Shown here: positions 1 to 34,495 of the stretch, piece after piece
How the letters are laid out: the number at the start of each line of letters is the position of its first letter
Numbering within the stretch: position 1 is the stretch's first letter
IMG/VR virus record: IMGVR_UViG_3300042888_001347
Location: 1-34,495 of that record
Origin: a virus
Reading direction: 5' to 3' (one strand)
DNA: 34,495 nucleotides
Notes under the pieces: generated by a model
The model's input: only the letters and a program-made list of their open reading frames with translations
Databases searched by the model: none
What the model was told of the DNA's origin: nothing
Position numbers and translations under genes: made by a program

Positions 1-78
1 GCTGCTAACGCGTCGGACGAGATCCTCTTCGCAGTCTTTGCTCGCATGGGTAAGGCGGTTGAGCAGGCGGGAAAATAA
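1..78 (+). CDS. Tail assembly chaperone (lambda G-like), 3' fragment
   Basis: This is the 3' end of the gene that starts at 34192 at the other end of the window; position 1 is the first base of codon 60 and the TAA stop is at 76-78. It encodes the last 25 residues of an 84-residue protein. The stop directly follows a slippery heptamer, so a fraction of ribosomes should shift to the -1 frame here and make a longer protein. The full annotation is given with the right-hand copy. Confidence 0.75.
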   Translation, partial: AANASDEILFAVFARMGKAVEQAGK

Positions 79-107
79 CAAGGGGGGTTGCCCAATTCTT
101 GGCAACC
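69..107 (+). promoter_or_regulatory. Programmed -1 ribosomal frameshift site
   Basis: A canonical slippery heptamer G GGA AAA lies at 69-75, read in the zero frame as GGA AAA and followed at once by the TAA stop (76-78). After a 10-nt spacer comes a perfect 7-bp stem, GGTTGCC (86-92) with GGCAACC (101-107), around an 8-nt loop. This is the X XXY YYZ plus stem-loop arrangement that makes the lambda G/GT tail chaperones. Shifting back one base opens the reading frame that runs to 332. The identical signal is at 34437-34475 in the repeated end. Confidence 0.85.
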
Positions 108-332
108 TACGGACGGCTCCCCTCAGACTTTGACGGACTAACAGCAATGGGACTCGCGCAGAACATCCCCATGATTGAAGCGCGAAACGCGCTCATGCTC
201 GCGCAGGGTATTGCTATCGCGTTTGGATCGCCCGAGCTGACGGAACACACAATCCGAACCGCTACCGGGGACAACGATCTTGCCTTCCGCGTCCGCATGA
301 GCATGGAACACAACAAGGCGGCAAACCAATGA
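75..332 (+). CDS. Tail assembly chaperone, -1 frame extension (GT-like)
   Basis: This reading frame has no convincing start of its own: the first candidate is a TTG at 99 inside the loop of the frameshift hairpin, with no Shine-Dalgarno sequence. It is continuous with the -1 frame entered at the slippery heptamer 69-75. The predicted fusion carries the 84 residues of the upstream gene plus 85 residues encoded here, about 169 in total. In lambda-like phages the G and GT proteins coat the tape measure and recruit tail tube subunits, and they are absent from the virion. The downstream gene starts at 329 with an ATGA overlap. The family assignment rests on genome position and the frameshift signal rather than sequence similarity. 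Confidence 0.7.
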   Translation: MTRGVAQFLATYGRLPSDFDGLTAMGLAQNIPMIEARNALMLAQGIAIAFGSPELTEHTIRTATGDNDLAFRVRMSMEHNKAANQ

Positions 333-793
333 CCGTGCAAAGTAATGCGGGCATCTGGATTGCGCTGCGTGATGAGATCCGTAATTGGATGTCCGCGAAC
401 AACTACGGGGATGCCGTCTATGTGGCGGAGAAGCCCGGAGACGAGATGCTTGCCCAGTATGCGGTACAGATCGTCCCAAGCGGCGACGCTGCCCTGCACC
501 CTCGTAGCGGCGTTGGTCTGCTTGAGTCAACGATTCAGATCACGGTCTGGTGGCGCGGCCTGTTTGACAACACCAACCGGGCTACCGAGCGCATTGCCGG
601 GGATGAGGGAATTGAGCAATTCATTGACGGGCTACGCACGCTTCTGATCCAGAACACGCTCGGCGGTCGGCTGACCATCCCGCTCACATGGCGTAGCGGT
701 GGGCAGATCGAAGCGGTAGACGAGGCGGTCGGCTGGATGCGTGGAACCGAGACTTTCCTGTGCGCGTTTGAAATGACATGGGAGGTTCAATAA
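329..793 (+). CDS. Putative tail terminator / tail completion protein
   Basis: A 154-residue protein whose ATG overlaps the previous stop (ATGA). It starts with a helix that looks like the minor tail 'U-type' proteins (residues about 6-25), followed by alternating beta segments such as TIQITVWW (about 68-75) and a C-terminal FEMTWEV strand. This alpha-beta layout, the size, and the position next to the tail chaperone and tube genes suit a tail terminator (gpU-like) that caps the tube before it joins the head. I cannot confirm this by sequence alone; a generic 'tail completion' call is safer. The stop is shared with the next start (TAATG). Confidence 0.45.
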   Translation: MTVQSNAGIWIALRDEIRNWMSANNYGDAVYVAEKPGDEMLAQYAVQIVPSGDAALHPRSGVGLLESTIQITVWWRGLFDNTNRATERIAGDEGIEQFIDGLRTLLIQNTLGGRLTIPLTWRSGGQIEAVDEAVGWMRGTETFLCAFEMTWEVQ

Positions 794-1557
794 TGCAAGA
801 CCTAGGCAAGATCACTATTGACATCAACGAGGGCGGCGGGTCGTCTGCTGGCGGCGCACCATCTGGATCGGGCGGCAGCGGCGGCGGTGGCGGAATCAAC
901 ATTCAAGCCATGATGTCAGCAGCAGCCAGCGCCCTTAGTTTCGTTGCTAGTGTTGTCAAGAAGGCATTCGACGAAGTCGCTAAGGCAGCGCGATACATCT
1001 ACGACTCCTTGATGCGCTTGCATTCGTTCATCATGGGCTTTGCGGACGATATCCGTGAGTACAGCCCCGCAATTCAGTTGGCGGAAATGGGAAACGAATT
1101 GGAAATGATGGCGAAGAAGATGCGGATGAGCGCCGTGACGGGTCAATTTGTTGCTGCTCAGATTGTGCAGTCTGGACGAGTTGAGCGAGCCATGTTGGAG
1201 ATTCGCGGGTTTACGGCTTCGCTTGGGGCTATCTTCCTTGAACCAATTACCAAGGCAGTCGCCGACATCCTTGAGAATATTGTTGTTCGTCTTCCTGAAA
1301 TCATTCAAGCCATCTACGAAGCTGCCAAGTCGGGCGGGTTGATGTCCATGAAATTCGGGCAGGCCTTAGTTGAAAATCCAATCTTTGGAATGAGCGGAAT
1401 GGCACTTGGGGCGTGGCTTATTCAGTTTGGCGCTATGGCAATCAATATTTCTAAGAACGTAAAGAAACTAGCCGACCGTGCAGACGCGGAAATGTCCCTT
1501 GATGAATTGAACAAGCCTTTCCTAAACGACCTACGACTCATGGGGGCGCGGATCTAA
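793..1557 (+). CDS. Putative short tail tape measure protein
   Basis: The start at 793 follows GGAGGT and overlaps the preceding stop (TAATG); an ATG at 778 in the same frame is less likely. The 254-residue product has a glycine/serine-rich stretch at residues 13-36 and is otherwise almost entirely helical, with hydrophobic segments around residues 46-55 and 206-220. It sits directly after the chaperone and terminator candidates and before the tail-tip genes, where the tape measure is found in siphophages, and no other gene here fits. At 254 residues it is far shorter than usual tape measures (600 or more), which would mean a very short tail. A different internal tail protein is possible. Confidence 0.45.
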   Translation: MQDLGKITIDINEGGGSSAGGAPSGSGGSGGGGGINIQAMMSAAASALSFVASVVKKAFDEVAKAARYIYDSLMRLHSFIMGFADDIREYSPAIQLAEMGNELEMMAKKMRMSAVTGQFVAAQIVQSGRVERAMLEIRGFTASLGAIFLEPITKAVADILENIVVRLPEIIQAIYEAAKSGGLMSMKFGQALVENPIFGMSGMALGAWLIQFGAMAINISKNVKKLADRADAEMSLDELNKPFLNDLRLMGARI

Positions 1558-3398
1558 TGCCAAGCGATGGAAGCACCTACGTCTCGTTTACGTTTGACTC
1601 AACTACCTACACGCTTCCCTACGCGAACATCTCGGCGTATGAACACAAGCCCGTCTACGCCGAAGACGGCTACACGCTGATCCGATACGAGGTTCACGTT
1701 GCTGGCAGCGCCTTGATTTCTAACGGAACAAGTACCTATACCGATCTTGCGACCCGGTTTCAAAAAGGCACAGGTCGCGTAGACAATGTCTTTGTCAGCG
1801 TAACAACGCCAGAGGGTACGGAAAACCTCCTCGACATCAGCCACCCCGACACCATGCGCGGCCCGTTAATGTCAATTACGGTGACGGAAATTAGCGGCCG
1901 CCGCGCTTGTATTGTCAACTTCACCATTTCGGCGGCGTTGGCGCTAGACGGGAACTCACAAGAACCAAGCCCGTACCCAATTCTTTCGCACCGCTGGACA
2001 TCTCGATTTGCCCTTGACGCTGGTGGGCATATCACGCGCACGGTGTCGGGCGTGTTGGTGGTTGACCTTGCAGCAACTGGGACAACAGCTACGGCTGCCA
2101 TAAGCGGATCATCCGCAGCAGTAAGCGGCAAGGCTCCTTACGCGGATTTGTTCCGCCGAGCGATTCTTCCGATTGCCCCGGGCGTAGGGAATTGGCGGCG
2201 TGAGTCTCAGACCTATGCCTACAACGAGGCGGGCAATTCGCTCATCTACGAGATCACCGATTCACAGGCTCGGACGGCTTTGCCTGATGCCGCGTTCGCT
2301 GGTACGGCTGAATTCACTTACGAGCGCAATGCAAATATGTTGTCATGGGGGCAACTGCGTTTCTCATGCGACCTAGAGGGAGCGGTCAACGGCGATGTCC
2401 GGAGTTTGATTTGGGCGGCCGTGGTTCTTGCTCAGTCGCGCATCATTTTTGCTCGCTGCAAGATCATGCGGATAGTGGTGACCGAGCAGGATATGCTCAA
2501 GAAGGCCAAGATCCGATTTGAGATGGACGCGCTTTCCCCAGCGATTGCTGCGGACGTGGCTGGCGTTTCGTCTTACGCCGTTCCGCTTGCCCAGATTGTT
2601 GGTAAGTCCTTTGGCGTAGGTCGCACTTGCCCAGCCCTTCCCGACCCGTACAGCCCCTACAACGGCGTTGCTGGTGTCCCGCATTGGGTAGACAATGAGA
2701 CAAGCGCAAAGACACAGACCACCCAGACCATAGCGGTTGCGTCATGTATTGCGGTCATCAATGAATATTGCAGCCCGGGAACCCCGACCATCAGTATTGA
2801 GGTTCCGGATACTCAATTCACAACCATTAACGGCGTTATCAATGTCGGCGTGTTTAGTACCGACCAGCCGCTCGCGCAGTTTAATGGCGATGGACAAACG
2901 ACATCCGTAGAGCAGTCCAAGACAACTACGAACGTCAGCACCCAAACGCGGATGCACCGACTGCAAACGCTCTACACCGAAGGCGCTGATTTCGTGTTTC
3001 AGACAGGTAAGGCATCAGTCACGCTAGAAGAGACAACCGTAGTCTCTCGCGTCAATGTCCCACCTGTTCGGACGTTCCGCCCCATCCCCGCTGGCTTTGT
3101 GGTCATCAATGACGACTGGAAGGTCAATCACGGAAACGTCGATCCGGCTGGGCAGCGCACGTTCATTGGGGTCTACACGCGCACGCTTCGCTCGTATGAC
3201 GGCGGCGGCGCAACGAGCTTCGGGTATTCAACCGTAAGCGGTCGCAGACAATGGTGGCCAAGTGGACAAAGCCCCAGCGTTGCCGCTCCTCTTGCCCTTG
3301 GGTACGACCCGCAGAACCAAGTCGATGCAAGCTCGGTGCTTTCGCTTGGAAGCAACGCGCAGGCATACCAAGTCGGCACGCCACAGGACTACGCGTAA
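1557..3398 (+). CDS. Tail-tip / baseplate structural protein
   Basis: A 613-residue, beta-rich protein (many alternating Thr/Ser/Val strands) that begins with a TAATG overlap. Residues 1-370 look like an N-terminal tube- or hub-type beta domain; residues 400 onward are Thr/Ser-rich and resemble a fibre-like extension. No signal peptide or membrane segment is visible. Gene order (tape-measure candidate, then this gene, then another large beta protein, then a tailspike) suggests a distal tail or hub component made late in infection. I do not recognise a named family. It ends in TAATG, coupling it to the next gene. Confidence 0.5.
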   Translation: MPSDGSTYVSFTFDSTTYTLPYANISAYEHKPVYAEDGYTLIRYEVHVAGSALISNGTSTYTDLATRFQKGTGRVDNVFVSVTTPEGTENLLDISHPDTMRGPLMSITVTEISGRRACIVNFTISAALALDGNSQEPSPYPILSHRWTSRFALDAGGHITRTVSGVLVVDLAATGTTATAAISGSSAAVSGKAPYADLFRRAILPIAPGVGNWRRESQTYAYNEAGNSLIYEITDSQARTALPDAAFAGTAEFTYERNANMLSWGQLRFSCDLEGAVNGDVRSLIWAAVVLAQSRIIFARCKIMRIVVTEQDMLKKAKIRFEMDALSPAIAADVAGVSSYAVPLAQIVGKSFGVGRTCPALPDPYSPYNGVAGVPHWVDNETSAKTQTTQTIAVASCIAVINEYCSPGTPTISIEVPDTQFTTINGVINVGVFSTDQPLAQFNGDGQTTSVEQSKTTTNVSTQTRMHRLQTLYTEGADFVFQTGKASVTLEETTVVSRVNVPPVRTFRPIPAGFVVINDDWKVNHGNVDPAGQRTFIGVYTRTLRSYDGGGATSFGYSTVSGRRQWWPSGQSPSVAAPLALGYDPQNQVDASSVLSLGSNAQAYQVGTPQDYA

Positions 3399-5182
3399 TG
3401 AGCGTACAGGCGTACATCACCGCAGGGCAGACGATCATCCCCGTCCTCTTGCCTGACGCTGTCATGCAGGACACGGCGCGGCAGATCGGCATACCCGAGG
3501 CTGACCTGTTCTCGGTTGATGTCCCGGTCGGGATGACCCAGCACACCCGCGCCAGTTTCCTGATTGCCTCGACTCAGGTAGCGGCGCTGTTTGCAAGCGT
3601 TACCGTTTCCCTGACCCTTGAAGATTCAAGCGGCTTTTCGGTGGTGATTAGCGGCTTGTACGCCCGCCCTCCGCAGCCGTTCTATTGGACGCAGCAGGGC
3701 GGCGCGGTGTTGGTGGAATTGGTGGACGAGCGTTGGTACTGGCAATTCTCATCGGCGGCCGTCCTTGGTATCGCCCTCGCCCAAACGTGGTCGTCCGATG
3801 GTCGCTGGCAGGTCAATGACGCGACCGCCGTTACCCCGATTACGACCTACACCGAACTCCTTGCACAGATCAGCACGGCGGCAAGTGGCGACAACCTGAC
3901 CGCCCCTATCGGGTTTACCGTGCAAAGCCCGGAGTACATGAGGCGCTTGAGCGACCTGTACGGCTCCCCGAACGTCAGCCTCGCTATGGTGCTTGATGCG
4001 GTCGCGGTGGCAAATCAACAGATCATCGTGAGCGACGGGTCGGTGACTCGATTCATTTCCCGGTCAACTCTCAAGCCGCAGTACAACCTCAAAATGCTTG
4101 GCTACAAGATGGCGATGCGGGGAGGGATGCAGCCTGTCAACGGCGCAGCATCTAGTACCGACGCGCTAGTTTCCCTCTACAACGCGACGGGGTATCAAGC
4201 CCGCGCCCCGTTGACCTGTAGCACCGTGTTCCCCCAGCGCATGGTTGAGGGGCTGACCTACTACGACAACTGCACCCTTGCTAATGTCCCCGCCGTTGGG
4301 CAGAGTTTCACCACGAACCAAGTCTACGCGGCAGGGTCGGCGGCGACCTTTACCCGCGCCCCGAACGACATTGGCGCGGCGTACATCACGGACGCGTCTA
4401 TTGTGGTGCAGGACAGCACTGGGGCGGTCTTGACCACTAGCCCGGGTTGGAACCCGACCACCCTCTCGACCAAGATCCGGGACGACTACGCCTCCCGGAA
4501 CTCAAACATCCCCTTTGGGCGGACGGTGTGGGCTGGGTGGATTCCGTGGTATTCGACCCCTACGTCAACCATCGGGCAGCTTGGGAACGTCTCTTACCGC
4601 CTAGCGGTCATTGATGGGGAGTGGTCACCCTACACCATCTCCTCGGCGGACGAAACCGACTGGCGCTTCGGGTTGCAGGGAACGAGCTGGAACGATCCAA
4701 GGGACATCATTACCGCCAAGGGCAACGCGCAGGCGTACCGCAACTGCGTTGGGGCGACCATCATCGACGTTCCACCGCCCATGTGCCGCTCTTTCCCGGC
4801 TCGGATCACCAATCATGAGTATTACGGCAACTGGCGCTGGGCGTATTCGTTCGTGGAAGTCGAGCCGAACCCGACCGTAGGCGCTACCCCGAGCGTCTCT
4901 ATTGGGGCATACGCCCGTACCGCAGGCGGGGCAATAGTCGCCCGCAACATGGCCGAGAACGGCAACACCAGCCCGACCCGCATTGCGCCCGGGGTGCTTC
5001 AGTCGCACTACAACAACGCGACCGTCGAGGCGCTCCCGATCTGCAACGACACCATCGTTCACATGGTCGAGCAGTTCCCAACGCACACGGATCAAGGAAT
5101 GCCAACTCCTCCTTACGAACCGCAGTATTGGTTCTCAATGCCGAACGCGGTTAAGGTAACTTGCACCGAACAGCAGCCGTAG
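3398..5182 (+). CDS. Minor tail protein, probable tail hub
   Basis: The start is the ATG at 3398 that shares its first base with the preceding stop; an open frame extends upstream to 3251 but overlaps the previous gene heavily. The 594-residue product is beta-rich with several Trp/Tyr clusters (for example FYWTQQGG and WYWQFS near residues 90-115). The position between two structural tail genes supports a role as tail hub or tip protein. There are no catalytic motifs that I recognise. The family is unassigned and the function is inferred from synteny only. Confidence 0.5.
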   Translation: MSVQAYITAGQTIIPVLLPDAVMQDTARQIGIPEADLFSVDVPVGMTQHTRASFLIASTQVAALFASVTVSLTLEDSSGFSVVISGLYARPPQPFYWTQQGGAVLVELVDERWYWQFSSAAVLGIALAQTWSSDGRWQVNDATAVTPITTYTELLAQISTAASGDNLTAPIGFTVQSPEYMRRLSDLYGSPNVSLAMVLDAVAVANQQIIVSDGSVTRFISRSTLKPQYNLKMLGYKMAMRGGMQPVNGAASSTDALVSLYNATGYQARAPLTCSTVFPQRMVEGLTYYDNCTLANVPAVGQSFTTNQVYAAGSAATFTRAPNDIGAAYITDASIVVQDSTGAVLTTSPGWNPTTLSTKIRDDYASRNSNIPFGRTVWAGWIPWYSTPTSTIGQLGNVSYRLAVIDGEWSPYTISSADETDWRFGLQGTSWNDPRDIITAKGNAQAYRNCVGATIIDVPPPMCRSFPARITNHEYYGNWRWAYSFVEVEPNPTVGATPSVSIGAYARTAGGAIVARNMAENGNTSPTRIAPGVLQSHYNNATVEALPICNDTIVHMVEQFPTHTDQGMPTPPYEPQYWFSMPNAVKVTCTEQQP

Positions 5183-5205
5183 TTTGAACTAAGCAAGGAG
5201 CGGAA

Positions 5206-5565
5206 ATGAATCAGCGATGGAACATCATCTTCTCAAGGGGCGGCGAATACCAAGAGACGGTGAGCGTGGGAACGTGGCCGAACACCTACCCCGCCCTCAG
5301 TACGGCTACTGAGTGGCGTTTGACCGTCTCGCAGCCCGACACGACTAGCTTCCTTGTCGCCTCAAGCCTTACAGGGTCGCCGCCCATGATTACCCTGAAC
5401 GTAGCCAAGACGACCGGGACGATCATCGTCCCAGCCGCTACGACCGCCACTATGCCCCTTGGCAGCGCCCGGTATGACCTCGACATCTTCTTCCCTTCCA
5501 GCGTCACTAAGCGGCTTATCTCGCTTGGCGCTGCCCAAGTAAACACCAAAGCAGGAGCAATCTAA
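5206..5565 (+). CDS. Small tail/baseplate protein upstream of the tailspike
   Basis: A 119-residue beta-rich protein preceded by a good ribosome site (AAGGAG, 8 nt before the ATG). It contains a WRLTVSQPD strand and ends in a short strand pattern LDIFFPSS...LISLGAAQV. This layout is like the small N-terminal domains of baseplate proteins that place fibres (BppU-like folds), and the gene is coupled to the tailspike by a TAATG overlap, so an adaptor or chaperone role for that spike is a reasonable guess. No family can be named with confidence. Confidence 0.4.
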   Translation: MNQRWNIIFSRGGEYQETVSVGTWPNTYPALSTATEWRLTVSQPDTTSFLVASSLTGSPPMITLNVAKTTGTIIVPAATTATMPLGSARYDLDIFFPSSVTKRLISLGAAQVNTKAGAI

Positions 5566-8411
5566 TGGCTGACGTAGTCATCAACGTAGGGGCGGTTTCC
5601 GCCATCACCGCTGGAACAGGCTTGACCGGGGGAACGATCACCGGGACGGGAACTATTGCCGCAAACTTTGGTACGTCAGCTGGGACGATCTGCCAAGGCA
5701 ACGATTCGCGGCTTACAACCCCAGTTGCTCCATTAGCGCACGCGAGCAGTCACACGGAAATTGGAAGCGATCCCCTTACCTTGACGCAATCTCAAATTAC
5801 TGGCCTAAGCGCATCTTTTGCCGCCAAAGTGGCAACTACACGGCAGGTCGTTGCTGGCACGGGACTAAGCGGCGGTGGCGCTCTTTCGGCTGATGTCACC
5901 CTTAACACGCTATACGGAACATCCGCTTCAACCGCGTGCGTAGGAAACGATGCTCGACTGAGCAACGCCCGCACCCCAGACACTCATGCAAGTTCACACG
6001 CAACGGGCGGCTCTGATGTCTTGACCCTTGGGCAGGCGCAGATTTCCGGACTAGTTACGGCTCTGTCAAACAAGGCGCTTGGCGCTACGGTTATGACCGC
6101 AGGCACGGGATTGACCGGAGGCGGCGACTTGTCTGCCGCACGTACATTTGCCGTTGACTTTGGCGCGACAAGCACTACGGCGACCGTGGGCAACGATTCG
6201 CGGCTTTCGTTCATTGCCTCTGGGGCGGGCGCAACATCACGCACTTTGCAGAACAAGCTGCGCGACGTGGTCAGCGTGAAAGACTTCGGGGCAACTGGTG
6301 ACGGCTCAACCGATGACACGGTAACAATTCAATTAGCGCTCACGGCTGGAGCCGGGAAAAGTGTGTACTTCCCAACAGGCACTTACATCACAAGTGCGGG
6401 GCTGAATGTTTCACCCAACACCTATGTTTATAGCGATGGCGGGTCGGCTAATATTAGTGTTCAACCAACCGCAAGCGCGGCTACGTTTAACCAAGGACTG
6501 GTACTTACTGGCAGTGGTATTACTATTTCTGGTCTAAAAATTTCCGGGACAAATGAATACAGTTTTGTTATGGGAGCGCGAACTGAATACGCCTCAGCCA
6601 TTTCATTGACCAGCGGAACAGCAAAAGACATAGACATTTTGGATTGTCAAATTTTTGGTTGGGGATGGGGTATGTATCTTCGGCGAGTTTCTAATTGGCG
6701 AATTATTGGAAACAGGTGCTGGGGCGGAGAGCAGACATCTACAACTGTTCCAGTACCAGACAACAGTTGCTGGGACATTTCGGTTGCAAGCAGTTCTGAA
6801 GTCGAGGGCAACAAAGGACGAAGAGGAATCATTGCAAACAATTTCTGTCTGAGTAATGTTGATACTGGTATTGGTGTTGGCGGAAATGGCGCAAGTGACC
6901 AAGACGTTATAATTCATAACAATGTTGTTCAGCCGTTACAGACTGACGGACTAACACCCCTTACCAATTTGAACAACCGAAGTAGATACGGAATAACCAC
7001 TTCATACGTCGGAACCGCCCCTGTTCGTTTTGTGGTGTCTGGAAACATTGTCCGTGATGTTTCGCTGAATGGAATATATGTTCAGGGCAACACCATGCCA
7101 ACTGGAGATGTTGCAATTACGGGAAACATGGTTTCTAATTGTGGATTCAACACTACATACCCAGAATATGCTTCTTTAAAAGGCGGAATTTGGGCACTTG
7201 GCGGGGCTGATTCAATTTCCGGAAACGTGATTGTCGATTGTTACCTTGCTGGAATTGTCTATACGACTTTGCAAGTCGAACCCTCTCCAGCTGGTGTTCA
7301 GTTGCCGCGCAGCGTCATAGGAAACAACAATATTTCTAGAATTCTTACCGATCCGAATGCCGGATCGCCTGCAAGCGGATACGGAGTTTATTTAACGGGT
7401 TACAACAACAGCCGCATTCTGGTATCTGGCAATCGAATTCAAAAGACAGCGCATAATTCTATTAACGGTATTGTCATAAATAATAATGCTGACAATGGAG
7501 GAATTCACATTGTTGGAAATCTAGTTGAGGTTGACCACGCAAAGGGGGCTATTTCTTTGTCTCAAGGCGGAGCCTCAGTCTCTCAATCTTCAATAACTGC
7601 TAACCATATTGTTGGTTCAGACAATTCAACAAACAGCACCTTTAACGCAGGTATAAGAATCAATGGAAAAATCCATTGCGTTGGCAACACAATTAGAAAC
7701 TTCCACCGTGGAATTGAGTCGCAATTTACAGCTCGCGTGCTTGATGTTCAATGCAGTTCAAACGCAATTGCAAATTGTTTCTACGGAATAACTGGGCAAG
7801 ACGAGGCTGGGCCGTGGCTTGTGACCGCAAACACCTTTACCAACGTGACTGGAAGGGAATGTCACGCTTCGCCCTATCAAGGTGTGCTATTCAAATCAAC
7901 CGGAGACAGCCAACCTGCAACAGTGCAAATCACGCGAAATGCCGTGCCAACTACTGGAACATGGGTGGTGGGAGATTATTGCAAAAACACAGCCGTTGCT
8001 GTTGGGCAGCCCAAGGGGTGGTATTGCACCGTAGCCGGAACTGGAGCAGGAGCAACTTGGGTATCTGAAGCAGCCCTTCTATCAGTTGGGAACTATCAAG
8101 GTACGGCTATTCCAACCGTAGGAACGTGGGCTGTTGGAGATCGAGTGTGGAACTCTACTCCTGCTGTTGGATCACCTAAGTCTTGGGTTTGCACTGTCGC
8201 GGGTACTCAGGGAACTTGGGTATCTGAAGGTGAGTTAGAGAGCCCGCTAACCGTTACACAGTTGAATGCGTTACCCGCTGGAGTCAAAGTAGAAGGAGCA
8301 AGGGGCTTCTGCACCGATGCCACCGTCACAACATTTGCATCCACAGTTGCTGGTACAGGATCAAACAATGTACCTGTGTATTACGACGGTTCCGCTTGGA
8401 AAATTGGTTAA
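5565..8411 (+). CDS. Tailspike / tail fibre with pectate-lyase-like beta-helix
   Basis: A 948-residue receptor-binding protein. The N-terminal shaft has three modules of about 81 residues, each opening with AGTGL(T/S)GG (residues 16, 97, 179) and containing GNDSRL/GNDARL and HASSH...GSD motifs. At residues 235-252 VSVKDFGATGDGSTDDT marks the start of a pectate-lyase-3-type right-handed beta-helix, the fold of many depolymerase tailspikes; repeated IxGN-type rungs follow to about residue 740. Near the C-terminus two tandem copies of a GTWxVGD...PKxWxCTVAGT unit occur (about residues 785-885). The middle part (about 6340-7760) is clearly more AT-rich than its flanks, which suggests an exchanged host-range module. 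Substrate and receptor are unknown. Confidence 0.85.
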   Translation: MADVVINVGAVSAITAGTGLTGGTITGTGTIAANFGTSAGTICQGNDSRLTTPVAPLAHASSHTEIGSDPLTLTQSQITGLSASFAAKVATTRQVVAGTGLSGGGALSADVTLNTLYGTSASTACVGNDARLSNARTPDTHASSHATGGSDVLTLGQAQISGLVTALSNKALGATVMTAGTGLTGGGDLSAARTFAVDFGATSTTATVGNDSRLSFIASGAGATSRTLQNKLRDVVSVKDFGATGDGSTDDTVTIQLALTAGAGKSVYFPTGTYITSAGLNVSPNTYVYSDGGSANISVQPTASAATFNQGLVLTGSGITISGLKISGTNEYSFVMGARTEYASAISLTSGTAKDIDILDCQIFGWGWGMYLRRVSNWRIIGNRCWGGEQTSTTVPVPDNSCWDISVASSSEVEGNKGRRGIIANNFCLSNVDTGIGVGGNGASDQDVIIHNNVVQPLQTDGLTPLTNLNNRSRYGITTSYVGTAPVRFVVSGNIVRDVSLNGIYVQGNTMPTGDVAITGNMVSNCGFNTTYPEYASLKGGIWALGGADSISGNVIVDCYLAGIVYTTLQVEPSPAGVQLPRSVIGNNNISRILTDPNAGSPASGYGVYLTGYNNSRILVSGNRIQKTAHNSINGIVINNNADNGGIHIVGNLVEVDHAKGAISLSQGGASVSQSSITANHIVGSDNSTNSTFNAGIRINGKIHCVGNTIRNFHRGIESQFTARVLDVQCSSNAIANCFYGITGQDEAGPWLVTANTFTNVTGRECHASPYQGVLFKSTGDSQPATVQITRNAVPTTGTWVVGDYCKNTAVAVGQPKGWYCTVAGTGAGATWVSEAALLSVGNYQGTAIPTVGTWAVGDRVWNSTPAVGSPKSWVCTVAGTQGTWVSEGELESPLTVTQLNALPAGVKVEGARGFCTDATVTTFASTVAGTGSNNVPVYYDGSAWKIG

Positions 8412-8414
8412 AAC

Positions 8415-8678
8415 ATGACCCTCGAAACCGCATCATCTATCGACCGATGGCTTCGCTTTGCCCAGTTCTTCGTGGCGGTCACGGCTTTGGTGGCCGCGCT
8501 TATCTACGCTGGCAGCCGTTCGGAACGCGACGAGCAACAGACCAAGAGCCTCGAAAGGATGGCTGGCGAGCTGGGCAAGATTCAAGAACTAGCAACCGCT
8601 GGCAACGCACAGATTCAAGTTATTGGGGAGCGCGTGCGCGGGCTAGAAGATCGCGTTACGCGTATCGAGAAGCGTTGA
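8415..8678 (+). CDS. Small membrane protein with coiled coil (lysis-cluster candidate)
   Basis: An 87-residue protein starting 3 nt after the tailspike stop. It has a short N-terminal tail, one transmembrane segment (about residues 16-34, FFVAVTALVAALIYAG) and then a charged coiled-coil domain to the C-terminus (about 36-87). This is the shape of an inner-membrane spanin or a holin-like protein, and its neighbour is a lipoprotein whose TTG start overlaps its stop. The family is not recognised. Topology and neighbourhood give the lysis suggestion; a structural or superinfection role is also possible. Confidence 0.5.
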   Translation: MTLETASSIDRWLRFAQFFVAVTALVAALIYAGSRSERDEQQTKSLERMAGELGKIQELATAGNAQIQVIGERVRGLEDRVTRIEKR

Positions 8679-9166
8679 GCCGTTGGTGGCTCACCTTCGC
8701 CATGCTCGCCCTCCTAGGGGGTTGTAGCCCCGTGCAGAGGATCGCGCAGTCGTCCAACGACATCCGCGCCGAGGCACAGGGGCTGATCCAGCGCGGGACG
8801 GAAACCGGAGATCCGGAGGTCGTTGCCCGGGCTACCCGTATCGACGCGCTTGCGTCCGGGATTCACGTCAGCCTGTCCGGGGTGGAGGACAAGACCTCCC
8901 CGTTTTTGACCGCCTTCATCTATGGATCGGTCGCCGTGGTCGCTTTGGCGCTCGTCATCGTCCTGTGGCAGACTGGCCTCGGCTCGGCTATTCGTATTGC
9001 CATAGGCTGGCTTCCGAGGAAAAAGGTAGTTGCGGCGGAGCTTGCGGTCGATATGCTAGATACTGCTCGCCCTGAAGGGGAGCGGGAAATGGTGGCCGTC
9101 ATGCGGGCGCAAGATCCCTTGTTCGATGCGGCGTTTAGAAAATCAAAGACTCGACGAAAGGCATAG
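8675..9166 (+). CDS. Lipoprotein with internal membrane segment, candidate unimolecular spanin
   Basis: I place the start at TTG 8675, overlapping the previous stop (TTGA), because it completes a lipoprotein signal: residues 1-17 are MSRWW, a hydrophobic core, then LLGGC with the lipidated Cys at 17. Starting at ATG 8702 would leave only a fragment of the signal. The 163-residue product then has a soluble segment (18-76), a strong transmembrane helix (77-98) and a 65-residue cytoplasmic-like tail. A lipoprotein N-terminus plus a later membrane span is the plan of unimolecular spanins such as T1 gp11, which fuse inner and outer membranes at lysis; the long C-terminal tail is unusual for that group. 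A frame open further upstream (to 8396) overlaps the neighbour and is not used. Confidence 0.5.
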   Translation: MSRWWLTFAMLALLGGCSPVQRIAQSSNDIRAEAQGLIQRGTETGDPEVVARATRIDALASGIHVSLSGVEDKTSPFLTAFIYGSVAVVALALVIVLWQTGLGSAIRIAIGWLPRKKVVAAELAVDMLDTARPEGEREMVAVMRAQDPLFDAAFRKSKTRRKA

Positions 9167-9168
9167 AC

Positions 9169-9273
9169 ATGATTCTCGCAGACACCCTAGGGAATATCTG
9201 GTTCGCTCTCGCCGCTGCCGCCATTGCATTCGGTGCTGGCTGGTATCTCGCCACCAAGAAGGCAAGCAAGTGA
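9169..9273 (+). CDS. 34-residue membrane peptide
   Basis: A tiny gene with an AAAGG ribosome site 7 nt before its ATG. The product has one transmembrane segment (about residues 8-27, rich in Ala, Trp at 11) and a short basic C-terminus (ATKKASK). It sits in the cluster of membrane proteins downstream of the tailspike. Size and topology are like small holin accessory or pinholin-type peptides, but nothing beyond topology supports a function. Its TGA overlaps the GTG of the next mini-gene (GTGA). Confidence 0.5.
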   Translation: MILADTLGNIWFALAAAAIAFGAGWYLATKKASK

Positions 9274-9317
9274 TCCGCGTTGTGATCCTCGCCCTCTGCA
9301 TTGTGATTGTGGCGTGA
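9270..9317 (+). CDS. 15-residue hydrophobic mini-ORF between two coupled genes
   Basis: A GTG start overlaps the stop of the 34-residue gene (GTGA), and the TGA at 9315-9317 overlaps the GTG start of the cysteine-rich gene (GTGA again). The encoded peptide is almost purely hydrophobic (MIRVVILALCIVIVA). It could be a real mini-membrane peptide or merely a ribosome relay that couples translation of the gene before to the gene after, which has no good ribosome site of its own. Evidence is arrangement only. Confidence 0.3.
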   Translation: MIRVVILALCIVIVA

Positions 9318-11158
9318 GTGCGCTCCCGGCGGTTTCGTGTTGCTGCGACCCCGGCGTGTTGTGGTACGCCCTCAAGTGCGAGGACTACTTTGCGAATTAT
9401 TGCTGCGAGCCTGATTGCTCGCAGGCTCCTGCTCGCATTGAGTTCTGCATCGGCTATCTGATTTCGATAGGCATTCCCGACCCGCCAGAGACTGCGACAA
9501 AGTGCTACTTCATCAGCTATGACTGCTGTATTTATGTCCTAATCGGGACGGAAGCCCTGCCCTGCCCGAACCCGCTCTCGATTTATCCGGTGAACGTGGG
9601 CTATTTGGTCGAGATCAAGAACCGCGCCGCGCAAGGGCCGCCATGTTGCTATGCCGCGCCCCAGCAGCAAGGGAACCCGGGCGGCATTGCGAACATCCAA
9701 ATCCCCGAGTACGGCCCCGCGATTGCCAACAACACGCAACTGCCCTGCGAGGAATTGGTAGCCGAGTGCTACGACTTCAAGGATCAGGCTGGCACGGTTA
9801 AAGGTAAGAGCGTCACCGTTGCAAGTTCCGCTCGTACCTGCATTGAGACGATTGGCGTTCCGTGGGACATTCGTTGCGATCACGGGCCGCCAGTCGAGAT
9901 CGTCAGCCTCGACGTGGGTATGTCGCAGGAGATGGGCTTCTGCACGGTGCGCGACCCTGTCAGCCCAGCCAACTGCCCGAACCAAGTCACCCAGTCCTAC
10001 GTCCAGTACATGACCTGCCCGGACTGCGAACCGCAGGGCGATTGCTGCGGCAATATCCCGATCTGCGACGACCTACCCGACTACTGTGATAGTTTCGAGG
10101 ATCGCTTTGAAACGTATGACGTACGGACGTGCTACTCGCTCGGCAGTTTCGGATGCCCTGTCCACGAAGAAGACATCATGACCATTGTCTTCCCCGCCTG
10201 CTTCGCGCCGGGAATCGACCCCGAAGACCCGGGCGCTCAGGCGGCGTTGGATGCCCTGTTCCTTGGCGCGTCTGGTCTTGTCCACATCGACCCAAACAAC
10301 ACGGTCGCAACGGGCTGGGGGACGCTTGGAGCGCCCAAGCTGAGTGTCTGCGGTCTTGACATCGTGATCTTCTCAGGCAACGCCGCGCACATTGCCGAGC
10401 GCATCAATACCCGTATCGGGGCGCTAGTGACGGCTTCCGGTATTCCGCCGTGGTCGGCATACTTCTGGTTTGGCAATCGCCAGTCCTGCGTTACTTGCGA
10501 TTGGCAGACCCCGAACGACCGCCCCGGGTTCTCCGATGGCGATACCTTGACGGTTGACCGCGTGGAGTTCACGAACGGGAATCAGGACATCACGGTCACG
10601 CTCGTTGCCTCGTCCCCTCGGTACTACGCCTGCGCGTCGCAGACCCTGCTTGTCGATCATCCTTGGCGCATGACGAGCGAGAACACTTGCAACGCCTCCA
10701 TTTCGGCTATCACCGCGACCCCAAACAACTTCGTTATCCAATGCCTGTCCTTCCCCGAGTATTCGTTCGGGGAGCGGTACACCATGAAGCGCGTTCAGGA
10801 GTACGGGAACGGCACTATCCCGATCTGCGTGGACATCGGCTTCTACCAAGACGCAACCAACTGCGAAGCCCGCGACGGGTGGCCGCTAGAGGACATCACC
10901 GTCAACATCGGCGGGACGATCATCGTCCTTGTCTACGGCTGGACTTCGCTCTGCCCCGGGATGCCTGACCCGCGCACGGGTTGCTACGCCTACCCATTCA
11001 CCTACGAGCCAGCGCCCTGCTGCCCACAAGGGGAAGACTGCTCACCGGGCGGGCAATGGGACATCGACCACCCTCTACCCCAACCTTGCTTGCGTTCGTT
11101 CCAAGATCCCAAAATCTATTGCAAGTCTGACGGCTCAGTCGTCGCCCTTACCTCATGA
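9314..11158 (+). CDS. Very cysteine-rich structural protein
   Basis: A 614-residue protein with about 44 cysteines by my count, including a CCC at residues 9-11, several CC pairs, and CPDC, CVTC and CCPQ motifs. I choose the GTG at 9314, which overlaps the preceding stop; an open frame reaches further upstream to 9224 but runs through other genes. Cysteines are concentrated in residues 1-280 and 520-600, with a poorer middle part. There is no clear signal peptide. The position at the end of the late tail module suggests a virion fibre or tip protein stabilised by disulfides or metal. I know no family. Its stop overlaps the next start (ATGA). Confidence 0.6.
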   Translation: MSALPAVSCCCDPGVLWYALKCEDYFANYCCEPDCSQAPARIEFCIGYLISIGIPDPPETATKCYFISYDCCIYVLIGTEALPCPNPLSIYPVNVGYLVEIKNRAAQGPPCCYAAPQQQGNPGGIANIQIPEYGPAIANNTQLPCEELVAECYDFKDQAGTVKGKSVTVASSARTCIETIGVPWDIRCDHGPPVEIVSLDVGMSQEMGFCTVRDPVSPANCPNQVTQSYVQYMTCPDCEPQGDCCGNIPICDDLPDYCDSFEDRFETYDVRTCYSLGSFGCPVHEEDIMTIVFPACFAPGIDPEDPGAQAALDALFLGASGLVHIDPNNTVATGWGTLGAPKLSVCGLDIVIFSGNAAHIAERINTRIGALVTASGIPPWSAYFWFGNRQSCVTCDWQTPNDRPGFSDGDTLTVDRVEFTNGNQDITVTLVASSPRYYACASQTLLVDHPWRMTSENTCNASISAITATPNNFVIQCLSFPEYSFGERYTMKRVQEYGNGTIPICVDIGFYQDATNCEARDGWPLEDITVNIGGTIIVLVYGWTSLCPGMPDPRTGCYAYPFTYEPAPCCPQGEDCSPGGQWDIDHPLPQPCLRSFQDPKIYCKSDGSVVALTS

Positions 11159-11583
11159 CCATCGGTACGCTCAACGTCTCCGGCATATCGCTCCCGATCA
11201 TGGATTGCAAGTCGTGGCGTGTGGGTGGTACGTCACCCCTTTGCCTCAAGAACCTAGACGTGACCAAGTGCGATACCTGCGAGCAGCGCGAAACGCGGGA
11301 CGGCAATGTCATTGACCCGCCCCTCTTCCTTGGCGCTCGACCTGCTACCGCCCGCGCCAAGCTAACGACCGAAATGCAGCCGCCAGCGCCGGGGACGGTT
11401 GCGCCTCCTCGGATGCGCGGACTAGGTGACGTGGTCGCGGCGATGACAAGCGCGGTGGGCATCAAGGCAGGCTCCTGCGGCCCTTGCGCGAAGCGGCGCG
11501 AGGCGCTGAACCGCCTAGTTCCCTTTGGGCAAAAAGAAACCTCGCCGCCACCCGAAGGCAACGGCGAGGGAGAGGCAAAGTAA
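11155..11583 (+). CDS. CxxC-containing phage protein, end of the late operon
   Basis: A 142-residue protein with an N-terminal Cys-rich part (C18, C30, then CDTC at about 39-42) and a C-terminal CGPCAKRREALNRLVPF segment (about 108-124). The latter resembles a CGxCxxRxxxLNxxxPF motif that I know from small phage proteins near the end of tail modules; the two CxxC pairs could bind zinc. It is translationally coupled to the cysteine-rich gene, and a shared role in virion assembly is plausible. Its stop (11581-11583) touches the stop of the convergent minus-strand gene with no intervening base. Confidence 0.5.
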   Translation: MTIGTLNVSGISLPIMDCKSWRVGGTSPLCLKNLDVTKCDTCEQRETRDGNVIDPPLFLGARPATARAKLTTEMQPPAPGTVAPPRMRGLGDVVAAMTSAVGIKAGSCGPCAKRREALNRLVPFGQKETSPPPEGNGEGEAK

Positions 11584-12093
11584 TTAGCGAATGCGGAGGC
11601 TTGTTCCGCGAGGGAGCAAGCGGCATCCGGGGATCTCGCCGCCAGCCTCAAGGACGATCCGGATCGCTTCCTTGTTTGGCTCGGTGACGATCTTCACGAG
11701 CGGGACTTCAAGACCCTTGACGGCATCGTCGTCGATCTGTAGCGACTGCTTTCCGCCATTGCCAGCGACCGACAACTTGAACCGGGGCGTTTCGATCTTG
11801 AGCCTCCCAGTCGTTTCCATTGCCGCCTTCAGCCCTTCCTTGAGGCGTGTGGCAAGGGCATCGTCAGCCGCTGCGAGCGCACGGATGCGGGAGGCTTCCT
11901 TGCCTCGCGCCTCCGCTCGCATCTCTAGCTCGCGTATAAAACCACAATACCGTTCCGCTGAGAGATCTAAGGCCTCATCTAAACCGCTCAGATGCTCGTT
12001 AAGCGCTTCCTGCGCTTCCGGCGAGTCAATGCCATGGTCTAAGACCGCCTCAAGGATACCCTGCATTTCCGACGTAATTTGATAGAGGCTCAA
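11584..12093 (-). CDS. Siphovirus Gp157-family protein
   Basis: The 169-residue product matches the layout of the Gp157 family (first described in Streptococcus thermophilus phage Sfi21): a short MSLYQITSEMQGILE start, a long helical/coiled-coil centre (about residues 30-100), the segment METTGRLKIETPRFKLSV (about 98-115), and a C-terminal PDKxAI-like stretch (TEPNKEAIRIVLEAGGEIPG). The family's biochemical role is not established; it is commonly encoded beside single-strand annealing proteins, as here. The start overlaps the Erf stop (ATGA), so both genes are one transcript from the promoter at 12929-12965. Confidence 0.85.
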   Translation of the reverse strand: MSLYQITSEMQGILEAVLDHGIDSPEAQEALNEHLSGLDEALDLSAERYCGFIRELEMRAEARGKEASRIRALAAADDALATRLKEGLKAAMETTGRLKIETPRFKLSVAGNGGKQSLQIDDDAVKGLEVPLVKIVTEPNKEAIRIVLEAGGEIPGCRLLPRGTSLRIR

Positions 12094-12872
12094 AACGGAA
12101 TCTCCTTTTTGGATGCGATGACCTTCATGATCTGGAGCGTGTCGCCGACGCGCTCAACTTGCAACTGCATACAGTCGTTGACGTGTTCCTTGGCAAGATC
12201 GGCGTACTCCTGCACGGTGGTCGCAATCCACGCCTTGCCGTGCTTGCCGTCCACCTGAATGGCGTGAGCCTTGCCGTCACGAACGACTACGCGCAGGATG
12301 TCGAAAGTCCCCTCGTATACGTCTGGGTACGCGTCAAGCGCCTTGGTTGCCGCCTTGACTTCTGCCACAGGCTCAGGAGCGGGCTTGGTTGCCCTAGGAG
12401 CGGTCGGAAGCGGCGGAACGGCTGTCCGTGGGTCTTGCGGCTTGAAGGGCTTACGCGGCTCGCTACGCGGTGCGCTTGGCAGGCTTGCCTCGTTCCCGTC
12501 CTGATCCTCTTCCCCTACGATGTTGGTCACAGAGGCTAGGCAGTACCTGCGAAGGTAAGTAATAATCGAACCCAGCTGCTGAACCGTAGCGCGGTCAGGT
12601 AAGGCAGACATGGCCGTCTCTGCCATCCATTCACCGCTCGCGTGGAGCAAGGTGGTCGTCACGCCTACCGCGCCGCCATCGGTGCTGACCGTCTGCACGG
12701 CGCTAATCCCGTGACGGGCAAGCGGCAGGCGGACGGCGTTGATGATCGCCCCGAGCGATGCGTATCGGCTCTTGAAATGCGGGTTCACCGCGTCAAGGCT
12801 GGGGTTCACGATTTCCAAGTTTGCGGCCGCCAGCGCCTTCGCCAGCTCCCCAATAGTGTCACTTCGTTGCAT
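12090..12872 (-). CDS. erf: Erf-family single-strand annealing recombinase
   Basis: The 260-residue product has the Erf core in residues 1-130: IGELAKALAAA, NPHFKSRYASL, the stretch around LPLARHGISAVQ, and TVQQLGSIITYLRRY followed by GEEDQDGNEA. A proline/alanine-rich linker (about 135-180) leads to a C-terminal domain. Erf proteins anneal complementary single strands in phage recombination and genome circularisation. A GAGAGGA ribosome site precedes the ATG. The gene has its own sigma70-type promoter with an operator-like palindrome just upstream, and is followed by Gp157; RusA lies upstream, making a recombination cassette. Confidence 0.9.
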   Translation of the reverse strand: MQRSDTIGELAKALAAANLEIVNPSLDAVNPHFKSRYASLGAIINAVRLPLARHGISAVQTVSTDGGAVGVTTTLLHASGEWMAETAMSALPDRATVQQLGSIITYLRRYCLASVTNIVGEEDQDGNEASLPSAPRSEPRKPFKPQDPRTAVPPLPTAPRATKPAPEPVAEVKAATKALDAYPDVYEGTFDILRVVVRDGKAHAIQVDGKHGKAWIATTVQEYADLAKEHVNDCMQLQVERVGDTLQIMKVIASKKEIPF

Positions 12873-12928
12873 AATGTCCTCTCAAGACTGCGCGGCTCGC
12901 CGCACTCGACCCCGGCGAAATGCTAGGG

Positions 12929-12965
12929 CAGCAAGATGATACGCGAAGATATCATCGCTTGTCAA
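12929..12965 (-). promoter_or_regulatory. Promoter of erf with an embedded operator
   Basis: On the minus strand TTGACA (12965-12960) is followed after 18 nt by TATCAT (12941-12936), a near-consensus sigma70 promoter. The spacer and -10 are covered by a perfect inverted repeat, GATGATA and TATCATC (12935-12941 and 12950-12956) separated by 8 nt, an arrangement expected for a repressor site that blocks polymerase. The TGA stop of rusA lies inside the -35. The transcript would have a leader of about 55 nt before erf. Confidence 0.7.
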
Positions 12966-13372
12966 ATCGTGACGAGCGAAATAGCCGTCATCGACGCAAC
13001 CCCGTAGCGTTTACTGGCGTTCAAGGAAACGACCTGCGCGTCATCGTGGTACAGGATTCCCGTGAGGGCATCCAAAACCGCACGGCAGAGCTTATCCACG
13101 TCAGGCTTGCCGGGGTGAGTCGGAGCGCCGGCGCGGAGTTCGCCTTTGCTGGTGTAGTGGCTCTTGGGGCGAACGAAGACGAAGGCAATCCCTATCCCTA
13201 CAGGTAGCCGCGTTGGTGGGTCTTTACGCGCTTGGCTTGCGGCAAGGGAAACGAGAGCGCGGTAAGGCTTGACCCTCGCGCACGACTCCACAAGCGAAAC
13301 GCGGCCGCCGCGCACGAATGCACGCTTTGAGCCTTGCGGGGCAGGGATTCCAACAACTACGAATTCAAGCAC
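12962..13372 (-). CDS. rusA: RusA-family Holliday junction resolvase
   Basis: A 136-residue protein, the usual length for RusA. It starts with the typical VVGIPAPQGSKRAF segment and has the catalytic block KPDVDKLCRAVLDAL (acidic residues D91, D93 and D101, Lys94) followed by GILYHDDAQV (D110, D111). RusA enzymes are dimeric metal-dependent nucleases that cut four-way junctions and can debranch phage DNA before packaging. It overlaps the upstream 60-residue gene by 8 nt, and its stop codon lies in the -35 of the erf promoter. Confidence 0.9.
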   Translation of the reverse strand: MLEFVVVGIPAPQGSKRAFVRGGRVSLVESCARVKPYRALVSLAASQARKDPPTRLPVGIGIAFVFVRPKSHYTSKGELRAGAPTHPGKPDVDKLCRAVLDALTGILYHDDAQVVSLNASKRYGVASMTAISLVTI

Positions 13373-13547
13373 GTTGCGCTCGCTGGCATACGAGAAGCGC
13401 CTGCCGTGCGCGGTTGACTTCTTTGATTTGTGCCGTGAGCTGCTCGCGCATATAGGTGATCTCGCTTGCGGCTTCTTTGAGCAGGGGGTCGGTGGACTCG
13501 CTCGCCGTGATGCGGTCGATGATGTCCTCTTCCCAGTCCCCGCGCAT
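13365..13547 (-). CDS. Small acidic helical phage protein
   Basis: A 60-residue protein starting at ATG 13547 behind GGCGAGG; the frame is open further upstream but the earlier residues look like translated non-coding sequence. It reads MRGDWEEDIIDRI, then LLKEAASEITYMREQL and a helical end. This matches a common type of small phage early protein with an EAAxEIxxLR pattern, predicted to form a coiled coil. Function unknown. It overlaps rusA by 8 nt, so both are probably translated from one message. Confidence 0.6.
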   Translation of the reverse strand: MRGDWEEDIIDRITASESTDPLLKEAASEITYMREQLTAQIKEVNRARQALLVCQRAQRA

Positions 13548-13672
13548 AGTTAACCCTCGCCCCGGTAGAGGTCGTCTCTTAGCGTTATGCGGTGTAGTTC
13601 TTGCTTCACCGTGGTGAGCGTATCTTGCTTCTGTTTTTTTGGCGCAGGGCGCTTGAAGATTTGCCGCGCCCA

Positions 13673-13709
13673 CAATAAAACGACCCCGCCGAGGGAACGC
13701 CCCCCGGCG
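13673..13709 (-). terminator. Possible Rho-independent terminator
   Basis: On the minus strand a GC-rich hairpin (CGCCG pairing with CGGCG at 13709-13705 and 13691-13687, extended by GGG/CCC with one bulge) is followed by GGG and then TCGTTTTATT (13682-13673). It lies directly behind the 48-residue HTH gene and would end or attenuate the upstream minus-strand transcript. The GGG between stem and U tract makes it less than ideal. The rest of 13548-13730 has no convincing gene. Confidence 0.4.
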
Positions 13710-13730
13710 AGATCGCCGCAAAAACCTTGA

Positions 13731-13877
13731 TTACCGCGCAACGCGGCGACTCCCCAACACGATACGGCACACCGCCGAGCGGCTGACCCGATACTTCCGG
13801 GCGATGTCCGACTGCTTCATCCCCTTGCTCTTGTCCTTGCGGATGCCCTCGACCGTCAAGGTGTCAATCCTGAACAC
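13731..13877 (-). CDS. Small helix-turn-helix protein
   Basis: I choose the GTG at 13877 because AGGGGGAA stands 5 nt upstream; a longer frame exists but its extra residues overlap the neighbouring gene out of frame. The 48-residue product is nearly a bare DNA-binding unit: VEGIRKDKSKGMKQSDIARKY and VSRSAVCRIV form a Hin-recombinase/resolvase-like helix-turn-helix. It could be a transcriptional regulator of the early genes. It overlaps the preceding gene by 14 nt. The putative terminator at 13673-13709 follows. Confidence 0.65.
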   Translation of the reverse strand: MFRIDTLTVEGIRKDKSKGMKQSDIARKYRVSRSAVCRIVLGSRRVAR

Positions 13878-14079
13878 GGGATTCCCCCTTTGACCGCGTG
13901 ATCTTGTACCGCTGGTCGGCGCGGATCGAAACCCGGATGCGGTCGTGATTGCTTGAGCCTTGCAGGTTCGCAAAGATCTGCGCGACCTGCTCCCCTGCCT
14001 CGTCAAGCAGGATGATCGACTCGTCACGCTTACGGAGGGTGATGGTCAGGAAGCCGCCTGCGATGGTGTTAGCTGACAT
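13864..14079 (-). CDS. Small beta-rich protein, possibly CsrA-like
   Basis: A 71-residue protein with the strand pattern FLTITLRKRDESIILLDEAG, QVAQIFANL and DRIRVSIRADQRYKITRSK. The order (LTxxLRKxESIxL at the start, a central strand, a basic xRVxIxA...xR ending) is like the CsrA/RsmA translational regulators and their phage relatives, though several conserved CsrA residues differ. If it is CsrA-like it would bind GGA-containing hairpins in mRNA leaders. Otherwise treat it as an unknown beta protein. It overlaps both neighbours (11 and 14 nt), so it is co-translated with them. Confidence 0.45.
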   Translation of the reverse strand: MSANTIAGGFLTITLRKRDESIILLDEAGEQVAQIFANLQGSSNHDRIRVSIRADQRYKITRSKGESRVQD

Positions 14080-14458
14080 GGGCGACCTTTGTATTGGGGT
14101 TGCACTTGGTGATGAAGTTCACAACGCGGTTCATGAGATCCTCGCGTACCGCGTCCTGCGTGTCCCCCTCTTCAAAGAGGCACAAGCTGCTGAACCGCGT
14201 CCCCTCGATACCCTCGGGGTTGGTCTGCAACAGGTAGACCGAAGCCCGCCAGTAGGCGAGTACCGGGTTGCCGTCCGATTCGTCCACTTGGTGCAGCATG
14301 GGGTCGCCGCCAACGATGACCAAGACCGGGCGATCAAACTTGCCCGCTAGTCCGCGCTGGACACGGTCTTCACTCAGCCATGATGGGTAGCCGTCCTTGC
14401 GATTCCATTCCACGTCATGCAGCACAGGCCGCGCCCAACGGTTATTTTCTTCTTCCAT
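14069..14458 (-). CDS. Hypothetical early protein
   Basis: A 129-residue mixed alpha/beta protein with no motif that I recognise. Visible features are an acidic/Trp start (MEEENNRWARP), a hydrophobic strand PVLVIVGGDP (about 44-53) and an acidic helix near the end. It is tightly placed: its ATG shares the TAA region of the upstream gene and its end overlaps the following gene by 11 nt. Nothing points to a function other than its location in the early minus-strand operon. Confidence 0.55.
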   Translation of the reverse strand: MEEENNRWARPVLHDVEWNRKDGYPSWLSEDRVQRGLAGKFDRPVLVIVGGDPMLHQVDESDGNPVLAYWRASVYLLQTNPEGIEGTRFSSLCLFEEGDTQDAVREDLMNRVVNFITKCNPNTKVAHVS

Positions 14459-14772
14459 TAGTCCACCTCCTCAAATTGATCTGGGTAAACCAACATCATT
14501 GCCGAACCCCATGTTTCGCAGAAACTGCATTTGCCCCGTTCTGGGTCAGTAAGAAACTCACATTCATGGGGTGGTGTATTAATCTTTGTAGTCTTGTTTG
14601 TTTCGAGAATATGTATGACAAGATTTTCAATGATGTCTTTTGAATCTTTGCGGAGTTTGTCATTCTCTTCGCATAAGTTTTTAATTGCTTCGGCGGCATC
14701 GTCAAGAAGATAATCGCTTCTTTGTTTGGCTTCAGTCTCTAGTGCAATCACAACATTTTTGAGTTCACTCAT
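14458..14772 (-). CDS. Hypothetical coiled-coil protein with Cys/His pairs
   Basis: The start is ATG 14772 with AAGGAGG upstream and a TAATG overlap with the preceding stop; an ATG 27 nt further upstream lies inside the previous gene. The 104-residue product starts with a helical coiled coil (residues 1-55) and has a C-terminal segment with HEC...GKCSFC, a possible zinc-binding knuckle. This DNA is visibly more AT-rich than the surrounding genes, suggesting a separate origin. No family is recognised. Confidence 0.6.
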   Translation of the reverse strand: MSELKNVVIALETEAKQRSDYLLDDAAEAIKNLCEENDKLRKDSKDIIENLVIHILETNKTTKINTPPHECEFLTDPERGKCSFCETWGSAMMLVYPDQFEEVD

Positions 14773-15059
14773 TACTTTGCCTCCTTGTAGCAATCCCACC
14801 CACGTCTTGCGGCTTCTGCCATTGCCGCTGTTCGGTCAATGCTCACAACATCCTTTGTGTAAGTTCCGCTGACATAAGTGCAGGCGATTCGCCTCGCCTC
14901 GTCGCGCTCTTTGCGGAGTTTTTCAATCTCGTCTGCGGCTTCACCAATCAATGTGATCCTCTGTGGAAACTTCAGTTTGCCTGATGTCCATCTCGACAAT
15001 GATTTCAACTGTTCAGACCACAACCGAAGTTGCTCAACAATGTCTTGCTTGTCGCTCAC
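14772..15059 (-). CDS. Hypothetical coiled-coil early protein
   Basis: The GTG at 15059 is preceded by AAAGGAGG and overlaps the upstream stop (GTGA), so I use it rather than an ATG at 15170. The 95-residue protein has a central EAADEIEKLRKERDEAR coiled coil (about 39-55), a pattern widespread among small phage proteins, and a C-terminal AAARRGWDCYKEAK helix. The function of this group is unknown. It is coupled to both neighbours. Confidence 0.6.
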   Translation of the reverse strand: MSDKQDIVEQLRLWSEQLKSLSRWTSGKLKFPQRITLIGEAADEIEKLRKERDEARRIACTYVSGTYTKDVVSIDRTAAMAEAARRGWDCYKEAK

Positions 15060-15271
15060 TTGCCGTCCTCCTTTCGTGGCACAGGGACAATCGTCACCAG
15101 ATCGTCGGGAGGTGTGGGAAGGTCGCGCACACCGCGTAGCACCTCTTGACCGAGCAACAGCAAGCGACATTCCCGCCTTGACTCATCCCGCTCCTTACGG
15201 AGCGTGTCCACCTGTGCCGTTAGGCAGTCAATCTCCTTGCACAATGTCGCTATGTCTCTCAGGTCGCTCAT
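15056..15271 (-). CDS. Hypothetical coiled-coil early protein
   Basis: A 71-residue protein with a GGAGAAGGA ribosome site. It is a predicted coiled coil (CKEIDCLTAQVDTLRKERDE) with a proline-rich, charged end (PTPPDDLVTIVPVPRKED). It belongs to the same set of short coiled-coil genes as its neighbours and shares the LRKERDE heptads with the following gene, which may reflect duplication or common structural constraint. No function is assigned. Confidence 0.55.
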   Translation of the reverse strand: MSDLRDIATLCKEIDCLTAQVDTLRKERDESRRECRLLLLGQEVLRGVRDLPTPPDDLVTIVPVPRKEDGK

Positions 15272-15298
15272 GTCGTTTCCTTCTCCGCCGTGGCGGTG

Positions 15299-15655
15299 TT
15301 AACCCTCAGAACCCAAACGCTTTGACCGCTTTGACAAGGGTCGCGGAGGAGCCGCTAGTGCCTGTTCGATTGCGCTGGCAATTATGTCAGCGTGTAAATC
15401 ACCCTTCTCCGTAATGCCCTTCTTTATTTGAAGCTGCATAAACCGCTCGCTCCTCGTTTGCTTGTCGATAAGACCTTGAAGACCTTTCACCTGACCACTT
15501 CGATTTGCTAGTTGTATTCGCAAGGCTTTGGTTTCGCATTCAGCCGAGTGCAGGTCAATGCGTAGTTCCTTGATTTGCGCGGTAGCGTCCTTGATGAGGG
15601 CGGTAGCCACCTTAAGCGACTCAACCAATTCCGCACAGGTCTTGCAGTTTTTCAT
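15299..15655 (-). CDS. Hypothetical coiled-coil protein
   Basis: A 118-residue protein with an N-terminal CKTC pair (residues 4-7) and long heptad repeats (about 10-75: ALIKDATAQIKELRIDLH and following). The C-terminus is basic and proline-rich. It overlaps the methyltransferase stop (ATGA) and has GAGAGGA as ribosome site, so it should be made together with the methyltransferase. A structural or regulatory partner is possible, but there is no direct evidence. Confidence 0.55.
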   Translation of the reverse strand: MKNCKTCAELVESLKVATALIKDATAQIKELRIDLHSAECETKALRIQLANRSGQVKGLQGLIDKQTRSERFMQLQIKKGITEKGDLHADIIASAIEQALAAPPRPLSKRSKRLGSEG

Positions 15656-16773
15656 GTCGTTCCTCTCTCCGCCTCAAGGGCAGCGATGCGTTCTCCGATC
15701 CATTCCATGCAATTCACGGCCATGCTGTTCCCCAGCGCCTTGTACCTCGGCCCATCCGGGCAATCCTCTGCTGCCTTCTTGCGCCAAGGAATGAGCGTGT
15801 AATCGTCGGGAAATCCCTGTAAACGCTCGCATTCAATGGGAAGTAGGCGGCGCACAGTCATGGCTTGCGCCACCCCATGCACATCTGCCTTCGTCATTGT
15901 GTACATAGCCCCTTCGGTTGACGCGCCTACACCTTGCGGCCCACCCTTGTCGCGCCCAATGAGGTTTCCCTGTATGGCAACAGTTGTCGCCCGCACGTCC
16001 CCGCAGTCAAACAGCGAGAGCGTGGGGTTGACCTGCCCCTCCACCCATGTCTCGTCATCGGTGTCAGACTGAGCGCGTTTGGCTTTGGTGTAGACCGCAA
16101 CTAACTGCTCTGGGTTGTTGCGACACTCTCCAGAGCGAGCCGCAAGGGTTCCGGCAATTTCTTCCCGCGCCGCTCCGCTCTTCGCAGAATGCCGCTGCAC
16201 GCTTTCGCGCTCAAACAATACCTTTGCGGCAGCGTCCCAGTTTCCAGCACCTCGCTCAACGAGGCAACCAACAACGAAGACTCTGCGTCTGCGCTGCGGG
16301 ACGGCACGGGGATGCCCGTGTGTTCTGCACCATTGAGCGTCCAGCACCCGGTAGGCGTACTGATACCCCAGTTCCCGTAGCCCCCCGAGGAGGGAACCAA
16401 AATCCCGTCCTCCGTTTGATGAGAGCACTCCCGGCACGTTTTCCCAAACAACCCATCGAGGCCGTAAACGTGCAGCAATCGCAAGGTAGGTAAGCATGAG
16501 GTTTCCGCGTGGGTCTTTGAGTCCTTGCCGGAGTCCTGCAACTGAAAAGGATTGGCAAGGTGTTCCAGCCACGAGAAGGTCAATTGATCCTGCATCTAAC
16601 GGCCACTCCTGAAATTTGGTCATGTCCCCAAAGTTGGGAACGTGAGGGTAATGATGCGCGAGAACCGCGCTAGGGAAGGGTTCAATCTCCGAGAATCCAA
16701 CAGGCTCCCAGCCAAGCCGATGCCAAGCAACGGTCGCGGCCTCAATGCCTGAACAGACGGATAGGTATTTCAT
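15652..16773 (-). CDS. DNA (cytosine-5) methyltransferase
   Basis: A 373-residue C5-methyltransferase with the family motifs in order: motif I-type SVCSGIEAATVAW (about 5-17), GTPCQSFSVAG with the catalytic Cys73, ENVPG (111-115), QRRRRVFVVG (160-169), a variable target-recognition region (about 170-310), RRLLPIECERLQGFPDDY and the C-terminal YKALGNSMAV. It transfers methyl groups from S-adenosylmethionine to cytosine C5 in a specific site. No restriction enzyme gene is adjacent, so it is probably a solitary phage enzyme that protects the genome from host restriction. The specificity cannot be read from sequence. It is coupled to both neighbours by ATGA overlaps. Confidence 0.93.
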   Translation of the reverse strand: MKYLSVCSGIEAATVAWHRLGWEPVGFSEIEPFPSAVLAHHYPHVPNFGDMTKFQEWPLDAGSIDLLVAGTPCQSFSVAGLRQGLKDPRGNLMLTYLAIAARLRPRWVVWENVPGVLSSNGGRDFGSLLGGLRELGYQYAYRVLDAQWCRTHGHPRAVPQRRRRVFVVGCLVERGAGNWDAAAKVLFERESVQRHSAKSGAAREEIAGTLAARSGECRNNPEQLVAVYTKAKRAQSDTDDETWVEGQVNPTLSLFDCGDVRATTVAIQGNLIGRDKGGPQGVGASTEGAMYTMTKADVHGVAQAMTVRRLLPIECERLQGFPDDYTLIPWRKKAAEDCPDGPRYKALGNSMAVNCMEWIGERIAALEAERGTT

Positions 16774-17114
16774 TCGTACATCTCCGGCGGCCGCGCCTCT
16801 AGGTACTCCCGGGTATGCCGCGAGTAGGTGGAGTTAATGACGAGCGCCATCGGGAAGTCTGATGGGACGCGCTCGTCATGGTCAAGGACTTGCCCGTCAA
16901 GGCTGACGGTCAGGATCTTCCAATCAAGCAAGCGCCATGCGGGCTGGTCGCCTGCGTCCGGGTTGCCGCCATCGACTTGGTAGCGACCTTCTAGGAGGAC
17001 GGTCACGCGGTTGGACATCAGGTACTCGGCAATCACCTCAGGGATTTCCGGCAGTTGATCCACGTTGATTTCGTACTCGACTTCCTTGAACTTGATCTTC
17101 TTCACGTCTCTCAT
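16770..17114 (-). CDS. Hypothetical early protein
   Basis: A 114-residue mixed protein: an N-terminal beta part (KIKFKEVEYEINVDQLPEI), a helix and strands containing VTVLLEGRYQVDGG, and the end YSRHTREYLEARPPEMYE. I recognise no family. It overlaps the methyltransferase start by 4 nt (ATGA) and the upstream gene likewise, so it belongs to the same early operon. Confidence 0.55.
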   Translation of the reverse strand: MRDVKKIKFKEVEYEINVDQLPEIPEVIAEYLMSNRVTVLLEGRYQVDGGNPDAGDQPAWRLLDWKILTVSLDGQVLDHDERVPSDFPMALVINSTYSRHTREYLEARPPEMYE

Positions 17115-17443
17115 GAGCGGTATTTCCTTTCGGTAGGGGTGATGGCAAAGAGGCTGTCGGGGATGGAGGACACAACGGCAATGAATACGCGCTGCGCCTT
17201 ACCAGCGCGACCAAGGCGCGTGCCGCCAGTAGGGGCAATCAGCCCTGCCGCGTGCAGCTCGCTGACCCGGCGACGCGCCCCCGCGTGTAGGTGCGCTGCG
17301 GCTTCGGCTTCGTCCGAGGTCAGCCCGTACGCCCCAGCCGCCTTGAAGGCGGCTAGGAGCGCGGCTTGAAGCCCTGCGAGTTTGCTGACCATGTCATCGG
17401 CGGCCGCGTGACTGGTCGCGGGGTCAGAGCGGCGGGCGGTCAA
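17111..17443 (-). CDS. Winged-helix DNA-binding protein
   Basis: A 110-residue protein. It begins RRSDPATSHAAADD, a motif frequent in small phage and prophage proteins, followed by a helical winged-helix domain: GLTSDEAEAAAHLHAGARRRVSELHAAGLI (about 40-70) and a beta wing TGGTRLGRAGKAQRVFI. This fits a small DNA-binding regulator. It lies second in the minus-strand early operon, so autoregulation or early-gene control is plausible but unproven. It overlaps both neighbours by 4 nt. Confidence 0.6.
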   Translation of the reverse strand: MTARRSDPATSHAAADDMVSKLAGLQAALLAAFKAAGAYGLTSDEAEAAAHLHAGARRRVSELHAAGLIAPTGGTRLGRAGKAQRVFIAVVSSIPDSLFAITPTERKYRS

Positions 17444-17694
17444 AGTGATACCACCGTGTTCTCATGGCGGGCAATGAATGCGCCTTCGGCTGCGTCGATT
17501 TCGTCAACACAAGCCGCAAAGGCGTTCTCGTTGTCATGGTCAACGGCGGCAAGGTCGTTGTGTGCGCGAATCACGCGCTGGCTCACGCCGTCCTTGATTT
17601 CCATAGCGGCGGCAAGCAGCGCATCGTTGTACTGCTTGGCAATACGGTCGCTATTCAAGGCATCGGTGACGGTCATTTGGGTCTTGGTAGACAT
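17440..17694 (-). CDS. First gene of the minus-strand early operon, hypothetical
   Basis: I start it at ATG 17694, with AGAGGA about 10 nt upstream; an in-frame ATG at 17748 would add 18 residues, and the frame stays open to 18015 through sequence that looks non-coding. The 84-residue product is acidic and helical (QYNDALLAAAMEIKDG, ENAFAACVDEIDAAEGAF) and has no recognised motif. As the promoter-proximal gene it should be expressed earliest. The function is unknown. Confidence 0.55.
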   Translation of the reverse strand: MSTKTQMTVTDALNSDRIAKQYNDALLAAAMEIKDGVSQRVIRAHNDLAAVDHDNENAFAACVDEIDAAEGAFIARHENTVVSL

Positions 17695-17891
17695 TTGCTC
17701 AGTCCTCTCAAACTGGGTGCGTTTGTCAGCGGCACGCGCCTCTGACATCGGAAAGATACTGACAGGTACATCGGCTCGCAAGGGGTCAATCCGTAAGTTT
17801 GTTGACGGATTTACACACAATCGCACATTCCTAGCCCGAAACCCGCATGAAATAAATTGACACCTCGCCCGATTATGATGCCGCTTGGTGT

Positions 17892-17917
17892 GCCAGCCGC
17901 GTTGGTGGTCGGCTGGC
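17892..17917. repeat. 8-bp inverted repeat
   Basis: GCCAGCCG (17892-17899) and CGGCTGGC (17910-17917) are perfect inverted copies around a 10-nt centre. There is no U tract on either strand, so it is not a terminator by itself; an operator or an RNA hairpin are the options. It lies between the minus-strand terminator and the early operon. Confidence 0.6.
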
Positions 17918-17929
17918 GCGGTTGGTACG

Positions 17930-17973
17930 CCAAAAATAAACGCGGCGCGGATCTTTCGATCGACACGCCGCGC
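17930..17973 (-). terminator. Rho-independent terminator, minus strand
   Basis: CGCGGCG (17941-17947) pairs with CGCCGCG (17966-17972), with a further GATC/GATC inner stem, and on the minus strand the hairpin is followed by TTTATTTTTGG (17940-17930). This is a strong intrinsic terminator. No minus-strand gene lies upstream of it within the control region, so it must end a short untranslated RNA or antisense transcription from the plus-strand arm. Confidence 0.65.
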
Positions 17974-18010
17974 TTCCGGGGGTGAGGTAAGGAGCGACCA
18001 AGGCCGCCCC

Positions 18011-18039
18011 GCCACATGGTGGCAGGTTTATGGTATCAT
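18011..18039 (+). promoter_or_regulatory. Extended -10 promoter candidate with palindrome
   Basis: TGG TATCAT (18031-18039) is an extended -10 element on the plus strand; the -35 region is poor. In its place stands the palindrome GCCAC-ATG-GTGGC (18011-18023), suited to binding an activator or repressor. Transcription would begin near 18046 and read into the HNH gene. The same bases also contain a TATGAT on the minus strand (18040-18035), so overlapping opposed promoters are possible. Confidence 0.35.
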
Positions 18040-18071
18040 ATTTCTAGCGACTCCCAACGTGGGGATTTGCC

Positions 18072-18134
18072 GAGCGGGTGGAATCGCTCAAAAACCAAAC
18101 AACCGTGGGCGGGCTAGGTTGCTTCCACCCGCTC
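18072..18134 (+). repeat. 12-bp inverted repeat in the leader of the plus-strand arm
   Basis: GAGCGGGTGGAA (18072-18083) and TTCCACCCGCTC (18123-18134) are perfect inverted copies 39 nt apart. The first arm can alternatively pair locally, GAGCG (18072-18076) with CGCTC (18085-18089). In RNA these stems exclude each other. The position, 30 nt before the HNH start, suits leader control. Confidence 0.6.
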
Positions 18135-18165
18135 CCAGCTCGCCCCGGCTTTTCGGAATAATGCT

Positions 18166-18588
18166 ATGGAATGCCAATACCCAAATCGAAACGGACGGCA
18201 GGGATATAAGCACGGATGCAGGTGTTTAAGGTGCAAGATTGGAAACCAGTCCAAGGACACAAAGTACCGAAACGGAAACGGAGCGGCGAAATGTCGCTTG
18301 CACGACCGGATGAATTGCAAGTTGAAGTGTGCAGATAAACGAGCAAGAAAATACGGGGTTATGTGCAGCGGATTCCCGCGCAAACTGATGTACGTCATCT
18401 ATCGAAATTGCCCGCCGGGGTGGTCGGTTGACCACATTATCCCGATGTCCAAAGGCGGCAGTCATCACCCAATGAACATCCAGTACATGACCCTGAAGGA
18501 AAATCTGCAAAAGGGCGCACGGGGATTCTGGCTAGAGACTCCGGGGACGGCCATGCAATGGTGGGATGTCCTGAAGGTCGATCAATGA
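18166..18588 (+). CDS. HNH endonuclease
   Basis: A 140-residue protein with an N-terminal basic, Cys-rich part (HGCRCLRCK, about 16-24, plus further Cys/His) that could bind zinc or DNA, and a C-terminal HNH motif: WSVDHIIPMSKGG (about 86-98, catalytic DH), then HHPMNIQYMTLKENLQKG with the Asn and final helix. HNH enzymes nick or cut DNA with one metal ion. It stands between the control region and the initiator gene, nearly 3 kb from the terminase, so a free-standing homing nuclease is more likely than a packaging nuclease, though either is possible. Its stop overlaps the next start (ATGA). Confidence 0.88.
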   Translation: MECQYPNRNGRQGYKHGCRCLRCKIGNQSKDTKYRNGNGAAKCRLHDRMNCKLKCADKRARKYGVMCSGFPRKLMYVIYRNCPPGWSVDHIIPMSKGGSHHPMNIQYMTLKENLQKGARGFWLETPGTAMQWWDVLKVDQ

Positions 18589-19010
18589 GCCGACCAATCA
18601 CCAGCGAAATCCTCGACCGGACAGACCTCAAATCGTCCGAGAAGCTCGTTCTCGTTGCCATTGCGTCTCACGGAGCCAACGCCTTCCCAAGCCAGCACCG
18701 ACTGGCGAAGCTCACTTCATTGAGCCTTCGCACGATCAAGGCGACCGTGAAAGGGCTTCGCGCCCGAGGCATCATTGCCACTACCCACAGTCGAAAGACC
18801 CTCACCTATTCCGTGGTTATTGAGAGTGCAACCATTGCACCTATGGTGCAGCCATTGCACCCGGATGGTGCAACCATTGCACTTCCGATGGTGCAACCAT
18901 TGCACCCAAACTCTAAAGGTAACTCTAAAGATAACTCTCCTCTCTCCGATTCTTGCAATGTGCGTCGGCAAACGGGCCGCGCACCGAGGGAGAGGGTCGT
19001 TCCGTTTTGA
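18585..19010 (+). CDS. Winged-helix replication initiator (lambda O-like arrangement)
   Basis: Start at ATG 18585, overlapping the HNH stop; an upstream in-frame ATG at 18558 is inside the HNH gene. Residues 1-70 form a winged-helix domain: ITSEILDRTDLKSSEKLVLVAIASHG, FPSQHRLAKLTSLSLRTIKATVKGL and a RGII...RKTLTYSV wing, of the kind that begins many phage replication initiators. Residues 80-108 are encoded by four iterons and read as repeated (M)VQPLHP-type segments, a sign that DNA structure constrains the protein. At 141 residues it lacks a long C-terminal domain, so the following gene may supply the loader function. Lambda O likewise contains its own origin within its gene. Confidence 0.65.
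   Translation: MSRPITSEILDRTDLKSSEKLVLVAIASHGANAFPSQHRLAKLTSLSLRTIKATVKGLRARGIIATTHSRKTLTYSVVIESATIAPMVQPLHPDGATIALPMVQPLHPNSKGNSKDNSPLSDSCNVRRQTGRAPRERVVPF
18826..18938. other. Probable replication origin: four iterons and tandem 12-mers
   Basis: Four copies of the 15-bp palindromic core GTGCAACCATTGCAC lie at 18826-18840, 18846-18860 (one mismatch), 18868-18882 and 18891-18905, spaced 20, 22 and 23 nt apart, about two helical turns. Directly after follow 2.5 tandem copies of AACTCTAAAGRT (18909-18938), AT-richer than their surroundings and suited to be the unwinding element. Iterons plus an AT-rich tandem block inside the initiator gene is the lambda ori plan. Confidence 0.75.
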
Positions 19011-19027
19011 TTGAAAGGAAACAAGCC

Positions 19028-19504
19028 ATGCAGACCGATACGCCGAGTTGGGGACAGAACAAAATGCTGATGTGCGATTTGTGGCCGAAGTGGAAACCAA
19101 CGCCAGCCGAAGGCGCGTTGCTGAACGAGCGATGGGGATCGCTCAAGCAGGACAAATTGAGGGAGTGCATTAAAAATAATCGGATGTCCCGGAACCAGAT
19201 CCCCGACCTGACGGCAATCCACACCGAGTATTGCAAGGTGAGCGGACAGCAGTACGCGCAAATCGCAGGTCATTCCGAGGTGGACACTACGCGCCAGAGT
19301 GCCAGCGCCTTGCAAGGCCCAACCTCGCAGGAGATCGCTGAGTGGGACTCGTGGGCAGCAAAGACCCTCGCCACCGTGACCGATGCCGAGATCGAAGCCG
19401 TGCGCGACATGATGACCTACGTCCCCACTACCGCCCGTGTCCTCGCCGTTGCCGTTGACTACGTCCGCTCGCAGGGGCGCAGGGTTGCCCCGAGACGCGC
19501 TTGA
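19028..19504 (+). CDS. Hypothetical protein, possible replication loader
   Basis: Start at ATG 19028 behind GAAAGGAAA; the frame is open further upstream but overlaps the initiator gene. The 158-residue product is mostly helical, with LWPKWKPTPAEGALLNERW near the start (about 15-35) and KLRECIKNNRMSRNQIPDLTAIHTEYCKV (about 42-70). The 'Lx.W.pt..e...' opening followed by short helices recalls phage helicase-loader N-terminal regions, and the gene follows the initiator as lambda P follows O. I see no Walker motifs. This is a positional guess only. Confidence 0.4.
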   Translation: MQTDTPSWGQNKMLMCDLWPKWKPTPAEGALLNERWGSLKQDKLRECIKNNRMSRNQIPDLTAIHTEYCKVSGQQYAQIAGHSEVDTTRQSASALQGPTSQEIAEWDSWAAKTLATVTDAEIEAVRDMMTYVPTTARVLAVAVDYVRSQGRRVAPRRA

Positions 19505-19570
19505 ACCACAAACACGCCTCCAAGCACGTCCAAGACCAAGGGACGCGTCTGGGGGCATTCTAGGAGACAC

Positions 19571-19909
19571 ATGAGATACACCAGTAAGCCGATAGCGCAG
19601 CAACTGAACCAACTCGCCACCTACTTCGCGCACGAAGGCTTTACGGTTGGGCGCACCGCGACCGGGATCGTTGCCGTCGATCAAGACGGCATCGTCATCC
19701 AAGTCAGCCCGTTCCGCACCAGCGTCCAAGTCCGACACAGCATTCACGGCCGCTTCCGCGAGGAGTACGTCAAAAAACTCCCAACCACCGACTGGTTCAC
19801 CGTCCGCATCCCCGTCCTCATGCGATGGGCGAAAGACCCCCACAGCAAGGAAATGAACCGCTCCGTCAGCGTTTCGCGCCGACCTAAACCCTTGCAGGTA
19901 AACCCATGA
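19571..19909 (+). CDS. Hypothetical protein, first of two tandem paralogues
   Basis: A 112-residue protein with a TAGGAGA ribosome site. Visible pattern: an N-terminal helix (KPIAQQLNQLATYFAHEGF), a strand pair TVGRTATGIVAVDQDGIVIQVSPFRTS, and VREEY-like and RWAKD segments. The next gene encodes a clearly related protein (HEGF.VG.T.TG.VA.D.DG.VIQ.SP.RTS), so this is a tandem duplication followed by divergence. The family is unknown; its place between replication and packaging genes does not decide the role. Confidence 0.55.
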   Translation: MRYTSKPIAQQLNQLATYFAHEGFTVGRTATGIVAVDQDGIVIQVSPFRTSVQVRHSIHGRFREEYVKKLPTTDWFTVRIPVLMRWAKDPHSKEMNRSVSVSRRPKPLQVNP

Positions 19910-20328
19910 AATACGCCACCAAACCAAACAAGACCAAACTTGCACGCGTCGCCGCCTACCTGCGTGACGAGGGCTTTGTTGTCGGTCTGACGCATACCGG
20001 GTTAGTCGCAATCGACGATGACGGGTTAGTCATTCAAGCCTCACCCTGTCGCACCAGCGCACAGATTTACCACCCCATCCTCAAAGTCTTCCGTGAAGAA
20101 TACGAGCCGCGAATTGCAGAAACCTGCTGGCTAGGCGAGCGCATAGCCATGCTGATTGAGTGGGCAAAGGACAAGGACGCAGTTGAACTCCCGCACATAA
20201 TCGGCGTTTCGCGTCGCCCTGTTCCATCTCGCGCTTCTCGCGCTATACTTGCAAGCATATGTACCCCATCAGCACCTACGACGATTTCAAGCACTACATA
20301 CGCACAGCCGTTGAATGGCAAGGCATGA
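19906..20328 (+). CDS. Hypothetical protein, second tandem paralogue with C-terminal extension
   Basis: A 140-residue protein starting with an ATGA overlap. Residues 1-107 align with the preceding protein through KPxxxxLxxxAxYxxxEGFxVG, GLVAIDDDGLVIQASPCRTSAQ, FREEY and the end GVSRRPVP. The last 30 residues have no counterpart in the paralogue and are encoded by DNA shared with the start of the next gene (overlap of 70 nt), so they look like readthrough into a region that also holds a promoter. The function is unknown. Confidence 0.5.
   Translation: MKYATKPNKTKLARVAAYLRDEGFVVGLTHTGLVAIDDDGLVIQASPCRTSAQIYHPILKVFREEYEPRIAETCWLGERIAMLIEWAKDKDAVELPHIIGVSRRPVPSRASRAILASICTPSAPTTISSTTYAQPLNGKA
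20222..20249 (+). promoter_or_regulatory. Promoter candidate for the small HTH gene
   Basis: TATACT (20244-20249) is a near-consensus -10, with TTCCAT (20222-20227) 16 nt upstream as a weak -35. The expected start of transcription (about 20256) is only a few bases before the ATG at 20259, and no ribosome site precedes that ATG, so the message would be nearly leaderless. Confidence 0.4.
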
Positions 20329-20513
20329 CCAGAGGCGAGCTGGCAAACCGCATGGATGCCGATGGCATCCTTCGCGCTCATACCGTCCGCTGCCTCCTCG
20401 GCACACCGGGAACGCGCAACGGGCGCAGGAAGCCTGCGTTCGACTCCGCGCTTGCAATCGCGCACGCCGCCGGATTTGAGTTGATTCTGAGAAAGCGGAA
20501 GGTACGATCATGA
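20259..20513 (+). CDS. Small helix-turn-helix protein
   Basis: An 84-residue protein. YDDFKHYIRTAVEWQGMTRGELANRMDADG (about 6-36) with the following HTVRCLLGTPGTR region has the XRE-like helix-turn-helix pattern common in phage regulators, and the C-terminus FDSALAIAHAAGFELILRKRK is typical for such small proteins (antitoxin-like HTH). The start at 20259 is supported by the full HTH and a promoter immediately upstream; there is no Shine-Dalgarno sequence. The first 70 nt overlap the preceding gene. It may control the packaging/head operon that follows. Confidence 0.6.
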   Translation: MYPISTYDDFKHYIRTAVEWQGMTRGELANRMDADGILRAHTVRCLLGTPGTRNGRRKPAFDSALAIAHAAGFELILRKRKVRS

Positions 20514-20935
20514 CAGAAGACGCACCCCTCGATAGGGGGAAGGGGGATGTCCGCGACCTCGTCACGCGCCGCGACAAGACCCTGCACCTCTCTTGCCTTG
20601 AGCGAGCCGTTTACGGCGGTTGGGACATTCCAGCCGAGGCAGCCAAGTCTGCGCCCGCCTTCCTACAGGACGTAATGAACGACCCGAACATGGATACCCG
20701 CACCCGCGTGCGAGCCGTGGAAGTCCTTGCATCCCTGTCCCGTGACCGCGTAGACGCGACCGTGCAGCTCGACCGCATCCTGCGCCTTGACGCTGGTACG
20801 GCAACTGACCGCGTGGAAGTGATCCACGACCTTGGAGATCAAGCCCTTGATGCCGTCGCTCAAAGCCTCAACCAGATCCAACCAGCCCCCAAGTGCCTTC
20901 CAAAGCCAAAGCGAAAACCAAAGCGCAAAGCCTGA
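20510..20935 (+). CDS. Putative terminase small subunit
   Basis: A 141-residue helical protein that starts with an ATGA overlap and ends 43 nt inside the large terminase gene. It has AVYGGWDIPAEAAKSAPAFLQDVMND (about 32-57), then TRTRVRAVEVLASLSRDRVDATVQLDRIL, a helical pattern with an 'accumulate RVLASM..D' flavour often seen in proteins next to TerL, and a lysine-rich tail (KPKRKPKRKA). Position and size suit TerS, which binds the packaging start site. No classical HTH is obvious at the N-terminus, so the call is provisional. Confidence 0.45.
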   Translation: MTEDAPLDRGKGDVRDLVTRRDKTLHLSCLERAVYGGWDIPAEAAKSAPAFLQDVMNDPNMDTRTRVRAVEVLASLSRDRVDATVQLDRILRLDAGTATDRVEVIHDLGDQALDAVAQSLNQIQPAPKCLPKPKRKPKRKA

Positions 20936-22359
20936 CCCCGGAGCAAGCGGTCGCCGCAGCGCGGGAGAACCCGGCAGCGTTCTTGGCCTTGTGCCTCGGA
21001 AAGCCCGTCTCCGACCTGCAACGCAGTCTGCTCGCGCACGGGTTGAAGCACCATAGTTGGTACGCAGAACTGCCCCGAGGACACGCCAAGACCTCGACCC
21101 TCACCTACCTTGCCGCGTGGTGGCTCGGTCGTCGCCCAGCGACACGCTTTAAGCTCATCGGGCAGAACGACGAAGCCGCGTCGGCTACCTCTCGCTTCCT
21201 GCGCGACATCATCCGCAGCCCCATCTACCGCGCCACCTTCCCGCACGTTGAACTCAAGCCCGGGGAAGATACGGTCATGGCGTGGTCAATCACCGCGCCC
21301 GGGGTAGGGGCAAGGCGTGACCCGTCCGTGCAAGCCTCCGGCATCTTCGGACGCACGGGCGGACGCGCCGATGTTCTTTGGCCGGATGACATTTGCGACC
21401 TACGCAACGCCGTCCTCCAGCCGACCCTCCGCGCACAGGTCAAGGAGGCGATGAACAACATCTGGCTCCCCATGCTTGACCCGTCCGCCAAGCACCCCGC
21501 CCGCATTTGGCGCACGGCGACCCCCTTCCATACGGACGACATCACCGCCGACTGGCGCAGGGAATGCGAACGGGCTGGCACGCTCCTACGCGAGCCTTGC
21601 CGGGGACTGATTAGCCCGTGGGCAAGCGTGTTCACGCCTGAGATCCTCGACCAGAAGCGCCGCGAGATGGGGCCGATGGCATACGCTAGAGCCTACGAAC
21701 TCGTTCCGCTGTCCTCCGACCTCCTGATCTTCCGACCGGAATGGACGCGCTACTACCGCCCCGGGACGGTTCCCCTTGGTACGCGCACGGTCGCCGCTAT
21801 TGACTGGGGATACGGCAAGAAGCGCCAAGAGCGCGACGACCCCGACTACTCGGTCTGCATCGTGGGCGAGGTTGACCAAGCCCGCAACCTGTACCTGACC
21901 GACATCCTCCGCGTCCGCGAGTCCTTCCCCGACTTCGCTCGCATGGCGAAAGACCTCGTCGAGCGCCGAGGGGTAGGCATGGTGCTGGCGGAAGCGAACG
22001 GGCCGCAGAAGGGTGTGTTTGACCAGTTCCGCCAAGACTGCCACCAGCCCGTCATTGCAGTCACCCGTACCGCCGACAAGCATTTACGAGCCGCCGCCGC
22101 CCAGCCGTTCGTTGAGCAGGGGAAGCTCCTGTTCCCGCAGAACCATGACGGGCAAGTCCACGCCGACTTCCGTTCCACCCTTGACGAAATGCTCGCCTTC
22201 CCCGCTGGTAGTCACGACGACACGGTGGACTGCATCGTTGACCTCTGCACCGCAGCGTCAAGCGGCACGGTGGTGACCTCGGGCGGCGCGGTCACCGTGG
22301 CAACCGACACGAGCAGGATGTTCGATTCTCGCGCAGTCAAGCGCAGAATGTTCGGTTGA
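20893..22359 (+). CDS. Terminase large subunit (TerL)
   Basis: A 488-residue packaging motor. ATPase domain: Walker A PRGHAKTS (61-68), Walker B DVLWPDD with D165/D166, and the coupling motif TATPF (208-212). RNase H-like nuclease domain: DWGYG with D304, LAEANG with E368, and HDDTVD (441-446). It packs DNA into the prohead and cuts it. The start chosen is GTG 20893, which has no clear Shine-Dalgarno sequence and lies inside the preceding gene; coupling is therefore likely, and an in-frame start further downstream cannot be excluded. The packaging mode (cos or pac) cannot be read from the sequence. Confidence 0.93.
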   Translation: MPSKAKAKTKAQSLTPEQAVAAARENPAAFLALCLGKPVSDLQRSLLAHGLKHHSWYAELPRGHAKTSTLTYLAAWWLGRRPATRFKLIGQNDEAASATSRFLRDIIRSPIYRATFPHVELKPGEDTVMAWSITAPGVGARRDPSVQASGIFGRTGGRADVLWPDDICDLRNAVLQPTLRAQVKEAMNNIWLPMLDPSAKHPARIWRTATPFHTDDITADWRRECERAGTLLREPCRGLISPWASVFTPEILDQKRREMGPMAYARAYELVPLSSDLLIFRPEWTRYYRPGTVPLGTRTVAAIDWGYGKKRQERDDPDYSVCIVGEVDQARNLYLTDILRVRESFPDFARMAKDLVERRGVGMVLAEANGPQKGVFDQFRQDCHQPVIAVTRTADKHLRAAAAQPFVEQGKLLFPQNHDGQVHADFRSTLDEMLAFPAGSHDDTVDCIVDLCTAASSGTVVTSGGAVTVATDTSRMFDSRAVKRRMFG

Positions 22360-22399
22360 ATCGGTACGATGCTTGCGGACTACTCAACAAAGGAACCAC

Positions 22400-23404
22400 A
22401 TGAGCAAGCAAGACATCGAGAAGCGTTTGGGATTCGCGGCGCAAGGCGTGAAGGAAACAACCCGCACCAGCGCGAAGGCGAAGTTTGACCGCGAGGTAGG
22501 CAGGAAGGGCAACAAGTCGGCAATGATTACAAAGAACGGCCCAGACGCGGACGCTTCTTGGCTTGCGTATGTTGTGCAGCATCATGGCGAAGGTCAAGGC
22601 GAAAGCGTTCTTGGCACGATGCGCTCGTACTCAACTGAGGCAAGAGCGAAAGCCGCCGCGTTGCGTGGGCTTGAAACTTCAGGGCTACGCGGAGGCTTTG
22701 CCCGCCCCGGCGTGAAGGCGAAGTTTGGTCGCTTCAGTACAGAATTTGGATTCCTTGCTAACCAAATCAAAAATCAGCCCGACCTCGCAAAGAAGAACAT
22801 CATCGTCCTTGCCAAGAAGATGGGTAAAGAGGTGGACATTACCCGGGCGGAGTTTGAGCAACTAATGCAGTACGCCGCGAAGCTTGGTATGGAAACCCAA
22901 GTAGCAAACGCGCACGACGATGTACGTCCCGGCTTCTCCCGCACGGGCACGAAGGCGAAGATGGCAAAGCGCATGGTCGTTGACACGATTACGAGCGGCA
23001 ACCAAAAGCACGAATTGGGATACGAGTCCGTGATGCAATCGCTTACCGCTGGTGAGCCGCCGCATGAGTGGTTCCGCCCGGTCGTCCGCACGACCAACCT
23101 AGACACCGGGAAGTCATCAGAGAAAGCAAGCCAGCCGCATTACACGGAGAAGTCAGCACGCGACTGGCTCAAGAATTACGCAAGCAGCGTCAAGCCATCT
23201 ACCGATCCGCTCTATGCCGAGTATGCAAGCAACCGCGAGAAGATCAGCAAGATGATGACAAGGCTAGCACAGGCTCGAAACAATCCGGAGATGCGGCAGA
23301 AGCTCCAAGCCGAAAGCGACAAGTTAGACGCTCGACAGCGTGAAGTCGCCGCGCAGCTTCAGAAGCGCAAGTCCTCCCGCCCCGGCGTGAAGGCAAAGGC
23401 GTGA
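22400..23404 (+). CDS. Modular protein with RPGxKAKF boundaries
   Basis: Start at ATG 22400 behind AAAGGA; an ATG at 22373 is less likely. The 334-residue basic protein begins MSKQDIEKRLGFAA, matching the start of the gene at 27069. Four copies of a short motif, roughly (S)RPGxKAKF, divide it: TSAKAKF near residue 26, ARPGVKAKF near 96, SRTGTKAKM near 175 and SRPGVKAKA at the very C-terminus. The pieces between are unrelated to each other: a region with WLAYVVQHHGEGQGE, a helical region, and a coiled coil near the end. Location between terminase and portal suggests a virion or DNA-associated role. No family is recognised. Confidence 0.6.
   Translation: MSKQDIEKRLGFAAQGVKETTRTSAKAKFDREVGRKGNKSAMITKNGPDADASWLAYVVQHHGEGQGESVLGTMRSYSTEARAKAAALRGLETSGLRGGFARPGVKAKFGRFSTEFGFLANQIKNQPDLAKKNIIVLAKKMGKEVDITRAEFEQLMQYAAKLGMETQVANAHDDVRPGFSRTGTKAKMAKRMVVDTITSGNQKHELGYESVMQSLTAGEPPHEWFRPVVRTTNLDTGKSSEKASQPHYTEKSARDWLKNYASSVKPSTDPLYAEYASNREKISKMMTRLAQARNNPEMRQKLQAESDKLDARQREVAAQLQKRKSSRPGVKAKA
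22701..22719 (+). repeat. RPGVKA-coding 19-bp repeat, copy 1
   Basis: CCCGCCCCGGCGTGAAGGC here is identical to 23376-23394 and differs by one base from 27343-27361. It encodes the RPGVKA motif inside the modular protein. Confidence 0.8.
23376..23394 (+). repeat. RPGVKA-coding 19-bp repeat, copy 2
   Basis: Exact second copy of the 19-mer, at the 3' end of the same gene. With 7 preceding bases it also matches 27642-27659 over AAGTCCTCCCGCCCCGGC, in a different gene. Confidence 0.8.
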
Positions 23405-23643
23405 GCCAACGCAAGGCGATCATGCGCCGACTGGGCATCTTCGCCCTGCCGACAAGCAAGCGCAAGCTGACCATCGACCAAGCCGAAGCGGCGCTCAAGC
23501 GCCTCGGGTATACGCTTGACTTCCGCAGCGGGCAGACCAATCCGCCAGCCTTTGCTACGTCCTACGAAGTGAAACAGCCGAACGGCGTTTCTAAGCGCAT
23601 GACGGTAGACCAAATCAAAGCCCTTGCATACGAGAAATCCTGA
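23401..23643 (+). CDS. Hypothetical small basic protein
   Basis: An 80-residue protein whose GTG start overlaps the previous stop (GTGA). It is basic and alpha/beta (RKLTIDQAEAALKRLGYTLDF, then a strand pair and a last helix VDQIKALAYEK). No family is recognised. It ends in a TGATG-type overlap with the portal gene, so all three genes are co-translated. Confidence 0.55.
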   Translation: MSQRKAIMRRLGIFALPTSKRKLTIDQAEAALKRLGYTLDFRSGQTNPPAFATSYEVKQPNGVSKRMTVDQIKALAYEKS

Positions 23644-25136
23644 TGCCCGACCCGATCAACAACCCGCTCTCGCAACGTCAGTCGATCCCCGGCGCAGGAT
23701 TGCCACCAACCAAGCGACCGCGCAAGCCGCTCCCGCCTCCGATTGATCGTGGACTGACCGGGCCGCTCGCCATGCCTGTGGAAGTGCAGCGGAGTTTCTT
23801 CCGAACCGCCAGCCTGATGCTGCGGAACTCCAGCCTTGCGTACCGCCTTGACCCGAACTATCAGGCGATGATGCGGGCAGACGCGGACATCGAGGGCGTG
23901 CTGCGCTCCCTGCTCGTGACCCTTGCCGGGTTGGAGTGGAACGTCCTTTCCGACGACGAATCAGACCCGCGCCTCGTCAAGCTCGCCGAGCGCATTGCTG
24001 AGATCATCGGCGCAGCCCCTCGCCGTAGCGATATGTTCCGCTCCTTGCACGAAGCCGTCTGGTATGGGTGCAGCGCCGTGAACGTCGTCTACGACCGTGA
24101 CCCGCGCCTTGGGGTACGCATCCGCGAATGGCTCCCGCTCGCCTCCGACACCCTCGCCTTTGACCAGACCGGGAACGTGGCAATGCGCGTTGGTAGCGCC
24201 TACATCAACGAGGCATCCGTCACCGACCTCGGCTTTGACTCGCTCGTCCACCTGTTTGACGACAACGAACGCCGCGCCATTGTCCTGCACCGCGTATTTA
24301 CCACCGCGCCAAACTTCATCGACCCGAACAGCGCCGAGACGGTTTACCGTGGCGTAGGTGCGCGAGATGTCTGTTGGTACATCTGGCTCTTGAAGCAGGA
24401 AGTCCTACAGAACGCCGCCGCCTATGTGGAGCGGTACGCCCTCGGCATCCGTGTTGGGTACTACCCAGCCGGGAACGATGCAGCCAAGAGCGAGATGATG
24501 ACCATCCTGCAAAACTTGGTCAATGACAACTCGGTCGTCCTGCCCCGCATTTCGCCGACCGAGTCCATGTACGACATCGACATCAAGGACGCGAACGGTG
24601 GCCGCGCCCAGATCTTTATGGAGTTGGTCAACTGGCTCTCTGGCAAACTCAAGGAAGCGATCCTCGGTCAGTCGCTCTCTAGCGAGGCTGGCGGGACGGG
24701 TATGGGGTCAGGCGTTGCCGACCTCCACGCCGATACCCTTTCTCGCGTAATCCGCTATCACGCGGATTGCCTCGCGGAGAGCCTGACTACCGACCTTGTC
24801 CGCATCATTGCCGGGATGCTCGGAGCCTCCGAAGAGGATGCCCGCCGCATTCGGTTCGTCTTCGCCCCGGAGCGCCCGAACCCGAAGGAGCGGCTCGAAG
24901 CAATTCAGACGTTTATCCAAATGGGTGGCCGCGTCAGCGAGCGCGAAGTCCGCGACCTGCTCGGCCTGTCCGACCCGGAAGACGGGGAATCCGTCCTTGG
25001 CGGTCAAGCCGCAGGCAGCGCGGGCGCATCGAGCAACCCGCTCTCAGCCATGCTCGGGCAGGGCAACGAGAGCGAGGGCGACGAGCCAGCCCCTGAAGCG
25101 CCGAAGGTAGCCGCCGTCCGTAAGCGCAAGCGATGA
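23643..25136 (+). CDS. Portal protein, DUF935 / Mu gp29-like
   Basis: A 497-residue protein with the features of the Mu gp29-like portal family (DUF935): a proline-rich N-terminus, DADIEGVLRSLLVTLAGLEW (about 79-98), a central LHEAVWYGCSAVNVVY segment, and the typical KEAILGQSLSSEAGG...GSGVADLHADTLSRVI stretch (about 340-370) before the C-terminal domain. Portals form the dodecameric ring through which DNA enters and leaves the head. It is followed by a MuF-type protein with a 4-nt overlap, the order expected for Mu-like head modules. Confidence 0.9.
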   Translation: MPDPINNPLSQRQSIPGAGLPPTKRPRKPLPPPIDRGLTGPLAMPVEVQRSFFRTASLMLRNSSLAYRLDPNYQAMMRADADIEGVLRSLLVTLAGLEWNVLSDDESDPRLVKLAERIAEIIGAAPRRSDMFRSLHEAVWYGCSAVNVVYDRDPRLGVRIREWLPLASDTLAFDQTGNVAMRVGSAYINEASVTDLGFDSLVHLFDDNERRAIVLHRVFTTAPNFIDPNSAETVYRGVGARDVCWYIWLLKQEVLQNAAAYVERYALGIRVGYYPAGNDAAKSEMMTILQNLVNDNSVVLPRISPTESMYDIDIKDANGGRAQIFMELVNWLSGKLKEAILGQSLSSEAGGTGMGSGVADLHADTLSRVIRYHADCLAESLTTDLVRIIAGMLGASEEDARRIRFVFAPERPNPKERLEAIQTFIQMGGRVSEREVRDLLGLSDPEDGESVLGGQAAGSAGASSNPLSAMLGQGNESEGDEPAPEAPKVAAVRKRKR

Positions 25137-27043
25137 CCAAAGCCGAACTCGACAAGCACCTCCGCAAAGTCCTGCGCCAGTCGCAGCAGGCGTACCGTAG
25201 GGCGGTCGCGGCTCAGGTCAGGGGCGAAGATGCCCTTGCGGCGTGGGCAGAGTTCCACGAGGCAACGGCGGCGCTCCTGATGGCATCGTGGTTGTTCGGG
25301 GCGCGCGACACGGTAGACACCGCCAAGATCCCGGACGGGGCTATTGAAGGAATGCTGGACGATGGGGACGCGGTCAAGTTCGACCGAGACGTGCCGATCT
25401 CCCTTGAAGGCTTCGGGACAAAATGGATGGCTCCGATCACGGGCTGGTTCAGGAAGCGCGTCCCAATCTCACGCGCCGACTGGGAGTTGCTCATCAAGGC
25501 AGCAGCCGCCAGCGCCGGGGACGTGACCGATCACGAGCGCGAGAACGCCCTTCCTGACCTCCGCAAGCAGTCCCCGATCCTCGATTCGTTGTTACGTGGT
25601 GTTACACGAGGGCCGCAAGGGGCTATCTCCCGGGTGAAGCGGATCGTCGATACCACCTTCTTTGTCACCGCCATGCCTGTCGCGCAGGCGCGGATGGTGC
25701 AGGAACTGATCGCGCAGGTCATCGAGGAGCGCCCTACCAAGAGCGTGGTCGGCAAGCTCATCAAGACCATGAACCTTGGCGACTTCGTCACCACCGCCCA
25801 ACTGATGACCGGGACAGGGCTAACGTCCTCCCGCCTTGAAACCGTCCTGCGGACGAACACGAACCGCGCCATGACCGAGGGCAGCGCCGAAGTCCTACGG
25901 GACGAGCGGGTGCAGGCGTTTGTCCCGCTGGTGCAATTTAGCGCCACCAAAGACCCGCGCACCCGGGACACACATCGAGCCTTTGACGGCTACGTCGGGA
26001 CGATGGCAGACTTCGACCGCCTTGGGATTGCACCGCCGCTAGGCTTCAACTGCTTCCCCGGATGGCAACCTGTTGAAGGCGCAGTCGATATCGGCTTCCG
26101 TTCGCTATATCGCGGAGCGTTGGTAAACCTCAATACGCGGTCTGGTCATACTGTCACAGCGACAGCCAACCACCCAATACTCACCAGCCGAGGATGGTTG
26201 CCTGCTAATGCTGTCAAGGTTGGCGACAAGATGCTGCGCCGCAGCGGCAACGCCGTGGACGCGGCGGAACGATCCGGAAACGACAAGGGCGACCACCTGC
26301 CACCCACAGCCCTGCAAGTATTCGACACGCTTGCGGCGAAGGCTGTAGCCGCAACGACTGTCGACGCGAAGACTTCCCGCCATGTGTTCTACGGCGACGC
26401 GCTTTCCATGCAGGGCGAAATCGAGGTTGTATGGGCCGACCGCGTGCTGGTGTTTGATACCGTCAATGCCGAGCGCACGGATGGCATCAAAGAGCGGCAG
26501 CTCGTCCGGGCTAGTTCGCCGAGAGCAGGACTTGGCACGCTTGGTAAGGCATTCGATGCTCTGCGCCCGACTCCGGACAGCAGCCCAAGCGGCTCCGCAT
26601 TGGCGCTTGATAGCGGCAGGATCTTGCTTGATCCGGCTCCATTTCAACGCTTCGGACTCCCCTTGCGTGCGGAGATGAACGCCGCGGCGCTTGAGCCGCA
26701 CGTCGATTGCATTGCGAGAAACGCCGACAGATTTGGCGATTTGGTTGGTACTTTCGCCAGCGCCGTAACGCTTGACGATGTCGTCGATGTCGATGTTGTT
26801 TCTGATTGGTCTGGCCATGTGTATGACTTTCGTAGTAGCAGCGGCATTCTTCTTGCTGACAGCATAGTCGTAAGCAACTGCCGCTGCGCCATCATTCCCG
26901 TCCCGGCAGCCGAGGCGTTGCGCGAGCGATGGACGCGCCCGAACGGGACGATAGACCCAGCCGCTATTGCCAAGCACAACGGAGCGCGTCAGCGGCTAGT
27001 TGACACGCGCCAAGTTCCTGACCCCGGTTTCGTAAACGCATAA
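25133..27043 (+). CDS. MuF / SPP1 gp7-like minor head protein, intein-interrupted
   Basis: A 636-residue precursor. The N-extein (1-306) has the helical MuF layout, with the LRTNTNRAMTEGSAEVLRD segment (about 236-255) and the RDTHRAFDG motif (about 281-289), ending APPLGFN. The C-extein (583-636) begins CRCAIIPV. Joined, they restore the conserved family motif GFNCRC, so splicing removes residues 307-582 and gives a 360-residue mature protein. MuF proteins sit at the portal and act in head assembly and DNA entry. The inserted element and the antisense gene it carries are annotated separately. Without splicing the essential NCRC motif would be broken. Confidence 0.9.
   Translation: MTKAELDKHLRKVLRQSQQAYRRAVAAQVRGEDALAAWAEFHEATAALLMASWLFGARDTVDTAKIPDGAIEGMLDDGDAVKFDRDVPISLEGFGTKWMAPITGWFRKRVPISRADWELLIKAAAASAGDVTDHERENALPDLRKQSPILDSLLRGVTRGPQGAISRVKRIVDTTFFVTAMPVAQARMVQELIAQVIEERPTKSVVGKLIKTMNLGDFVTTAQLMTGTGLTSSRLETVLRTNTNRAMTEGSAEVLRDERVQAFVPLVQFSATKDPRTRDTHRAFDGYVGTMADFDRLGIAPPLGFNCFPGWQPVEGAVDIGFRSLYRGALVNLNTRSGHTVTATANHPILTSRGWLPANAVKVGDKMLRRSGNAVDAAERSGNDKGDHLPPTALQVFDTLAAKAVAATTVDAKTSRHVFYGDALSMQGEIEVVWADRVLVFDTVNAERTDGIKERQLVRASSPRAGLGTLGKAFDALRPTPDSSPSGSALALDSGRILLDPAPFQRFGLPLRAEMNAAALEPHVDCIARNADRFGDLVGTFASAVTLDDVVDVDVVSDWSGHVYDFRSSSGILLADSIVVSNCRCAIIPVPAAEALRERWTRPNGTIDPAAIAKHNGARQRLVDTRQVPDPGFVNA
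26051..26878 (+). mobile_element. Intein in the MuF protein
   Basis: A 276-residue Hint-type intein (residues 307-582). Cys1 is at 26051-26053; block A includes GFRSLYRGALVNLNT; block B is TATANHPILTSRGWLPA with the T-x-x-H pattern; the C-terminal block reads GHVYDFRSSSGILLADSIVVSN, followed by Cys+1 at 26879. The residue before the terminal Asn is Ser instead of the usual His, a known but less frequent variant. No LAGLIDADG or HNH domain is present on the sense strand. The central region (about residues 380-540) is longer than a mini-intein needs and is explained by the gene on the opposite strand. Confidence 0.88.
26105..26818 (-). CDS. Antisense homing endonuclease inside the intein (HTH plus Vsr/EDxHD-like nuclease)
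   Basis: A 237-residue protein on the strand opposite the intein. I start it at ATG 26818; the frame is open further to 26977 but those residues mirror the extein. Residues 10-58 are a clear HTH region: IVKRYGAGESTNQIAKSVGV, SRNAIDVRLKRRGVHLR. Residues 105-180 look like a PD-(D/E)XK nuclease of the Vsr/EDxHD type: an acidic helix (E106), HQHAVGPYNLDFAL with D133, VAVEHMAG with E144, then basic RRKR (161-164) and GCGWQVVALVV (170-180). The tail has a GEYWVV strand. Such enzymes cut intein-less alleles so that repair copies the element. The ribosome site is weak. Antisense ORFs in this register are often spurious in GC-rich DNA, but this one has two ordered, recognisable domains. Confidence 0.75.
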   Translation of the reverse strand: MARPIRNNIDIDDIVKRYGAGESTNQIAKSVGVSRNAIDVRLKRRGVHLRTQGESEALKWSRIKQDPAAIKRQCGAAWAAVRSRAQSIECLTKRAKSCSRRTSPDELPLFDAIRALGIDGIKHQHAVGPYNLDFALHGKRVAVEHMAGSLRVDSRCGYSLRRKRVEYLQGCGWQVVALVVSGSFRRVHGVAAAAQHLVANLDSISRQPSSAGEYWVVGCRCDSMTRPRIEVYQRSAI

Positions 27044-27068
27044 ATAAATCGCAATGGAGATCGCTACG

Positions 27069-27833
27069 ATGCACGACATGAGCAACACACGCAAGGAAAT
27101 CGCCGCCCGTCTTGGATTTGCTGCTAGCAACGGCGCGAAAGTATCCTTTGATACCTACACGGATCTTGTCAACGAACTGCGTCGCTTTACGGCTGATTCG
27201 GCAAATGTTCAATATGACTGGTATACGGCCGCCAATACTTGGCTAGGTCGCAAGCGCACTTCTGGAAACAAAGAAATTGCTGTTGAGGCAAATAGGGCGT
27301 ATGACGCTGTAGAACGCGAAATGCGACCAAAGTGGAGACAGTCCCGCCCCGGCGCGAAGGCGGCGTTTGCTGGCGATATTGAAACCAAATTGAGGTCTTT
27401 GATTTCACGGTTTGGATTCAAGCCGGACAATATCAGCGCGTCAAGCCGTTTCGGCGTTGCACACGTTGAGTTCATTGACCAAAAGGGCAAGGCAACCGAA
27501 ATGGTTTCCAAACTCAAGGGAGCAATGAAGCAAATGGGCGTTCCGGAATCGGCAATCACAGCACGCGAGAATCAATATCCCGCAGATCAAGACGGCCCAG
27601 CGCAGCACATTGGGATTGTCACCATTGACTTTGGACAAATGAAGTCCTCCCGCCCCGGCACAAAGACCCGCATGACCCGCGAGCAGACCGAGGAGCAGAA
27701 GGCAGGGCTGAAGATCATGTCCGCCGCTGACCCGGCCGTCGGCGCGAAGATCGCCAAGCTCATCAAAGAAGGCAAGCCACAAGACCAAGCGGTCGCAATC
27801 GCGCTCGACATGAAGCGCAGAGGAGAACTGTAA
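27069..27833 (+). CDS. Second RPGxKAKF-type modular protein
   Basis: I use ATG 27069, which has GGAG 9 nt upstream (alternatives are 27054 and 27078). The 254-residue product opens with MSNTRKEIAARLGFAA, like the gene at 22400, and carries SRPGAKAAF (about residue 93) and SSRPGTKTRM (about 195) as module boundaries. Between them lies an alpha/beta module with VAHVEFIDQKGKATEMVSKLK and HIGIVTIDF. The C-terminal module AKIAKLIKEGKPQDQAVAIALDMKRRG is a pattern I know from several phage proteins of unknown role. Its position between MuF and the head decoration genes suggests a virion-associated protein. Confidence 0.6.
   Translation: MHDMSNTRKEIAARLGFAASNGAKVSFDTYTDLVNELRRFTADSANVQYDWYTAANTWLGRKRTSGNKEIAVEANRAYDAVEREMRPKWRQSRPGAKAAFAGDIETKLRSLISRFGFKPDNISASSRFGVAHVEFIDQKGKATEMVSKLKGAMKQMGVPESAITARENQYPADQDGPAQHIGIVTIDFGQMKSSRPGTKTRMTREQTEEQKAGLKIMSAADPAVGAKIAKLIKEGKPQDQAVAIALDMKRRGEL
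27343..27361 (+). repeat. RPGAKA-coding repeat, copy 3
   Basis: CCCGCCCCGGCGCGAAGGC, one mismatch from the 19-mer at 22701-22719 and 23376-23394, in a different gene. A shorter fourth copy (CCCGCCCCGGC) lies at 27649-27659. Confidence 0.75.
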
Positions 27834-28400
27834 ATGCCCGTAATCACCACAGCACAAGAGAACTTCCGCAAGGTCACGGTCGCTACCGTCCCTGCAACCT
27901 ACACCGCAGCGCAGGCCGTCCTGCTCAACGCTGCCCCGACTAGCACAACGGGCAGCGCACTCCTGTGGGACATCAACACGTCCTCGGTGAGCGGAACGAA
28001 CCCCTCCCTGCTCTACGTCATGCCGTACATCGTTGTGTCTGGCACACCAGCAAACACGGGCATTGGTATGCGACTCCTTGGTTGGCGGAAGTACCTTGAT
28101 GCCGCAGGGACAAGCTTTTGGTATATGCCGACCGTCCTCGCAGACTTTACGCTTAATTTTACCAGTCCAGCATCTTCAACGCCGACTTACACCATCGACG
28201 TGGCGAACACGCGCACCTTCTCAAGCATCACGCAAGTGGGCGGAACCCCTGCCGCTAACCTGTACTCGCCCGCTACGGCGGCGGCTGCAAATGTGGAACC
28301 CGCCTACGCGATGGTTGACCTTGCCGGATCGTCCTACGTTACCGCGCAGTTCAAGGCGACCAGCGCGCCAACCATGGGAACCTTCTGGTCTAACCTGTAA
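27834..28400 (+). CDS. Putative capsid decoration / structural protein
   Basis: A 188-residue Thr/Ser/Ala-rich beta protein starting directly after the previous stop (TAAATG). Strand-like segments alternate through the protein (ATVPATYTAAQAVLL, LLYVMPYIVVSG, FTLNFTSPA) and there is no charged coiled coil. Position between the portal/MuF genes and the capsid gene, and translational coupling (TAATG) to the following spike-like gene, favour a head surface protein or spike base. No family is identified. Confidence 0.45.
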   Translation: MPVITTAQENFRKVTVATVPATYTAAQAVLLNAAPTSTTGSALLWDINTSSVSGTNPSLLYVMPYIVVSGTPANTGIGMRLLGWRKYLDAAGTSFWYMPTVLADFTLNFTSPASSTPTYTIDVANTRTFSSITQVGGTPAANLYSPATAAAANVEPAYAMVDLAGSSYVTAQFKATSAPTMGTFWSNL

Positions 28401-29779
28401 TGAATCGAGCGAACCGTCCAAGGATGTCACGGATCAGCGGCTCGTCCCGTGCGAGCAAGCTGATGGGTCGCGCTGGTGACGGCTCGACCCTGTCCCTTGA
28501 CTTCACGGCAATGGGTTCAACGATTGACTCGCGCATTACGTTTAGCCGTGCAGACGCTACGCCGCTGGCTACCTTCGTTAACAGTCTTGGCTACGTCACG
28601 ACCGTTGCAACGGCGCAAGCGCCTCGCTTCGACTTTGACCCGACAACACTTGCGGCGAAGGGCTTGCTTCTAGAAGCGCCATCAACAAATAAAATGTTTG
28701 GATCTGAATCATTGGCAGCATCTGGTGCGCCAATCAACTGGCAGTTTACCGACCAAGTAACACGCAACGCTACATATGTAACTAGCCCAAGAGGCGCGGT
28801 GGATGCCGTGACGGTCAACGAAACTGTAGCCAACAATATTCATCGGACTGGTCAATTTGCAAGCCCCGGATATACGGTTGGTGCTGTCTGCACATTTTCA
28901 TGTTGGGCTAAGGTTGCAAAAAGCGCTACACCAAGAAAATTGTTTGTCAACTTGACGCAATTAATAGGCAGTTCAGGTCTGTTCGATTTAACTGCATCGG
29001 GTAGTAGTGGAACGGCTCAAGCAACTGCAGGAACCGCAGTAAATCGCTCGACTTCTTGGACAAAATACCCGGGTGACGGGACTAACAACTGGTATCGAGT
29101 GACTGTAACCGGAAACTTTGTAGCCGATGCAACAATCCGCTTGCAGATTAATCGCGCAAGTTCATCAGCGGCAACAGATGATTCCTTTATCGGCGAAACA
29201 GATAATGGGCTTGTAATATGGGGCGCACAGTTTGAACTCGGAACCGCATCCTCGTACATTCCTACGGGCGTGAGTCAGGTGACACGCGCCGTAGACACCG
29301 CCATCATTGCTGCGGGGTCAAACTTCAGCTCGTGGTACACGGGTGGAACAACGGGTACGTTCGTTTCTAATTGGTACGGAAGCGCGTCTAGCGCAACCGC
29401 TCGCTCTGTGATTGCAACAAGCGACCAGACGACCAAGCATTTGCATATGTATCAGACCCCTTCCGCGCTCACGCTGCGGTTGGCAGACTTCAACGCAGCG
29501 GCAACTATCACAACAGCAAACAGTCTGACAGCTGACGCGTTGGCAAAGGGTGCATTCAGTTACAACGGGACGGCTACTAGCCTGTGCCTGAACGGCGGTA
29601 CGGTCGCTACCGGGACGCTGGCGTTTAGTGCCGCCCCAACGTGGCTGAGTATTGGCGGCCCGTCCACGAACGGGACGAGCATTACTGCAACCGATGTCAT
29701 GCTCAACAACAGCATCCGCACGCTCAAGTATTTCCCTACGCGTCTAAGTGACGGTCAAATCCAAGGGCTAACCACATGA
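28400..29779 (+). CDS. Putative head fibre / lectin-like spike protein
   Basis: A 459-residue protein of a type common in phages: an opening with SLDFTAMGSTIDSRITFSRADAT (about 31-53), then PRFDFDPTT and GLLLEAPSTNKM (about 75-100), a beta-sandwich part with W and SYIPTGVSQVTRAVD (about 284-298), a FSSWYTGGTTGTFVSNW lectin-like part (about 308-325) and the ending IRTLKYFPTRLSDGQIQGLT. This order is that of concanavalin A/LamG-like phage fibre proteins that bind sugars. It lies in the head module, so a head fibre fits better than a tail fibre. The middle (about 28680-29250) is AT-richer than its flanks, as in the tailspike. Confidence 0.6.
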   Translation: MNRANRPRMSRISGSSRASKLMGRAGDGSTLSLDFTAMGSTIDSRITFSRADATPLATFVNSLGYVTTVATAQAPRFDFDPTTLAAKGLLLEAPSTNKMFGSESLAASGAPINWQFTDQVTRNATYVTSPRGAVDAVTVNETVANNIHRTGQFASPGYTVGAVCTFSCWAKVAKSATPRKLFVNLTQLIGSSGLFDLTASGSSGTAQATAGTAVNRSTSWTKYPGDGTNNWYRVTVTGNFVADATIRLQINRASSSAATDDSFIGETDNGLVIWGAQFELGTASSYIPTGVSQVTRAVDTAIIAAGSNFSSWYTGGTTGTFVSNWYGSASSATARSVIATSDQTTKHLHMYQTPSALTLRLADFNAAATITTANSLTADALAKGAFSYNGTATSLCLNGGTVATGTLAFSAAPTWLSIGGPSTNGTSITATDVMLNNSIRTLKYFPTRLSDGQIQGLTT

Positions 29780-30957
29780 CCACCAAAACTTCCCACACAG
29801 TCGCCGAAGACGGCGACAAGGTAATGATTGAGCGCGTCGAACTGTTCATGGCATTTGACCCAGCCATTGATGACGGCGAGGCTGACCCGGAGCTGAAGCG
29901 TTTCAACAACAAGCGCCTCAAGGACATCGTCGCTAGTACGCGCAAGCACATGGCTCGCGGCTCGTTCCCTCGCCTCGTCATCATGCACGAGAAGGACGGC
30001 AAGGAACCGAAATCCGCTGTCGGTCGATTCCCCACAATTTCCTACGAAGAACGCGATGGAATTGGGTACATTGTGGGCGACATGGAAGTCAACCGCAGCA
30101 TCTTCGACGCATATATTGCTACCAACGCGTTTCCGCGTCGGTCGGCTGAGATCTGGTCAGGCTCAAACCACCTATCCGAAGTGGCGTTGCTCGGGCGTGA
30201 AACCCCGCGCCGCCCTCTCCCGGACACCCATTTCACCCGCAAGGGCGAGAAGATCACTTGTTCAAAGTCCAACCATGACCTCGTCGGGGCTGGTGGCGGA
30301 CTCAATACCTTTGTCCCGACGACTACCAAGGAGGAGGCCAGCATGGCATCCAGCGACGATATGCGCGAGGAGTTGGAGGCTATGAAGTGCGCCATCTCCG
30401 AACTCTCGGACATGATGAAGAAGAAGTTCGCGGACGACTCGGACGATAAGGACGAGATGGCTGCGGACGACGATGAGATGAAGGACGAGATGGCCGAGGA
30501 AGACGGTCAAGTCCACATCGACATCGAGAGCCATGACGTTGAGGCAGGCGAAGAGGACGAAATGGAAGACGAATCCGTCATTGCCAGCCGTCGTTCGACC
30601 TACGCTCTTCGTTCGGAAAACGCTCGCCTCAAGTCGCGGTTCGCCCGTCTTGAAGCCGAGTTGAAGCGCGAGAAGTTTGAGCGCGAAGTGGAGATCATGG
30701 AGCAGGAGGGCTACCGCATCCCAGACTCACAGCGCGAAGCGCTTGTTGGTCAGTTGCAGGCCTCCCGTAACCCAGTCGCTCTCCTTGAGTCATGGCGCGA
30801 CCTGTTCGCCCGCGACCCAATCGGAACCAAGATTGATATGAGCCGAGCAGCCCTGCCGCGTGGCATGGACATTGGTGACGTTGGCTCACTCGTCAAGCAA
30901 TTTGCTGGCAAGCCTGAAGAGTTTGCCAAGGCAATCAACGCCCGGATGAAGGGCTAA
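29776..30957 (+). CDS. Capsid maturation protease fused to scaffold
   Basis: A 393-residue protein (ATGA overlap at the start). Residues 1-160 resemble the N-terminal protease-like part of phage prohead proteases: VERVELFMAFDP, FPRLVIMHEKDG, AVGRFPTISYEERDGIGYIVGDMEV and YPRRSAE-like AFPRRSAEIW...SEVALLGRETPR, the last a motif seen next to capsid genes. A linker with GGGLNTFVPTT (about 174-184) follows, then a very acidic stretch (about 220-275) and a coiled coil (about 280-330), as in scaffolds. The lambda C/Nu3 and Mu I/Z genes use the same nested layout, and an internal start is present here. I cannot assign the catalytic residues with certainty. Confidence 0.6.
   Translation: MTTKTSHTVAEDGDKVMIERVELFMAFDPAIDDGEADPELKRFNNKRLKDIVASTRKHMARGSFPRLVIMHEKDGKEPKSAVGRFPTISYEERDGIGYIVGDMEVNRSIFDAYIATNAFPRRSAEIWSGSNHLSEVALLGRETPRRPLPDTHFTRKGEKITCSKSNHDLVGAGGGLNTFVPTTTKEEASMASSDDMREELEAMKCAISELSDMMKKKFADDSDDKDEMAADDDEMKDEMAEEDGQVHIDIESHDVEAGEEDEMEDESVIASRRSTYALRSENARLKSRFARLEAELKREKFEREVEIMEQEGYRIPDSQREALVGQLQASRNPVALLESWRDLFARDPIGTKIDMSRAALPRGMDIGDVGSLVKQFAGKPEEFAKAINARMKG
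30343..30957 (+). CDS. Nested scaffold protein (internal in-frame start)
   Basis: ATG 30343 is in frame with the protease gene and is preceded by AAGGAGGAGG (30328-30337) with a 5-nt spacer, one of the strongest ribosome sites in the window. It would make a separate 204-residue protein, MASSDDMREELEA and onward: acidic and coiled-coil, without the protease part. Phages with protease-scaffold fusions commonly make the scaffold this way. It should be produced in excess of the fused form. Confidence 0.65.
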   Translation: MASSDDMREELEAMKCAISELSDMMKKKFADDSDDKDEMAADDDEMKDEMAEEDGQVHIDIESHDVEAGEEDEMEDESVIASRRSTYALRSENARLKSRFARLEAELKREKFEREVEIMEQEGYRIPDSQREALVGQLQASRNPVALLESWRDLFARDPIGTKIDMSRAALPRGMDIGDVGSLVKQFAGKPEEFAKAINARMKG

Positions 30958-30969
30958 AAGGAAACAACA

Positions 30970-31389
30970 ATGCTTCAATTCTCTCCAAATCTCGTCGCTG
31001 GCGCTGACATCAACCCCTTCCGCATCTGCAAGGTTTTCTCGTCTTCGACGGTTAGCTTTGCTGGCGCTCCGGCAACTGCCGTGACCGACTACGTTTGCGG
31101 TGTAACCGACGGCTCAACCCGTCGATTTGACGCTACCGCTCATGCACTTGCGGCTACGTCAACTACGGTCGCCGACCCAATTTCCCTTCAGCCATCGAAC
31201 TGCGTGCAGATCGAGGCTGGTGCGGCAATCACCAACGCTGGTACTGGCTTGATGCCAACCACCGGAGGCAAGGCAATCACCGCAGCCACCACCGGAACTA
31301 TTCCGATGTTCGTCTCCCTTGAACCTGCCGCCGCTGATGGTGTCATCTTCTGGGCTTACCGCCTCCCAGCCACTCGTGGGATCGCTTAA
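30970..31389 (+). CDS. Putative head decoration protein
   Basis: A 139-residue Ala/Thr-rich beta protein with AAAGGAAA upstream, immediately before the major capsid gene. Small proteins in this position (lambda D-like or other decoration proteins) trim or stabilise capsids. Segments such as FRICKVFSSSTVSFAG and IEAGAAITNAGTGLMPT suit a small beta-barrel. No sequence family is certain, and the call rests on location and size. Confidence 0.55.
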   Translation: MLQFSPNLVAGADINPFRICKVFSSSTVSFAGAPATAVTDYVCGVTDGSTRRFDATAHALAATSTTVADPISLQPSNCVQIEAGAAITNAGTGLMPTTGGKAITAATTGTIPMFVSLEPAAADGVIFWAYRLPATRGIA

Positions 31390-31414
31390 TTAGCACTCGA
31401 AAGGAGGTCATCAA

Positions 31415-32449
31415 ATGGCCTATGTAACAGTCGGAGGCGGTCTAAACACTTACGTCCCCTCCACCAACGCGCTCGCAACTGGCGCTCTCCAAGTTGAATT
31501 CACCCGTGCGGTGAATTCGTTTGCCATCACCCGTTACGCTCAAATCGTTGCCTGCAATCAGCAGACAGGGTATTACCTGCGTCTTAATTCAGACGACAAC
31601 GTCCGCGTGACCGACGTTAACGAATTCGCTTGGCCTCTTGGTAACGACCGCCCGGTCGGCAAGATGAACGAGCATGACTTCGTTACCTTCACGGCTCAAC
31701 GCTTTGCCTTCCCGTTCTACATTCCGAACGAGACGGTCAAGCAAGCCGCGTGGGACATCGTTGCCCAGCACGCTCGCAGCAAGGCACAGCTCGCTATGAC
31801 CGCTCGCTCCATGCGAACGGCTACCGCGCTGACCAACACCGCAGCAGTTACGGCGTTTACCGCAGCAGGCAACTATCAGTCTGTTGCTAGTGGTTGGAAG
31901 GGCGTTTGGACGAGTTCGTCCACTAACGTCATTCAGGCAAGTATCCAAGATGCGTTGCAGAAGATTTCGCTCGCAACTGGCGGCGCGGTTCGTAGTGAAG
32001 ACATTTGCATGGTCATTAGTCCGACCGTTGCAAATATCATCTCACAGGCGGAAGAAATCCGTAACTATGTGAAGAACTACCCCGCAGCACTCCCGTTTCT
32101 GCAGGGTTCGGACATTTTCTCCCGTTACGGTCTTCCGCCGAATCTGTTCGGCGTGCAGGTCGTTGTTGACGACTCGGTCAAGATTACGACCCGCAAGGGC
32201 GCAGCCTCGACGACTCGCGGGTTTGTCTACGGCAACTCGGCAATCTTTGTGAGCCGCCCCGGTGGCTTGATTGGTGTCGAAGGCTCGACCTCGTTCAGCA
32301 CTTGCCAGATCTTCGCCTTTGAAGATATGACGGTCGAGAACTGGGACGATCCGAAGGATCGCCGTATTGAAGGCCGCGTCATTGACAACAGCACCTCGGA
32401 ACTGGTTGCTCCAGTCTCTGGGTTCCTGTGTGGCAGCGTCATCGCCTGA
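31415..32449 (+). CDS. Major capsid protein
   Basis: A 344-residue protein with the strongest ribosome site of the window (AAAGGAGGT, 6 nt before the ATG), as expected for the most abundant virion protein. It has the helical and beta pattern of HK97-type capsid subunits: a long central helix region (AAWDIVAQHARSKAQLAMTARSM, about 110-132), ICMVISPTVANIISQ (about 193-207), IFSRYGLPPNLFGVQVVVDDSV and GFVYGNSAIFVSRPGG near the end. The N-terminus GGGLNTYVPST (about 7-17) repeats a peptide found in the protease-scaffold linker. Located between decoration and connector genes. The exact capsid family is not assigned. Confidence 0.75.
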   Translation: MAYVTVGGGLNTYVPSTNALATGALQVEFTRAVNSFAITRYAQIVACNQQTGYYLRLNSDDNVRVTDVNEFAWPLGNDRPVGKMNEHDFVTFTAQRFAFPFYIPNETVKQAAWDIVAQHARSKAQLAMTARSMRTATALTNTAAVTAFTAAGNYQSVASGWKGVWTSSSTNVIQASIQDALQKISLATGGAVRSEDICMVISPTVANIISQAEEIRNYVKNYPAALPFLQGSDIFSRYGLPPNLFGVQVVVDDSVKITTRKGAASTTRGFVYGNSAIFVSRPGGLIGVEGSTSFSTCQIFAFEDMTVENWDDPKDRRIEGRVIDNSTSELVAPVSGFLCGSVIA

Positions 32450-32474
32450 TTATTCAGCCTCTCAGGATGAGGGT

Positions 32475-32496
32475 GGTGGGGACTTCGGTTCCCACC
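32475..32496 (+). terminator. UUCG-capped hairpin after the capsid gene
   Basis: A 9-bp stem (32475-32483 with 32488-32496, one G-U pair) closed by a C(UUCG)G tetraloop, 26 bp after the capsid stop. No U tract follows (CCCCTCTCTAGG), so it probably acts as a partial terminator or as a 3'-end stabiliser of capsid mRNA rather than as a full terminator. Confidence 0.5.
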
Positions 32497-32516
32497 CCCC
32501 TCTCTAGGCGGAACAC

Positions 32517-33011
32517 ATGACCGCATACGCCACCTACGCCGATTTGGAAGCCGCGCTCGACGCTCAGATCATTGCACAACTGTGCAGCGACCTCGGCAGT
32601 CCTATGCTCGGCTCTAATCCGGTGACTACGCACGCGCTGGAACGCGCTACGGGCATCGTGCAGGCGTACACGCGTGTAGGCAACATCTACACCGATTTGG
32701 ATTTAACGACGCTCTCAGCGGCTCACGACCCCCTGCTGATGACGCTCGTAGTTGACTTGGCGGTTGAGGCGCTCTTTCAGCGCCGCGCCATGAAGATCAC
32801 CCCAGCCGTGGAGCAGCGTCTAAAGCAGGCGTACTCCATGCTGGAAGCACTCCGCGACGGGAAGATGATATTTGGGACAGTCGCCAAGGCGGCTAGTGCG
32901 GGCGTGCCAGCGGTGCAAGCCACCCCATTGCAGACGCTCGCGTGGTACGACGGCGTAAGCAACAGCAGCTTCTTCCGCCCTCGCCTCCCGAACACGATGC
33001 CGGGGCGCTAA
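32517..33011 (+). CDS. Head-tail connector, Mu gp36-like (DUF1320)
   Basis: A 164-residue helical protein. It opens TAYATYADLEAALDAQIIAQLC and has ALERATGIVQAYTRVGNIYTDLDL (about 41-64), then a long helix LMTLVVDLAVEALFQRR; the family's typical composition for Mu gp36/DUF1320 adaptor proteins that extend the portal. It follows the capsid gene and precedes a gpG-type gene, the order in Mu-like phages. The ribosome site before the ATG (AGGCGGAA) is moderate. Confidence 0.8.
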   Translation: MTAYATYADLEAALDAQIIAQLCSDLGSPMLGSNPVTTHALERATGIVQAYTRVGNIYTDLDLTTLSAAHDPLLMTLVVDLAVEALFQRRAMKITPAVEQRLKQAYSMLEALRDGKMIFGTVAKAASAGVPAVQATPLQTLAWYDGVSNSSFFRPRLPNTMPGR

Positions 33012-33012
33012 C

Positions 33013-33702
33013 GTGGAGCCGTGGCGCAAGAGAATCAGCAAGGCACTCGCCAACGAGTCTGTCCGCAACGGCATTGCGGCGGCTATCTCGGCTTACGCCA
33101 AACAGCACATTGCAAAGAGCGAAGGACGCGGCCCGAACGGGGAGACGGTCGCCCTCGCGGCGCTCAAGCCTATGTCTGGCGAGTTCTGGACGACCAAGAA
33201 GCCCCGGGAGGGCGAGGTTGCCAGCGCGACCCGCCAAGTCCTCAAGGCGGTTAGCCGCAAGAAGAAGGACGGCTCGGTCGTTGTGAAGAACGTCATGGTG
33301 ACCGAGTACAAGATGTCCGGGCAGTCCTACCGAAACGGTGGTCAGCCTCTTCGGGATACCGGGAACCTGTTGCGGTCGATTGGTGCGAAAGCCGAGCAGA
33401 CTGGCCCCGCCCGTCTCTCCGTGACGATGTCGGGCGCTATCTACGGCATCTACCATGAGAAGGGCTTCTCAACGGACGGCCCGAACTTCATCCCGCTGAC
33501 GCGCAAGGGCAAGAAAAACCATGCAACCGGGGCGAACCCCAACACCGAGAACCTGTCGCGGGGCAAGGATTACGTCATGGCGTGGGGTGGCGTAGACGTT
33601 CCCGCCCGTCCGTTCCTTGTCCCGACCGCCGTGGAATTTAGTGCCATAGGCAAAACCATTAGAATCGGTCTAGCAAAGATCCTCAAAGGAAAACTCAAGT
33701 AA
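33013..33702 (+). CDS. Virion morphogenesis protein, Mu gpG / HK97 gp10-like
   Basis: A 229-residue basic protein starting at GTG 33013, 1 nt after the previous stop. Features: a helical N-terminal part with KQHIAKSEGRGPNGETVALAALKP (about 30-53), GQPLRDTGNLLRSI (about 111-124), AIYGIYHEKG (about 140-149) and the C-terminal VDVPARPFL...AVEFSAIGKTI (about 195-219). The 'RDTGxLxxSI ... VPARPFL' order is that of gpG/Phage_tail_S and gp10-like head closure proteins. It acts at the head-tail joint. Confidence 0.8.
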   Translation: MEPWRKRISKALANESVRNGIAAAISAYAKQHIAKSEGRGPNGETVALAALKPMSGEFWTTKKPREGEVASATRQVLKAVSRKKKDGSVVVKNVMVTEYKMSGQSYRNGGQPLRDTGNLLRSIGAKAEQTGPARLSVTMSGAIYGIYHEKGFSTDGPNFIPLTRKGKKNHATGANPNTENLSRGKDYVMAWGGVDVPARPFLVPTAVEFSAIGKTIRIGLAKILKGKLK

Positions 33703-34190
33703 TGGCAACCGCAATCTTCGTCGCTGGCCCAACGTCAATCTTCGTCAATGTCGGCGCTGGGTATGTCGAACTCGGGCAGACCGACAACGACAGCCTCCCG
33801 CAAGTCTCCTACTCGGACAACATCCATGAGATCAAGACCGTTGCGTCGGGTGCGACCCCAGAGGAGATGGTGGTACAAAACACGAGCGCGACGATTACCG
33901 TCACGTTGGTTAAGTGGGACGCGGCGGTTCTGACAAGCCTACAGACGCGCCAGCGCGGTGCGGCGTACAGCTCGACCGTCGGCCGCCTCTTGGTTGGTGA
34001 TAGCGGGACGTTTGGCATCAAGGTCGCCCCGGCAACGGTCGGGAAGACGGGCTACACCTTTGGGCGTTGCTACCTGATGGGTGACGCAATCGCGCACTCG
34101 CAATTTGGCAACGTCGAGCAGCGTATGGGTTTGACCTTCCGCGCCATCCCAGACGGTAGCAATTTGCTCGCCGCCTCTTATACTTCCTGA
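33702..34190 (+). CDS. Putative tail tube protein
   Basis: A 162-residue beta-rich protein (TAATG overlap at the start). Strands SIFVNVGAGYVELGQTD, SYSDNIHEIKTV, SATITVTLVKWDAAVL and YTFGRCYLMGDAIAHSQFGN suit the two-sheet fold of siphophage tail tube subunits, and it comes directly before the frameshifted chaperone pair, where the tube protein is normally found. The identification is from fold pattern and synteny; a generic structural tail protein is the fallback. Confidence 0.5.
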   Translation: MATAIFVAGPTSIFVNVGAGYVELGQTDNDSLPQVSYSDNIHEIKTVASGATPEEMVVQNTSATITVTLVKWDAAVLTSLQTRQRGAAYSSTVGRLLVGDSGTFGIKVAPATVGKTGYTFGRCYLMGDAIAHSQFGNVEQRMGLTFRAIPDGSNLLAASYTS

Positions 34191-34191
34191 C

Positions 34192-34446
34192 ATGATCGAC
34201 CTAACCCCAGATACCGACCCGCTTCTCTTCCGCGTAGAAATCCCGTCCGGCGCGTTGGTGGTTCAATGGAACGAGGCGCTCGCCGCATTGAGCGGGAAGC
34301 AAGACGGGCAACCGCAAGTCGCGGATGTCGCAGCAGCCTTACGAAAAGTAGCACGCTCGCCCGAAGTGGCTGCTAACGCGTCGGACGAGATCCTCTTCGC
34401 AGTCTTTGCTCGCATGGGTAAGGCGGTTGAGCAGGCGGGAAAATAA
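34192..34446 (+). CDS. Tail assembly chaperone (lambda G-like)
   Basis: An 84-residue protein starting 1 nt after the tail tube stop and ending at TAA 34444-34446. Its helical body (ALVVQWNEALAALSG, VAAALRKVARSPE, ILFAVFARMGKAVEQ) suits the small tail chaperones. The last codons GGA AAA form the slippery heptamer G GGA AAA with the preceding base (34437-34443), followed by a stem-loop at 34454-34475. A -1 shift joins this protein to the frame that continues at window positions 75-332. The gene is cut by the window edge only because the assembly was opened here; its 3' end repeats at 1-78. Confidence 0.75.
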   Translation: MIDLTPDTDPLLFRVEIPSGALVVQWNEALAALSGKQDGQPQVADVAAALRKVARSPEVAANASDEILFAVFARMGKAVEQAGK

Positions 34447-34495
34447 CAAGGGGGGTTGCCCAATTCTTGGCAACCTACGGACGGCTCCCCTCAGA
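34369..34495. repeat. Terminal direct repeat, right copy
   Basis: Identical to bases 1-127; see the left copy. The frameshift signal and the end of the chaperone gene are therefore present twice in the window but once in the circular molecule. Confidence 0.95.

Follow-up and report, generated by a model that had tools for sequence, protein, structure and literature searches.

The window analysed here, 34,495 nucleotides of viral DNA (positions 1 to 34,495 of IMG/VR record IMGVR_UViG_3300042888_001347), contains a gene for a MuF-like head protein in which codons 307-582 encode an intein, and the DNA of this intein carries on its opposite strand an open reading frame for a second protein with a predicted helix-turn-helix (HTH) and a predicted nuclease domain (Table 1). 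The first-pass annotation, made from the sequence alone, had placed the intein exactly at the NCRC motif of MuF, and this placement was borne out by intein-less MuF alleles of related viral contigs, which read ...GFN/CRCAIIP... (the slash marks the insertion point) and set the ends of the intein. Because the GFN/CRC of these alleles is unbroken, the insert can be fixed at positions 26051-26878. The nearest intein-less contigs have MuF flanks that are 93-100% identical at the protein level, and within the phage group of the window the insert was present in seven contigs and absent from about fifty.

Table 1. Features of the intein-interrupted MuF gene and of the gene on its opposite strand, in positions of the window.
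Feature	Position	Strand	Evidence or remarks
MuF-like minor head (head morphogenesis) gene, intein-interrupted	25133..27043	+	Pfam Phage_Mu_F 7.8e-11, residues 222-307
Intein, 276 aa, 828 bp	26051..26878	+	Uninterrupted alleles in related contigs; sense AlphaFold model
Intein splice-junction residues	C1 26051-26053; terminal Asn 26876-26878; C-extein +1 Cys 26879-26881	+	
Intein block B, T-A-N-H, residues 38-41	26162..26173	+	T38 and H41 invariant in 44 aligned inteins
Intein block F, H-V-Y-D-F (family consensus GHVYDLQ)	26816..26830	+	Reverse strand gives antisense start codon and Shine-Dalgarno region
Antisense gene, 237-aa HTH and predicted nuclease; ATG 26818-26816, TAG 26107-26105	26105..26818	-	ORF, Pfam, 48-member alignment
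Weak Shine-Dalgarno-like GAAAGT, 7 nt before antisense ATG	26826..26831	-	GGAGGT/GGAGAT in most relatives
Helix-turn-helix, antisense protein residues 11-44	26687..26788	-	HTH_7; model helices 11-19, 24-31, 35-44
Nuclease domain (predicted), antisense protein residues 104-206	26201..26509	-	DUF559/MTES_1575; fold nearest I-Bth0305I catalytic domain
Predicted catalytic/conserved E106	26501..26503	-	E in 70/72 sense-ascertained loci
Predicted catalytic D133 (Y-N-L-D)	26420..26422	-	D in 71/72 sense-ascertained loci
Predicted catalytic E144 (A-V-E)	26387..26389	-	E in 71/72 sense-ascertained loci

Read in the forward direction, the insert has the splice residues, the HINT fold, and the precise in-frame insertion with uninterrupted alleles by which inteins are recognised. 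C1, T38, H41, and N276 were invariant in an alignment of 44 inteins, and the +1 residue was cysteine in 116 of 126. The AlphaFold model of the sense intein comprises a splicing fold built from residues 1-60 and 240-276 (block-mean pLDDT 86-97), a moderate-confidence subdomain at about residues 80-135, and a disordered or low-confidence stretch at residues 136-223, and the PDB structures nearest to it were inteins, with the Mtu RecA intein matched at a probability of 1.00. The Pfam family Intein_splicing scored weakly on the window alone (20.6 bits, cut-off 35.8); in the 45 host proteins scanned, it was matched by 41, and Phage_Mu_F by 31. No endonuclease or nuclease family was matched on the sense strand, either by Pfam on the window or in the 45 host proteins, in agreement with the first-pass annotation, and the intein of the window thus lacks the in-frame endonuclease domain that characterizes in-frame homing endonuclease inteins. 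The conserved residues and the model suggest that the insert of the window would undergo protein splicing.

The opposite strand holds the 237-residue open reading frame with an HTH that had been reported from the letters alone, and its extent through the mirror of block B is likewise as described. Profile searches gave matches above the Pfam gathering scores to HTH_7, the resolvase-type HTH (24.3 bits, cut-off 23.8), and to DUF559 (22.1 bits, cut-off 20.6), and 37 of 48 aligned antisense proteins matched the MTES_1575 nuclease family. In this 48-member alignment Y130, N131, D133, and R164 were invariant, and E106, Q124, and E144 were each present in at least 90% of members; the residues singled out at first reading, D133, E144, and the basic RRKR, held up, D133, E144, and R164 of the latter being invariant or almost so in sets of 48 and 139 relatives. 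A sequence search of the PDB with the single antisense protein produced no match and a profile was required, which retrieved a solved endonuclease-like structure (3hrl, 8e-7) and the homing endonuclease I-Bth0305I (3r3p, 0.0046), with E144 aligned to a glutamate of the latter. The AlphaFold model (pLDDT 83) consists of a three-helix HTH, a helical linker, and a core of a helix, three strands, a helix, and a further strand, in which D133 and E144 lie on adjacent strands. Its best PDB match in Foldseek was the catalytic domain of I-Bth0305I (3r3p, probability 1.00, E 8.2e-3), with the Vsr structures 1cw0 and 1vsr lower in the list, although the E-values are modest, the best being 8e-3. The outcome that was to count against the first-pass annotation, neither a profile match nor a predicted nuclease fold, was thus not obtained. 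Of the initial designation of a Vsr/EDxHD-type core, the Vsr-like fold is retained as a prediction, and the strict EDxHD label is not established: the alignments of 48 and 139 conserve E106, D133, and E144 but have no invariant H/D pair after them, and the predicted catalytic core of E106, Q124, Y-N-x-D133, and E144 resembles that of the DUF559/MTES_1575 branch of the fold.

Antisense and intein codons coincide exactly, sense codon position 1 lying opposite antisense codon position 3. In most members of the family the block F histidine (G-H-V-Y-[DN]-L-Q) is encoded by CAT, which reads as the antisense ATG on the other strand; in members that use CAC for this histidine the antisense start would be GTG. 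The codons of the [DN]-L-Q of block F read in reverse as GGAGGT or GGAGAT in most members, about 7 nt before the start, and the leucine is encoded by CTC in 73 of 98 motifs, compared with 27% of extein leucine codons. Because the reversed codons give a Shine-Dalgarno sequence followed by ATG or GTG, the conserved block F motif would also act as a ribosome-binding site and start codon. Block F of the window has phenylalanine in place of this leucine, the Shine-Dalgarno sequence there is weaker (GAAAGT), and a promoter scan of the region around the antisense gene detected nothing sigma-70-like on either strand; on these points the case for expression in the phage of the window is weakest. We infer from the sequence that the antisense gene is transcribed and translated.

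The arrangement is that of a family of more than 300 viral contigs and of prophages in several bacterial phyla. Relatives of the antisense protein are encoded in 110 phage-collection records, from phages of Aggregatibacter, Vibrio, Gordonia, Pseudomonas, Salmonella, Escherichia, and others, and the features named among the matches listed were mostly MuF/head proteins or hypothetical proteins; a scan of IMG/VR found relatives in 331 viral contigs. In all 93 loci of the set L001-L093, with locus G+C ranging from 0.35 to 0.71, the nuclease ORF was antisense, stop-free, in register 0, and within a longer ORF (L091 also has a register-0 sense partner), and the same antisense register-0 arrangement occurred in nine bacterial contigs, assigned by their titles to Proteobacteria, Acidobacteria (Terriglobus), Actinobacteria, Firmicutes, and Chloroflexi; the search for homologues of the arrangement that had been proposed for the window was thus answered in the affirmative. 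One scan used the pattern YN[LIM]D in the antisense protein, and a second required only the sense splicing domain (blocks A-B) and recovered the antisense nuclease in 77 of the best 80 loci, with the other three ending at a contig edge. Four other phage inteins, one each in a portal, a terminase, a gyrase A, and a Gordonia MuF protein, were without such an antisense gene.

Selection on the two strands was assessed in a nonredundant set of 72 loci for which the sense splicing domain was the only search criterion. These had 0 antisense stops, whereas about 489 would follow from the codon usage of the exteins (ln P about -555), and their 1705 leucine and 1459 serine sense codons include no TTA, CTA, or TCA, so that the antisense stops in close relatives that were to count against the original proposal did not appear. 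Members of low G+C (35-43%) were also stop-free, where mostly 15-25 antisense stops per gene are expected. Ascertainment bias from the YN[LIM]D pattern was considered and rejected, since the loci found by the sense domain only gave the same result. A codon-position test drew on 34 pairs in which no locus occurred twice; changes at sense position 1 divided by those at sense position 3 gave 1.21 in the region of the HTH, 1.58 in the linker, and 1.25 and 1.20 in the nuclease, against 0.84 opposite block B and 0.64 in the exteins. Changes thus peak at sense codon position 1, which is the antisense wobble position, and therefore indicate antisense coding; the antisense domains differed from the exteins with a Fisher P of 4e-71, for which substitutions were pooled and some pairs came from the same close groups. 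In the same 34 pairs antisense identity exceeded sense identity everywhere but opposite block B, where the sense protein was the more conserved.

Codon choice opposite the predicted catalytic residues followed the same direction. The sense residue opposite D133 is valine or isoleucine and always encoded by GTC or ATC (71 of 72 loci), the codon opposite Y130 is GTA or ATA (65 of 72), that opposite N131 is GTT or ATT (67 of 72), and that opposite E144 is TTC or CTC (71 of 72), while GTA makes up only 12% of extein valine codons. Constraint on the sense protein alone gives no explanation for adjacent valine or isoleucine positions that each have their own fixed third base. Dual coding, with both strands under selection, is demonstrated computationally by these data together with the Shine-Dalgarno sequence and start codon mirrored in block F. 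In the sense protein, DFHGD..G-x-V-x-V-V could pass for a conserved intein motif, but it mirrors Y-N-x-D...A-V-E of the nuclease. Sense residues 80-135 (window 26288-26455) are predicted to be structured, although what is conserved there is dictated by the antisense nuclease, and a sense role may perhaps have been gained here.

Intein-less MuF sites are common alongside occupied ones in the phage group of the window, in Gordonia phages, and in Guernseyvirinae, and two Gordonia phages, Sedona and Vivi2, carry differing inteins at the same site of MuF proteins whose exteins are almost identical. Salmonella phage UPWr_S5 and E. coli phage Snoke (L010/L011) have intein DNA that is 95.6% identical, flanked on the left by 120 bp at 92-93% identity, with MuF DNA further upstream at about 70%; the short flank of high identity is the pattern expected of co-conversion. 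The pair L012/L213 is similar, and L167/L172 have inteins that are 85% identical in MuF genes of around 57% identity. The empty and occupied alleles, together with near-identical inteins in diverged MuF genes, show that the intein is mobile and has moved horizontally. The antisense gene lies inside this mobile intervening sequence and travels with it, and its product unites a predicted nuclease with conserved residues (E106, D133, and E144 in at least 70 of 72 loci) and an HTH DNA-binding domain, as is typical of homing endonucleases.

Several members depart from the usual form. In L026 (2-1660) and also in L027 the intein with its antisense nuclease lies in a RecA-like gene (Pfam RecA 2.6e-6) and not in MuF; because the host is RecA-like, the intein has reached another gene. 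Escherichia phage vB-Eco-KMB36 (L156, 1278-3248) carries a family intein at a second MuF site (...TSTT/C...KN/CRARDG...), upstream of the usual NCRC site that is occupied in the related phage Snoke. A Chloroflexi contig (L252) has an antisense ORF of 461 codons (1859-3241) in which the nuclease is preceded by several HTH-like repeats, and a single sense frame stays open across the whole of it; other members have one or two HTHs, and the HTH copy number may set the target length. In the viral contig L058 (1325-5623) a portal protein, a family intein, and a zeta-toxin-like kinase domain form one long ORF. Relative to the window at about 26510-26575, some 60 bp of the linker between HTH and nuclease are replaced in the close relative L019, with both proteins altered and both frames open; a compensated frameshift was considered for this linker and rejected, as the alignment is more like that of a replaced segment.

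We favour the reading, which we hold to be very probable, that the MuF insert is a mobile intein and that the gene for its homing endonuclease is contained entirely in the complementary strand of the intein coding DNA. Read forward, the splicing domain would excise itself from the MuF head protein, and the middle of the intein would be in part a small subdomain and in part a disordered loop that needs only an open frame. Read in reverse and in exact register, the same DNA would encode a separate protein with an HTH and a Vsr/DUF559-type nuclease, the gene beginning at the reverse complement of block F (CAT as ATG, after the Shine-Dalgarno sequence) and continuing through the mirror of block B. 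During co-infection this nuclease would bind and cut intein-less MuF alleles, and repair would copy the intein, nuclease gene included, into the cut allele.

Against this, the antisense ORF could be a shadow of selection on the sense intein only, as antisense stops in this register come only from TTA, CTA, and TCA, which are rare in GC-rich genes such as those of the window (about 60% GC), open and seemingly conserved antisense frames are thereby frequent in GC-rich DNA, and some antisense similarity always follows from sense conservation. However, members at 35-43% GC are stop-free despite the stops expected of them, changes are concentrated at the first sense codon position, the codons opposite the catalytic residues are limited to synonyms that keep D, E, Y, or N on the antisense strand, and the nuclease and HTH have homology and a fold of their own; we rejected such a shadow on the stop avoidance, the codon-position rates, and the codon choice, and its probability is minimal. 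It is about as hard to credit that the intein reading frame has decayed or does not splice and that the region amounts to no more than a nuclease gene placed within MuF: the weak Intein_splicing score of the window would fit, but C1, the block B threonine and histidine, the terminal asparagine, and the +1 cysteine are retained, nearly all host proteins scanned match Intein_splicing, the sense model is a confident splicing fold that matches inteins, and the sense frame is open throughout although the opposite strand is the more strongly selected. Somewhat less remote, though still unlikely, is that the nuclease-like protein is made and lives in the intein as a regulator, as an interference nuclease against competing phages, or as a repair enzyme, since proteins with an HTH and a Vsr-like nuclease can have other jobs; yet the nuclease was tied to inteins at every locus found, the presence of the intein varies from allele to allele, transfer between diverged MuF genes is seen, and the nearest solved structure is a homing endonuclease.

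Inteins have been described with the endonuclease fused in frame (PMC3943268), as a nuclease domain within the intein in PI-SceI and TliVMA, for example (PMC3943268; PMC8966425). The family described here shares with these a precise insertion in a conserved gene, a splicing element, and mobility by an encoded endonuclease, but theirs is an in-frame domain, whereas the putative enzyme here is a separate protein of the opposite strand that overlaps blocks B and F. Antisense homing genes are known from the nuclear group I introns Dir.S956-2 and Dsq.L2066 of Didymium (PMC9548176), where the homing gene likewise lies on the strand opposite a self-splicing host element; those introns, however, are RNA elements of eukaryotic rDNA that house the gene in a peripheral insertion, and the other strand codes for no protein, whereas here two proteins share the same codons. 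The phage homing endonuclease I-Bth0305I, which belongs to the Vsr-like EDxHD enzymes, derives from a group I intron (PMC3943268). It resembles the antisense protein in nuclease fold and in conserved glutamate positions, but an HTH-first architecture and a strict EDxHD motif are not common to both on present evidence. The 'fractured genes' of Dassa et al. 2009 reportedly have a Vsr-like endonuclease gene between two split-intein halves, and so also associate such a nuclease with inteins, but without overlap of the nuclease gene and the intein coding sequence. The DUF559/MTES_1575 nucleases (PF04480, PF18741; 3hrl) share the core E..Q..(Y)..D..E with the antisense protein, with significant Pfam matches, and we know of no description of them as homing enzymes or as antisense to inteins. 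Searches of openly accessible journal papers turned up no intein with an antisense endonuclease, and within that scope the arrangement deserves the description 'very unusual' that it was first given. Mobile inteins are known; the superposed antisense genetic architecture appears to be new, and the observation of an antisense gene inside an intein is stronger than the first-pass annotation claimed.

Taken as a class, these widespread phage inteins are probably true dual-coding mobile elements, in which a splicing protein and a separate homing endonuclease would be written in superposed codons of opposite strands, GHVYDLQ would at the same time supply the gene on the other strand with its ribosome-binding site and start codon, and recombinational separation or independent decay of the two would be hard. 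To our knowledge, conserved antisense protein-protein overlaps with two recognisable domains are very rare, and the hundreds of members of this family are natural replicates of such a dual-domain overlap, as well as compact natural dual-coding sequences for protein design. Those inteins of this kind that are currently read as nuclease-less are mis-annotated. An intein can, on this reading, acquire an endonuclease without in-frame fusion; and in the usual homing cycle of inteins the endonuclease decays once no empty sites remain, which superposed coding could counteract.

Follow-up and report, generated by a model that had tools for sequence, protein, structure and literature searches.

A probable mobile intein in a phage MuF gene, with a putative homing endonuclease gene antisense in the same codons

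Two long reading frames lie over each other on opposite strands of a viral DNA of 34,495 nucleotides (IMG/VR record IMGVR_UViG_3300042888_001347, analysed whole and called the window here). The ORF at 25133-27043 on the plus strand and the antisense ORF at 26105-26977 on the minus strand have identical codon boundaries, so that reverse-complementing a sense codon in the overlap gives an antisense codon. Within the 15 codons 26387-26431 the plus strand encodes FYGDALSMQGEIEVV, a stretch of an intein, and the minus strand encodes YNLDFALHGKRVAVE, which contains the catalytic-type residues of a predicted nuclease. Does the sense motif have a role of its own, or is it only the shadow of the nuclease on the opposite strand, as a sequence-only reading of this DNA had proposed? 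That reading had placed the motif and the active site on the same codons in register, and this holds for all 15 codons; the coordinates it gave, 26387-26422, took in only the first 12 of them. Our answer, to which we assign a probability of about 0.83, is that the window carries a mobile MuF intein whose homing endonuclease gene lies antisense and in register, with motifs that are dual-coded, and in which splicing, antisense expression, cleavage and homing would be the working steps. The features of the locus are as follows (a slash marks the insertion point of the intein).

25133 to 27043, plus strand: MuF-type head protein precursor of 636 amino acids, interrupted by the intein (PF04233, TIGR01641, phrog_15127)
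25133 to 26050, plus strand: N-extein (MuF), ending ...PPLGFN; empty alleles run FN directly into CRC
26051 to 26878, plus strand: predicted intein of 276 amino acids, beginning at Cys1 and ending with the last Asn (SN), ahead of Cys+1; blocks A, B, F and G aligned, Hint-fold model match
26879 to 27043, plus strand: C-extein, beginning CRC; the joined product would read GFN/CRCAIIPV, and intein-free alleles have the same sequence
26168 to 26185, plus strand: intein block B (NHPILT) with the splicing His, facing the C-terminal part of the antisense nuclease; H in 117/118, N in 116/118 and T in 117/118 sequences
26387 to 26431, plus strand: dual-coded segment, sense FYGDALSMQGEIEVV (D-F-H-G-D ... 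G-E-V-D-V-V type) and antisense YNLDFALHGKRVAVE, from column statistics
26813 to 26830, plus strand: intein block F (GHVYDF), from alignments; the same codons contain the antisense start codon
26105 to 26818, minus strand: predicted antisense nuclease gene of 237 amino acids, ATG at 26818, stop codon at 26105-26107 (HTH_7, DUF559, AlphaFold2, PDB matches)
26681 to 26755, minus strand: helix-turn-helix core of the antisense protein, residues 22-46 (Pfam HTH_7; model helices 24-31 and 35-44)
26387 to 26512, minus strand: first half of the nuclease core, with Glu106, Gln124, Asn131, Asp133 and Glu144 invariant or nearly so (alignment and columns of 118 sequences)
26420 to 26422, minus strand: catalytic-type Asp133 (GAT), facing sense Ile (ATC); D in 117/118
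26387 to 26389, minus strand: catalytic-type Glu144 (GAA), facing sense Phe (TTC); E in 118/118

The sense frame encodes a MuF protein: Pfam placed PF04233 (Phage_Mu_F, E 7.8e-11) at residues 222-307, and TIGR01641 and phrog_15127 were matched as well. The element inserted into it, precisely and in frame, has Cys1, the block B T-x-x-H, a terminal Asn followed by Cys, and a Hint fold. Across 38 aligned inteins Cys1, the block B T-x-N-H, N276 and C277 were invariant; the penultimate intein residue is Ser in the window and His in other inteins. The AlphaFold2 model of the sense product was confident at residues ~1-66, 84-128 and 237-277 and poor at 129-235, and over residues 1-277 it matched the Hint domain of Hedgehog with Z 12.7 and the intein of Mtu RecA with Z 12.3. 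Judged by sequence and model, the sense element is an intein, and it would be expected to splice. Intein residues ~129-235 form an in-frame insert that is probably disordered, since its prediction is of low confidence. The P-x-x-I-E-x-V-F and D-F-H-G-D parts lie in an extra piece of the intein, residues 84-128, which is fairly confidently folded (block means 74-86). A phage motif of this type, to which the sequence-only reading had pointed, does exist, as EDFHGDGTDGEVEIV in the intein of Escherichia phage Snoke and as DFHGDISDGEVEVV in that of Gordonia phage Vivi2.

GC-rich DNA easily leaves in-register antisense frames open, and the antisense ORF might accordingly be a by-product of a conserved sense domain and GC-rich codon usage, with no gene present. 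The distribution of stop-making codons argues against this. TTA, CTA and TCA, which are antisense stops, made up 4 of the 3105 sense Leu and Ser codons between blocks B and F, versus 440 of 4321 when the exteins of these genes were counted. The loci counted were taken from the best 80 IMG/VR viral loci obtained with an intein block A-B query only, and therefore independently of the nuclease; 73 of them could be parsed and 7 had no recognisable block F. Loci with exteins rich in stop-making codons, L190 and L072 among them, nonetheless have the long antisense ORF. When synonymous codons were shuffled with the sense protein kept, the median antisense profile score fell from 206 bits to 64 bits. 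The aligned antisense start was ATG in 78, GTG in 16 and TTG in 1 of 105 sequences (95/105 in total), and a Shine-Dalgarno match of at least 5 bases, again located in the block F codons, was present in 40 of the 95, as against 12.7 expected (z 8.8) when the block F sense residues were fixed and their codons redrawn. In the window itself the Shine-Dalgarno match is weak (score 0), the antisense frame stays open upstream of the ATG to 26977, and a search for sigma-70-type promoters near the antisense start gave 0 matches with 0.4 expected.

The antisense protein passed the Pfam cutoff for both HTH_7 (E 4.3e-5) and DUF559 (PF04480; E 2.2e-4), the latter also being passed by the proteins of loci L038 and L004. 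Its AlphaFold2 model had a mean pLDDT of 81.9. I-Bth0305I is an intron-encoded enzyme that acts on recA, and EDxHD is the motif of its homing endonuclease family. The top PDB match in Foldseek was the catalytic domain of I-Bth0305I (3r3p; E 1.4e-3, Z 8.2 over that domain); Vsr (1cw0) matched with Z 10.1 over 112 residues, and the Foldseek E-values for the nuclease reach only about 1e-3. The comparison with EDxHD is a match of fold only, a His-containing E-x-x-G-G-x-W-H stretch being present in some clades and absent from the window. A PDB sequence search with the nuclease returned no solved-structure match. The model contains the alpha-beta-beta-beta-alpha-beta core (helix 106-115, strands 121-127, 130-136 and 141-147, helix 162-170, strand 174-180) with an acidic active-site pair on strands two and three (D in 117/118, E in 118/118); Glu106, Asp133, Glu144 and Arg164 are among the positions invariant in 16 diverse antisense sequences. 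The N-terminal part resembles the HTHs of resolvases and of the Mos1 type. On sequence and predicted fold, the antisense ORF is an HTH protein with a Vsr/I-Bth0305I-like nuclease, which agrees with the earlier proposal that this segment holds a catalytic-type Asp and Glu.

Acinetobacter phage IME285 has a free-standing homologue of the nuclease, 297 amino acids long. Its neighbour, in tail-to-tail orientation, is a MuF gene that lacks the intein and has M/CKC at the site. The homologue retains V-A-L-E and the Asp, there are 12-13 stops in its opposite frame, and its codon-position changes relative to a 97% relative, L274, are 6/6/27, as in an ordinary single-coding gene.

Substitutions in the overlap follow the antisense frame. 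Between the window and locus L055, differences at sense codon positions 1/2/3 were 77/69/160 in the N-extein, which is the pattern of a normal gene, and 80/20/44 in the nuclease region, where they are concentrated at the antisense wobble position. Amino acid identity in the nuclease region was 0.74 for the antisense and 0.58 for the sense protein, versus 0.40 and 0.67, respectively, in the N-extein. In 16 independent pairs, deduplicated for reused contigs and clades, position 1 differed more than position 3 in 16/16 pairs over the HTH and linker zone (antisense residues 8-99), and in 14 pairs, with the reverse in 1, over antisense residues 146-200. Relative antisense synonymous diversity was near 1 across almost all of columns 8-129. 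Arg50 was R in 115/115 sequences with six codons in use, and the sense residue there was Ala, Ser, Pro or Thr; at such fixed antisense residues the sense residue tracks the synonymous codon choice of the antisense frame. In most of the region it is mainly the antisense frame that is under selection, and the possibility raised earlier, that selection might act on the sense frame only, is contradicted. Antisense similarity at the block B end is partly a shadow of the intein, as expected if sense conservation created the antisense frame. A by-product is nevertheless scarcely credible given the better conservation of the nuclease region in the antisense than in the sense protein, the scarcity of stop-making codons, the Shine-Dalgarno enrichment, the confident nuclease fold, the free-standing homologue and the shuffle control. 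A chance antisense ORF was rejected on the shuffle, the stop-codon count, the wobble pattern in the 16 pairs and the free-standing homologue.

With the antisense frame read as a gene, the proposal that D-F-H-G-D...G-E-V-D-V-V does nothing in the sense protein and is nothing but a shadow of the nuclease could be examined codon by codon. For one half of the motif it largely stands. Among 118 nonredundant loci the Glu144 codon was GAA in 91 and GAG in 27, giving sense Phe in 91 and Leu in 27, with TTC and CTC only. At columns 131 and 133, opposite G-E-V-D-V-V, relative antisense diversity was 1.44 and 1.12, that is, full wobble freedom. The V/I and F/L positions of the sense protein arise because antisense Asp133 and Glu144 impose them, and the G-E-V-D-V-V half appears to be mostly shadow, the Val/Ile opposite Asn131 and Asp133 varying freely. 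The lower sense than antisense identity over most of the region is also what a pure shadow would give.

The D-F-H-G-D half behaves differently. Relative antisense synonymous diversity there drops to 0.13-0.19 at columns 140-143 and is reduced to 0.42 at 145, 0.48 at 135 and 0.33 at 130. The sense His codon CAC was found in 98/118 loci with ~24 expected (z 17.4), the sense Gly codon GGC in 108/118 with ~48 expected (z 11.6), and the sense Asp codon in 63 with 28 expected (z 8.8). At columns 141 and 145 sense Asp is kept with GAC in some loci and GAT in others, which places the constraint at the level of the amino acid and not of the DNA. In the D-F-H-G-D-A zone sense identity over the 16 pairs (0.895) exceeds antisense identity (0.832), and position 1 differed more than position 3 in 3 pairs, with the reverse in 9; the block B zone gave 4 and 10. 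Further sense-constrained antisense columns are 166 and 169 (F and E of P-x-x-I-E-x-V-F), 198 and 199 (D and G), and block B. The wobble frozen at D-F-H-G-D means that selection acts on the sense protein too, and the segment is therefore dual-coded. The free-standing nuclease keeps V-A-x-E without the sense motif, and the sense model folds the motif region with fair confidence, both against a pure shadow. We thus rejected the motif as a pure shadow on the frozen wobble, the sense codon excess and the identity in the D-F-H-G-D-A zone, and consider that explanation quite improbable: of the claim that the motif is only the shadow, the part on G-E-V-D-V-V mostly survives and the part on D-F-H-G-D does not.

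By the terms set for the sequence-only reading, the motif should not occur in inteins whose antisense frame is broken. Three of 73 loci (L160, L196 and L201) have 1-2 in-frame antisense stops and keep the sense motif, so such inteins exist; their breaks look recent, and either decay of recent date or selection on the sense protein would lead one to expect this.

The arrangement is widespread, as the sequence-only reading had suspected. Four of the best 80 contigs stop soon after block B, where a match is partly block-B shadow, which leaves 76 usable loci. All 76, each reaching the active site, encode the antisense nuclease, with both Asp and Glu in 75 and an Asn at the Asp133 position in one; no mini-intein without the nuclease was found among these 76 complete loci of the best 80. 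Loci were detected by profile HMM; regular expressions built on the motif and the catalytic residues missed genuine cases. With tblastn at 1e-5, the antisense protein matched 58 phage records and the sense protein 118. Thirteen annotated phage regions represent 12 phages. In 11 of these, from the hosts or groups Escherichia, Salmonella, Aggregatibacter/Haemophilus, Vibrio, Mycobacterium, Gordonia, Idiomarinaceae and Pseudomonas, the matches fall inside a head-gene or hypothetical CDS, and IME285 is the twelfth. The suspected misannotation is borne out as well, since nearly always one strand is annotated; among the 12 phages, only Salmonella phages PK1 and PK2 have an antisense CDS annotated over most of the nuclease ('hypothetical protein'). 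The universality of the nuclease, its invariant Glu and the substitutions at antisense wobble positions together indicate that the catalytic shadow is real, widespread and rarely annotated. Scans of genome contigs yielded 10 and 20 candidates, none of which was confirmed. A plasmid search returned a single matching record, from Candidatus Promineifilum breve.

The distribution of the intein among MuF alleles points to mobility. In a scan of 47 MuF loci, 46 could be scored (L264, which ends inside the N-extein, was left out); 39 of the 46 are intein-free and read ...FN/CRC or a close variant, and 7 carry the intein. Two of the 39 empty alleles have a shifted junction residue, and in one empty allele the N-extein is 100% identical in protein. 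Intein-containing and empty alleles are interleaved: the nearest N-extein of the window, L230 and L240 is an empty allele, and the same is true of the group L241-L243 beyond its own identical copies. Loci L051 and L055 differ at ~23-40% of bases over the initial 180 codons of the gene; from codon 180 to the site the difference becomes smaller, and within the intein it is 0-5% for each block of 20 codons. The low divergence of the intein is consistent with homing and co-conversion, and ordinary recombination alone could also produce it.

A mechanism may be proposed on this basis. The sense Hint domain would excise itself between FN and CRC. On an antisense transcript, ribosomes would start at the ATG within the block F codons and make the HTH and Vsr/I-Bth0305I-like nuclease, so that the homing endonuclease would be a separate antisense protein encoded over almost the whole intein and not an in-frame intein domain. 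The nuclease would cut intein-free MuF genes at the FN/CRC codons, and repair would copy the intein in. The sense D-H-G-D residues freeze the antisense wobble, and Asp133 and Glu144 fix the sense V/I and F/L positions.

A real nuclease may also have a role other than homing, such as marker exclusion against a competitor phage, or packaging, with the intein merely sheltering it. MuF genes sit in the head/packaging cluster, the free-standing IME285 copy adjoins an intein-free MuF gene, and the cleavage site at FN/CRC is a putative one, all of which would suit such a role. The precise empty alleles at the same site, the low intein divergence across diverged exteins, the likeness to the I-Bth0305I catalytic domain and one copy of the intein, of identical architecture, in a gene that matches a phage DNA helicase (L107; phrog_62) favour homing, and we regard a different role as unlikely; homing and marker exclusion can coexist.

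For a homing intein of this kind, overprinting may have a further consequence. Ordinary inteins commonly lose their nuclease. Here the base pairs that encode the active site of the nuclease also encode residues that the intein would need (D-F-H-G-D, P-x-x-I-E-x-V-F and block B), so that loss or decay of the nuclease might damage splicing and the element would be locked. We put this forward tentatively, as somewhat less than an even chance; it would explain why the 76 loci of the best 80 include no mini-intein and why only 3/73 frames are broken.

As precedents for this arrangement there are Vsr-like homing enzymes and, in group I introns, homing genes that lie antisense. According to a report on nuclear group I introns, antisense homing endonuclease genes place the splicing element and the gene on opposite strands (PMC9548176); there, splicing is the work of an rDNA ribozyme, with the gene located in one of the peripheral segments of the RNA, whereas here two proteins share in-register codons. 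The host element in the window is a protein Hint domain in frame with MuF and not a self-splicing RNA. Mobile inteins with an in-frame nuclease, such as PI-PfuI and TliVMA, likewise have a Hint domain, a conserved site before Cys and a presence/absence polymorphism, but their nuclease is not, as here, a separate antisense gene. I-Bth0305I shares the fold of the catalytic domain and differs in that the nuclease described here has an N-terminal HTH and lies antisense in a head-gene intein; Vsr and DUF559 (PF04480) share the core fold and the E...Q...N-x-D...E pattern, and the nuclease here is, unlike them, HTH-fused and nested antisense in an intein. CPT_Snoke_004 of Escherichia phage Snoke is the same element; the capsid morphogenesis protein is annotated in its record as containing an intein, and no antisense nuclease is mentioned. 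The excerpted text of a report on Jerseyvirus-like phages names an intein-containing capsid morphogenesis protein and makes no mention there of an antisense nuclease (PMC8425127). Among the titles and abstract openings listed by our searches of CC-licensed PMC articles, we found no report of an intein with a homing endonuclease gene on its antisense strand.

If the proposed reading is true, there is a large family of phage inteins whose mobility gene lies antisense in the same codons and which has so far been read on one strand only. It would provide a clean example from nature of overlap between the conserved motifs of two proteins, in which the selection acting on either strand is legible at single bases, and the question of why some selfish elements retain their nuclease would become testable. 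It would also warn annotators that a conserved stretch of protein may in part have been imprinted by an antisense gene.

The same antisense-nuclease intein was also observed at 3001-3786 of the viral locus L107, where the host gene matches phage DNA helicase (phrog_62) rather than being a MuF head gene. At its end (26873-26881), the intein of the window reads Ser-Asn-Cys, whereas His-Asn is usual. The penultimate intein residue is His in, for example, the relatives Snoke (L001) and Gordonia phage APunk (L006). The antisense nuclease frame is interrupted by one or two in-frame stops at the loci L160, L196 and L201, where the sense intein is still open and retains the D-F-H-G-D motif.

A free-standing homologue of the antisense nuclease was found in Acinetobacter phage IME285 (L044; features at 455-1348 (+) and 1342-2055 (-)), tail to tail with a MuF gene that is intein-free at the same conserved CKC site. 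This arrangement may be either a relic or a homing pair that lacks an intein. Another match to the antisense nuclease, in a single PLSDB record (NZ_LN890657.1, 26872-27570, Candidatus Promineifilum breve), lies under a region annotated as phage minor head protein. In the window, the gene at 28400-29779, which follows the head genes on their downstream side, gave a weak match, under Pfam's cutoff, to Laminin_G_3 (concanavalin A-like lectin).

The antisense proteins of L003, L004, L007, L008, L041, L135 and L137 are longer, as are the sense linkers opposite them, and seem to contain additional HTH units at the N terminus, whose number perhaps exceeds two in L135 and L137. Proteins extended in this way possibly differ in target recognition.
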